Of a stretch of 64,000 nucleotides of DNA, positions 1 to 64,000 are shown in pieces. Position 1 is the first letter of the stretch; every line of letters begins with the position of its first letter. Below the pieces are notes generated by a model. That model was not told the origin of the DNA and ran no database searches. It saw only the letters and a list, made by a program, of their open reading frames with translations. The stretch comes from Halichondria panicea. Lineage: Eukaryota; Porifera; Demospongiae; Suberitida; Halichondriidae. The stretch covers positions 4,455,803 through 4,519,802 of the forward strand of contig NC_087380.1 of NCBI RefSeq assembly GCF_963675165.1. Reading direction: 5' to 3'. A program made the position numbers and the translations under genes.

Positions 1-230
1 GCATCTTCTGTCTGCCCTTGAAAAACGCAAAATTGCACCTCACAAAAATTTCCCGCTGTACGGTATGTGTATGTTGTACTCGCTAATCTACTAGATCTAC
101 CTACACGTAAAGAATGAGTGGTTAGTTAGCTGCTTTTTGCTTGCGGCCAATTATAACAGCTTATGCTGTAGTTGTATGCGTGCATTTTGTACATGTACAC
201 TATTATATAGTAAAATTCTCTCTTTTTCAG
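1..230 (+). other. intron upstream of the sacsin giant exon
   Basis: No separate gene seen. The stretch ends in a clear polypyrimidine tract and AG acceptor at 221-230. The reading frame open here from 137 has no sacsin-like sequence until position 231, so I treat it as intron. Upstream sacsin exons must lie to the left of the window. Confidence 0.7.
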
Positions 231-3200
231 ACCTACCAGTGATTGTCAGTGGCAATCGCTTAGCTTGTTTTGAACCTCAAGAAAAAGTGTGGAAAGGTGA
301 AGCTGGGCAGGCATTCAGTCTGGCTAGCCTTATTGACCAGTCATCTGATTTTATCACCCCACTCAATGGCTTGGCGGGCTTCGATAAAGAATCGGCCCGA
401 TATTCACACACTATCTTTCGACTGCCATTACGCACAAAAGCATCCAGTCTCTCAGACAATATATACAACACTCAAAAGCTACAAGTGCTCCTCGATGCTC
501 TTAGAGAGGAGGCCAAGTATTTGCTTTTGTTTCTGAAGTCAGTATGCAAGATCCAAGTAGTGCATATCTCACAGAGTGGTCAGCACAGCACATCCTTCTG
601 TGTGGAAATAGCTCCAGCTAGTCTAGCATCAGTTAATTCCAAGCGTAAATTGTTCATGCATCAGCTTCGGCAAGCTCATTCTCAACAGCCTTATTCAATT
701 TCTCAAATATTTTCGTTCACAGCTACCTTCTCTGTAATTGTGACTGACAACAATCATAGGAAGAACCAAGCTGGCCAGAGCAATTGGGTGATAGCTAACA
801 GCGTCGGATCAGGGAACTCTACAGTACAAGCAGCTGCAGCCAAACAGCGTACATTTCCTTGGGTCGGTACAGTTTTGGAGCTAGGTGCTAGTTCTGTTGG
901 GGGTCGGATATTTTGTTTCCTTCCTATGCCAGTGGAGGCTACGTCTGGACTACCGGTTCATGTCAATGGAACATTTGGGCTGAACGACGAGCGACGTACT
1001 CTAAAGTGGCCAGGAATTGAGAGAAGAAACGATCCTACAGCAAATTGGAACAAGATTCTCGTTAGTCAGCTCCTCCCACCTTGTTATGCTATGCTTCTAG
1101 TAGAGGCTAAAAAACACATTTCTCATGATCAGTTCTACAATGCCTGGCCTGATGTGAATACTGTAAACAACCAGTTTTCTGAGATTCTCCATCCTTTGTT
1201 CATTGCATTGTTTCAGCAAGCAGTTGTTTATACTGAGAAGATAGAAGCGCTTCAAGTTGTGGGGAACTGGATCGTCATCTCTCAAGCAACCTTCATCAGT
1301 GAAAGCAGCAAGCTTCCCTCCATTATGAAACGAGTTCTCGCTGATTGTGCTGTACAACTAGTCACAGTCCCTTCAAGAATATGGAGAGCAATGTGTCACG
1401 CTAAAGTCGGTGTCACAGAGATGTCTCCAATGCTAGCTCGCTCCAAATTTCGCAACTACCCTCAATGTTATTCTAGCATTGACCCTATTGGCAAGATGGT
1501 AATTTTAACATACTGTCTTTCTGACAGTTGCTACAACGATCTAAGAGGATTGAATCTTCTGCCCTTAGCAAATGGTAGCTTCATTAACTTTGATGCAACT
1601 TCCAGACAGCAGACAGTTTTCCTTTGCTCAGATGATTGTCCACGATCCTTGCTCCCTAACTTGGATCGCTTACTTGTCTATTCATCAGATGATACAAAGC
1701 TTCAACAAAGTCTATATTCTGTGGCTATTAGTCAACAGACAAAGCTCCGACTCCTCACTGAGAAAGAGGTTGCTCACCTCCTTCCCCAGGCTCTACCCTC
1801 AAGTAGAAACAGTCTAGTGTCCATGCCCCACTCTCAGATTCCCTCCACTTGGCTTCAGACGTTCTGGAATTGGTTGCACAAAAAAAATCTACAACATTTT
1901 GTTGGTCAGCTTGTGGTTCCTTGCTACATCTCTACCTCCAGCTCAAAAATAAATTTTCACCTTGCTCCTCTTCATAGTACACAAGCTGTGATTTATGTCG
2001 ACACATCTTGCTCTGGAAATTTGCTCTCTGCTCTCTACAAAATGAAAATCAAGGTTTGTCTACGAAGTGAATTCAGCTATGTACACCATAGGCAACTTTC
2101 ATCAAACGTAAAGATGCTCGACACAAACAACTTATTGGATGCCATAGCATCAACATCAAATTACAAAGGAGTTGCTTTCACAGCTCAGGAAGCTGATAGC
2201 ATGAGAATGTTTCTCCTATCTAGCACTTACACTCCTTCTATGGTGAGAAAGAAGGTCTTAAAAAACATTCGCATCTTTTCATCTGCTTCAAACTCATCCG
2301 ATGAACTGTTTTCTGTTAACACAGCAGAATCAAAATCAGTAACACAGCAGGCAATAGGAGAACCTAACAAATGTGCTTTCAATGTTGCAAACCTGCCTTC
2401 AAACCTAATTATTTTGTCCCGGGAAAACCATTATCAGCTACAGCTATTGCAATCTCTAAGCATTCCATTTGTATCTGATTTCAGACTTCTTGTCAATCAT
2501 GTGTTCCCGCTCATTAATAACAGGACTTTTCCTGACCATCTCATTGACAAGCTAATGCCGGAAGTGTTGGACATGTTCCAAGTCCTCAACTCCAGAGAGT
2601 ACAATATGGCCAGTTACCTTCAGAGCTTGCAATTCGTAAAAACAAGTAATGGACGAAAGACTCCTTCTGAACTATTCACTCCTTTTGATGCTGATATTTC
2701 GGCTCTGTATAGCGGAGAAGATGTATTCCCTCAGGCTCCTTACAATACGAATGGAAGAGTTCAAACTTTACAAACCTGTGGTCTCTGTGTCGCAGTCACC
2801 CCACAACGAGTCCTTGACATTATCTACTCCATTAGTTGTTCTTGCAGCTCATATCCGCAACGTGTTGACAGCTTAAAGCTGAGCCGGGCCAAGGCAGTGC
2901 TTAAATACATAAGCACATCTACTTTTTATAACCAAACAGGTGGAAGGTATGTAGTAGCTAATGATCATTATCAAAGCTATACCTTCTCGACTGCTCTCAA
3001 GTATCTAGCTACTAACCGGAGCTGGCTCCCAATTCTCAGTGATAAGCCGTCCAGTTATCCTGAAGAGATTTCATGGAAAGGACACGGCCTCAACTCACAT
3101 TTTATCTCTCTGAACAATTCAATGGTTTTGTCACCTTCAACGAAAAACACTATTCCCTGCCTAGTGGGCTCACAGGTCTACATTGTGTGCCCTGCGGTTG

Positions 3201-6200
3201 CCGATCTAATTGCCAACATGTTACCAGCTGACTCTAACAGTTTCTCACAGAATGTGGTCGCTCACTATAAAGAGATACTCTTACACAAGGATCAACTCTC
3301 TGCTGATGTTATGAACTCGCTTGTTCTTCAAGTGTATGACTACATGAATAGTCGAGGTATCTCCTATCTTGCTTCGTTGTATTCTACCACAGAATGGATT
3401 TATATCAAGAAAGAGAGGAAGTTTATAGCACCAGATGTAGTAGCTTTTAAGCTAAACTCCACCTTCAAGAGTGATCTTGAACCGTACATCTACATTCTAC
3501 CCGACATTCTGTCTCAATACTCAACACTTTTTGGCTCAGCTTCTAGAGTCGCAACGACTGTTAGTCAAGCCCAGATCGTTTCCATTCTCAAAATGATCAA
3601 GGACGATGTACAAACTAATGCTATTGAACAATCGGATGCTTGGAGTATGATCATGAACATTCTAAACTGGCTCACAAACAATGGAAATAAGAAAGTTCCT
3701 GACGAAGTCATGCCAGAAGATGTTCTGATACCAGTAGAGACTGAGTCTGAATTGCCTCAGCTAGTTCAGGCTTCGGAGGTTGTGTACACGGACAATGAGT
3801 TCCTCAAGGATTACCTGCAATCGTCAGAAGAAAAGGACTCCTACCAATTTGTGCATAGCCACATCTCTGCTAGCATGGCACATAACCTTGGTGCAGTTCC
3901 ATTGTCAGAGTTTTTGGATATTTCTGAGGACACTTTTGAAGATGCTGGTCAACACGAACCACTCACCACTCGATTGAAGAATATCCTCCGAGACTACAAA
4001 GATGGACTCACTATTATCAAGGAACTACTGCAGAATGCTGATGATGCAGAGGCTACGGAAGTGAACATTTGCTATGACACTAGGCAGCATGAAACAAATC
4101 CAAAGAAACTGTTTTTCTCAGGAATGGCAGAAGCTCATGGTCCTGCGTTAATTGTTCATAACAACAAGAGTTTTTCTGAAGATGATTTTACTAACATCAC
4201 AAAGTTAGCTGGAGCAACCAAGGCCAACAAAGTGTTAAAGATTGGCAAGTTTGGAATTGGTTTTTGTTCAGTATACCACATGACAGATGTACCGTCATTT
4301 GTTAGTCGAGACAAACTATATATCTTTGATCCAACACTATCCTACCTAAGAAAAGAGATAAAGAATTTTTCTCAGCCAGGCAAGAAAATTCTTTTCACGA
4401 GTAAGTTCATTGCGAATTCGCGTCAGCTCTCACCTTATGATGGCTTGTTTGGATTTGATCGATCTGATTACGAAGGGACAATATTTAGGCTTCCATTCAG
4501 GATACACCCTAGTGAGCTTAGTTCTACCTGCTATTCAAATTTAATAGTCCAGGAACTTATATCTGCTATTAAGAACAGTAGCTCAACTCTATTACTTTTT
4601 CTACAGCACGTGAGAACTATTACATTCCAAACGATCAGTCATGGACAAAGCACGCCAGAGATTTTGTTGAAGATCACTCGAAAGTGTATTGAAGCACCAA
4701 TTCGACTCCGTGCGGGTACTGAGATTAGAGAACTAACTTGCTTCGATTCTCTCTCTAATGAATCAAACAGCTGTCATTGGCTGGTATCACAAGAAAGTGA
4801 GACTGATTACTCCCAACAATACTTCACTGCATCAGTCTCCTGCCCATTGGGCGCTCCTGGTAGCTACAGTGTGGATGCAGAATTCCAAGGAGAGATATTT
4901 TGTTTCCTACCCCTCTCTCAGAAGACTGGCCTACCAGTGCATTTAAGTAGCAACTTTGCTGTGATCAATAATCGCAGGGGGATCTGGACCTCAGATGAAG
5001 CCACCTCACTTACAGACAGAGAAGTCATTTGGAATGTTTCACTAATGCAAGGGGTCATTCCAAGAGCTTACTTTGCACATATACTAGCTCTAAAGGACTT
5101 AATGAATAATGGAGATGTAGCCGAATATATTTTTCATTGTTTATGGCCTGATAAAGACATGCTAACTCAGCACAATCCTTGGGAGCATATGATTGACACA
5201 CTCTACTCTTTGATGTCTAAGGGACAGGTCTTCTATTCTGCATGCGATAATCAATGGCTGTATTTGACTGACAGTAAATTCCTTGAGCCCAAAATTCTCT
5301 GTCTTTCAACAGACTCATCCACTCCTATGTGTGTATTGAAAATTGTTGAGCATCTAAAAGTGCCTGTAGTGGATCTACCGCAAAACTATCACATATTTTT
5401 CGATCTTGATGGTTACACTGTGGGTGAGAAAGAATTTATCGACCTTTTCTTTCGAAACATTGACAGTCTAGCATCAATCTTTACTGAGAGGAATAAAGCC
5501 ATCCAGTACATGTTAGAGCAGTACATGGCGAACATCGATAGACCAGGTGGTAGTAACGTGGAATATTTCTTCAAGACTATCCCATCGATTCCGTGCTGTC
5601 CACATGGAGAGGTTTTGCGTTTGTGCAATGAGATTATCGATCCAAAATCCAAGTTTGCTGATCTGTTTGACGAATCTGAGGCTCGTTTTCCTGTGGATAT
5701 GCTCATACATAGAGAACTATCTTCTGCAGGTCTAAAGAAGCTCGGAATGCTAAACAATATTCTCCCATGGAACATGCTTTTGGAACGTGCAACTTCTGTG
5801 CCAACACTGTACCAGATCAGTCCAACGAGAGCAATGACAAGAACCCATTTAGTCATTTCTGCAAGTACAGCTTCTACAGAAGCGGGTGACATTGGTCTGT
5901 CTAAGATCCCCTTTCTTCCTGTGCTAACTAAGGCACCTGACTACCTTCTTCCATGGAAAGGGGCTATACAGCATCAACTTATGTGCGGTGAAGATCTTAT
6001 GATTCCGTTTGTTAAACCCTCAGATAACATCAATGTGGAGGTGTCAGGGTCGCAAGCCACATTTGTAAACAATTCCTCCGTAGAGGATGGTGGATGTGGA
6101 CCAATAGATGAAGATGCTATTCAGCTGCTAGGAATAAGAAGTGCTCCAACCTTTGAGGAGGTTGTCTTGCAGCTCAAGAAATTGATTGAACTGTTTTCAT

Positions 6201-9200
6201 TACAAGAATGCACAACGAAACTAATTCAACTGACAGATAAAATGTGCCGTAGAATATATGAGTTCTTTAATAGTATCCTGGTTAACGCTGATAATACTGA
6301 TGTTCAGAGCTTACGAGAACTGGCATGCATTTGGACAGGAAAACAATTCATCACTGTCAGTGTTGTTGCTACAAAATGGACTTTGAATGGACCCTATCTA
6401 TACCCTCTACCGTCTAGCCTCTCATTTCGCAGATATCTCACCAAGCATCTGAATATAAAAGAGGAATTCACCATTTCAGATATTCAGATTGCTCTTGCTA
6501 AAATAAAGGAACAATTTGGCAGTGAGCCAATCAGTGAGGAATGTCAGAAGGTGTTCAATCAACTGCTTCCCCTGCTTGTAAGCAGTGATGCTCCTAAGGA
6601 TACATCAATCGTGCTTCCTGATGAGAACTACGTCATGCATCCTGCTAGCGAATTGTCCTTCAATGATGCTCCGTGGGCCCCAAAGGAGACTAAGTACACT
6701 TATGTACACGGGAATTTAGCAAGACATGTAGCTACAAAATTTGGAGTGGTCCCTATAAGAACACAATTTCTTGAAAGATTTTCTACAACTGCCAAAACGC
6801 ATTTCAACGGCACTCCTTTTGGTCAGCATGAGGAACTTACACGCAGGATCCAAAACATTTTGGAAGGCTATCCTTTTGATATAACAGTCCTGAAAGAGTT
6901 ACTACAGAATGCTGATGATGCAAAGGCAACTAAAATGTATGTCATTTTGGATAAGAGGACTCACGGTGCAGAAGGTATCTTATCAGAAGAATGGGGCAAG
7001 CTTCAGGGACCAGCTCTTTTGGTTTGGAATGATAGTGAATTTTCAGAGAAGGACCTAGAAGGTATCCAGCAACTTGGCCTAGGTAGCAAGAGATCTGATG
7101 ATGAGACAATTGGTCAGTATGGCATCGGTTTCAATGTAGTTTACCATCTCACTGATTGTCCAAGTTTTATCACTGGAGGAGAAACCATTTGTATACTGGA
7201 TCCACACTGCCACTATGTTCCAGGAGCAAATGCAAGTGATCCTGGAAGAAGGTTTGACAATTTGGTTAAAGATGGGTTCTGGGACACATTCAAAGATATG
7301 AAGAGTGCTTACCTCAAGAGTAGGTTGGAAAATTGCCCGCCAGAGCTACAAAAAGGTGGATCTTTGTTTCGTTTTCCTCTCAGACACACCCCTGAGCTGG
7401 TTGCAATGTCAAAGATCCTAAAAAAGGATGAATTCACAAATCCAAAGTCTCTAAAAGCAGATGATATGCATTCTAATCTCAAAGACTGGGCTCCTGACAT
7501 GAAAGAAGCTATGCTTTTCCTCAACCACGTCACAGAACTTCGTTTCTTTGTCATAGAAGAGAAATCTCACACAATGGTCACATTGAGCAACTATCGCACA
7601 ACGGTAAATCAATGTGCCCAAGTCTCTCGTGTTCAGCTCCATGATGCACTCTCAACCTTTAAAAAAGATAGTGGCACCAAACCCACCGTGGTACGCTATC
7701 CTATTACTATTTCCACGGTCACACACAAGAGGGGAGGGGCTGAGCAACACGTAAAAGAGAATTGGCTGATACAACAAGGCGTTGGAGATATTGAAAATGA
7801 AAATCAAACATGGAAATACATTAGTAACATAAAGCCACGACACGGTATTGCAGCTCCTATTCAGCTTCCACCACATGAATCCAGTGAAACAACAATCCCA
7901 AGAAAAATGTCAGTCTCTGGCAAAGTATTTTGTTTTCTCCCTTTGCCAGTATATTCAAATCTACCCGTACATATCAATGGGCACTTCGTCCTCGATTCCA
8001 ATCGTAGAGACTTGTGGCACTCAACAGATTCGTGCCATGAAGATGACAAAGCAGCATGGAACAGAAAAATATTTGAAGCCATAGCCTCATCTTATGCTAA
8101 CCTTCTTGAGCATGCTCAGCAATACTACATAACTAAAGATGTTTTCAAGTCAATTCACGATGCTTTTGATTCTCTCAACAATTACTACAGTATATTCCCT
8201 CACCCTTCCTTTGATAAGTTGGAAAAACGTTACCTATTGTTAGCGGAGAGTGTGTATACCAAGTTCGTTATTCATAACTCCTCTGTACTGTCTGTTGTGT
8301 GCAATTCTGAGACCGCTGAAACCAAGGCAGTAAAGATTAATTGGTGTCCTATCAAAAGTGAGTTATCTTCCACCCAAGTTTACTTTTGGTCGCCTACTTC
8401 ATATGTGGAGGGGGTACCAGATTATGAGAGGAAGTCCATTAGGCCTTTACTTGAAGCCATTGGCATGCAGCTCACCGCAGCACCATCAAGGCTGCAACGT
8501 CATCTAAACAAGACTATCGGTGATAAGGTAGCAAAACTACAAGAAACCAACCCTGGCTCAGTTTATGCTTACTACCAGAAGTTTAACGTGCAAGCAATCA
8601 AAACTGGAACAGGTGTATTCCCCTGTGCTATTGACTGTACTATTTTTAAACGAGCAGAAGTGTTTAGACGATTCACAGACTATTTGCTTCAGGCACCAAA
8701 GGAAAAAGACACAAAGATAACTGGATGGGTATTTCCAGACAACAATCCTTATGGGTATCCTCTTCTTCTTACAGCTGATAGTATTCTTAGAAACTTTGAT
8801 AAGCATGATAAAGTGCTAAGATCGGAATTTTCTGGTCTGTTTAAAACAATGCAGCACCTGTTCATACACCCAAAGCTACTTAAAGCAGAATATAGTAGTG
8901 CATATTTTGCTGAAAGCTCTGACTATGAACAGCTCGTCAGTACAATTTTATCTACTGAGCTTCCACCTGAACTACAAGCGTCTAGAGTACAAAATTTTGA
9001 TCGGTACTTGTCTGAAAACCGATTAAAAGCACTGTGGAAATGTTTTTCTTGTGATGTTGCGTTTAGAGAAAAACTGGACATAGTGTTAAAACGATGGGCA
9101 TTAATCCCAACCAATGGAGGCCACCTGTATTCAATCTCAAGCAAGGTGCTTCCTGTGTATCCTCTATCAGTAGCGTCAGCTGGGAGAGAAAAACCAGCCA

Positions 9201-12200
9201 TCACTTCAGCTGAAGAGTCTCAACTGTACCATGTACTTTCTACCCTTCAAATGCCCTTCATTGCACTACCATTGGGTGTTTCTCTTCCGTGTCCTCACTT
9301 AAAAGATCGTAAAGCTATTCTCAAAAACTTGTATTTCCTTAGCCAGGAAGTATCCTTATCAAAACTACTCACCAAAGAAATGGTGGAAGTCATATTTGAC
9401 TTTGCTAAAACAGTGGACTTTAGAAGTGATCCGGAGAGTCTCAATTACATCAAGTCCCTTCCTTTATTTGAGAATGTTGATGGAGAATTCAGTACTGTTC
9501 AAGGAAAAACAGTGTTTAAGTGGAACATGTCTGCAAGTGCTGTCGGGTACAAAAAGTGGATTAAACACTGTGATGTCATATTTCTTCATTGTTTTGGTGC
9601 ATGGACTGCTATTGGCTCAGCACAGTTGGCAATCAACAGCATTACTGGTGAAAAAATTTATTCGCAGTATATATTTAAATTCTTTGATTCTTTGAATGAA
9701 GCAGAGCGGTATGAACACCTCGAGCACATCAGGGATGTTCTCTTCCGAACAAACAAAGCAAACTCTCAAGAACATATGTACAAGAGAAAAGAAACCCGGC
9801 AGTGTTATTTTACAGCAAGAACATTTATTAATTTGTTGGAAGACCTTCCATGTATCAGTGAAGGTGATGATGAACCATTGAGACCAGTTAGAGACTTTTG
9901 TGATCATACCTTACCGATCTTCACAGCTTTTCGAAAGACCTACAGATTTCTTCCAGCATTATTTACTAGTAATTCCCAGGTGTGGAGCAAATGGAAGCAC
10001 TTTTTTCAACAGCTACATCTTAGACAGACCCTCACGAAGGAAGAGTTTGTCTCTCTGTGTCAACTCACTGCTGAGAGCCATGACGATCCGAAAATTGCAT
10101 CTCAAGTTTTACTTGAGCATTACTTTTCTGTTGAGGTTGCCGAGAAGGGCTGGACCAACGACCTTCATTTCAATAAGCAAGTATCAAATATTGCCTTTGT
10201 ACCAGCTCAACAGTTACCACAACTGAGCTGGATCAAATCCCCCTTCCGATTTGCTAATCCTGGTCGATGTATTTATAAGAGAGATGGAGAAGTGGTGGAG
10301 CTAACAAAGTTGAATGGTGCAGCTATGCTTGGTCATGATCATGAACACTGCTTGTGGACAATCATGCCCATTGTGTCATTGCCAATCCACTACTTTTCAC
10401 ACAGGACCTATCTTTATCAATTAGGTGTCACAATTGAACCCACCATAGAACAAGTGGTGAGCAATCTCAAGAATATATCTTCAATGGCAAAGTTCACAGA
10501 CTTAAAACTCTTTGATAACTATCCTGCTGCAAACAAGCCACCCGAAGATGGTACTACATGTACAACTGTGATGAAAGTAATTAAGTGCCACTTCACATTC
10601 TTGCAAAACAACTTGTCTTTACTGTCAACAAATCATTTGACGCAGTTAAAGAACATCCCGTGCATCCCTGTTCCCAGTACTGCTAATAAGGATAACACAC
10701 AGAGTTGGCAGGTTGTACTAGTGAAACCTTGCTATGTCCTCAGTTGTACGGTTCAAGGTCTCCACCCATTCCTGCATTCTGCTCCAAGTGAGCTCAACCC
10801 AGCATTCTTGGGCCTCTTACAGAGCATTGGAGTTTGTAATAGTATGGGTATCGAACATTGTCAACTTGTTCTAGAGACAGCCTACAAGCAATCACAAAGA
10901 CAGAAACTCGATGAAAATACAGAAGCATGTGTTGTTCAGGCACTAAAATGTCTCTATAAGTTTTTAACTGGATCAAATCATGCAGAAGAACTTACACCAC
11001 TGTATCTTCCATCGAGTGAGGGTACATTAGTACTTTCCACAGAAATGTTGTATGCAGACAATTCAAGTTTCTTTGGTCACGTTATGAAAACAAAAGTAGA
11101 GAACACAGGGTATTCCCTAATCTACTTTCCAAAAACCCATTATGATTTCACAGAAAACCAATTTTGTGACTCACTTCCAAAACTAGTAAGACCCGAAGGT
11201 ATGTCTGAAGTATGTGAAAAAAAAATTCTTCCAGAATTTGAACACCCCATAGAACCTAATGAAGTTCATAAAAATTTGGAGAGAACACTCTGTATGAAGA
11301 ATGAGCTGCCAAGAGTGCTAAATGTTGTTGTGAAACATGCAGCAACAGGTAAGGTTGAGGATTTTGTTGATGTTTTCACAGAATTTGTGGCAAGTATTGA
11401 TGTAGTCACAGTTAAGCGGGTACGGACTCTCATTACTTTCAGAGAAACCGGTGTACAACTTGGACAGCTTGATTTATCTTTCCATCTGCAACATGTGCAG
11501 AAGGATTCTAATGAGCGACTGTGCTTGTACATTGAGTCCAACATTGATCCAGTTATTGGTACTGATAACATCATCAGAGCACTTTCAAAGATGCTAATAA
11601 AAATCATTAAACAACATGACCCAAAAGTAGGTGATCATTCTTCCTCAGAGATGGCCACAATATTCACTTCACTTTTGAGGCTTCAAACTCCTGCCCACTT
11701 GTACAGTGTTCTCAAGCGAGAGGGTATTCTATACACTGCCAAAGATAGCAACATTCAAATCGAAAAACCTTCTAATGAGCTTGGCAAGGAAATTCCTACA
11801 GAGTGGCACCATCGACTAGACCAAGCTATTGACAATGTGTTTCATCCTGGAGAGCTTGTCGGCTACGAAGATAGTGATGATCACATCATATTTGCACGAA
11901 TTATGCACCCTCTACTTCCTAAAGAAGGAAATCTTGATTCTGTACATCGTATTGACATGAGATACAGGATCTACACAAGCCCAACGGATGATGAAGGAAT
12001 TGAAGTGGGAATTCTTGAGCTGTACAAATTTTTGAGGGGGCTGAAACGTACAAAACAAGTTAACGAAGATGAAAAAAATGTGGTACCGTTTGAAGGAGAA
12101 ACTGAGCCAATTCGACTACATAGAATTTTCCAAGAGAAAGATTTGGAAGAAGTTATTAGTGATCTTAAAAAACAATTGGATGATATTTGGAGGCTGTCAG

Positions 12201-13015
12201 AGGAGGATCGGCGAAAGGCTATCAAGCGTCTGTACCTCAAGTGGCATCCAGACAAGAATCCGAACAACCAAGATTTTGCTGAAAAGGTTTTTAAATTTCT
12301 CAATTCTGAAATTGAGGTGCGGAATACTGGAAGGTTTCATAGAGATGATCTTAATGAGACTGCTAGAAGGCACAGATATAATTTCCACAGAGAACGTCAC
12401 TACTACACGTACACACGCACTCAATACGAGTACCCTTCCTCCAGTAGGGATGAACGTGGAGCAAGTAGTTCTTCATCTTCGAGACCAGATAGGGAATTTG
12501 GAAGCTCTGGATGGGGGACGGCACCACAGCATGAGTCTGATCCATTTGGTGAGGAGAATGTACGACCTCAACCTAAACCTGATGAAGGAAAACGTTGGCT
12601 CAAACAAGCTGAAGCTAATTTTGACTCGCTCCAGGGTCTGTTCGACATTGCAAGAAACAAGTCTCAATTGTGTGGAGACGTATGCTTTATTGCTCACCAA
12701 GTAGCAGAGAAAGCTCTCAAAGGAGGCAAGTACTTTGTGTGTGGGTTAGACGATAACGCTCTTACTACCCACAATATCAGTACTCATGCACACGGGCTAC
12801 AGTCTGAACGTCCTGGAGAGACGCATGGACTAGTCAATCACACAACCCCCTTGGAGAGCTACTACCTTGAACCAAGATACCCCAATCGCTGGCCATCCGG
12901 TATTGTACCAGCTGATATGTACAACTATGAGCAAGCCAAACAAGCCAAGGATCATGCCGAGGCTATACTGAGAATTATCAAGAACATTATAGAGTGTAGG
13001 GAACCAGAGGATTAA
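231..13015 (+). CDS. SACS: sacsin-like co-chaperone, giant last exon (5' partial)
   Basis: Sacsin is a very large cytoplasmic co-chaperone linked to Hsp70 and intermediate-filament and mitochondrial quality control. About 4,260 codons are visible in one uninterrupted exon. The exon begins at 231 inside the first sacsin repeat (SRR): the VPSF/YIFDP-equivalent part is present, but its N-terminal ATP-binding half is in upstream exons. SRR2 starts near 3940 with ELLQNADDAEAT (N box) and GKFGIGF (G1-type box). SRR3 starts near 6820 with ELLQNADDAKAT and GQYGIGF. Both are Hsp90-like GHKL ATPase folds. Near 12190-12310 is a J domain with the HPD tripeptide intact (His codon at 12245). The C-terminus (about 12590-13000) is a HEPN domain. 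Domain order and size match vertebrate sacsin (about 4,580 aa). The neighbour SCCPDH converges on it. Confidence 0.95.
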
Positions 13016-13314
13016 TTTTATTTCAGGAATATACAAGACATTAATTAGCATAACTATGACTTTTAGTATAATTTTTTCATTAATTGACTGCATGTGAATA
13101 GTAATAGGCCAGTATATAAGTGTTATAATTATGTAGTATATAAATATACATGCGCATACATGCATGCAATTATAACAATTACTGTTTGATCGATATAATA
13201 ACTAGTGTTCAAGCTGGCGCTGTGCTAATGCCTCTCGCCATGTTTTTGCTTTCGCTCAAAAGTATTAGAGTGTTATCTATAATGAATTTTATATTAAAGT
13301 TAGCTTATCTATAT

Positions 13315-13570
13315 AAAGTCACTGAGAAGAAAAGACTTATTTACATGCATCTATTGTAAGTTATTATTTTTTGTATTATGTGGCTTACCAGGACATCAAG
13401 AAAGAAGAAAATTGATTCTTCCAGGATCTGTAGTTCAGTGTATATAATATCTAAGAAGAAAAGACCTGTGTACATGCATATTGTTATCTATATTGTTATA
13501 TGGTAGTGTTTTGTGGCTTACCAGGCCCTCAAGACAAAGATGATTCTGCCAGGAGGATCTGGATCTGGAT
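13315..13570 (+). repeat. imperfect tandem repeat, about 130 bp unit, two copies
   Basis: Two adjacent units begin with GAAGAAAAGAC and run through TGTGGCTTACCAGG to CCAGGA(GGA)TCTG, at about 13325-13440 and 13451-13565. The same TGTGGCTTACCAGG module recurs near 41440 in the sulfatase intron, so it belongs to a dispersed repeat. Confidence 0.65.
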
Positions 13571-14055
13571 CTTGGATATTATTTTCTCACACATGGGGAA
13601 TGAGCGCGCATGCGCATTACATCCACAGGAATAATTAAAGGGTGTGTCCAAAGAGATCAATTTTACAAATGGCTACTGTACTGCTAGCTAGCTGTTTTAA
13701 CAGATATTTTCTGAGTATTGTAGCTAACAAAAAGCTAGCGCTTTAGTGCAAGGCTAACTCATATGTTGAATAGAAAGTTTGTGCGGACAGATGATGCTAT
13801 GAAAGATTCTGAAGAGACTGCAACAGCCTTCAATGTGAGTCAAACTAGCCATAACTCGAGAAAGAAGCTTTAGTTTGCTAATCCACGAATCAAAATCCAA
13901 GAGAACGTGGCTAGAAGCCTATAGAAGCTGTTAGTTTTCGTCGCATTGTAACCGTTGAGCAGTTATAGCTGGAATACACACACACACACACAGACAGACA
14001 CACACACAGTCAGCTTTACCGTATCCCTCGTGCGGCTACGCCTCGAGGCATAATT
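13505..14055 (+). mobile_element. family A MITE-like element, diverged copy
   Basis: Shares with the other family A copies the blocks GCTAGCG(C/T)T(T/C)TAGTGCA, CATAACTCGAGAA, GAAGCCTATAGAA, a CACA-rich run, ACCGTAT and the terminal CCTCG...GAGGCATAATTA. A GCGCATGCGC palindrome lies at about 13607. This copy is more diverged than those at 36600 and 39538. Confidence 0.65.
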
Positions 14056-14282
14056 AACATTCTAAACTATATATATAGGTCTTCTGCGTATATATGATTA
14101 TTATAATTATGACTGCATTGTTATATATACCGCAGGCTTGATGTCAACAAGTATAATTTATAATACTCGCGGTTCCTCATCCCTTGTATAATAAACAAAC
14201 AAATAATTATTTATCATACACTACATGATCACAAATTAATTAAACTGTACTTCTACAATCACAGTGAGGATTTCAGTTATGT

Positions 14283-17200
14283 TCACTCCACTAATTCAAA
14301 CTTGACTTTCCCAGTATCATTGAGATTCTGGATGAGGTTGGTGTTTCCAAACACAGCAGCAGGAGTGTAGACACCACCACTGCAAAGAATGGGAGGAGGG
14401 TTACAATAATGATGCTAAGTTCCCCTAATAAATTGAGTATGAGGAACATACAATCCTGTATATAGTTTTCTGACACACAATTACCGAAGTAATATTATAA
14501 ATAGACAGGTGCAACAATACGGTTGTAGATTTTTGGAGAAAACCTCAAGCATGAAAGAGCCAGCTATTAAAGAATGAAGTCTATAATTATAACCTTGCTG
14601 GTAGTGATTCCTTCTCATTCACAATGCACAGAGCAGACTGTACCAGAATGACAGAAGTAGCTCCATAACCAGGATCTGAACAAGGAATTAGAGAACACCT
14701 ATTATTAAATTATTATCAGAACCAGAAAATGACGTAGACAAATTAATTTACGCTCACCTCCTCCACTAACTTTCACAGTGACCCTCGAGTCAGGGGCAGC
14801 TGTTCTGAAAACACCACATAATTATACAGTCATGAATATTTAACGCACAGCTATAGCCACTTACTTTTCAGCACCAGGAGAGTATCCGTAACCTTCAAGA
14901 GTCACAGAGAAGCTCAGGCCATCAAGCTATCATACAATTAATGCAGCAAGGTGAAATCTAGATCTATAATGTATCTTATAATTACTGTACAATTATTTTA
15001 TTATAGTCAAGTGATTACAATTGTGCAGTAATAGTAATAATTGTACAACACTTACGTCTTCTCTCTTTGGAGTTTGGGCCAGCCCTGCACTGAAGAATTT
15101 TGGATACTATAGTGGAAAAAGCACTGAACTCAAAGTGTATTCATACATCAATGAGCGATTCGACAAAAAAAGAGAGTGTTCACCTTGATTAGCAATTTAA
15201 TGCCCCAGTTAGTCATGGTGAGGATGATAACCGGAATGAAGAGTATCACTGTCCCAATGGCTTGCCAAAATGAGGTAAAACTTATGTAGGGTCGAAACTT
15301 GAACTATAATTATAAGTGCTCAATAAAAAGGAGTTGTTAAAAGTATAAGGCTGTTATAACTTACTGAACTGACTCCCTCATTCTCTTGACGATACCTCAT
15401 GCTTCTGTAAACCTATGTATGGTCAGAACATGCACACAGAGTAATGTACGATGCGGTACATATATAATGGGTGCAAAAAAAATTTAATGGGTGTGAAATC
15501 CCTCTTCTCAATGCTAATATTGATCGACCTTTGACATAATTATAGCTACGTACAATAAAAAGCTCTATACCATGCAGCACTACTTGTTAAAAGACATACC
15601 ACAGCCCTGTCAGATCCCTGAAATGGCCCACACCAACGTTTGACAAATTCACTGTAGAAGAGTGACTTCCTGCAAAAACGAAGCAAAACAAAAGGACTAG
15701 GTACATGCATGTTGTATAGTACAAGGTTTTCAGGACTTTTAATTTTTAAGTTTACACAAAGTGCACATTGGCCCTGCCCATCCACTCCACGTACTAGCCC
15801 CATGGTCATATATCAACCCTACATGTACAAGTAGACCTGCCAATGTGTTTGAGAAAATAAATCGGGACACCTTCACCTGTATTAAGTTGCTATAGCTACT
15901 TGTCTGACCTTGGTGGGGGTTGGTAGGCTGGGAGGGCGAGTGGAGGTAAATTGACTCTCTTGCGAAGCTTCATCAGATTGCTATGGTTATTTAAGCCTCG
16001 TACCAGAGATTCCCATGTCCCGGTGTTGAAATTGAGCTACACACAATTACAAAATTACACCGAGGTAATTCAAAAGAACGATACAAACGTCAAAGAAATT
16101 AATGAACAACCTTTCCCCCATGACATATACACAGGTAGCAATCAGAACGTCATTGTCTCTAGGACTAAATACTCTCACACACTCCACAAGTTAGCTAAAA
16201 TCCAGGCTGTTACAACTAGAATTAAATTAGGATAGAGCCTTGACATGCATGTGATTGTGAGTGCAGAAGGATTATTTTAAAACACATAAGACTCACATTA
16301 CTCCCATGTAGGGTCACATAGCTATCTACATAAGCCAGATCTCCATTAAATGACTTCTGCACCATCAGGGCACCCATGTCATTGGGAATGGAATCAAAGC
16401 CACAGGAGCAGACAATGTACACACCAGCATCACGAGCTTGCTGGTCATACTTGGACTCAATTGTCTCCATATACTACAAACAAAAGCAATAAGTAACAAT
16501 AAATAGCCAGAGGAAGCAGATCTCATGTATCAACGTTACAATTGAGGTAAAGAGCAGGAACATAATTATAGTGCATTATAAATGTGCATGTAGTCTGCAA
16601 TCACAATATACAGCATAACTAAGGCATAAGAAGCTGGAGGACGAATAATTATGTATTATGCTGAGTTACATAATTATTATGCAGCCATTAAAACAATAAT
16701 AATTATAGTCTCATCAGCGATGTCCAATAATTATTACTTACAAATGTCTCCCCAGTGATGTCTACGTAGTTGCATTTTTGGCTGATGCAAGCCTTCACCA
16801 CTGGCTCACCATAGAGCTGATACTGTAGGGAAACATGTGCACATAATTATACATGTAACTACAAGCATAAGATAAATTAATTATAGCGAGGAGACAGCAC
16901 ACCAATTGCTTACAGGTCCTACACAGTCGATGATGACTGTGGCATCGGCACACATGGCCTCCAACGAGTCCTGATCACTCACATCTGCCACCAGCACATC
17001 AATGCCCTCTATACCAGACTCTGAGAGAAAATAAAGAGACTATCAACAATTATAAGTAACAGCACGAAGTAAACAGTAAACAGAAGAAAATGAAGAAGTT
17101 GCTAGAGAATCTAGACAAACTGCACAAGCTTAGTTGGCTCAGCAATCAGTGTTCAGGCCAATCAGAGTCAGGTGAAATTGTTTCTACAAAAGAGTTGCAA

Positions 17201-17945
17201 AACAGAAGTGATCCTCTTTAATAATAATTATTATGGCCAGGGGCTAAATTTACAACAACTTACTGGCAAATGTAACAGTCAAAATGAGAGCTACATAAAC
17301 TGCAAAAATTCAAACTGCCTAGTGGGAATTATTAATGAGCCACACCTTCAACACTTTAAAAGAAGTTTGTATGAATCTGATTGTCAAATTGGGCTGCAAC
17401 ATTTTTGAGAAAAAACCTGAGGTTCCCAACCCTTCACACATGTACAGGGCCCAACTATTATGCACCTATCAATGTGTTGCCCCACTACCCCCCCCCCCCC
17501 CCGGTACATACGGGGGGAATTTGATCTAATTTGACCTGAAATGTTGGCCCCATACTGGGGGATTTGAACCTGGCTTTGCGTAGTAAAGACTCTTTTATAA
17601 CCTGTTTTGATGTGTGCAACTGCTTGGGGCTCAAAAATCCTCTGTACTGGGGGATTTGAACACAGAATCCTCCCCCATCAGGGGGAATTTGACCTGAGGT
17701 AAGGTCAAATCCCCCATATAAGCCCGACCCCTCCTGGGGGGGGGGGGGCGACACATTGATAGGTGCATTATTTTCATACCATTTAAAACAGCTTGAACTT
17801 TGCTCTTATTTCTCCCAGCCACTGCCCACTTGAGACCTCCGCTTGTAGCTAATCTTTGAAGCTCTTCAGCAACAAACTGACCTGTGAAGCCAGTAACACC
17901 AAACACAATCACGTCGTATTTCCTTGGGGCATCCTCAGCTTCCAT
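14283..17945 (-). CDS. SCCPDH: saccharopine dehydrogenase-like oxidoreductase, 13 exons
   Basis: Exons on this strand: 17945-17780, 17020-16914, 16822-16742, 16473-16297, 16036-15909, 15669-15600, 15412-15365, 15303-15184, 15106-15056, 14926-14865, 14804-14758, 14675-14594, 14379-14283. They sum to 1,236 nt (411 aa), close to the 429 aa of vertebrate SCCPDH. The N-terminus has a Rossmann nucleotide-binding motif (GVTGFTG, about residues 16-22). The middle carries CSCGFDSIPNDMG and GTWES...LRKR. Exon 8 encodes a hydrophobic segment (AIGTVILFIPVIILTMT), the membrane/lipid-droplet anchor region of the family. The C-terminus ends GGVYTPAAVFG..LI..L. The reaction of SCCPDH is not firmly established; the name reflects homology to saccharopine reductases. 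All junctions are GT-AG and keep frame. It is head-to-head with the SLC7 gene, 205 bp apart. Confidence 0.93.
17457..17772. mobile_element. MITE in SCCPDH intron 1 with poly-C/poly-G flanks
   Basis: Terminal inverted repeats read TGCACCTATCAATGTGT at about 17460 and its reverse complement ending near 17767. Each is followed inward by a homopolymer: C15 at about 17487 and G14 at about 17735. The interior repeats GGGGGATTTGAAC and GGGGGAATTTGA(C/T)CT in both orientations. Short ATTA-like sequence flanks both ends. Confidence 0.7.
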
Positions 17946-18150
17946 TATGAAAACAAACTGCCAAATATAATATTCTTATTAATCTTGACTTGACTGAACA
18001 GCTAGCTAGCTGCACTTTGCTGGGTGTGGTTTGGGGAGTTCAATTACACATACTACGTGCATGTGGCCCATACTAGCTATAAATGTGGCCTGTGTTTTTT
18101 TATTAAACAAAAGCTGGATCAAAGCAGAATCATATCGATATTCAACAATT
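17946..18150. promoter_or_regulatory. bidirectional intergenic promoter region SCCPDH/SLC7
   Basis: Only 205 bp separate the two start codons, which point away from each other. No TATA box or known motif was recognised. The shared-promoter role is inferred from spacing alone. Confidence 0.45.
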
Positions 18151-21061
18151 ATGGAACAATCTGGTGTATTAAGCTCAAACATTGAGGGTGAGGTAAAAGA
18201 AAGTAAACACGGCACACATGAACATCCTAAACGTATCGGCAAACCGACAGTCACCCTAAGGAAAGAGTTAGGTATTGTCAGTGGTGTTGGACTGATATTT
18301 GGAAATGTCATTGGTTCAGGAATCTTCATTACTACAAGCAGTATCCTGGGTTATACCCAATCATTTGGGCTGACCCTGATAGCATGGGTAGTGGGGGGAC
18401 TGATAGCTTTGATTGGAAGCCTGTGCTACTGCGAGCTTGGTACAATGATTCAGAAGTCTGGAAGTGAGTATGCGTACATACTGGAGGCCTATTCATTTAG
18501 GCGAAAGAATAAATATTTGAGGACTGTTGGTGAAATGCTAGCGTTTACAAATGTGTGGTATGATTTTCTGGTTGGAAATCCTGCTTCTTTGGCAATACCG
18601 TTGCTGACGTTTGGAAACTATCTCTGCCGTCCATTTTTCATTGGATGCCCTGAACTTCCAGTTTTACCAGTGAAGCTAATTGCTCTGGCAGCTCTCAGTA
18701 AGTTGATACCCTCACAATTATTGAACATGTATAAATATACGATATTGCTTTAATAGTTATGTCAACACTGGTGAACATCTACAGTGTGAAGTGGGCCAAT
18801 AGAGTGTCTAACTGGCTCTCTTTTCTCAAGTTTATCTCTCTGGCTTTTATTGTTGTGTTAGGAATCTATCACATTATTGCCAACAGTGAGCTGTACTGGT
18901 ATACCGTATTACTAGAATGGTTTTGTTTTATTTTGCAAAGCGATCAAAATTCGCTTATGTTTGATGCAATAGTAATACGGTAATTTACAATACGGTAATA
19001 ATTTGTACCCCCTAGGATGCTTCTCTTCTGATGCCAGCTCACCATTTAATGGAGCAACTAAAGACATAAGCAGCATTGCCCTTGCTCTATATGGTGTCAT
19101 GTATGCTTACGATGGATGGTAAGCCACCTACTTGTCACAGTATTTTGTCACTGTAAGGATTCTCCTCAAGGGATGCTTTGAATATGATGCAAGAAGAAGT
19201 AAAAGACATTGAAAGGTGTATCACACTCACTAGAACTACTACTATAATCGTTTGGCTCTAGTGTACAGTATTGTACATGCATTTGATTGCGTAACCGGGA
19301 TTTACCGTAAGTATATCCTTTTCTCTTCAGAGTACTACCGCGTGCAATTCTTATTGCTATCCCACTGGTAGTTCTCTCATATGTTGCTGTTAATGTGGCA
19401 TTCTTTGCTGTGCTCAGCTATGAGGAAATTGAGAGTTCAGAAGCTGTTGGATTGGTATGTGCATGTGTTTAACTGTTTGTAACAAATTCTCCTGCATAAT
19501 AATTATTGTAATGTGCAGGTGTTTGCAAATGCAGTAATTGGAAATGCAGGATTGATAATCGTTCCTTTCATGGTTGCTTTAGCTACCTTCAGTTCTGCAC
19601 ATGTGTCTCTCTTGTCTCAATCTAGGTGAGACGTAAATATTCCACCACCTGTGATTGTTGTCTGTATTCTAAAACTCTTCTTCAATTGACCACATATACG
19701 TACATGTAGGAAGCTGTTTGTATCTTCAAGAGATGGAATAATGCCAGAATGTCTAGCTGGAGTTCATATTACTCATCGGACACCTATTCCAGCAGTTTTG
19801 TGTGTGGTGAGTTCAAATATCAAAGTATAAAACTTACAACTAGTAACAGTGTTTATAATTGTATGTGGGGCCATGGTTTAAGTTTGTGATAGGAACGTTA
19901 AAGTGCTGTGAGATGAAGTACCGATAAGTGGGTTGTTGTTATTGTTGCGCACTGTACTGTAGCTCTGATGCCTTGGTGGAGGCGCAAAGCTTTATGACAT
20001 GCAGCTATAGCAATTTAAGTACACACAATGACATGCATGTTGACTTATTTTTTACATTTGCTGTGAAATGTTGCTGTGAACAATGGTGCAAATGAGTGAG
20101 TATATTGACCATGATTGTTGCTAAAAAGGATGCCAAAAGTTCACAATGATTATTAATGACTGAAACGCATGCAGTCAGTTTTGTAGCTATTTTTTCAGCT
20201 ACCAATGGCTAGCGTTATAGTGCAGAGTAACTACTAAGTAGACTAGCTACGTTATATCAACAGATTTTGCTACGTACGAATCTGAAAGAAGTATTAAAGC
20301 AAAACTAGTCATAACTCGCAAATCCACAAATTGAAATCGAAAAAAACGTTACTAGAAGCCTATAGAAACTCTTCTTTGCACTTCATTTTATCCTTAAACA
20401 GTTATAGCAGTAGACACACACAAACACACTACTGTATACCTCGCTTGTGCATATGCACACTGTGGAATAATAATTACTGCAAAACCTGATATGCAACTAC
20501 AACGTTCCAATTGCACACATACAGAGCATCTTCTCAGCTATACTAATTTGCATCGGAACCATCGACCAGATCATTAATGCATTCGTTGCAACGGTTTGGT
20601 TTTTTTATGGTCTGGCCATTGTTGGAATATTTATAATGAGGCTTACAGAGCCAGAGAGAAATCGACCTTTTAAGGTATGTATTTATGTACTTGACCTACC
20701 ATGTACAGCCGCACTCATGTCAAGTTGATTACCGCTTCTTAGGTATGGTTAATCCTTCCCATGTTCATGGTGTTGGCCATTGGTTTCTTAGTGGTTATGC
20801 CACTTCTTCAAAATGCTGTTCCTCAGTTGATAGCCTTCGGAGCAACTTTCTTGGGAATTCCAGTGTATTTCGTTCTAGTAATGGAATCACCGTGGAAAAT
20901 ACGACCGAAGATAATGGACAAATTTTCAGGTTAGTAGTAGATCTAGCCGGGGAAGCCAGAATGTGTAGAACTCGACTAATCATTCTGTTTACATGGCTAT
21001 ATAAATTGGTACAGGCTTTGATGAACGAGGATACCTAAAGTACAAACTAATATTTGGATAA
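18151..21061 (+). CDS. SLC7-family (LAT/b0,+ type) amino acid transporter light chain, 10 exons
   Basis: Exons: 18151-18697, 18757-18885, 19016-19118, 19171-19215, 19331-19454, 19519-19625, 19710-19806, 20525-20674, 20743-20929, 21015-21061; 1,536 nt, 511 aa. I chose the ATG at 18151 because the 40 codons open upstream look non-coding and the family's N-terminus is soluble and short. TM1 carries the substrate-binding GSGIF motif. About twelve hydrophobic segments follow. Later landmarks are ALYGVMYAYDGW and the RK..VSSRDG(I)MP loop. Cys166 in IGCPELP sits where light chains form the disulfide with the SLC3 heavy chain (rBAT/4F2hc), so this is probably a heteromeric exchanger at the plasma membrane. 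Which SLC7 member it matches best cannot be decided by eye. Introns contain MITEs at 18902 and 19962. Confidence 0.92.
18902..18982. mobile_element. short 'CCGTA' MITE, family D
   Basis: Starts TACCGTATTACTAGAAT and ends AGTAATACGGTA, in the second intron of the SLC7 gene. Longer relatives lie at 57684 and 60563; this 81-bp copy is internally deleted. Confidence 0.7.
19962..20475 (+). mobile_element. family A MITE-like element in SLC7 intron 7
   Basis: Begins GCTCTGATGCCTTGGTGGAGG, passes through the family blocks (CTAGCGTTATAGTGCAGAG, CATAACTCGCA, GAAGCCTATAGAAACTC, CACACAAACACAC) and ends ACCGTATACCTCGC..TGCATATGCACACTGTGGAATAAT. The terminal palindrome is mutated to TGCATATGCA. Confidence 0.75.
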
Positions 21062-21419
21062 GTACCCTGATTTGGACTAATTTCAAACGTCTTTTCCACA
21101 ACCACAAGCTGATCTAGCTATAGTGTACATCATTTTAATTGTCAGTATGTATAGAGTCCTGTAGGCACCCCTAACGTTTTATTTGTGGCAGTCTCGAGTC
21201 CATTAGTCTGTGTATGCTGAGCTAGTATGGCTACTAAATTGCTGGGTTTAAAGATCCTAGTAACTTTAACAGCTAGTGGCAGACTTTTTGTCATCAAAGC
21301 TTCGTAAGCAAAAACTACGAAATTGGAAGCATAAAGGGAAAGTAATTCGGTGAATCTAAGAGAGGAGTGTGTACTTTAAAATATGCTAATATTTTATTTA
21401 TGGCTTGCATTATTTAAAA

Positions 21420-22425
21420 CAACCGTGGGTGCTGATGCCTCGGTGGAGATGCCAAAGCTACATAACATAAAGTTACTAATAGCTTTAAAATTTTATACAC
21501 ACATCTAGAGCACTAAAGTGCAAACGTAGCTAGCGTTCTAGTGCAGAGCTAACTACTAAGTAGAGTAGCAACACTCCATGGACAAGTTTTGCTACGCAAT
21601 TTTCTGAAAAGGCTGCAATGGCATTCCAAGTAAGCAAAACTAGGCATAACTCTAGAACCAGAGATTGAAGAGAGAGGGATATGAAACTTGATGACGTGTA
21701 CATACAATCCGTGTTGCCCAAAATGGGCGTGGCACATTGTCTTTACTGCAAGTTCTATGTAAAATCATGTAAAATACTTTGTGGGACTGTATCTCTGGAC
21801 TTGCTGCTACATATAGCAAGAGTGGACCTTTGGGAAGTGTAACAGCTCCTCAGCTAAGAGCCAAGAGACAGCATGTTCGATCACTTCAACTTTTTTGACC
21901 TCTTGTACTTGTCCTGGAGCAAAATTTTACAAATTGTACACTAAAAATCGATTATACTTTCAGCATCAGAGCGATCTAGCCTTTGAGACAGGCACAAGTA
22001 CATAGAATACATAGCTAACATTAAAACTCATCACTGAACCATCTTATGAAAACCAACTTGCTTTCTGCTACAGTCTAGTATAGCCAATAAACCAGGGAAT
22101 CTGGCGTTCTGGATTTTATTGCCACCAAATATATTTTAAAACAATCTGTGGCTAGTCAATTATATGATCACAATACTTCAAGTGAGTCATCCAGCTTCCC
22201 ATGAAACCGCCATTTTTATAGCAACACGGAGTGCCTAAACTTTTTACTCTGTTTTAACATTGAGCACATAAGCTCACGTGATCTAGTTTCATATCCCCTT
22301 CTCTTCAATCTCTGCTAGAACGAAGTAATATTTTGCAAATCCACGAATACGCATCCGACTAGAAGCCTATAGAAACTCTTACTTGCACTTTATTGATCAG
22401 GCAAGGGTGTAATACAAGTCATACA
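21420..22425 (+). mobile_element. family A element interrupted by a nested MITE
   Basis: The left part runs from GTGCTGATGCCTCGGTGGAG to CATAACTCTAGAAC. The right part resumes at CTAGAACGAAG and continues to GAAGCCTATAGAAACTCTTAC and TTATTGATC. The two halves read continuously once the insertion at 21659-22314 is ignored. Confidence 0.75.
21659..22314. mobile_element. nested MITE with 7-bp target duplication
   Basis: Terminal inverted repeats: CAGAGATTGAAGAGAGAGG then GATATGAAACT on the left, and AGTTTCATATCCCC then TTCTCTTCAATCTCTG on the right. It is flanked by CTAGAAC on both sides (21652-21658 and 22315-22321). The interior encodes nothing I recognise, so it is non-autonomous. Confidence 0.75.
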
Positions 22426-22937
22426 GTCCCTTCCGTGCTATTTATGTTTATTACATGGTCGCGTAGCCTCATGATCTGGTAAGGGGTCCTCGTGATATAA
22501 ATAATACTTACAGACTGAATCCAAGGTCTCTATGGGATAATTATTGAGGGTTGCATCTTGGCTATAGAGGCACCTAGCTATAAACTTCGAGGCACAGACA
22601 TTAAAGTAATATAATTATTAGGGCAATAAAAGTACATAGGGCATGTAAACCTTTTGAGAATGGTATTGCTGCCACTACAGGTGGCAATACCATATTTTTT
22701 CTTAACTCTTAATCACTCTTGTAATCAAACACATTACACTAATTCCTTTTGTTGACAGGTTCTTTGACTGTCTTTGTGAACAGTCTGCTTGTAACGAAGT
22801 CTTCTCGAGTAATAAAAAAAACCATTTGATAATTTCATATAATTATTTTTGGTTGTTGGATCACACTTTTACCATGTTTAAATCATTATTTTTTACCATT
22901 AATTTTTATGAGTTGACCAAGCTCGTAATACCTGCTA

Positions 22938-23120
22938 CGTAGACTCTCGCTATTCTAGCTCTCTGAAGTACGCCACCTCAATTAATACAACCGGCCATTA
23001 ATTTGGTTTGACACGGATTGCTATAATTATAGCTAGATCGATGTTTACTCACAAAACTCACCCTCACCCGGCGGCCACTCGCTATTGCGTATAATTATAC
23101 TGGCTGCCCCAAACAAGGTT
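22938..23120. mobile_element. fragment of 'GACTCTCG' MITE
   Basis: Matches the left part of the element at 35569: TAGACTCTCGCTATTC.AGCTCTCT, GGTTTGACACGGATTGCTA, CACTCGCTATT and TATAATTATACTGGC. The right end was not found. Confidence 0.5.
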
Positions 23121-23642
23121 TTTAATACTGCCAGAAAAGGCACATCGTGATCATTCACTTTATAATTGATTTCAGTATTATGTGGAAGGTGACGAGATGG
23201 GTGTAGCCAAGCGTATGTGCTGATAATTCCTGCATGTCCTCTTGTACAAGAAATTGTACTTGAGAATAACAAAATAATTATGCTGCAATAATTATACATG
23301 TATACCTTGAGCGCTGTTCATGCTTGGTTTCGATCAGTGCCTTATGCATGCATGCATGGTATATATCTGCTTCTTCGTTGGGGGTTGACATGTACCATGT
23401 CCATAATTATGCTACTCTACTTTAGATGTACGTAAGAATTATTTGGATGGTTTACGAGTAGGCCCTGTGCCAAATATTCAAAAATGTTACCTATTCTTTT
23501 CGCTTCATCAGCCTGTTATCAAATAATTTTTTTTTATTAATGACACCTAATTATCATTATTTTGATATGTACTATAATAATAGCTACATACATAGCAGCG
23601 AACAAGATCAAAATCCAAGAGAATGTATGTTCAAAGCATGAA

Positions 23643-26600
23643 TTACAATATGCCTTTGCTAAAGTTAGAGAACCCAATCCCTACACATGAAAGTGACACA
23701 ATCTGCCTACTCACACAGTCCTCACTGTCACCATTACTTTCTTCCATTCCAAGCTCCTCCACTTTGCCCTCCACTTTGTATGCCAACTGAAAGAAATCTT
23801 TTATGTGCCGAAGAAATTGTGTACTGCATGGGAGAACAGTATTATTAATATCATGCTCTAAACCGAACTCTTGCACTGAAGCGCTTCGTCTAAACATTAT
23901 CTTAACAAGGGTGTTTTCTATTTCAGAGCTACGATTTTCCAACACACATAACTCCGAGGCTAGCGGGTATATATTAGTCGTCTGGATTGTGATTTCTAAG
24001 CCTGCTCACCTGGAGATGCCACAGCGCTGTGTTTACAGCATGGATAGCCTCACACAACAAGTTATAGTGGTAGATCTTGGTTATCGAATAAAAGCAAGCA
24101 AAAGCTAAGAAGCTTGAACTTGCACGTTGTCTGCAGGGCTAACTAGTCTCGAATAAAGGTTAAACTACACGTTGGCTGCAGGGTTTACAAGCAATAGAAG
24201 CAACATGCGGCCCGTATTTTGCAACTGAGGCGATCCTGTACTATACAAACAATGGAAAAGGGTCACTGTACACAACTATAGTTGCTGCTTTGCTGCCAGA
24301 ACATAATTATCAGGACAATGTTTCTAAGACTCCAGGCTTCTTTACTGTGTAGTCCACAGTGCATGTCTCACGCGACACTAAAACACCGTTCACAGCCTCT
24401 AGTCTCCCTTAGTTTTATTGCTTTAGTTACTGTGCTAGCCATGCAAGCTCAATACATTTACTGTATATCACTACCTGATTTCTATAGATCTTTAACCAGC
24501 AAGGGTTTGCACTGTAGTGCTCTAGTTTGGTATAACTATGTGTTTGTACGTGATTGAATTCGTGTGAAAACAATAAATAATTTGAAAAAGAAATAATTAA
24601 AAATAATTGAAAGGCCCTTTTTGCTCAATCGATCATTAATAAGTAAAGTCAGCATGCATTTTGGTAAAATGGCTAATTGCTTACCTATACTCAGTAAGCT
24701 CTCCTAGTTGAATCTTAGAGACGTCTTTTTGCCCCAAAGCCATGAACAACAAAGGAATCACCTGACAAACACTGTCTGCACATCCACCCTGTAACAAGAG
24801 AACCTGGTATGTTTTCATGCAGGGATAATGAGACCAAAATCTCGACTGACAACGACTAAGATGGTAATTTTCGTGGGGTTGAACAGCAGTGAGTTTTTGT
24901 GAATAAAAAACATGCACTCCGATAAATAACACCAACGTTTTCGTGGGTAAAATTTTGTCGAAGTTAGATTAACCACGAAAAGTACCCGCTATACAGTCAG
25001 ACACTTTCCATGAGAACAGTGTCTGACAAATAAATTTTACATGATCATGCACTGGGGCTACGGCAATTAGCAGGACTGTACTGTGTATATCTAGCATCTA
25101 TTGATGCGAGTTATAGTCTTTCAATAAGCTAACTACATGCAATCTTTATTTTACAAATTAATGTATAATTATTATAATGCCTCAGAGCAGAAGAGGCAGG
25201 AAATTAATGTGTCATACGTCATATGACAATGGAATGTGTGCCAGTGGCATACAATGTTTATATGCTAGGCTCTTGACCTTTAACCTTTCCTAGTGTATAT
25301 AGCTAATGGTACAGTGGAACCTCCATAAAAGTAACGGACACGATTGGGGAGCAGCCTTTTGGTTATACAGAGGTGGGAGGTTTGTGATTGCCTTCTTGCT
25401 GCAAATGAATCTTGGAGCTTTGCTAACTGCTTCTTTGGCTCATACAAGCTTAAAAGGCTGTAGGGAAAAGCTACAGCTAGACTTTCACGATTGTGCAAAA
25501 AAGAATGCAATAATTTTCTGCTAATTCTGGGTGTGGCTGTCCGTTCTGAGAAATTATTTTCCATTGCTAAAGCTGATCAGGGACTAGAAAGCTACTCGTT
25601 ATACGGAGTATAGAGAGGTGGTCGCTCCTGAGAGGTTGCTTTATACATTGAAGTCATTGTAGTTTCAATCCGGACCTGAGCTTTTGGTCGTTATATAGCG
25701 TGTGGTTGCTCTTCGGAGGTGGTCGTTATAATGGAGGTTCCACTGTAGATCTACTGTTGTGCTCTCTAGCAAGCCCACATCACTTTCTAGTAATCTCGAA
25801 CATGTAAACTGCATGGTATGGAAGACGGCAACTAATCTGAGTTAACCTCCCTAGACTGCTCTCCATAGTAGCCTATGTACAGTGAAAAATACAAGGTTTG
25901 ATGGTGAATTTCAAGCTATTGAGCCGGGATCCCACTGGGATCACTGATCCATTAGTTAGTATCCTTTCACTACATGATAGCTAAATTTTAGAGAAAATAA
26001 CCGTGGGATCACTGCTGTTTTGGCTGCTTGAACATCTGCACTTTTCACTCACAAATCCTTGTCTAAATCTTTGCGGTTAAACCTAGATCGTTAATTACTG
26101 AGGCGCACGTGATGTGTGTCCTACCTCCTCTGGCCAAAGAGTTTAACTGCATGTAAACCACACCTATGGATTTACAGCCGCACCCCTCTGCACGTCATGT
26201 AGATACATACAAAATCGATGCACAAGCGTGCTCGTGTGTCAAAATAGATACATGTATAAGACAATTAACAGAGAATGACTGACCACAATTTAAAACACGT
26301 ATACATTACTGTCGTACCTTTACTATTTCTTCAATGAGAGAAGATACTGCCTGTGCACCCAGCTCTTCAGGTAAAACAGCAGATAGTTTGTTGTCAGAAG
26401 CCAGCCAGTGAGCTTCTCCTGCATACATGACTTTCGTCGTGGATTCAGCAATCAGAGTTATACCATAGCCAGGAGACCTATGTAGATCAGAAAGTATACA
26501 ACATAACAAATTACCGACTGTTTCAAATCAACCCCCATGCAGGAGGGCCTGTCTTTAACGGTAAAAATCAGAAGCGTCTTGGTCAAATAAACAAACTTGC

Positions 26601-29600
26601 CCTGGCTTCACTCATCTCAATTTTGTTCCACTGATTCTATTTTGCAGCCCTATACTTTTGCTTCTGGCCAAAAGTTTTGAGTGGAAACAGAAGTTTGATG
26701 GATAGAAATGATCTATAGTTTGAAGAACAAATTTAGATCTACATGTATGTATGATGATAGAAGTTTGTGTTAATGAATAATTCAAAAGGATATAATCTGC
26801 AGAGACGTTAAGTTAACGTTCCTTCTGGCGCTCTGCTGTTTTCTCACTTGTAGCTAACCTGTAGCTAACCAAGCACTTATACAGAATGTAATTAAAAGCC
26901 TATAGAAACTAGCTGTTAGTTTTTGTCACGTTGCAACCGTTGAGCAGTTACAGCTGGTATAGACAGATCGCTTACTATAGTTACAATGTACACTTTTCGC
27001 TGAGCCTGCGAAAGATGGTTGTGTACCTTACCCTTTACCTGCTATTGAGTCATAAACACGTGCCCTGCACTACGTCCATCAGAAATGTCACAGAGAGCGC
27101 ACAAAGTTGCTAAAATCGAGGCATGTAGTAAAGCGCCCGTGTTTTGGTGTGCCCCTTCACCCAATTGTGGAAAGGGGGGTTCTTAAGGGCGCGATAGCCC
27201 CCCTTAAACCGGGGTTCAGTCCCTCGCCTTGTTTTCAGCACTTTGCGCATGCAGGATCTTAATTGTCTCATTGTAAATACAACAGTAATTTGTTTTAAAT
27301 CGCGGAGACGTCATTTGGCAGTAGCCGAGGGTGTACGCTACAGTTTGGTACCAACCTTATCATGATATAGGTGTCGTCCTGCAATTACAAGAATACTTTG
27401 AGGGTGCTGAAAACATCAAGGATCCCCTTCCGGCCATTGTGTGAAAATGGGAGGGTTCAATTAAGTATTGGTGGCTGGATTAGGTTACCAAACTTACCAT
27501 TGAGGAAAAAGGGACCAAACTTGAGGTTAGTGGGTGAGAGTTTGCTACATAAGTCTGCACGTGAATCGGGCGAGGTAGCAGAGAATGAAATTTTAGCGAG
27601 ATTTTTTCGGCAGGTAAACGGTTAATGGAACAATACAATATAACACGGTTTCTGCTACTAGAAGATGACACGCTTGACTTACTTCCCTCCTTCTCCTCCC
27701 TTCACGATGTCGGTGTAGATGTATACATCAGGCAGGTATTTATTGAGAAGTGCTCTCGAGGAGTCCACCATTCTGTTGGCCATTGAAGGACTAACTCGCA
27801 CACAATACCTGCTCTAAGTAAAGGACACACACTTCATCACTTGTGAAATGCGAAATTGCATGCTTATAGCCAAATAAAGTGTTAAGATAAAGGATACGCC
27901 ACACCTCGCACCCTGCGTACTCTTCCTGTTTTCATGAGGAACACAGGTCTCATCCGTTTAACAATAGGACATGAGAAGAACACCTCCCCATTTCCATCAG
28001 GCCACATACCTCTACGACGAATCTAGAGTAATTAATGTAATGTTAATATCGTAGCATCAATGCACGCTATCATAGAATATACATGTACATTCAAATCAGT
28101 ACACGCAATCTTCTACATTTCACGGTATGAAATATTTGCATTTTACCTTGAGTTCTAGCTCGTTGTCGGGTATAAACTGTTTTAGCAGTGGAAGGACACA
28201 CAGTCTGTAGTAGTCAACCTGCAGCAGGGTAAAAACCATTTACCTGCATAATTATAATTAACAAGTTATCCGAAGTGAAATTTCGATTATTAATTATCAG
28301 TATACTCACCGAAGGATCATCAGGTCCGTTTGTGATTCCTCTTAGGGTTATACGCAGCGGTTTCTTCAAGAAGGGAGCTAACATGAGTAAGGACTCTAAA
28401 AAGTAACTTATTGACCTCTGTTTGCTACAGTCATGTTCCAGAGTGCCTCCCATAAGCAGACCAGGTTGGTAGAGCATGCTAGTGCCTGTGCCAGGGAAAG
28501 AGAATAGATTCTGCCAAAACACAGTACAGCCTAGTGCATAATTACTAAATAATTAAGTAGTTCAAAGGCGACGGCATAATTCCCTCAATAATTGTTCATG
28601 TATGCTCAACTGAATCAATTAAGCTCCCAAATATGATCCAGTAGGAATGGATGGACGAAAGATAGACTGCTAAAAAGCTAACAGTCCAAAAAAACAGCAA
28701 TAAAACGACACTTTTTCTCACCAGTTTCATTGACTTCAATCCTAGACCCATTAGTTAGTTTGTCCAAGAGGCGAATAAAACCAGCCTCAAACTCTGTATT
28801 AAAGTATAACAAGATTATTATTATTGCTACGATGGAGATTTAAATAGTAATTATAGTGATTTCATGTCGAACATCTATTACCATTCGAAAGAACAAGAAC
28901 AATTAATTAATTAAACCAGCAGAATCTGTGAACTCTATCTGTATAATTATAGTATCTAAAATGCATAACTAATTCGGTATGCACGAGATATATACTTTCC
29001 ACCAAATTCGGTAGTTGTTGCCTTTCAGACTCATTGCCTCATCCCACTGACACCCCCCAGCCTTTTTGCACGGGTCAGAATGTTAATTATTTATACTGTA
29101 ACACTGTGTTGTTGCTATTGAACATCTATTACAAATCTGACTAAATCAGGAGTTTCCTGCTAACAGGGTGCCAGTGCCGTTTCCGTCAAATTAAAAAGTT
29201 TGATGCATCAAGGTCCATCTTATAAAAAAAGCATAAAAAATTGATGTTTAAAAATAACAATAATGCCAATTTCGACTTTTAATTATAAATTTATAGCAAA
29301 CGTTTGACACCATCACATGATCCAATTTTATAACAAACGACATAATCAAGACTTAATGATCCAGTTTTTACTTACATTCTTGGTTTTACATTCAATGTTG
29401 ATAAGTATCAGAATGACATTATGCTACAAAACATGGGGACACAATAATGACCTTTCATATAATTGATAGAGCTCAATAGGTATCGGGGTGAACTGACGAG
29501 ATATTCACTATTTACCTTTGTCACTCTGTTCAGCCGTTTAGAACCAGAGAAGCTACAACATTTTTACACCTTGCTACTTGTGTACAGTACTATATCTGCA

Positions 29601-31480
29601 GTGCAAAACCTTTGTTTCTTCCTTCTGTATTAAACAGATATCATAAACTACATGTAGAAATTAGTGTTTTTAGGCTACTAATTTTGGCGGATTTGTAGCA
29701 AATTCATTGGCACAATATTAATTTGTCAAAAGATGTATTACCGTATAGCAGGTAATTTCGTGTGGTAAAAATCGTTTAACTCGAAAACGGTGATTTTCGT
29801 TTAGTATCAATGCCTGCATGCACTGCGTTCATACGTTCCGGTAAGCCATTAAAATTTCGTGGAGGTCAGCTTGCCCACGAAAATTACTCGCTATACGGTA
29901 ATATGAGTTTTAAGGTTGAATGGGAACTTTGGAGTCAGATACAGATGAAGGGCTACAATGTAGCTAGCTATTTTTCATTAGATAATTCTGCGTTTTATTA
30001 TTAGCGCGTACTTAATTTAGCGCTAAAATTACTAGCAAAAACCGGGTGGAATGTAGTGCATGAAAGAAGTGGTATCATTATATGACGCCTGTATCGAAAA
30101 TTGCTCAGCAAATCACTGTCTGCAGTACGTGCATGTGTGTATAGATACAAGTCTTGAATTTAAATCCTTTCGTATTAACTAAATGTATAAACACATAATT
30201 ATATTCGCTTATAATATTTTCTGCTAATTACAGCATTCAGTTAGCTTATATAGATCTAGCTTGCATGGGAGGTATCTAGGCTGCATGGAGATCACGTCTT
30301 TCTAAGTATGGGAAAAGGACTGGCCCGGTTATCAATGTGCTCCTTCAAAGAAAGAGGTGTGGGTTAATTGTGGGACTGCACGGAATCTACTTTGCCTGGC
30401 CTATTATGCTAAACTAGACTGGAAACCACTCCCTTCGCTCTGGGCTCTTGGGACTGGCAAGTTGCCGTGTTGAGAGTTGTCCCGTTGGAATGCAATTAGA
30501 ACAAACCACAAAATGCGTAATGCGTGGGTGATATTATTTCAGCCTCGACAACAGACCGCCAGTGATGTACTTTATACTCGAGGCCGATAATATTTTGTGC
30601 AGTGATAGTTAGTTGACTATTTGTGACGTTTACATTCTTGTGGCAGCGTGACATTCTTCATGCACTGGGACAACTCTCAACACAGCAGCTTGCCAGTCCC
30701 TTAATTTCTCCCGAGAGAAGGGGAGTGGTTTCCAGTCTAATGCTAAACCTAAAAAATTTCGATAATTTTCCCTTCCCCTCCAGAGAAAACGCCGGGCACA
30801 CAAGTTGATACCGTACTTATTCGATTTAAAGCGACACTTTTAAATAATTACGAAGCCAGAAGTCGTTTCTTTTTGAGGTTGAGAAAATTATGTTGAAGTC
30901 CTGGTGTCACATCTAATTGGAAGTTACTCTACTATCCTCGATTATAAATTACAATTGTTTCTTGTGGCCTGGAATCGAGGCTGTGGTTTGACCTCTTTAG
31001 GATGCGACATAAAAAATAATTGTAAATGCTGCAGTCGCTACTTTTAGAGGTTAGAAAATTGGAAAAGATCGAGGGTGTCGCATATTTGGAGGGTCGCTTT
31101 AAATCGAATAAGTACGGTAGTACTGACTCATAATTATTATTAGTAGCATTTCCTTAGCCTCGAGACCAGCCGTTCGTTATCTAAAAGAACGCCTGGTCAA
31201 GTTCCAATGTACAAACTCATCTAGCTGAGTCAGCGTTTTACAGCATCATATAATGATATTCATGGGTAATTATCTGACCAAGTTGTACATTGGAACTTGA
31301 CCAGGCGTCTTTCACAACGAACGGCCTGGTCTCGAGGCTAGCATCCTTCTCACCTCTAAGACCAGGATTTTCTTCATCTTTTCGTAATTTAGTGATTCTC
31401 ACTGCTTTAGAACTTAAAGTAGCAAGAACCAGCCTCTGCCTAAAATAGTTGCAGCCTTCGAATGTTAGTATCTCTTCCAT
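23643..31480 (-). CDS. RCL1: RNA 3'-terminal phosphate cyclase-like protein, 9 exons
   Basis: RCL1 is a nucleolar factor that works with Bms1 and the U3 snoRNP in early 18S pre-rRNA cleavage. It has the RtcA fold without cyclase activity. Exons: 31480-31354, 28793-28722, 28485-28310, 28218-28147, 28022-27898, 27808-27683, 26477-26318, 24788-24685, 23823-23643; 1,143 nt, 380 aa (human 373). Landmarks are MEEILTFEGCNYFRQRLVL at the start, FIRLLDKLTNGSRIE, YQPGLLMGG.LEHDCS, RGMWPDGNGEVFFSCP, RVSPSMANRMVDSSRALL, KSPGYGITLIAE and a C-terminal CVGIGFSNFSKG. All junctions are GT-AG with matching phase. The long first intron (28794-31353) is packed with palindromic repeats. It is head-to-head with the micro-gene at 31734. 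Confidence 0.95.
24860..24995. mobile_element. 'CCGTA' MITE, family C, RCL1 intron
   Basis: GGTAATTTTCGTGGGGT at the left and ACGAAAAGTACCCGCTATAC at the right form inverted ends, as in copies at 29739, 44140 and 61436. The outermost CCGTA is degraded. Confidence 0.6.
25310..25747. mobile_element. TA-flanked MITE with TACAGTGGAACCT ends
   Basis: Left end TACAGTGGAACCTCCATAA, right end TAATGGAGGTTCCACTGTA, in an RCL1 intron. TA flanks and this end type resemble pogo/Tigger-like non-autonomous elements (inference). The short open frames inside are not convincing proteins. Confidence 0.75.
26885..26965 (+). mobile_element. family A fragment
   Basis: Only the block AAAGCCTATAGAAAC...GTTGCAACCGTTGAGCAGTTA...CTGGTATAGACA is present. 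It is closest to the diverged copy at 13505-14055. Confidence 0.5.
29739..29900. mobile_element. 'CCGTA' MITE, family C
   Basis: Starts TACCGTATAGCAGGTAATTT and ends AAATTACTCGCTATACGGTA; 162 bp, in RCL1 intron 1. Confidence 0.75.
30415..30741. repeat. inverted repeat (foldback)
   Basis: TAGACTGGAAACCACTCCC at the left is matched by GGGAGTGGTTTCCAGTCTA at the right. GGGACTGGCAAG...TGTTGAGAGTTGTCCC is matched by GGGACAACTCTCAACA...CTTGCCAGTCCC. Arms are about 70 bp around an AT-rich loop. It lies in RCL1 intron 1. Confidence 0.7.
30809..31119 (+). mobile_element. 'CCGTA' MITE, family B, copy 1
   Basis: Starts TACCGTACTTATTCGATTTA and ends TAAATCGAATAAGTACGGTA. The interior is largely self-complementary over its length (CGACACTTTTAAATAATTAC at one side, GTCGCATATTTGGAGGGTC at the other). 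Two more copies lie within 2 kb. Confidence 0.8.
31158..31338. repeat. foldback with CTCGAGACCAG ends
   Basis: Left arm CCTCGAGACCAGCCGTTCG...GAACGCCTGGTCAAG, with its complement ending CTGGTCTCGAGG near 31338. It is a member of the TAGCCTCGA-ended foldback group and ends 16 bp before RCL1 exon 1. Confidence 0.7.
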
Positions 31481-31733
31481 AATAAGTTATATCCTCGATC
31501 CAAGGAAGATTTTTTAGTGATTTTTTGTACACATGGAATCGACACCGTACCCAACCTAGTCTCGCGGGCCTAGATCTACGGGGGAAAAGAAAGATATTAG
31601 CCAAATATCTTTCTTTTTGACCTGCAAGACTGGTCCTCTCAAGGCATCGATTCTCTTATTTTATCCAAGCGATTCGTTCCAATAAAAGGTCCAAGATAAA
31701 GGTCCTTCTGGTGAGAAAGTCTACAGAACTAGA
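31481..31733. promoter_or_regulatory. short head-to-head region RCL1/micro-gene
   Basis: 253 bp between divergent start codons. It contains a small hairpin (AAAGAAAGATAT and its complement near 31586-31618). Promoter function is inferred from position only. Confidence 0.4.
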
Positions 31734-34009
31734 ATGGGCAGTGGTCTGGAGCTTGTGAGAGTAAGTACACTATGCTGCAGCTAATCGTGTGGACTAGCTA
31801 TACACCAACAAAACAAAATGTAGGCCTATCGTACTTATTCGATTTAAAACGACACCCCCAATTTTCTGACCTCTAAAAATAGCGACTGGCAGCATTCACA
31901 ATTATTTTTTTATGTCGCGTCCTAAATAGAGGTCAAACCACAGCCTCAATTCCAGGCCGCAAGAAACAATGTAATTTAAGCGGCCTATAATCGAGGACAG
32001 TAGAATAACCTCCAATTAGATGCGACCCTCTAAATATGCGACACCAGGACTTCAACAAAATTTTTCAACCTCCAAAAGAAACGACCTCTGGCTTTGTAAT
32101 TATTTAAAAGTGTCGCTTTTAATAAATCGAATAAGTACGGTATAAACACTAACGTATGTCATAATTCGGTTTTGCCAGCCAGTGACCAAGGCGAGAGCTA
32201 TCAGTAGTTCGACACTCTCTTCTTACCACACCGAACACCTGTAGAACACCGTCTCCATTATAATTATATACTCTTAATTGGTATACTGTATTACAGTATA
32301 CATTGTATCTGTCTAAATGCAGCTGTAAAATATATACAATACTAAAAATCAAACTGTAGAGATCCACTGTGTACTAAGGGATTGCACTCGACACTAGACT
32401 AGCTGTAGCGCATAAGCGCCAGCTCAGATTGAGCAATTTTTTGAATATTCTAAAAGTGCCGCTGTAATATACATCAACTATGATACCGTACTTATTCGAT
32501 TTAAAGCGACACTTTTAAATAATTACGAAGCCAGAGGTCGTTTCTTTTGGAGGTTGAAAAATTATGTTGAAGTCCTGGTGTCGCATATTTAGAGGGTCAC
32601 ATCTAATTGGAGGTTATTCTACTGTCCTCGATTATAGGCCGCTTAAATTACATTGTTTCTTGCGGCCTGGAATCGAGGCTGTGGTTTGACCTCTATTTAG
32701 GACGCGACATAAAAAAATAATTGTGAACGCTGCAGTCGCTATTTTTAGAGGTCAGAAAATTGGAAAAGATTGAGGGTGTCGCATATTTGGAGGGTCGCTT
32801 TAAATCGAATAAGTACGGTAGTCAACATAACATTTTTTTACACCCTTCTAAACCACCCTTTCGTATTAAACCTTTAATTGTATGTAGATCCTCTTACACT
32901 GTGATCGTTATGTATCAGTTCTGCAGTATTGTTGCTGTACATGCATGGTAAATGTAATCGTACAATGCAGTGACAATGAGCCATCATTCCCGCTTTCAGA
33001 TAAGTATCTATGTTTTCTTTCCTGTGGTTTTGTTCTACTATTTCAACAGACCAGACGTCTACAAGAAAACTATATCTGAGAAGAAGGTAGAGTTAAATTC
33101 ACATGCACTAAATAAACTATAATCTTATGTCTGTTTTGTCTCTGTAGAAAGTGATATACCCTGAGGGAAATGTAAGTCAGATTTGAAATTTAATTGTATT
33201 GTGGCTTGTGTAGGTGGATCAAAGGGAATGCAGCTTGTCGTTGATCTGATAGAAGTATTCGTAAGGGGGGGTTCTCTTTAGTCTTTATAATTATGACCTG
33301 CACGTTTAGGAAGCGAATACAAGGAGCACATGAGGAGATGGATCGTCTTACTACGCGGATTCTGTATCGTCCTGTTATGTACAAATTATGCCATATGTCA
33401 AACCAAGTGCTAACATTAATCATTGCACTTAATATTCACTATTGTTAGATTAAACGCGTTTTCAGCCGAACATGTACAGAGCACTTAATTGGCACATTAC
33501 AGTGGAACCTTGATTATCCAGCTTGCAATTTTCTTAATTCAGAAAATGGGCGTGCCACTTAAATGCGTATGCACGTTGCTATGGAGACAGGCCTTCTGCG
33601 CATGCGCAGACAACCATGTGGCACTGCTAATAAAGTGGGTGGATCAAGGTGTGGTTTATCTATTCCAGTTATCCGGCCTGCCTGAGGAACCAAGGTGTCC
33701 GGAAAATTGAGGTTGTACTGTACAAACAAGGAAATGTGGTTAGACGAGTTATTGAGTCCGCAATACAATATGATCCATCTCCTCATGTGCTCCTGGTGAC
33801 ACATACATAGGTTTTTTTGCTCTGGTAATCTCATGCGAATTCCAGGTATCATTTTCACTATGAGGGCATATTAGGATACGATCAGTGTTATGCACATTCA
33901 TTACATTTTATTCCCATTACAGCGTGTTCCACTGTCTATTGAAGACAACTTGAAACTAAGAGAACAAATGAGAAACAAAAGAAGAATACAGGCTTTCAAA
34001 ACATCATGA
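31734..34009 (+). CDS. possible five-exon micro-gene, 65 aa, unknown function
   Basis: Proposed exons: 31734-31760, 32981-33003, 33050-33086, 33148-33171, 33923-34009 (27+23+37+24+87 = 198 nt, frame kept). The predicted peptide starts MGSGLELVR and ends QMRNKRRIQAFKTS. It is lysine/arginine-rich with no signal peptide or membrane segment. Exons 3-5 are the best supported: clean acceptors (TTTCAACAG, TCTGTAG, CATTACAG), donors GTAGAG and GTAAGT, and a compatible frame ending in TGA. Exons 1 and 2 are less certain, since the exon 2 acceptor has a poor pyrimidine tract. I do not recognise the family. Position supports a gene: it starts 253 bp from RCL1 in the opposite direction and stops 105 bp from the GET3 stop. 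Its introns hold four MITEs. Confidence 0.45.
31827..32142 (-). mobile_element. 'CCGTA' MITE, family B, copy 2 (inverted)
   Basis: Same ends as copy 1 (left end TATCGTACTTATTCG carries one change), with the interior in reverse order. It lies in intron 1 of the micro-gene. Confidence 0.8.
32484..32820 (+). mobile_element. 'CCGTA' MITE, family B, copy 3
   Basis: TACCGTACTTATTCGATTTA at the left, AAATCGAATAAGTACGGTA at the right. It is nearly identical to copy 2 in reverse complement, suggesting recent or local amplification. Confidence 0.8.
33322..33793. mobile_element. MITE with AGGAGCA(C/T)ATGAGG ends, itself interrupted
   Basis: Left end AGGAGCACATGAGGAGATGG, right end CCATCTCCTCATGTGCTCCT. 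Shared interior TTACTACGCGGATTCTGTATCGTC also appears in the copy at 54814-55252. A second element (33498-33722) sits inside it. Confidence 0.75.
33498..33722. mobile_element. nested TA-flanked MITE (TACAGTGGAACCT type)
   Basis: Left end TACAGTGGAACCTTGATTAT, right end AAATTGAGGTTGTACTGTA, inserted within 33322-33793. It contains a CTGCGCATGCGCAG palindrome. Closely related to 63513-63784. Confidence 0.75.
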
Positions 34010-34113
34010 AGTGCCAAAGTTGCATCAATGATCATAACATGTCACTTTAATAATAGTTAAAACAAACACAATGTCTTGTCATTTTCCATTATAGATATAA
34101 TTATAAAGTTCCG

Positions 34114-37100
34114 TCATTTAGAATTGGTTCCAAGCAAAAATTTGGAGAAAGATTCTACTTTTTCCCGTCCTCTCACCTCCTCTGTGAGCAGGGGACACTC
34201 AGTGATGTGAAAGTCCTCATACAGATCATGAATTTGCTCTAGGTACTTGGATTGAATCTTGTGGCGCGAGGAACACATTTTGCATACAATTTGTCCTGTG
34301 TGATAATAGAAATAATTGCTCAACTTCATCGTAATACACACTATTGGTATTGGGGTGAGCGCAATATGAGCCTACCTATAGTCCTCTACGTAGTAACATT
34401 TTCTGTGTGTATATAATTATTGTCTGTCATTGAAGCACATGCATGCATGCAGTATTAGTTCTATCCTGAGAGTGCACACACTTTTTGTACCAGGCATAGA
34501 TAAGCTCGTAGAGATCCCAAACGAAAGAATGATCATGCGCATGCATTTTGCAATAGTTAAAAACGCAATAGGGCTTGTACAGTGTCATTCGACTCTGTGT
34601 ATTCGAAACCTGGTATACGCGCGGTTTTTTGTTTACCAAAATCACCCCAAACATGCGGTGCATACTCCTAGTATGAAGGTGGTACACACCAGTGCCAGTA
34701 AGCTCACCATGCTCATCTTGTTCTGGATTTAGTAACTGGTTCACAACAATGTTATGCACATCAATGTTAAGCTTGGTGAGTTCCTGTACAAGTCGTTCTG
34801 TTTCGTACAGAGATAGAAATTCTGCTATGCAAACGCATACAAAAGTAGCTTTGTCCTGCATGGAAAATAGAGGTGTAAATTATGTACGTACATTATTACA
34901 CCTCTAATCGTATGATGTGCTATTAGCGACTGGAGCAATTAATCCTGTATCACATCCAGTCTAGTAATTGCACGATGTCATTGACAGCGTGCAATTACCT
35001 GTCAAGTAATTGCACCTGTCAATGGCAAAGTATTGTTTTCAAATAACGGCTGCGGCCGAAAATGTTAACAGAGAACTTCATCATACACGATTAGAAATCA
35101 ATAGTATGGCTACTCGTGCAATACGGAATTAATAGCACCTATAAAAAGCACTGCAAGGTTAATAGCACTCGGCTACGCCTCGTGCAATTAGTATCCTTGC
35201 CATTACTTGTTACTCGTGCTATTGCACTCTTAGCCATACTATTAATTGTATGATGTGCTATTAGTGATGGGAGTTTGTACAGCAATTAACCCCGTATCAC
35301 ATCTGGTTCAGTAATTGCACGCTGTCAATGACAACGTATTGTTTTTGAATAAATAACGGCCACCCCTGAAAATGTTAATAAAGCTGCAGAGAATTTCATT
35401 ATAGAAATCAATATAGTACCTATAGCAAACATGCACTGGCAAGGTTAATAGCACTCGTCTACGCCTCACATAATTAGAAGCTTTGCCGTTGCTTGTTACT
35501 CGTGCTATTAACCCCATATTGCACTCTTAACACCATGCTATAATTATACTAATAGAGATTGACATGTACAGTAGACTCTCGCTATTCCAGCTCTCTAAAG
35601 TACGGCCATTTGGTTTGGCACAGATTGCTAGCTAAATGTTTACTGCACAAAACCCTGAAATGCAGCCACTCGCTATTCTGTATAATTATATACTGGCCAG
35701 TGTATTGGCTGCCCTAAATAGGTTTTCAATGTTTATTACGGCCAGACATGACCTTTTGGGTGTGGTTTGGCATATAAAGTTCCTTAACCTCGAGACAGAA
35801 CAGCAAAATTAGTCATTAGATTGGAGGTAAGGTCGTTTTTTAGCCGCAGCTATTTTCTGCCACTTTGCTATTTCGGCTAAGCTGCGTGGCCAGATTAACG
35901 AGAGTCCCAGATTAACGAGAGTCTATAATACTGTATGTTATAATTATTGTGAAATGAAAATCCATGGTATACATACGCTATCCCCTTGGGGTTATTATTC
36001 TAGCAAAAACAGATATACATGTACATGGCCCATAGTCAGGCCGGGGACTTACTGGATCCCTAAATTCCTCATTGATTTGCTCAATGGCAGGCATGGACTC
36101 CTGCATTTTGGATCTGAAACTTCCATCATCACCACTACCAGTACTTAGCATGGGCAGCAGCTGCGTTTACATGAAAATTCAGTATTAGAAGTGGCACACA
36201 GACATCATCGTTTTTAGCATAAATACCTGGTCAAATACAGAGCCGAACTGTGATTTTAGTTGTGTAACTTTGCCCATTCCTTTCTGGAAAAGAGCGGGCA
36301 TTGAGAGGAAACGCAAGGTGTGGCCAGTGGGAGCAGTATCAAACACCACCACTGAGAACTGGAGTTCCTTCACTAGCCTGTACATTAAGTCTTGTTGTCT
36401 TGGTGCAGTTTATAAATACGTAACGATTGTACACATGACAAGTCGGTTACAACAGATACATTTTACATACCCCATTACTTGCATGAAACTTTTAGCCTCA
36501 TCAATACCAGGTAAGGAATCAGCAAAATCACTGAGCAATTCCTTTGCCAAACCACTAAGTCCAGCTGAAATGATAAATTGATGAGTTCACTAACAATAAA
36601 AGCACCGCAGGTGCTAATGCCTCGGTGGATGTCAAAGCTACATAACATAAAGCTACATGTACTAGCTATTGCTTGCACACAGATATCATAATGTTCTTAT
36701 GGTAATTTTGCTGCGCCAGTAATCACGTACACAGTGAAACTCATAGCTAAAGTGGGAAATTATCAACAATGATTGATGCTAAAAAGGATGCCAAAGTAGA
36801 AAGTCTAAAAGCTGGCTGCTGCATCAGTAGAGCCTTGCAACTCTCTTCTCACTCTTGCAGCTACCGATAGCTAGCGTTCTAGTGAAGAGCTAACTACTAT
36901 TAAAGTAGAGTAACAACACTCCATGGACAAGTTTTGCTACGCACTTTTCTGAAAAGGCTGCAATAACATCCCAAGTAAGCAAAACTAGGCATAACTCGAG
37001 AACGAAACAATATTTTGCAAATCCAAATTAGAAAACATGACTAGAAGCCTATAACTCTTACTTGCACTTCCTTGAGCAGCTGTAGCAGTCTACACACACA

Positions 37101-37641
37101 CAAACATACTACCGTATACCTCGATTGCGCATGCGCACTGAGGCATAATTAATATGTAACTCACAGGAATCGTCACCAAGTGCATCGTTAGGTATTTCAT
37201 CAGCATCTAAAACGGTTGGATCAATTTCCTGCGCAGATAATTGTAGTAGTACATAGTTTCCAAGACAATCAAACTCACCATGGCATAAAGATTACCAAAA
37301 CCTTGAACCATTGTCGGGTACTTAGAGAACTTTTGATCAAAAGCATCAGAGATATTATGTGCAGGGTCCGTGGATATTAGCAAAACGTTTTCTCGCTGCT
37401 TTGCTAACAGTATAGCCAGGCTGCAACTGTTAAAAGATAAGAAAAATAAATACAAAACGAAATTTGCAACCTACCTACATGTGGTTTTTCCAACACCACC
37501 TTTTCCGCCAACAAAGATCCATCTCAATGATTTTTGCTCAAGGACATTGTTGAGACCAGGTTCCAACTCTGTCTCACTATGACCTGACAGTAATGATTTT
37601 GATTTGGGCTCTTCTTCAGGCTGATATGTCGATGCAGCCAT
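34114..37641 (-). CDS. ASNA1: ATPase GET3/TRC40 (arsenical pump-driving ATPase homologue), 8 exons
   Basis: Cytosolic dimeric ATPase that receives tail-anchored membrane proteins and delivers them to the ER GET/TRC receptor. Exons: 37641-37475, 37426-37279, 37228-37165, 36564-36471, 36377-36227, 36160-36053, 34855-34708, 34295-34114; 1,062 nt, 353 aa (human 348). The P-loop is [10 protein letters not shown] (residues 45-54). Switch I is STDPAHN and switch [12 protein letters not shown]. The nucleotide-site helix is [18 protein letters not shown]-like, here [18 protein letters not shown]. The zinc-binding CxxC is CKMC, and a VVNQL motif precedes it. In exon 7 I use the donor at HG|GTGAGC because it gives a direct join to QIVCKMC. 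All junctions are GT-AG. It is head-to-head with the sulfatase. Confidence 0.97.
34912..35540 (+). repeat. two tandem units of about 310 bp in a GET3 intron
   Basis: Unit 1 begins TGATGTGCTATTAGCGA and unit 2, near 35240, TGATGTGCTATTAGTGA. Both contain GTAATTGCACG.TGTCA, ATAACGGC, TTAATAGCACTCG.CTACGCCTC and TTGTTACTCGTGCTATT. No coding potential was seen. Confidence 0.7.
35569..35935. mobile_element. MITE with AGACTCTCG ends
   Basis: Left end ACAGTAGACTCTCGCTATTC, right end TTAACGAGAGTCTATAATAC; an internal second GATTAACGAGAGTCC lies just before the right end. It sits in a GET3 intron. Confidence 0.65.
36600..37150 (+). mobile_element. family A element, intact copy, in GET3 intron 3
   Basis: Starts AAGCACCGCAGGTGCTAATG, ends ACCTCGATTGCGCATGCGCA then CTGAGGCATAATT. 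This copy shows the whole family structure. TGCCTCGGTGG at the left is roughly the inverse of CTGAGGCAT at the right, and the right end carries TGCGCATGCGCA. Confidence 0.8.
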
Positions 37642-38237
37642 GGTGGAAAAGAAACAAACTGTCTACCAGAACAGGTACTGTATATATATTAATTATTATG
37701 TAGGCTATGTAAGGGTGACGTCATAAGAGAAAATACGGGTGGAATTGTATGCCCCCCAAAATTATGGACCCCCAGAAAACATTTTGACCTCTCGATCTTG
37801 AAGTTACCGTATATGCTTGATCAGGAGCCGCGGCTACTCAATGTTTCATTTTGCTGGAAGAGGAGGCTACAATTCAAGAGAGGCCACTGTTCAAGAGCGG
37901 CGTTTATTAGCTCCAGATAATTTAGTTTGTCATCAAAAGTTGTTTTCACCTGCATAAACTTGAACTCTGCCATGAGAAAGTCTTTGTGAAGCACTAACAA
38001 GCTGCTACTTGTAGCTACGTACACGTAGCTAGCTGCTAGTACATGTAATAATTTTTTTGGCTGCCACGTGCAGAAATGCTAGAGTCAAAGTTCACTGAGG
38101 CTACTATTTGAGAGCGGCTACTAAATGTTTCATTTTGCTAGCAAGGGAGGCTACTATTTGAGTGCGGCCTTTATACAAGAGCGGCCTCTGATCGAGCATA
38201 TACGGTACTCCGAAAGAGGTGTTTCCACAAGATCAAG
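37642..38237. promoter_or_regulatory. head-to-head region GET3/GNS, largely occupied by a MITE
   Basis: 596 bp between divergent starts. Removing the element at 37805-38207 leaves about 190 bp, similar to the other divergent pairs here. No core promoter motif was recognised. Confidence 0.45.
37805..38207. mobile_element. 'CCGTA' MITE with GCTTGATCAGGAGCCGCGGC left end
   Basis: Left end TACCGTATATGCTTGATCAG, right end CTGATCGAGCATATACGGTA. The interior repeats GGAGGCTAC(A/T) and AATGTTTCATTTTGCT in both halves. Confidence 0.8.
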
Positions 38238-41200
38238 ATGCAGTATGCTGTGTGGTTGTTCATGTTGCTGTTAAACTTGTCTGAATGCAAGCCCAATATA
38301 GGTACATCTGTAGTATTATGTTGTGTAGCTAGGATCGTACAAGAGGGTGGTAAATAAAAATACACATACATGCTGCATGCACCATGCATAGCTAGTAGTC
38401 TGGGGGCCAGACCTTTTTCTCAGAGGGGGGAGGGGGAAGAGAGAAAGAGGTATGGATACTCTTGCAGCACTTCCGTGTGCTCTTGGAATGTCAATAGGGA
38501 GGAGACTGTGATATTGGAGGTTATAAAGAAGGAGTAGATGTAGCAATACCGTACGGGTAGAAAATTTCGAGGTGTTTTTAATTTTTCGCGTTTTTCATGG
38601 GTGGCTGCAGAACACGAAAATTAAAACCCGCGAAAGGCTTTGTTTACGCATGCGAGATAGTGACACACTCTAACTCCACGAAATTTACTATAATTATACC
38701 CACGAAATTTTCCAAATAAGACAGAATATTGAATTGCACGAAAATTTACACCCTCGAAATTTTCTACCCGTACGGTACTCTCATTTCATTGGCTGTATCT
38801 AAATTCCATTGGCTGTAATCCAAATTCCACAGAGGCAATACTCGCATTTCATTGGGTTAAAAATCACATGACATAGGATATGCATTTCATTGGCTCTGGC
38901 CACATTCCGCTAGAGCACACGGAAATGCTGCAAGAGTCTCCAGACCTAATCCTAGCTCTCTTGATTTTGCCCCCGAGCTATTAGGTCTGGCCCCCAGGCT
39001 AGCATAGCTAGCTAGATCTAGATACTATAAATTTATAGTATCGCATGCACAAAATTAATGCCCCGACGTACTTTTCGGAAGATGACCTACTGGCCTTTGT
39101 AACATAGACACTATTATCATCTATGCCTTCATATAAACTACCTATAGTTTTGTCCCTATCCAGTGTACATTCTAACTGATGATCAGGACATTAAGCTGGG
39201 TGGTGTGAGCAATCAGACATACGTCAATGATTTGCTAGCTTCTGAGGGACTGTCATTCACCAATGCCTTTGTGACCACTCCAGTATGTTGTCCCTCGAGG
39301 TGAGCTTTGGATGCTTACATGACCTAGATCTATTGCTTCAGAAACTGAAAATTCTCAAGACAGTTAAATAAAACAGGGGCGGATCCAGGGGTAGGGAGTA
39401 CTAGGGCAGTGGCGGATCCAGAGGAGGATCTTTAGGTTCAATTGAACCCCCCTGTGAGACATAAGTGAATGGGAGGCTGAAGCCACTACTAGGCACTATA
39501 GCTATAGCTAGTTTTTCTTTCATACTACTTTTAATAAAAGCACCGCAGGTGCTGATGCCTCGGTGGAGGTGCCAAAGCTACATAACTTAATATCTAGCTT
39601 ATATACACACATTGATTATAATTATCATGATGAACATTGCTGCATGCAAAATCCAGAATCACAGGGAAACTCAAAGAGTGGGTAATGATCGACGATGATT
39701 GTTGTTAATAACGATCGATGCCAAAAGTTCAAGTCTAAAATTAATGGCAAGTCAGCAGAGCCTTGCAGCTCTCTTCTTAGTTGGGCTGAGCCCGACCGTC
39801 CCTGGCGGGAGGTCGGGTTTCAAGCCTATGTCAGGATTTGTCTTGCTGAATTGTGTAACACGCTGATAAGCAGCAATGAATAATCATTAATTTTATTCTA
39901 TGAATATTATTATTCTGAAAGTGGGTGTTAACCAATTTTACCTTGCTTGAGGTTGCGCAACCGGACGTGACACAGACCACAGTAGAAATGCTGCAATCCG
40001 ATTGGGCTGCAACTATAGTTGCAGCAAATACAAATCCTGACATAGGCTTGAAACCCTACCTCCCGTCAGGGACGGTCGGGCTCCGCCCAACTACTCTCTT
40101 CTCACTCTTGCAGCTACCAATAGCTAGCGTTCTAGTGCAGGGCTAACTACTAAGTAGAGTAGCAACACTCGGTGAACAAGTTTTGCTACGAACTCTTTTG
40201 AAAAGGCTGCAATGGCATTCCAAGTAAGCAAAACTAGGCATAACTCGAGAACGAAGCTTTATTTTTGAAATCCACAAATACCAAGCCAAGAAAACATGAC
40301 TAGAAGCCTATAGAAACTCTTACTTGCACTTCATTGATCCTTGAGCAGCTGAAACAGCTAGTCTACACACACAGACACACAAACACACTACCGTATACCT
40401 CGCTTGCGCATGCGCACCATACCAAGGCATAATCACTTAGGCCACTCCAAGTGATACTCTGGTTTCTGGTCCACCGCCCGCATTAGATTTTATTGTTGGA
40501 TTTCTATCTCCTACGCATGCACAGAATGGTTCATGTGGTATAAAATAGTGTGATAATAGCAAAATAATGAGATTCATAAGGTGAAATTGATAATGACATA
40601 ATGAGAAAAGCCGCCCGCCCGCATGCAATTAGGATCAAAAACCAGAGTGTCACTTGGAGTGGCCTTACTTTCAAGTCCTGTTAAGGCTTGTTTATGCCGT
40701 TTTAGTGACTAAAAGGCTAAAAACTCTCGCATGCTGATTGCAGACTGTTAGTGCTGACAGGTAATATTCAATAATGTAATGCGCACGCTGATTTGTTTAG
40801 TAGAAGCATAGATTATAGAGGTGGAAACGCATGCGTGGACTCAGTACAATTCTGGCCCATCCGTGGTTCGCCTACGCCCACGCAATGCTGTTGTGGCAAC
40901 AGAAGCAAGGCGTCTTTCAGAAGGACAGAGAAGTGCCTTGGCCTCAGCTAGGGGTATTGCACAGGGCTATGCCAGCGAGTACTGTGATCTTATGTACCTA
41001 GTATAGTTATAACCTTAACCTAGAAGTGTCTACTAAAGTAGTTTCATGAGTTTTTTTAGCTTTCCTTGACTGGCTGAGGATTGTGGGTTTTTTTTTATCT
41101 CTCCAAGAAGAAGTACAGCCTGTTCGAGATTGAAGACAAGTACAGTGGTGTGTTAAGTGTGTTTTGAATGTAGCAACTTTATGATTGACTCTCCAAGGTA

Positions 41201-44200
41201 GTATTTGCAGACAAATTTATTATCACACTCGTGACTTTCACTTGTTTCACAAGAAAGGGGTGTCCACAGTTAATTGGTCTGGTGCCATTTGTCAAAGGCA
41301 TAGTCAGTAGTCCGTGAGATAAGTATTAAAGACAAAATTCAGTCGCAGAAAGAAGTATCTATAACAAGCAGTCTAAAAAGAGTTTAATCACAGAATTCAA
41401 TCACAGAAAGTAGTATCTATAACAAGCAGTGAAAGTGGTTTGTGGCTTACCAGGACCTCAACAAACATGAACAAGCCAGGATCTGGGGGTTCAAAGTGGA
41501 TTCTCTTACACGTGGTATTGAGTGCGCATGCGCATTACATCTAGGAATAAGGGGGGTGTCTGCAAGTTCAATAATGGCTACTAAAATAGCTAGCTTCTTT
41601 AGCAGTTCTTTCTCAGTGGCGTAGGCAGAGAGAGGCTGACGGGGCTAGAGCCCCCCCCCCCTTTTGTGCTCCATCAACTCCAACTCAGCTTGAATCACCG
41701 TGATCTGTCAATGTATTCTGCACTGTACTGCATGCATAGTTAATTATAGAAGGATGTCATTCAATGGAAATGTGGGCAGGGCCACCTAATCCGCATGCTG
41801 ACTGCTGAAGAAAAGTGATGACCTTTTTTTAGGTAAAATTCCATGTTATTCAGCACCTGCTCTGGCCCTGCTCAACCGATTTGTGCCCTGCCCTTCCCAA
41901 AATTCTGGCTACGCCACTGTTTCTGACTCTTGTAGCTAACAAAAATCTAGCGCTTTAGTGCAATGCTAACTCGAATAGAAAGTTCTCAAGAGGAATTAGT
42001 ACTGAAAGACACCCTTGCAGTTGACTTTATAAAAGTGAATTTTCCTGATAATATAAATTCATTGAACGTTTCTTTCTTTATAACTCTGTATATTGGACAC
42101 ACCCACATATGTGGCAATCCTTAGTTTGGTCACGTGAGTGGGCGTGTCCAATAACGTAGTAAAAATGAGACGTTCAAACAATTTCTTTCTGCATGCACGA
42201 ATTCCTGCCATGCACAGTAACCTGTGAAGTGAACAGATTACAGCTGTTTGTATGACCAAGGGTTTTGTGTAATAGCAAGAGTCCATAATAATAGAGAGAG
42301 AGTATCGAATGGTGCATACTTGATCAGATGTATTCGGAAAGTAACGTGACTTCCTGTCTAAAATGCGTAATTATTGCTGCCTCAAGGCAAGTGGCAGCTC
42401 CAGGCGCTCGAATTGGTCAGATATCAAAGGCAATTAATGCTTCGTTTTATACTCTCTCTCTCTCTCTTCCATCTATTATAATAGTTAGTGCTAATTACGC
42501 TTACACCAGACACAACCGATTATACTTTTGTTACTAGGTCCTCCATCCTTACTGGAAAGTATGTTCACAACCACTACACATATGAAAACTCAGTGGATGC
42601 TGGATGCAATGCACCTACATGGAGGTCACTGAATGAGAACTCTACTATCGGAACCTATCTACAAAAAGCTGGATACAAGACTGGATTCTTTGGCAAGTAT
42701 AATGAATTCTTTTCACCTTCATCTTTAGGTTCTCTAGCACGTACATTCTTTAAATGATCTAATGCCAATAATTATAGGCAAATATCTCAACAACTATGGG
42801 CTGCCAGCATCAGGTGTTGGGCCCGAGCACATTCCTCCAGGCTGGAGCACATGGTTCGGTCTCATTGGGAACAGGTATGCTGCTACTGTTACTTCAGAAT
42901 TAAATTGCTATGAACGTCATCCATACCTGCAGCAAATATTATGATTATTCTGTATCGAACAATGGAGTTTTGGAAAAGCATGGTCACTCATATGAAAAGG
43001 ACTATTTTACAGACCTTGTTCGTAACCACTCGGTTCAATTTATTAAGGCTTCTACAGATTCCCCATTCTTTGCTTACATAGCCACCCCAGCACCACACAG
43101 AGATGCTGAACCTGCCCCCCAGTATGCCAACGTCTTCAAGGGAAAGGTAGCTCCAAGAACTGCATCCTATGGTCAGCATGGAAAGAACAAGCACTGGATA
43201 ATTTCTGAGGGTGGGCTTGTTTAATTTAGCATTCACTGACTGTAGAGATTGCCTTCCCGCAGGAACTCCTTCTCTTACCAGTAATGGCGCACAACTCATT
43301 GACAATCTCTACCAGGACAGAAAGGAAACACTACTCTCTGTTGATGACTTGGTTAAAGAGGTAGTCTCCACACTCGAGGTTGGCGTCATTCCATATTGTA
43401 GTGTCGTAGTAAATTCTTTTTAGTCGGGGGGGGGGGGGCAGATGGGCTGCTGCCCATATACATAGTAAGGGGAGACAATTTAACTGAAGTTGCATTTAAC
43501 CTGTTTAAGATTTCCTTAAAACCTCCATGCAGAAGAAAGGAGAGTAAGCGCTCTCAGGTTTTAGTTTAGGGGCCAGGACCCTTTGCTTCTTCACTCTTAT
43601 GCCAGTGCATGGTTTCAATTGGAGAATATTCCAAGGATACGTATACAGTGCATCCAGTCTAGAGAGTAGTGTTGTCATGGAAACATTTTTGGATATGCTG
43701 TAGTTTATTTATTCACCTACACAAAAGGTATCAGCACCGTTTCTTAGAAATGTTCCAATCAAAAGATATAATACTTAAGTACAACTAACTCACACACTTG
43801 TGGTATTCTACATGTACTCTCTAGAATGCGCTGTAACTATTCTGAGGAACTAATCCTGCAGTAAACTTCCATCCTCAATGTATGTTAATTTCTTCTGCCC
43901 TGTTCTGTACCGTAGAGTGAAGGAATCCTTGATAATACATTTATCTTTTACAACAGTGACCATGGTGAGCTTACTACAGTTTACCACATGAGTGCATCAT
44001 GTTCTGTCTATATTTAGGTTACCATCTTGGTCAGTTCAATCAAAGGGTAAGTGTGATACAACTGACAGTGAAACCACACTAAGTATTTGTGCGTTGCATA
44101 TGCATGGAAAGGTTGTCCTTCAGAGGTTTTAATCTAACTATAGCGGGTAATTTCCGTGGGGTAAAATATTCATTATTTTTGTGGGCAAGCTGACTTCTAC

Positions 44201-47200
44201 GAAACCTAGGTGTAGTTATTGGAACGCATGCAATGCAGTGCAGGCTGAAATTTGAAAACCATCCCAACGAAAATTACCCGCTATACGTCATTCTCGGAAG
44301 AATCCAACCCGGTCCAAAACAATAGATGTGTGATTATAATTATAGGGTGAGAAACGCCAGGTTTATGACGAGAACATACGTGTGCCACTGATAGTGCGCG
44401 GACCAGGGATTGCACCTAACACAGTTACAGAAGCACTGGCTCTCAACATTGATATGGTGGGTATTTAGTGAGTTATAGTGTGCACGTTATATAAAGTGGG
44501 GGCATGATGGTTGTTTACAATGTATAATTCATTCCAAATAAGTGACTCAATGTGTTCCCAGCAATACTATGTTGCTTCTGAACATGTAGGCACCAACGTT
44601 CATTGATTTCGCTGGCCTGCCAATTCCTGACAGCATGGATGGGGTCTCTCTAAAAGAAACACTCGAGGGAGGGAAAATTGAGGTAATATTATCCTACATG
44701 CAGGCAGTAGTGCTTGTTTTGTTTGCAACCTCAAATACAAGCATCCATGACCATTCCCAAAATTGACTTGATATTATATGCCTCTGTTACGCTAGCCTCG
44801 ATCCCAGGCCGCACTTCCTCCAAGAGTGGGCCTGGTATCAACTGCTTGAGCATGCGCTAATACCCCCCCGGTATCTGGGGGCTTATGGATAACATCGTAT
44901 ATGCTCAGTAAACAATGACATCACAACAAACGGAAGTGGATTGAAGGAAGTAGATAGAAAGTTTGCTTGAAGGTTTCTAGCCCATCGGATAGCATTCTCT
45001 GATAGCTACCCTTAGCCTGCTATGTTAATAAAAGACTCACACCTGCAACAGTGTGAATGACAATCGTCTGAACGGAGTGAAAGCTGACAAGAGCCTATAT
45101 AGATAAGCCACACCCATTGTTTGAACCCTTTCTCGGTATAGATAAATAGTTAGCTAAGTGATACTAGACAGGCTAGATCTAAATAGAAACAGGTTCTATT
45201 CCGCTATATGCAATTGAAATACTGTAGCTAAGCTATAGCAAGCATTCATGCAAATTGACTTCACTATTGCTGTGCCAACAATTCTTAGGTAGAGAGCAAA
45301 GTGAGTACAAAATGGCTGCAGGAGCACAAAATACAGTGATGGAGGCCCTGGGTGGGGCTCACATGAACAAAGAGAGGAAATGTTAACAATAGTGAGGCTA
45401 AATGCTAGAGTCCAAAAGTACAACTTGACAGCAGCAAATTATGGTTTAAATTGTAGTAAATATTACGTAATAAGGTATAACATGTATGCACCAACACCTA
45501 ACTTGCGGGGAAAGTCTACTATACTAATGCTTTCTATTAGAAAGGAAATAGTTGTACAACAACCCTACAGCTTTGTCTGTAGCTAGCTAGCTATAATAAT
45601 AATTATATGACTTTTGGATATTAAATATGAATATGATTAATTCATATAGGAAATTTAGGGGAAAAAATATCCAATAATTTTGCACATGCGCAAGCAGTTG
45701 ATAGCAGGCCTTCTTTTAAATTCTCTTGAAAGCCGGTGAAGGAGGCTACTGTTACGCATGTGCTCAAGCTCGTGTGTGATTTGATTTGTGGATATTCAAA
45801 CTAAAAGCTAGTGTGATTACTGAAAGCTATTGAATTCAGACACTCTGTGCGTACCAAAATCTCTACTTAGTACTTATCTCTGATACTGCAGCAAACGTTC
45901 CACTAGCTGTCAAAGCCATAATAATAATTATTGCACCAATTGTTGCATCAATGTTGCCCATTCCTCCTTAGTCTATCACGTGTTGATATTATGGGCTTTG
46001 AGCTTTGACATTCTTTTTAGCAACAACAATCTTGGTCGATCATTTCCCACTCTTTTTGCATAATTCCTGCAATCCTTGTATCTTATCAGTGCACTGGAAT
46101 GTGCATGCAGGGGAGTTTCTCTAATTACAGGAAATTCTGCAATGTGCACCCAGTTTCCAAACGACTACAACCCGAAAGTGAGGTAGATTTCCTCTCGGGC
46201 TCGATCTCTCTAGACAATTCACCATAATTATTCATGTACGTGTAACTATTGCGCATGCGCAATAACGTTATACTGGGCGTGGCTGTTATGTTAATCTAGC
46301 TAGCAGTTCATTAAGTGCTAGTTCAGTGCAGCAGTTTTACTTTTGTTTTCAGCATGCAGATATCCATTCTAAGGTATGCACTGATCACCACAGGACCAAT
46401 AATTAAAACCTTGTAGCGTGCACTTGAATTAATTAGGACTGTGCCATTTGGCTTTAGTTGATTGTGTGGTACATAGCATAATTATAGCATTGTCATATAT
46501 ACATCCACGACTTAATTGGCGATTCATTGCATGCATGCTTCTTGATACCTCCCGTTTTTCTTTTTTCAGGACTCTTACAACTTTGCTGTGGAATACTTTG
46601 GAGAAGGTTCACCATTTGGACATGACGTTTTTTATACTGGACCAAATATTCCTTTTATTCATGGTGAAGTATATTTTGCCGTTCTTATTACACGTACATG
46701 TATACACATTCACCTTTTGATACTGGTACAGATTGTACTAACAATACTTGGTATGCCATTCGTTCCTTCTCCACAATTGGGTCAGCCAAGAAGTATGACA
46801 CCACTCTGTCTCACTACTACATTAAAGGTGGGTTTGAAATGTTGTGTGTCCAACATCTATAAAATGCGGTGTGACGTTATCGCTGCACAATGTGTAATGT
46901 TATACCTGTTTCATAGATTCATTGTTACCACCTGATGAAAGAGATGATCTCTATTTTACTGAAATGTATGATCTTACAGAGGTAAGGAATTACATGTAAA
47001 CTTTGTTCATTTACAGTTGCAAGTGTCTGTATGCCAACATTTTCAATTGTCACTTGTGTACGTGTTAGGATCCTTGGCAGTTAAACAACCTCAAGAATGG
47101 CGATCTCAGTCAGGATTTAACAATGATGCTCAGTAAGATGAATACCCACCTCAACAAACTTGCTAAATGCTCCGGTAGGGACTGCCGAGAGTTGAGAGTC

Positions 47201-47212
47201 ACTGAACTCTGA
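38238..47212 (+). CDS. GNS: N-acetylglucosamine-6-sulfatase-like lysosomal sulfatase, 15 exons
   Basis: Would remove 6-sulfate from N-acetylglucosamine in heparan or keratan sulfate in the lysosome. Exons: 38238-38301, 39164-39299, 42538-42692, 42778-42874, 42933-43210, 43263-43378, 43916-43964, 44018-44046, 44346-44456, 44590-44682, 46353-46373, 46570-46663, 46732-46827, 46917-46981, 47069-47212; 1,548 nt, 515 aa (human 552). The N-terminus is a signal peptide. Metal ligands Asp27/Asp28 lie in LTDDQD. The formylglycine precursor is Cys63 in CCPSR. Other landmarks are GKYLNNYG, FFAYIATPAPH, NSDHGYHLGQF, RVPLIVRGPGI and a Cys-containing C-terminal tail. Intron 3 is GC-AG. The 21-bp exon 11 is a microexon and the least certain piece. 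Confidence 0.92.
38547..38777. mobile_element. 'CCGTA' MITE with GGGTAGAAAATTTCG ends
   Basis: Left TACCGTACGGGTAGAAAATT, right AATTTTCTACCCGTACGGTA; interior with further CACGAAAATT motifs. In GNS intron 1. Confidence 0.8.
39538..40432 (+). mobile_element. family A element in GNS intron 2, split by a nested element
   Basis: Begins AAGCACCGCAGGTGCTGATG, ends CGCTTGCGCATGCGCACC...CAAGGCATAAT. Reading is continuous across 39778-40093 once that insertion is removed. Confidence 0.85.
39778..40093. mobile_element. nested MULE-like MITE with 9-bp target duplication
   Basis: 316 bp. Ends TAGTTGGGCTGAGCCCGACC and GGTCGGGCTCCGCCCAACTA, inside which GGTCGGGTTTCAAGCCTATG also pairs with its complement. 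CTCTCTTCT flanks both sides (39769-39777 and 40094-40102). A 9-bp duplication is typical of Mutator-like elements (established for that superfamily). No transposase inside. Confidence 0.8.
40439..40664. mobile_element. short MITE with GGCCACTCCAAGTGA ends
   Basis: GGCCACTCCAAGTGATACTC at the left and GAGTGTCACTTGGAGTGGCC at the right, flanked by TTA on both sides; CCGCCCGC occurs near both ends. Confidence 0.75.
41432..41990 (+). repeat. dispersed repeat related to 13505-14000, interrupted
   Basis: Shares TTTGTGGCTTACCAGG, GAGTGCGCATGCGCATTACAT, AATGGCTACT and TAGCTAACAAAAA.CTAGCGCTT with the copy near 13505. The insertion at 41614-41919 splits it. Confidence 0.7.
41614..41919. mobile_element. 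nested MITE with CAGTGGCGTAG ends
   Basis: CAGTGGCGTAG at the left, CTACGCCACTG at the right, TTTCT on both sides. CAGTGGCG-type ends are typical of hAT-like non-autonomous elements, which usually have 8-bp duplications, so the 5-bp match may be only part of the original site. Confidence 0.75.
44140..44288. mobile_element. 'CCGTA' MITE, family C
   Basis: CTATAGCGGGTAATTTCCGT at the left, GAAAATTACCCGCTATACG at the right; GTGGGCAAGCTGAC inside matches the copy at 61436. In GNS intron 8. Confidence 0.7.
44683..46352 (+). other. long GNS intron 10
   Basis: No gene found. It contains a TAGCCTCGATCCCAGGCCGC element end near 44794 (same as 55798), AT-rich sequence, a family A-like stretch around 45860-46140 in reverse orientation, and a perfect ATTGCGCATGCGCAAT palindrome at 46247-46264. 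Confidence 0.55.
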
Positions 47213-47254
47213 TAAGATTTATAGTTTTTACACGTATTTATCCCCTGCATGTAT

Positions 47255-47260
47255 AATAAA
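47255..47260 (+). terminator. AATAAA polyadenylation signal for GNS
   Basis: AATAAA 43 bp after the GNS stop, in the 149-bp gap to the convergent SDR gene. Canonical hexamer in a plausible place; usage not shown. Confidence 0.5.
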
Positions 47261-47361
47261 TAGCTAGATATCGTTTAAGCTAAAATTAAATTGACATTGT
47301 TAAAAGTTCATAGCATATCATGCATGCACTCAACACAGGTATAATTATGTCCATAGTCAGC

Positions 47362-48426
47362 TTAAGGTATTCGGCCTCCATCAATGGGAAGTGTCACTCC
47401 AGACATGTAGGAAGCATCATTGCTAGAAAGGAAAGCTACGACTGAAGCTACTTCCGACAGATTACCCAACCTTCTGAGTGGGGTTGAGGTGATCATTCTT
47501 TCTTCTTGTTCTTGAATATCACTTGCAGTGATTTCACTGCTATCACCTCGAGCTCGTTTTCGACAGCGTGCATTTCCCTTCACTTGAGTAGTCCACAAGC
47601 GACCTTCAAGTATCCCTGGAGCAACAGCATTCACTCTGATCCCATACGGTGCTAGATCCTTAGCTGCTGTCTTAGTCATGCCAACAACAGCAAATTTAGA
47701 TGCAGCGTAAGCAGCCATGTTTGCTGGCCCAATGAGACCAGCCACACTAGCCGAGTTGACAATAGCTCCACCTTTTTTTTGCTCAATCATGGCCTGTGAT
47801 ACATACTTCAAGCAAAGAAACACACCATAGATATTCACATTTGTAACACGGCTAAATTCACTTGCGGATTGCTCTTGAATTGGACAAAGTTCTCCTTGAA
47901 CACCTGCATTGTTAAAAAAAATATCTATACGACCAGTAGTTTTCATTACTTTCTCCACCATCTCCATTACATTTTTCTCGTTGGTAACATCAGCAGATAT
48001 GATGATTGGTTCTACTCCACCTAACATGGATAATTCATCTCGCTTTGCTTTCAAAATACTCTCAGTTCGAGGCAAATCAGAGAGTATCACTGTAGCACCT
48101 TCCTCAACAAACTTCTTCGCTGCTGTCCCACCTATGTCACCCGCAGCTCCTGTAATTAGCACCACCTTCCCGTCAAATTTACCCGCTTTAACCTCAAGAC
48201 CTGCTTGGCAGTTAGCAGTAGTGCATGTGTTACTTTTCTTCCAGACATATGCAAAAGCAGTGAGTCCACCTATTGCAACCAACATGGCTGGTGATACGAA
48301 GGGGTTGTTGTTCGGAATCCTGTAATTGGACATCTGCCTAAATCCTCGTAAAGCGCTGACTCTGATTGATCTCAGGCTGAGAACAGAAGCAAACGTGCGT
48401 GGTGTCACATTGGAGATGAACTGCAT
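47362..48426 (-). CDS. short-chain dehydrogenase/reductase, intronless
   Basis: 354 aa classical SDR oxidoreductase using NAD(P)(H). The cofactor motif is TGAAGDIG (residues 92-99). NNAG is at 172-175, the catalytic Ser is in NSASVAG (about 225-227), and Tyr240/Lys244 are in YAASK. VNAVAPG follows at 265-271, and the C-terminus has the usual YMSGVTLPIDGG. An N-terminal extension of about 80 residues holds a basic Arg/Ser-rich stretch and one hydrophobic segment (about 43-61). This suggests a mitochondrial or membrane-anchored form (inference). An insert rich in Lys/Arg (about 283-295) follows VAPGILEG. Substrate unknown. It is the largest complete gene here without introns, which could mean a retrocopy or acquisition from bacteria. 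It converges on GNS, 149 bp apart. Confidence 0.93.
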   Translation of the reverse strand: MQFISNVTPRTFASVLSLRSIRVSALRGFRQMSNYRIPNNNPFVSPAMLVAIGGLTAFAYVWKKSNTCTTANCQAGLEVKAGKFDGKVVLITGAAGDIGGTAAKKFVEEGATVILSDLPRTESILKAKRDELSMLGGVEPIIISADVTNEKNVMEMVEKVMKTTGRIDIFFNNAGVQGELCPIQEQSASEFSRVTNVNIYGVFLCLKYVSQAMIEQKKGGAIVNSASVAGLIGPANMAAYAASKFAVVGMTKTAAKDLAPYGIRVNAVAPGILEGRLWTTQVKGNARCRKRARGDSSEITASDIQEQEERMITSTPLRRLGNLSEVASVVAFLSSNDASYMSGVTLPIDGGRIP

Positions 48427-48550
48427 ATTCGTGGACTTCCAATATTAATTAATTAAAGGTAAACATAATTTTGTCTTGTGTTAACGTTACTAAAGAAAAA
48501 TCAGACTGGGGATACCAGCTCTAATATTATAGTAGCCTCGATCCCAGCCT

Positions 48551-49070
48551 AGACTCGCAAGCCACTCCCTTTTCTCTGATCGGACGGGGGGCGGGCAGAG
48601 GAGGCTGGAACCACTTAACCTTAGCTAATTAAGGTCACTAATTGGATTTATCCAAACTTCTTTTGCAGACTACTTCAAGCCTAGTTTTTAGTGTGTATCA
48701 GTTTAAAACGTTATTTTTCAGGGGGGGTCAAATCTTATTTTCGCCAATTTTGCTCAGAAGCAGAGATACAATCAAAAGTCTTTCTCTTGTACTAGCCTCG
48801 ATATCATGAGCGGCTTGTTCTCGAGGTCACTGCATTGCTGGCTTTGAGACTTGTATCTCTGCTTCTGAGCAAAATTGGCGAAAATAAAATTTGACCCCCC
48901 CTGAAAAATAACGTTTTAAACTGATAGACACTAAAAATTAGGCTTGAAGTAGTCTGCAAGAGAAGTTTGGATAAATCCAATTAGTGACCTTAATTAGCTA
49001 AGGTTAAGTGGTTCCAGCCTCCTCTGGGGGGCGGGAGTCCAATCAGAGAAAAGGGAGTGGCTTGCGAGTC
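48551..49070. repeat. long hairpin, about 220-bp arms
   Basis: Left arm from GACTCGCAAGCCACTCCC to AGCAGAGATACAA (48551-48772). Right arm from TTGTATCTCTGCTTC to GGGAGTGGCTTGCGAGTC (about 48854-49065). The arms differ at only a few positions and small indels. The 80-bp loop and outer flanks carry TAGCCTCGAT and GGCCTGGAATCGAGGCTA ends. Confidence 0.85.
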
Positions 49071-49418
49071 TAATCCCAGCCCCTCACTACTTTCTCTGGG
49101 GTCTTTCTGGGGTCTTTCTCAATTGAGAGCGGCCTGGAATCGAGGCTAATACTATAGATGCATGGGTCATGAATAATTCATTAGATAATGAGCTGCTCTC
49201 TTGCACCAAGCCATAACATCTAGGAACCAGAAAATGCTCACTACAAATGATACTTGTCCTAGGGGTTCGTCACACTCCCACAATATGTTAATGTCCTAAT
49301 AACTCGCGTGCCACCACTCACGCATGTACTATTTCTATGGGGGGTGATCAGTGCCAAAACCTCCATTATTTAGTACTAAAATTATTTGCATGGTAAAGTT
49401 CTATATACAAATGACTAG

Positions 49419-49456
49419 CCTCGAATCCACGCCGATTAACGTGGATTCGAGGCTAA
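49419..49456. repeat. short palindrome TAGCCTCGAATCCACG...
   Basis: TAGCCTCGAATCCACG and CGTGGATTCGAGGCTA flank a 6-7 bp centre. Minimal member of the TAGCCTCGA foldback group. Confidence 0.75.
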
Positions 49457-49800
49457 CAAATGACATGTTCTGCATGGAGTTCTATACAAATGATATACTC
49501 TCATTTGCATGGTGAAGTTCAACATACAAATGACACGCTCTCTCTTATTTGCATGGTGATTTTCTACATACGAATGAAAGTTCTACATACAAATAACGCT
49601 GCATGGCAAATGATAAGCTTTGTTAGTTTTACAATGACACTCTTACATATTTGCATTGACTTGAAACCACTCCTTTTTTCATCTAAGGAAGGGCTTGGAT
49701 GAAAAAGGGAAGGTTGGAATACAATTAGAACAAACCACTACATAATGTGTGGGTGATTATTAGTATAATATACCACGTGCAGAAACGTAATTACACAAGT

Positions 49801-50358
49801 GTAAAAAACATTTGTGAAAAAATGGGGAAGAGTAGGGTTGGAAGAGCATGCGCACTGAAGTAACAAAAAGTTCGAAAACAAGATTGTGTGTTGGTATAGA
49901 TAGTCTTTGCATGCTCCAACTAGTTGGGGTGGGGCTCAATCTTTGCGATCTTTAACAATTGGGTCCAGCACAACTTCTCGTTACACCTATGGGTGACGCT
50001 CATGCAATCGGCAATCCCCTGACCATCAACCTGCATGTGCATGTTTCTACATAAGAATGACGCATTCGAATGAGGCTTTCGAACTTTTCTTTCCTCCAGG
50101 GACCATGCAGCACCGAAACACATGGTGTGTATATATATATATAAATTTTAAAGTTTAGATCTACAGATAAGCCCTGCCCACAAAAACTCGAAGTAGTGTT
50201 GGACCCAACTGTTAAAGATCGCAAAGATTGAGCCCCACCCCAACTAGTTGGAGCATGCAAAGACTATACCAACCCACAATCTTGTTTTCGAACTTTTTGT
50301 TACTTCAGTGCGCATGCTCTTCCAACCCTACTCTTCCCCATTTTTCACAAAATGTTTT
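49801..50358. repeat. second long inverted repeat, about 165-bp arms
   Basis: Left arm about 49801-49966 (AAATGGGGAAGAGTAGGG...CAACTAGTTGGGGTGGGGC...AATTGGGTCCA), complement at about 50187-50358. The loop is about 220 bp and includes a TA-rich microsatellite. Both arms carry a CATGCGCACTGAAG stretch. Confidence 0.8.
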
Positions 50359-50761
50359 TTGCACTTGTTTGTACACTGTTTTGCAGCAGAAAATAACATA
50401 TACTTTTTATAAGTGGTCGTGGGAGACCACGTACAATATTTAACTAATGACGTTTTGTGCCTATTCTACTGGGCGTTCCTTTAGTATTACTCATCTTGTT
50501 CACGTCCTTTTGGTATTTGGGTGATTCATCCAACATGCAATGTCCTCAACACCTCTGTATCAGACTCATGCAGCCCCTGTATTATTATAAATGAATGACC
50601 AAAACATTAATTGTTGTCTGTTATTACACGTATAAGAAGTAAGAGTTCTATACCAAATTACATGTAGCGCTCAAACCAATAATAATAATATTGATGCTCA
50701 TGCACCAATGACATAATTATAACGAAGAAAAAACGAGAAGGTTAATAGTTATCAAGATCAG

Positions 50762-51259
50762 TCATGTGGAGTAAAATCCTCCATCGTGTTTCCTTGAGTA
50801 TCCTCGATTAGTGGCTTCCGAATGATGGCTCTCAATCGCTAGCCCTTTAGCACTGTGTATTTGAGTCTTTTTACGCTCAGTAAAATCCACAAGTGGTTTT
50901 GACGTCAGCGTAACCGGCTCTGGAATAACGGGACGATTGGTCAAAATTCGGTCGCCAAATCCAAGGGTCTCTGGTTGCACTAGAGTGTCTGCCTTCATTT
51001 TCATAAATTGTTGGTGGTGGTCATACTGGCACTTCAGTACAAAATCAAGGCTATCTCGAGGCGACTGTGGGTCATAATGATACACTTCTCTTCGTTCACT
51101 TGAAAGGGTTTTGGTTGCATTGAGTCTAGACCATGGGTTTTGTTCGGTACAAGCAGCATAGTTAGTATCCTGACAGCTGAAAGGAGGCTCATTTTTCAAT
51201 CCTACAAATTGCTCATCATTTTCGATCCTAGGAAATGGGTATGGATTTCTGCTGGACAT
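50762..51259 (-). CDS. CFAP276: CFAP276/C1orf194-like axonemal protein, intronless
   Basis: 165 aa (vertebrate CFAP276 is about 169). I recognise the family from the N-terminal SRNP(Y/F), the central RLNATKTLSSERREVYHYDP followed by PRDSLDFVL, and the C-terminal ATNRGYSRKHDGGFY. CFAP276 is a microtubule-inner protein of ciliary doublets. The protein is hydrophilic, without signal peptide or membrane segment. The assignment is from remembered family motifs, so moderately sure. An RFX X-box (51310-51323) 51 bp upstream of the ATG independently fits a ciliary gene. It points away from the RNF17-like gene, with 2.7 kb of repeats between. Confidence 0.65.
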   Translation of the reverse strand: MSSRNPYPFPRIENDEQFVGLKNEPPFSCQDTNYAACTEQNPWSRLNATKTLSSERREVYHYDPQSPRDSLDFVLKCQYDHHQQFMKMKADTLVQPETLGFGDRILTNRPVIPEPVTLTSKPLVDFTERKKTQIHSAKGLAIESHHSEATNRGYSRKHDGGFYST

Positions 51260-51309
51260 CTTGCAACTTGAAATAGATTATTGAGCGGTGAAGTGTTGTG
51301 ATTTGCCAG

Positions 51310-51323
51310 GTTGCTAAGGCAAC
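51310..51323. promoter_or_regulatory. RFX X-box
   Basis: GTTGCTAAGGCAAC, a palindromic match to the RFX consensus (GTNRCC-N-RGYAAC class), 51 bp upstream of the CFAP276-like start. RFX factors drive ciliary genes in animals. Confidence 0.7.
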
Positions 51324-51366
51324 GTATACTTTTATTTACGTGTGAGGCGTGCCACAATTTAGTATG

Positions 51367-51380
51367 TTGCGCATGCGCAA
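51367..51380. promoter_or_regulatory. NRF1-type palindrome
   Basis: TTGCGCATGCGCAA, a perfect NRF1-like site, 108 bp upstream of the CFAP276-like start. The same palindrome is carried by family A elements, so it could be a transposon relic rather than an original promoter element. Confidence 0.5.
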
Positions 51381-51457
51381 ACATAGTGGCATCTTATTAT
51401 TGCCATAATGAGAACCTAAAAAAGAGGCACTACGAGCAGCGTATAAGAGAAGTGAAC

Positions 51458-51643
51458 TGCAACTGCTGGGCCAAGGCCACCTGTGGTGGCGAAGACGGTG
51501 ACCAGGGGGGTAAAAGATGAGTGCTTCAGTGGCGAAGACGGTGACCAGGGGGGTAAAAGATGAGTGCTTCTGAAGCACTCATCTTTTACCCTCCTGGTCA
51601 CCGTCTTCGCCACCACAGGTGGCCTTGGCCCAGCAGTTGCAGC
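51458..51643. repeat. palindrome with an internal 43-bp tandem duplication
   Basis: The 43-bp unit (G/A)GTGGCGAAGACGGTGACC...GTGCTTC is repeated at 51485-51527 and 51528-51570. It then turns at GAGTGCTTCTGAAGCACTC into the inverse sequence, which continues to CCCAGCAGTTGCAG at 51643. Confidence 0.8.
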
Positions 51644-52139
51644 CTTTTACAACACCTGGCCAGCATGCTTTCTGACGAACCTAATGGAAGCAACCATACA
51701 GCACCACCATAGGCTGGCTTAAGATGTAGAATATAATTCTCACTACTCAGATCCTCTATCCTGAGAGGCGCCAGATCTTCGACCGGACAACGGACAACAA
51801 CCTTGCACAAAAGAACAAAAGATACATTCAGTGTAAGAAAAACGGTTGAACCAGTTATTGGGATGTGTTCAGTGTCACTGTTGCTGCTTGAAAGAAAGTC
51901 AGTAGACAGGTCTGCAGCTGTGCAGTGTGTATTTGAAACAGGATCACGTTGTTGGTCATGCTCCTAGTTCTTCGTTTATCTATGGTTTTATCATAGATTA
52001 TAGCCTAAAATACTCACATTTCTTAGCAAGAGGACTGCTGTGACTATTGATAGCTAAGTATATTCTTGTCCTGGTCTGCCATAGTTCACTATTTAGTCTC
52101 ACTCGCTGTCATGTAAACGACAGTTTCACTTTTTTCCAA
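51644..52139. other. intergenic, nothing recognised
   Basis: No repeat family or coding sequence identified. Open frames here are short and show no familiar motif. Confidence 0.5.
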
Positions 52140-52176
52140 ACAATAATTATGTCTCGGTGCGCATGCGCAAGCGAGG

Positions 52177-52660
52177 CTCAGTCTGCTGCTCTGGGCCTTT
52201 CAAAAGAAACTCCACACTGTCCAGGGGTGGTTCCAGACTCCGCTTCTCGCCCTGCTGACGTACTCCTTCCTAATTGGATCAACGGCCGCCCGGCCGCTCT
52301 TGACATTCATGTTATTTCTCCCCTCCAGTCTCTTACATTGTCAGAAGCCGCAAGGACTCAGGGCCACGCTCTCCAAGTGGGCGTCCAACATAAGCTAGCT
52401 TCCAATCTCCCCAGCTGTCGCTCTATGGTTTGACTTGCATCCCTCTAGTGGCCGAAACCCTTGGAGGCTTAGATGAAGACTTCGTCTCAACCATCCGGGA
52501 TATTGGTCGATCAATTTGTCTTCGTTCAGGCGCAGACCGTGACATAGTCACGACTAAACACCTCTTTGGGAGAGTCAGTATAGCCCTTTGGCGAGGTAAC
52601 ACTACCATGCTCATTCACAGGTCTCCCACTCTATCACCTGTGCTGGATGGGCATACCTAA
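52177..52660 (+). pseudogene. C-terminal fragment of a non-LTR-type retroelement polyprotein, frameshifted
   Basis: Carries the reading SRPADVLLPNWINGRPAALD then IHV, resembling the nuclease-like region found after reverse transcriptase in many marine invertebrate elements. A second block has TCIPLVAETLGGL and FGRVSIALWRG. The blocks are in different frames, with a one-base shift near 52425, and the reverse transcriptase domain is missing. Dead copy. Family assignment comes from motif memory and is moderate. Confidence 0.6.
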
Positions 52661-52830
52661 ATTTACTAACTCTTCTACTCGTTTGTACAAACTTTACCCA
52701 TATTTTATGTTAAGTTACTTAGATTTACTAACCTGTGTTTCATGTATAACTCTCTACTCGTTTGTACTTACTTCACCCGCTCGTTTGGCCATGCATAAAG
52801 GCTGTTGTTGCATTAAACCAAAAAAAAGAA
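52177..52830 (+). mobile_element. 5'-truncated retroelement insertion
   Basis: Left junction GCGAGG|CTCAGTC, right junction after CCAAAAAAAAGAA|GGTATAAAGTAGTG, where family A normally reads GAGGTATACGGTAGTG. The 5' truncation and A-rich 3' end are what target-primed reverse transcription leaves. A short duplicated (GA)GG is possible but not provable by eye. Confidence 0.65.
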
Positions 52831-53458
52831 GGTATAAAGTAGTGTGTTTGTGTGTCTGTGTCACTGTGTGTGTGTGTAGACTGTTTCAGCTGCTCAAGGA
52901 TCAATGAAGTCAGTGCAAGTAAGAGAAAACTAGGCATAACTCGAGAACGGAGCTTTATTTTGCAAATCCACAAATACCTGATCCTTGCTTACTTGGAATG
53001 TCATTGCAGCCTTTTCAGAAGAGTGACAGTCCGTAGCAAAACTTGCATTGCAGCCTTTTCAGAAGAGTCCTACCGTAGCAAAACTTGTTCACCGAGTGTT
53101 GCTACTCTACTTAGTCTTAGACTCTTAGTAGTTAGCTCTGCACTAGAACGCTAGCTATTGGTAACTGCAAGAGTGAGAAGAGAGCTGCAAGGCTGGCTCT
53201 GGGCTGACTTGCCATTAATTTTAGACTTGAACTTTTGGCATCGATCGTTTTTAATAACAATCATCGTCGATCATTACCCACTATTTGAGTTTCCCTGCGA
53301 TGATTCTGGATTCTGCATGCAGAAATGTTCATCATGATAATTATAATCAATGTGTGTATAAAAGCTACTAATACATAGTATCTTTGCTTTATGTTATTTA
53401 GCTTTGGCCCTCCACATCAGCACTTGTTAATTTGTGGTAGACGTCTAGTAGATCTATG

Positions 53459-53565
53459 TCTAGCCTCGGTCCCAGGCCGATTTTTTTTAATAGAACGATG
53501 TTGAAAAAAGGCGACCTAGCCTTCAATTGGAGACGGATCGGCCTGGAGTCGAGGCTAGCCTATGT
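53459..53565. repeat. TAGCCTCG foldback
   Basis: CTAGCCTCGGTCCCAGGCCG at the left and CGGCCTGGAGTCGAGGCTAG at the right, AT-rich centre; 107 bp. Directly abuts the next element. Confidence 0.75.
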
Positions 53566-53825
53566 CTGGATTTGTCTTTGCTGCAACTATAGTTGCAGCC
53601 CAATCAGATTGCAGTATTTCTACTGTGGTCTGTGTCACATCCGGTTGCGCAACCTCAAGCAAGATAAAATGGTTAACACCCACTTCAGAATAATAATATT
53701 CATAGAATAAAATGATTATTCATAGCTGCTTATCAGCGTGTTACATAATTCAGCAAGACAAATCCTGACATATATAGGCTTGAAACCCGACCTCCCGTCA
53801 GGGACGGTCGGGCTCCCCCCAACTA
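53566..53825 (-). mobile_element. second copy of the MULE-like MITE (left end lost)
   Basis: Reverse complement of 39778-40093 over most of its length (ATTGCAGTATTTCTACTGTG, GGTTGCGCAACC, AGGCTTGAAACCCGACC). Right end GGTCGGGCTCCCCCCAACTA is intact. The other end is replaced by the foldback at 53459-53565. Confidence 0.75.
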
Positions 53826-53973
53826 ATCTGATCGTAGCCTAGATTCCAGGCCGCTCTCAATTGACTGGGATCGAGGCTAATCTGATCGTAACGCTTCACG
53901 TAAGTGGGCGTGGGGACCCGGCCCACACGTGGCCTCTGCATGTGGCCAAAAGCTTGTCTTTCTTTGAATTAAA

Positions 53974-56900
53974 ATGGCTCAGATTTTGCCCGGTACCGGT
54001 ATGTGCCTTAATTGTGGAGCAATGTTTAATCTAACAGGTAAGTCAGTACATCTATTGCTCAAGATTGATTTTTATCATTGGGCTGGCTATTGGGATTACC
54101 TGTTAATGTTGCTGTTATTTTATACCTCAGATCATGTCCCTTTAAAATTAACATGTGGATGTAACCTTTGTGAAGCTTGTGTGACTCAAAAAACAAGACA
54201 CAGGAAAGAATCAGTTGCATGTCCTAAATGTGGTGTCACTACCACGATGCACAGTCACTTAAAACCGCGAGAGCAATTACCAGCTAACCTATTTGTTCTT
54301 GGTGGTTTGACAGCAGAACGCATGGGATTGATCAGGTAATAAACGGTCTGCGATACTGAAATTACATTTGAAAAAATTATGTGGGCAGCCTAATTATTCG
54401 TTATGTATACTCTTGAGCTTAGGATTAAAAAAATGGTCCAACAATTGTTGGCATTCCATTATTTTGGGTAGCTTCCAGTTTGCCAGCAACAGTTGCGCAC
54501 ACCTAACTAATACCTATTCCCAGTGTGCCCAGGGACATCCGTGCAAGAATGGACACTCTAAAGCAATTTTTAAGTGATTCTGCGTGCCTTACGAATATTG
54601 ATGATGAAGGTCAGTAGCACGTATTCCTGTCCTTGATTGTTTAGTTTGTATGTTTTTACCAGATGCATCTCCCAAGATCTTTTGTGAAGAGTGTAGTCAA
54701 ACTGCAAATGTAAAGTGTGACAAGTGTGGAGGAGTGTACTGCCACTCTTGTTTTGCCGTTGTGAGTTTTATGTGCAACTTTGGTTGTGAGTCTAGACAAT
54801 AACAGTAGCATATGAGGGGATGGAGCGTCTTATTACGCGGAATCTGTATCGTCTTTGCTATGTACAAATCATGCCATATACCGTATAGCTGGTAATTTCC
54901 GGGGACAAAAGTTTTCGTGGTTGGAGCTCAGACCACGAATATTGCAGACCATGAATATTTTACCCACCCACAAATGAAGGACTTTAACAGCAAGCAGCAA
55001 CTTCTTACTGCTAAGTGCTGCTCATTGTTTTGAGTGCATGAAAATGCACTCCTGATTGTGTTCTTCACTATTATCAGATCAAATGCGTTATCAACCACAC
55101 ATTTACAGAGCACTTACACGTTACAATCAAGGAAATGTAGTGTAAACGATAGCAGGAGTACAGTACACTACACTTAATGTACTCCTGACGATAGTGAATC
55201 CGCAATGTTGTATGCATATAGTAAGACCCGCTCCATCCCCTCATATGCTCCTGATTACATGAATTGTATACTAAACTGCATAGTGTTGCTGACCGAATTC
55301 AATGAGCATCACTGCATGTGCTACTGCATGCTCAGTAGACAGCCTCATTTCTAACCTACATTGTTATACTTGGTTTCGAGTGCAGACTTTTTCGATTATG
55401 GATTTCATGTGTCCCATACTGTAGAAACTGGATTATTAATGTGTGGACTAATGTAATGGGGTCAAGAGCAGAGCTCTACATGTGCATGTACAATTTCATG
55501 TATATTCCAGTGCAAAAAACCAACAGTTGAGCATGCGCTTAAAACAAAGTTACGTTTACGGTCAAGTATGCGCTAATAATCCAGTTTCTACGGTGACGTC
55601 ACACACGAAAGAAGACTTCTAATGAGAGACATATTCCGCAATATCGTAGGGCTTCCTGTGATCGAAATTAGTTTCTATTACATTGGCCAGATAGGCGTTT
55701 CCAATCCCACTCTTTTTGACCTGACTAATCAAGTAGCTAGAGATTGTCACTGTAGTGTGGCTGTACTAGCTACATGTATATGGAACTTAATAGAATGTAG
55801 CCTCGATCCCAGGCCGCACTTCCTCAAAGAGTGGGCCTGGTATGGACTGCTTGCGCATGCGCTAACCATTAGCCAGATACCAGCTAACGCAGGATAACAA
55901 CGTGTATACCTACTCTTTGAGTTTAGAAATTCTGGGTTCTGCCTGCATGCAGCAAAATTAAGATGTTCATCATGAAGCTATTGCTAATAGCTAAGTAGAT
56001 TTGTGTTATGTAGCTTTGACACCTCCACCGAGAGGCATCGATCAGCACCCGCGGTGCTTTCGTCTCATTTAGAAAAAAAAACATTGTGGATCAAATAATT
56101 ATATTACGGATTGACGTATGGCTCTGGGTATTATACTTTTATTGCTTTCCCCGGCCAACTAACAGGCCAACTAACAATTTCACATTTGCATGTTTAATTA
56201 TTTTATGGGATTTCATAGCTACATTTGTAGAACCAAAATGCTAGTCAGGGGGATTTAAGGTTTCCCATTTCCACCATCCCAACCAGTACAAAAACGTATG
56301 CGTTTAAAATCAAGATACGCTTATAATCGAGTAAGCGTTATTAAACATGAAAAAATTGTGTTGTGCTGTAAACGCAGCGCTATGCTGACAAAATGGAGGC
56401 AACTGTTCGATCGAGTACAAAACCCTCCACCAAAGCTATATAGCAGACGCTTGACCTGCTCTTGTGCACTAGCTCCATAAATATGTAGTCGTTTTTCTGC
56501 TGTTCCCCCAGGTCCACTCATCTTCTCGATCAATGAGGACTCATGTCAGCACCCCAATCTCTCTGGTTGTTACTACTCCCAGTCCGTGCTCAACCCACCC
56601 TGGAAACATCCATACTCACTACTGTGAGACAGATAAGACTCTTATCTGTCCTGACTGCTTGCTGGAAAAACATAGAGATCACAGTATCAAGAGGTTACAT
56701 GATTTGGTTAGTGGTTTTTGTTTTATGGCTATACAGTAATGTAGTAAGCTAGAAGTACGCGTGTGGGCCTACCGAGTTCTTGAAATAGTCACAAACTCTT
56801 GATATCGTAGGTATTAATTAAACGGGTTGATTTTGTTGCAGGCCAGTGATTATCGTGAGAGGCTTGCCCCTTTGTTGGAGTCTGCAAGTGATACCCTCGC

Positions 56901-59900
56901 TAAAATGTTCGAAACAGAAAAGGTGTGCTTAATGTTTCTGTATTGGCTTTGTATCAACAAACCACATACCTTGTTTACATTTCTATTAGACTCTCGCTGA
57001 CAAGCTGAAGTCTTTATCTAGTCTCCTAGAAAGCAGTGCAGAGTCCGTGCCAGCGTGCTTCGCTCTGCTTCACAATGCACTGGAAACGCAAGGGTCTAGT
57101 GTTCTGAGGGAGCTCATCAAGGCTGTTTCTTTGTATGGCAGACCACTGCAAACTGCTGTGAGTGCAAACTGGTATTGTTTAGCTATAGACTATAGGTGCC
57201 ATCAACACCATAATTATTATATTCTGTTGTTTGCTGTACATATGTATGCGCTGACTATAGGTACCATCAACACCATATATTCTGTTGTTTGCTGCACATA
57301 TGTATGCGCTCTGACTGTCCCCACAGAAAAGGGTTGTGCACAGTCATGTGATGTCTTTGAATTCAGCAGTGAGGGAGACAAAAGCTGCTCTTGACAGTGA
57401 CAATCATATCATCGAGAATGGAGAAAACATATTGTTAAAGCTCTCAAATATTCACCATCTTCCACAAGGACTGGACGTGGACAATCACCAGCCCATCAAG
57501 TGTGTTACATAATATTAGTGTAGCTTTTACTGCCTCTCCGCATTGTTGCAGGTTCAGCGTGTCACCGATCAAGTGTGCTCTTAAATCTGGATGCTTGACA
57601 TTTGATCCGGAGTACAAGGGGTATATACACTCACTTTGTACTTTATGCATACGTGTCAGTGTGGCAATCATTATGTGTTGGTATACCGTATTGTTTTGCG
57701 AGCATCAAACGAGCTTTGCGATGGTTGATCAATTCGCAACAATAAAATCCGCAAAGCCTAAAGTAAATACACACTATCCTTGCCAGAACACAATAGTTAG
57801 TTTGCAAAGGGTCAACTTTTCTGCTGATTTGGCTCATTTGCAATGGTTTTTCACCAGTAAAATATTCTAGTAATACGGTAGTATGCATACAATAATATCA
57901 CCAAAACCAGAAAAATGTAGTTGCATGGAGCTCTGCGCACGTATAGTTACTATATAATTATAATAGTGAGAGGCAATGTACATGTGCATGATTTGGTTTG
58001 CAGGCCGGCTCTACTATGTCGAGATGGCCCAGTGGATCGTAAGTATCTTGACGTCACTGATGAGAGAGATTCCATCCCTGGCTCTTCAGTCACAGGTGAT
58101 TCACAGCTTTTGGTTTAGATTGTGGAAGTGGTACGTACGACATACATGTACGTATATCAGGTTTTGATTACATGGTTAGTCGTTTGCCACGCCCAGAGGT
58201 CAGATATCACTTAAACTTTCACTAATTGTTCGTTTTTGCTGACTCAGCGAAGCTGCATTCCTTTCCGCTTACACATCACTCCTTTTATAGGACAACTAGT
58301 TTGCAACTACTTGTGGTCGGCTGTGGAATGCACCAGACGCATGAAAAACGTTTTTTGCTTACCACTAAATAACTCTAACGGTTATTAACCCGAGGCGCGC
58401 AGGCGGCCTCGGTTACAGTAGTCTGTCAGTCTGTCTGTGTGTCTGCCGCTCAGTTTGGCTTACCAGGAATCACAATTTGTACATAGGGAAACTTAAAACT
58501 AAGGCTTAAAATTTGGCAGATTTTGCAAAGAATTAAGTCTTTGTTTCGCAGAAAAGGCAAGCTAAACCCAAGAAGCTTTTTGCGTACTACTAAACGCAGC
58601 TATTATTTGAAACACCAATATAATTATTCAAGCTGTATGCGGCTATTATTCGAAACATAAACCAACAATTACTGATTGTTTGTGGAAAAGGGTCGATACA
58701 ATAGAAAGCTAAAATTGTGTTTGGTTCAGTTGTATCTGTTAGCTGACTCTGGGATCCTACTCCAGGAGCCATACTTCTCGACTCCAGGCTTCTTTGCTGT
58801 TATCCTAGTCCAAATGTGTATAAAACCTTGTTTTCAAATGTTTCAGCATGCCTCTAGCTGGTATAGCTCCTGAGTTGGTGTGCTAATAAGTCATACATGA
58901 TATTCATCACTACATGCACTGCATTATATGGTTTCTTTATAATCATGTCACGTCACCAGCCGAGGGTTTGCACTTAATTTAAATTAGTACTCTAGTTGGG
59001 TAGGTACTGTGCCAGTATCTAACCACTATGCCAATATCTAGGTACGGGTACAGTGTTTCCTATGATCTCAAAGGTCAAAATGCGACAATGCCTGTATAAT
59101 TATGCCTCTCTTTTGTTGGCAATCTTTGCGAAAACTCACTATTCGCAAAATAAAAAAACCTGTATTCAAAACCTGTTAGTGACATACACATACTATAATT
59201 ATATATATACATGTATAATTTATAATAATAATTTATATGCTTATACCACTTCATGTTACTGTTCATCGTGAATATTTTGGTGGCTTAGCAATCAGCATAT
59301 TTTTCCATAGAGCACTTGGAGATTCCTGGTCAAAGGTCCGAAGTAAGACACTCAGCTACACTATCTTCAAGTATCTCTCCTGTGAGTGATAGAACTGACT
59401 CAAGTATCCAGCACAAGAAAGTTGCCGTGGACATACAAGGAGCTGGTAAGGAATCACGTATCGATTGTGTTATTCTGTATGTCAGTCGATGTTGTTCCAG
59501 AGTACACCTTCAGTTACTATTTTGGGAACAGTTGGAAGCATACCTCGATAAGAGATGCACACATACTAACTGACCAATGTGTTCATGGTTTGTAGCTTGT
59601 TTCCTTATCAAATTCCTTATCCATCTCTCTCTTCGGTCACAGGTGATTCGCATTTAGCTTTTGGCTTAGATACTTACCGTAATTGATGTAATTACAGCGC
59701 CACCATAATTTAAGCGCCACGTCAGCATTAGCATAATTTTTTAGGTCCTCCAACCGTTGTTGGAATTATTTTTTTCTGGCGCTTATAAAAAGGCTTGTTT
59801 AATTTTGAGACATCAAGACAATCATCCTGCATCTTTGACTTCCTTCACTTCTAAACAGTTGTCTAACCCATAACTACAGTCAATGAACCATCAACGTTGT

Positions 59901-62900
59901 TCACAAGTCATTCAGCTCTCAACGGTGCAGCTAGCTAGCAAGTGAAACTGAGCTAGACCACGCCCATTTTCTCTACAAATTCTATACTAGCTGTTGAACA
60001 TAAGCGCCACCATAATTTAGGCGCCAGCTTGGGCTGAACGCAATTTTTTGTGCTCTAAAAATGCGCCACTCAAAAGTGGATTTAATTTTTCTGGCGCTGT
60101 AATTACATCAATTACGGTATATGGATTGTGGAAGTAAAGTCTATTTGTGTTGAGGTTGACCTTCATAATGTTGTCATAATGTTGTCATAATTAATTTTTG
60201 TCATATATACAGTTTACTTACTGAAATTCAAAGTTCATAATTATACCATATGATATAATTATTGTATCTATATGCAGTAGAGCTGATAAGCGTCAACCAG
60301 CGGCTAAAAGTTAGCATTTTCCATGTAGAAGTCCTTGGCATACTTGACAAGTCTTATTAACCACTTAAAACATAAATGAATCCATAATTGACCATAGAAT
60401 TTCGGGCGAACTCAACGCAAATAGACTTTAGTAATCATGTCATGTCACATTGAATGTGAGTGTTAACAACATTTTTTGGGACTTTGTGAAATATTCATGC
60501 AGTTTATAGCCTCTTGCTTTGCATACCCTGAGGGTCTATTCCGGGGCCGAACTCAACTCAATTACCGTATTACTAGAATATTTTGCTGGTGAAAAACCTT
60601 CGCGAATTAGCAGAAAATTTGACCCTTTGCGATCTAACTATTGCGTTTAACTATTGCGTTCTGGCAATGATTGTGTGTATTTACTAGTTACGTTTTGCGG
60701 ATTTTATTGTTGCGAATTGATCAACCATCGCAAAGTTTGCAAATGTTTGATGCTCGCAAAGCATTCCAGTAATACGGTAGTATAATTATACGAGTCAACT
60801 TAGCGTATAATTGTTAGGTTTGAATATACATGATTAGTTATTTGCGAGTGACACTGTATATATGCCCTAGCTATTGCGTTTTAACTGAAAATTAATTAAT
60901 AAGATATTTTATCAATTTGAAACATGCGAAATTGCATGCCTATGCCTATCTTTTGTTTTCAATCAACCCTTGCATTCGATACCCAGTATACGTTTACATT
61001 ATTACATGCACTCCAATGTTGTGCCACTTGATGAGTCAGCGAAGTGTTGCTGTTCATCGTAAATGGCTTCCGTATATTTTGGTGGCTCAGCAATCAATAC
61101 AATTATTCTTTCATAGAGCACTTGGAGATTCCTGGTCAAAGGTCTGAGGTAAGACGCTCAGCTACACCATCTTCTCCTGTGAGTGATACAACTGACTCAA
61201 GCACCCAGCACAAGAAAGTTGCCGTGGACATACAAGGAGCTGGTAAGGAATCTCGTATCAATTGTGTTATTCTAATAATTATGTCAGTCAATGTTATTAC
61301 TGAGTACACCTTCCATTTACCATTTTGGAAACAGTTAGGAAGCACAACTCAATAAGAGATGCACACATACTAACTGTGCATGCTTTGTAGTTTGTTTTCT
61401 TATCACAGTCGCTTGTATTATTGATGGGTTTGTGTATACTGTATAGTGGGTAATTTTCGTGTGGGTAAAAAATTTATTATTTTCGTGGGCAAGCTGTCCT
61501 ACACGAAATTTTTTTACCCACGAAAACCTAAGCGTGGCTTACCGTAACACAAGCAATGCAGTGCAAGCAATGAAGTCAAATGAAATTAATACTCACGAAA
61601 ATCGAAAATCACTGTTTTCCAATTTTTTACCCCATGAAAATTACCTGATATACGGTACGTACAGTGATTTGCATCACAGTTGTCCAGAGCAAGAATTGAT
61701 ACAATATAAGTTAACTATTGCATTCCCTCCTGCATACAAATAATATAAAATTATGTGTGTATTTAATTATAATGCGTGCATGCAGTTAGTAGCTTCATGT
61801 CGTAAAGGTTTGGCGTCTCACCGAGGCATCAGCATGCACCCGTATTTCATTATGAAATCAAGTAGGTACTCATGCCTGACACTGTACACTGTAAGGAGTC
61901 ATTTTCTAGGCCAGAATTTTCTGAATTCCGAGATATTCATCTATAGAATATATAGCACACTTACGTTGGTTTGAGCACACACATTTTTGTCATTGAAATG
62001 TGAAAATGTTGTCCCTCGAAAGTTACCATACGGTACATTAATACTCGTACAGATGATGTACTGGTTACACATATGGAGAGCCTAGATGAGTTTTATGTCC
62101 AAACTCAACAGCAACAGGCACAAGTGGCTGAAATCATGGCTCAGCTACATGTAGAAGACCATTCTGTTCTTTTGTCTGCGGATGACCTTTATATAGGTAA
62201 GTCTTACTCTGTATTAGCTGTGTACATTATAATGGCCTCTATCATTATGCCTCTGTGGTGCATGCGTAGCGAGGTATACGGCAATGTGTGTGTATCACCA
62301 CTTCTATGCCTCTCGACAGTTACAATTAAAGCACAGGAAAGAGCCGTTGTAGGCTGTTTTATTAGATTTTGATTCGTGAATTTGTAAAAAAAAAAAAAAC
62401 ATTTCGTATCTCAACTTATGGCTACCTTGATGGCCATTTCAGTCTCTTCAAACTCGTTCATAGAAAAACATTTAGTTATTCTTCGCTCTGCAATAGAGTG
62501 CTATCAAGTGTTTTCACGGTACATTGTGTCCTGATAAGTTAATAAGAGTCGATCCCTTCACTGATTGCGCAGGTCTCCCTTGTGCTGCAATTTTCTCCCA
62601 GGATGGGAAATGGTACAGAGCCAGTGTAACACGCTGCCTTGGGAACCATTCAGTGACAGTGAAGTATGTTGACTATGGTAACTCAGAGGATGTGGGTTTG
62701 TTGAGGTACGTTAATACTTAAATTAGGACGCGAAGTGTATGTACAATTAATATTTCCTCGATTATCCGGACTTAATTGATATGAATACAGAAGGACTTGG
62801 ATGAACAGAATAGTGCAAAAGTGTGGGAAATGATGCCCGTGGTTCCTAAAAAGGATGCTAACGTTCTTCGAAGTCTTAATGACTGCCTCATAAAATGAAA

Positions 62901-64000
62901 GCACCGCGGGTGCTGATTCCTCGGTGGATGTGTATACATGTACATATAGCATAAAGTTGCTAATACACGCAGATATGAACATTTTTGCATATTTTGCTGC
63001 ATGCAGGCTAATCTGTAATCACAAGGAAACTCGAAGAGTGGGAAATGATTGACCATGATGCTAAAAAGGATGCCATAAGTAAAATATGCTGCTAGGAGAG
63101 CTAGCTCTCTTCTCACTCTTGCACCTACCAATAGCGTTCTAGTGCAGAGCTAGCTATTATAAGTAGAGTACGGTTTGTAGCAACAGTCAATGGACAAGTT
63201 TTGCTTTGCACTTTTCTGAAAAGGTTGCAATGGTATTCCGAGAAGAGAACATTATTTTCGCAAATCCACAAATTAAAATCCAAGAAAACTTAACTAGAAA
63301 CAAGCAAAATTATTATTAGCTCCACATGCAGTTAGCTTTCCACCGAGGTATAACGATGCTTTCATAGCAATGCATTATTGTTTTTGACTTAGGAGGCAAT
63401 AGGTAAGTGTAGGCATTTCCATTTTACCTGTCAACTGGTGCAGAGTGGCAGTTAAACGTTTTGGACAGGAAAATGTTGTTGCAAGTTAGAGTGCTGGTCT
63501 GATCTCTGTGCGTACAGTACAACCTCAATTATCTGGACACCTTGGTTCCTGAGGCAGGCTGGATAACGAATAGATAAACCACGCCTTGATCACTTTATTG
63601 ATAAAGAGCAGTGCCACATGGCTGTCTGCACATGCGCAGAAGATAAATATATAGGCCTGTCTCCATAGTAACACTGCACCGTGCATGCGCATTTCAGGGA
63701 CACGCCCATTATTTTTCTGAATTGATTAAAAAGAAAATTGCAAGCCGGATAATCGAGGTTTCGGATAATGGAGGTTCTACTGTACTACAGAGCCTTTTGC
63801 ATGCATCTAGTAATGATGTAAATAGTTACAACTTGCACACACACAGCATGCTGCAGCTCCCATGCCACCTGCTGTTGGTACCGCCACTCTGCAGTAGGTG
63901 TGCCCTAGCAAACATATCCCCATTCAAGGAAGGATCGTATAGACACTCCAGTTGGACCAGAGAAGCTGTGTCTGTGTTCTCCAATTTTGCCTCAATGGAT
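53974..64000 (+). CDS. RNF17: RING/B-box/coiled-coil/Tudor protein of RNF17 (TDRD4) type, 3' partial
   Basis: RNF17-type proteins act in germ granules and the piRNA pathway; Tudor domains bind methyl-arginine. Exons: 53974-54037, 54131-54335, 54533-54609, 54663-54760, 56512-56706, 56842-56922, 56990-57157, 57327-57499, 57552-57620, 58004-58095, 59311-59445, 61117-61242, 62053-62196, 62573-62705, 63847 onward. The RING has Cys 11/14, 30/32, 35/38 and 52/55. A Cys-rich B-box1-like segment is in exon 4 (CEEC, CDKC, CHSC) and a B-box2 in exon 5 (CSTH..CPDC..KHRDH). Helical coiled-coil-like sequence follows in exons 6-8. A Tudor core follows: KWYRASV, then VKYVDYGNSEDV, then C-terminal part in the last exon. 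Exons 59311-59445 and 61117-61242 are duplicates. A TRIM protein with a Tudor domain is the alternative reading. Confidence 0.75.
54814..55252. mobile_element. MITE with AG.AGCATATGAGG ends, interrupted
   Basis: Same family as 33322-33793 (TTATTACGCGGAATCTGTATCG inside, CCATCCCCTCATATGCTCCT at the right). A partial family C element (TACCGTATAGCTGGTAATTT, from 54879) is inserted in it. Confidence 0.7.
55797..55870. repeat. TAGCCTCGATCCCAGGCCGC element end
   Basis: Nearly identical for about 70 bp to 44794-44865: TAGCCTCGATCCCAGGCCGC, GAGTGGGCCTGGTAT, ACTGCTTG.GCATGCGCTAA. No inverse end found nearby. Confidence 0.6.
55925..56065 (-). mobile_element. family A fragment, reverse
   Basis: Reverse of the family A left end: ATGTTCATCATGA, TAGCTTTGACACCTCCACCG, GAGGCATCGATCAGCACC and GCGGTGCTTT. 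The rest of the element is absent. Confidence 0.65.
57684..57880. mobile_element. 'CCGTA' MITE, family D
   Basis: TACCGTATTGTTTTGCGAGC at the left, CTAGTAATACGGTA at the right. In an RNF17-like intron; shares TTTGCGATGGTTGATCAATT with 60563 in reverse. Confidence 0.8.
59250..59610 (+). repeat. segmental duplication copy 1, containing an RNF17-like exon
   Basis: Includes intron end, exon 59311-59445 and about 160 bp of following intron (GTAAGGAATC, GAGTACACCTTC, AAGAGATGCACACATACTAA). Matches 61048-61410. Confidence 0.85.
59675..60119. mobile_element. 'CCGTA' MITE, family E, perfect 28-bp inverted ends
   Basis: Left TACCGTAATTGATGTAATTA then CAGCGCCA; the right end is its exact complement. 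445 bp with internal GCGCCACCATAATTTA(A/G)GCGCC repeats. Lies between the duplicated exons. Confidence 0.85.
60563..60779. mobile_element. 'CCGTA' MITE, family D
   Basis: TACCGTATTACTAGAATATT at the left, CATTCCAGTAATACGGTA at the right; GAAAAACC, GACCCTTTGCGA and AATTGATCAACCATCGCAAA are shared with 57684 in reverse. Confidence 0.8.
61048..61410 (+). repeat. segmental duplication copy 2, containing an RNF17-like exon
   Basis: Matches 59250-59610 through exon 61117-61242 and its flanks. The exon copy has lost 9 nt (three codons) relative to copy 1, and a few substitutions change residues. Confidence 0.85.
61436..61656. mobile_element. 'CCGTA' MITE, family C
   Basis: TACTGTATAGTGGGTAATTT at the left, GAAAATTACCTGATATACGG then TA at the right; TTTCGTGGGCAAGCTG inside. 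Confidence 0.75.
62245..62480 (-). mobile_element. family A fragment, reverse
   Basis: CCTCTGTGGTGCATGCGTAG then CGAGGTATACGGCAATGTGT is the reverse of the family A right end; a poly-A run at about 62387 follows. In intron 13 of the RNF17-like gene. Confidence 0.6.
62893..63390 (+). mobile_element. family A element copy
   Basis: Starts AAAGCACCGCGGGTGCTGAT, contains GCGTTCTAGTGCAGAGCTAG and CAATGGACAAGTTTTGCTTT. The right end is diverged. Confidence 0.75.
63513..63784. mobile_element. TA-flanked MITE related to 33498-33722
   Basis: TACAGTACAACCTCAATTAT at the left, AATGGAGGTTCTACTGTA at the right; contains GCCACATGGCTGTCTGCACA and CATGCGCAT shared with 33498-33722. Confidence 0.75.

Follow-up and report, generated by a model that had tools for sequence, protein, structure and literature searches.

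Results

The locus and its features

The analysed window is a stretch of 64,000 nucleotides of the Halichondria panicea assembly GCF_963675165.1 (contig NC_087380.1, positions 4,455,803 to 4,519,802, forward strand), and coordinates are those of the window, continued past 64000 for the downstream part of the gene (sequence to 83798). RNF17 proteins carry RING and B-box zinc fingers in the N-terminal part and several Tudor domains downstream. The gene described in the initial annotation as RNF17-like shows candidate counterparts of these when compared with Pfam models, namely a RING-like stretch whose best model reaches 20.5 bits (under the cut-off of 25.2), a B-box at 37.2 bits (over the cut-off of 24.1) with a first B-box-like piece at 14.5 bits (under the same cut-off), and pieces of four Tudor domains at 62563–62694, 66685–66858, 69749–70102 and 72797–73042. 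The first of these begins in the exon at 62053 and continues in the following piece, 62497–62718 (PF00567 positions 51–95, 48.6 bits), and the last is made up of two pieces of 25.7 and 20.4 bits against a cut-off of 23. Compared with the PDB, one Tudor exon gave TDRD1 as the top match, then the Tudor-and-KH-domain protein and Drosophila Tudor (29 sequences). Judged by domain order, RNF17-like appears to be a fair name for the gene. The features on which the analysis rests are the following (a slash marks the exon-intron boundary).

58004–58095, + strand: 92-nt preceding exon with acceptor GCAG (judged by inspection) and donor CACAG/GTGATT; open in frame into both copies
58071–59611, + strand: duplicated unit, first copy, with a length of about 1.55 kb and its right edge within 59611–59619 (alignment end 59610/61405, relic start 59620)
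58384–58975, + strand: interspersed repeat within the intron that precedes copy 1; genome matches mostly within positions 286–904 of the query 58096–59271 (40 scored of 1097 candidates)
59311–59445, + strand: duplicated exon, copy 1, 45 codons, phase 1-1, predicted from alignment and frame
59620–59642, + strand: exon relic, 23 nt of the 3' end of the preceding exon, then donor GTGATTC; local score 58, the maximum of 300 shuffles being 29
59675–60119, + strand: MITE-like inverted-repeat element within the intron that precedes copy 2; 39-nt arms, 90% complementary
60563–60779, + strand: second MITE-like inverted-repeat element in the intron before copy 2; arms 73% complementary
61117–61242, + strand: duplicated exon, copy 2, 42 codons, phase 1-1, predicted from alignment and frame
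62053–62196, + strand: exon following copy 2, in which the first Tudor domain starts; in frame with either copy; PF00567 positions 5–39, 19.1 bits, below the 23-bit cut-off alone

Two near-identical exons

From the frame and the splice signals we infer that 59311–59445 (135 nt) and 61117–61242 (126 nt) are exons. Each is immediately preceded by AG and followed by GTAAGG. A local alignment of 59272–59610 with 61074–61405 comprises 350 columns, 29 of them gapped, and 293 of the 321 ungapped columns are identical (91%); the near-identity of the two exons that had been noticed at first sight is thereby borne out. A 29-nt pattern taken from the start of the exon has two matches in the window and none in 100 shuffles. 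In the assembly (131,455,214 bases, 39 contigs), DNA and protein searches with scoring of the first-look candidates revealed no third copy or retrocopy; each search returned two matches among the candidates scored, both at this locus.

The donors of the two copies are identical over the 16 positions compared (GAGCTG/gtaaggaatc) and, by the splice-site consensus, we take them to be ordinary. The acceptors are similar, pyrimidines filling 12 and 13 of the 20 positions examined. Both copies are in phase 1 at either end, as originally proposed, and the reading frame continues unbroken from the exon that ends at 58095 into each copy, across the junction of copy 1 with copy 2, and out of each copy into the exon at 62053. 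All four joined translations, with both copies, either one or neither, stay open. This check used 58004–58095, the copies and 62053–62197, the last exon being taken one base past its donor, which leaves the frame unaffected.

The duplicated exon lies just ahead of the first Tudor domain, as the initial annotation had it, since the exon that follows copy 2 is where this domain begins. The label "Ser/Thr-rich" is better replaced by the actual content, 11 of 45 residues in copy 1 and 11 of 42 in copy 2; neither peptide contains an aromatic residue. No Pfam family matches the 94-residue open frame that holds copy 1, and between the B-box and the duplicated exon no Pfam match was found in 56990–57391, 57315–57509, 56818–56997 or 57921–58118. 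Disorder of the stretch encoded by the duplicated exon is plausible from its composition and surroundings.

The duplicated unit and its breakpoints

The duplication had been described as extending into both flanking introns (about 360 bp). Intron sequence is indeed included, but the unit measures about 1.55 kb and extends back into the preceding exon; the part first noticed, about 340 bp, is the best-kept part of it. A blastn comparison of 57900–59620 against 59600–61420 shows, besides the exon block, a second matching block between 58071–58120 and 59620–59671 (81% over 54 columns, two gap openings). In this block the last 25 nt of the preceding exon together with its donor recur at 59620, the donor context being TCACAG/gtgattcaca in the exon and TCACAG/gtgattcgca in the relic. 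The local score of the relic block, 58, compares with a maximum of 29 in 300 shuffles of the sequence between the copies and of 25 in the window outside 57901–60200 on both strands. The alignments thus put the 5' breakpoint of the unit at about 58071, within the preceding exon, and its second breakpoint within 59611–59619.

An exon end, an intron, an exon and a portion of the following intron come twice in succession, as expected from a single tandem duplication. The two homologous exons are adjacent in the same gene and on the same strand, and the homology of the copies extends into the intron and ends at definable breakpoints. The sequence shows one tandem duplication of about 1.55 kb, in which the end of an exon, the intron after it, the entire small exon and a portion of the following intron were copied. 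The cut exon end became the intronic relic, and in both full exon copies the splice sites and the frame are kept and the protein sequence is largely preserved.

We consider the probability of an assembly artefact, with two haplotypes placed in tandem, practically negligible. The flanks differ at 24 of 213 sites and by 7 indel events, each copy carries different repeats, and the relic corresponds to no more than the 3' part of the preceding exon, within which the breakpoint lies, a mark of tandem duplication and unlike a haplotype join.

To place the duplication against its genomic background we counted local direct repeats (at least 80% identity, non-overlapping, within 6 kb) in 20 other 10-kb regions at round-number positions on contigs C1–C16. 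Repeats of at least 150 nt occur in 8 of the 20 regions and repeats of at least 330 nt, a threshold chosen close to the 350 columns of the present alignment, in 5; these counts include mobile repeats and arrays and are thus an upper guide to simple duplications. An overlapping self match of the tandem-array type is absent from 3 of the 8 regions and 2 of the 5. Local duplications are common in this genome, and that an exon falls within one is no great surprise.

Repeats in the two upstream introns

The repeat at 58384–58975 has many relatives in the genome and no aligned counterpart before copy 2. The element at 59675–60119 recurs in at least 39 other places, full length or in part and with 81–91% identity (40 scored of 290 candidates), and the element at 60563–60779 in at least 39 other places in the genome (40 scored of 2083 candidates). 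As none of the three aligns with a counterpart in the other copy of the unit, they most simply arrived after the duplication; insertion into the introns at that stage may account for the present state, loss from one copy being the alternative. With the repeats masked out only short further patches of likeness are left, for example 59101–59124 with 60941–60964, indicating that the remaining intron has diverged or been replaced.

The inverted-repeat pair at 60135–60430 was considered as a further element but is not shown to be a repeat: apart from the self match, every listed match of the query 60120–61075 began at query position 435 or beyond, with 40 of the 2083 candidates scored. When 60135–60430 was also left out, the aligner set the relic opposite the end of the preceding exon, unlike before.

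Divergence of the copies

The distance between the intron flanks corresponds to K = 0.122. The exon copies differ at 7 of 126 sites and by one indel of 9 nt, which is in frame; four of the changes alter the protein and three are silent, so that 4 of the 42 aligned residues differ in addition to the three codons. Copy 2 had been said to have lost exactly three codons. The 9-nt difference is confirmed but its direction is not, as its polarity cannot be read without an outgroup and copy 1 may have gained the codons. Comparison of copy 1 with copy 2 gives dN = 0.043 and dS = 0.108, a ratio of 0.40, and the agreement of dS with the intron distance fits one duplication event.

These values suggest protein constraint on the exon copies, at a level short of significance (exon versus intron, P = 0.083; nonsynonymous versus intron, P = 0.053; nonsynonymous versus synonymous, P = 0.36), and one copy may accordingly be neutral or skipped. 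Neutral-like rates, if they held, would be compatible with only one working exon, the other copy being unspliced or a minor remnant. This is very improbable, however, given that acceptor, donor and frame are kept in both copies and that the sole exon indel is a multiple of three.

Splicing of the two copies

The arrangement had been described as one that allows mutually exclusive or serial splice choice. We see no positive support for such a choice: the frame is open to any outcome without imposing one, the intervening intron carries two repeats, and shared RNA pairings stay within the range of shuffles in a single-genome test. Steric hindrance, U2/U12 incompatibility and frame-based bars are known mechanisms of mutual exclusion. 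None of these was seen to prevent joining of the copies, as judged by intron length, GT-AG ends and the open joined frame; the intervening intron, 59446–61116, has 1671 nt, GT-AG ends and two repeats inside. We consider it probable that both exons are spliced in series in most transcripts, which would lengthen the stretch before the first Tudor domain from 45 to 87 residues with little effect beyond length. The weight given to serial inclusion is a judgement.

As cassette exons, the copies would give coexisting isoforms with two, one or no copy and no strict exclusion. All four combinations are in frame and the acceptors are of middling pyrimidine content (12–13 of 20), while the identical GTAAGG donors speak against this outcome, and no regulatory sequence was noticed; we regard it as unlikely.

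Mutually exclusive use, with exactly one copy chosen by tissue or stage, would suit the anatomy, homologous and phase-matched neighbours of similar length being typical of such exons. Moreover, under the docker-selector model such pairs can come from duplications that include flanking introns (extract of PMC6071210). We nevertheless judge this outcome improbable. Duplex energies were calculated for the flanks of both copies against the remainder of the downstream intron (61412–62052) and the sequence 5' of the unit (57620–58070), and in the four comparisons shuffles gave shared pairings with a docking site as good as the real ones in 14, 7, 52 and 20 of 60 cases; with 40-nt windows and a single genome the test is a weak one and could miss a short real pairing. 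For these two regions, competing RNA structures as the basis of exclusion gave nothing beyond shuffles, within the limits of that test. A left docking site created in the upstream intron by the duplication also fits the geometry poorly, because the unit includes the whole of that intron. Further points against exclusion are the 1671-nt intervening intron with its two repeats and the small difference between the protein copies, 4 of 42 residues and three codons, which leaves little to choose between. Since transcripts with both copies stay open, decay would not remove them and provides no filter.

The exon relic as a splice signal

The relic can also be read as a pyrimidine tract followed by CAG/GTGA, with 16 pyrimidines in the 20 positions before CAG. 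It might therefore serve as a zero-length recursive (ratchet) splice site, CTCTCTTCGGTCACAG/GTGATTC, through which the intron between the copies would be removed in two steps and the joining of the copies influenced; we rate this as a long shot. If the preceding exon represents the parent state, the changes in the relic removed an inner AG and a GG. Over 528,000 strand bases, made up of the window and the 20 regions on both strands, introns and non-introns alike, 14 sites have the form YAG/GTRA with at least 15 pyrimidines in the 20 positions before it, the relic among them; this is a density of about one per 38 kb. At any given place a site of this kind is uncommon but not remarkable. If the recursive site were real, it would be a ratchet splice site born from a partial exon duplication.

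Two other uses of the relic were rejected. As part of a cryptic exon beginning after the AG at 59594–59595 it would give a 47-nt frame-shifting exon, and as a donor for copy 1 it reads into a stop; either would be harmful if common.

Discussion

The duplicated exon is real, well resolved and ordinary in kind, and the locus is a clear example of exon duplication, where the breakpoints, a fossil exon end with an intact donor and the differing repeats can all be read. The true size of the unit, the breakpoint within an exon and the relic donor are new relative to the initial annotation. Serial inclusion, if true, amounts to a change of linker length that calls for little note. Regulated choice, if true, would mean that a probable germ-granule Tudor protein comes in diverse isoforms in an animal that is not among the well-studied ones.

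Exons duplicated in tandem in animal genes are reportedly the subject of the work of Kondrashov and Koonin in 2001 and of Letunic et al. in 2002, both cited in PMC9741552. A 2002 study is quoted for their presence in about 10% of animal genes (extract of PMC9013439). The present case resembles them in having adjacent, homologous, phase-symmetric exons from a local duplication that includes intron sequence. It differs in that one breakpoint falls within the preceding exon, whose end survives between the copies as a relic with a donor, and in that this gene and lineage are absent from the examples in the extracted literature.

On the path from duplication to exclusion the sources diverge. Tandem duplication is common and mutually exclusive splicing of the copies uncommon according to the extract of PMC9741552, while in the contrary model competing structures, and hence mutual exclusion, arise readily from such duplications (extract of PMC6071210); PMC9013439 treats the question as open. 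In OGDH, the exclusive use of one exon or the other is enforced through distant branch points, which limit intron size and exclude transposons (extract of PMC7969005).

RNF17 is a mammalian germ granule protein with long and short isoforms, RNF17L and RNF17S (extract of PMC10359003), and the extracts of the literature on RNF17/Tudor isoforms and on sponge exon duplication contain no report of the exon described here. The gene resembles RNF17 in domain order, with a RING-like stretch (under the cut-off), a B-box and several Tudor domains.

Mutually exclusive exons with docker-selector pairing are known from Dscam and srp (extract of PMC6071210). Like these, the present exons are neighbouring duplicates of similar length and phase; unlike these, they show no shared pairing above shuffles, in a weak test on one genome, and the transcript with both exons is in frame. 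In the vertebrate COE genes a duplicated exon is subject to mandatory inclusion and a variant HLH motif is involved (extract of PMC2394523), in place of which we find a stretch without a Pfam match. The likeness to the COE genes, as far as that extract describes them, lies in the duplicated exon itself and in serial inclusion, the outcome expected here.

Inverted-repeat elements in the RNF17-like gene

The intron between the two copies of the duplicated exon carries two MITE-like elements, and the second of these has a relative upstream in the gene:

59675-60119, MITE-like element with inverted arms of 39 nt
60563-60779, member of a second MITE-like family, between the exon copies
57684-57880, inverted, related member of the second family, in an upstream intron

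When the best 40 of 290 candidates were scored, the first element was found at at least 39 further genomic places with 81-91% identity, and one of these lies about 13 kb beyond the end of the window (contig C4, 4532915-4533357). The two members of the second family, in opposite orientation, are 78% identical over 218 columns. By eye, 61450-61640 in the intron 3' of copy 2 resembles another inverted-repeat element (TTTTCGTGGG and its complement).

Multi-Tudor open frames elsewhere in the genome

Outside the window, contig C2 of the assembly (G000) contains two giant multi-Tudor open frames that are intronless over the stretches 2982919-2994015 and 2504561-2512270; the first is uninterrupted and has 4162 residues, the second 2989 residues, and they hold 17 and 11, respectively, of the 51 Tudor-domain matches in the genome.
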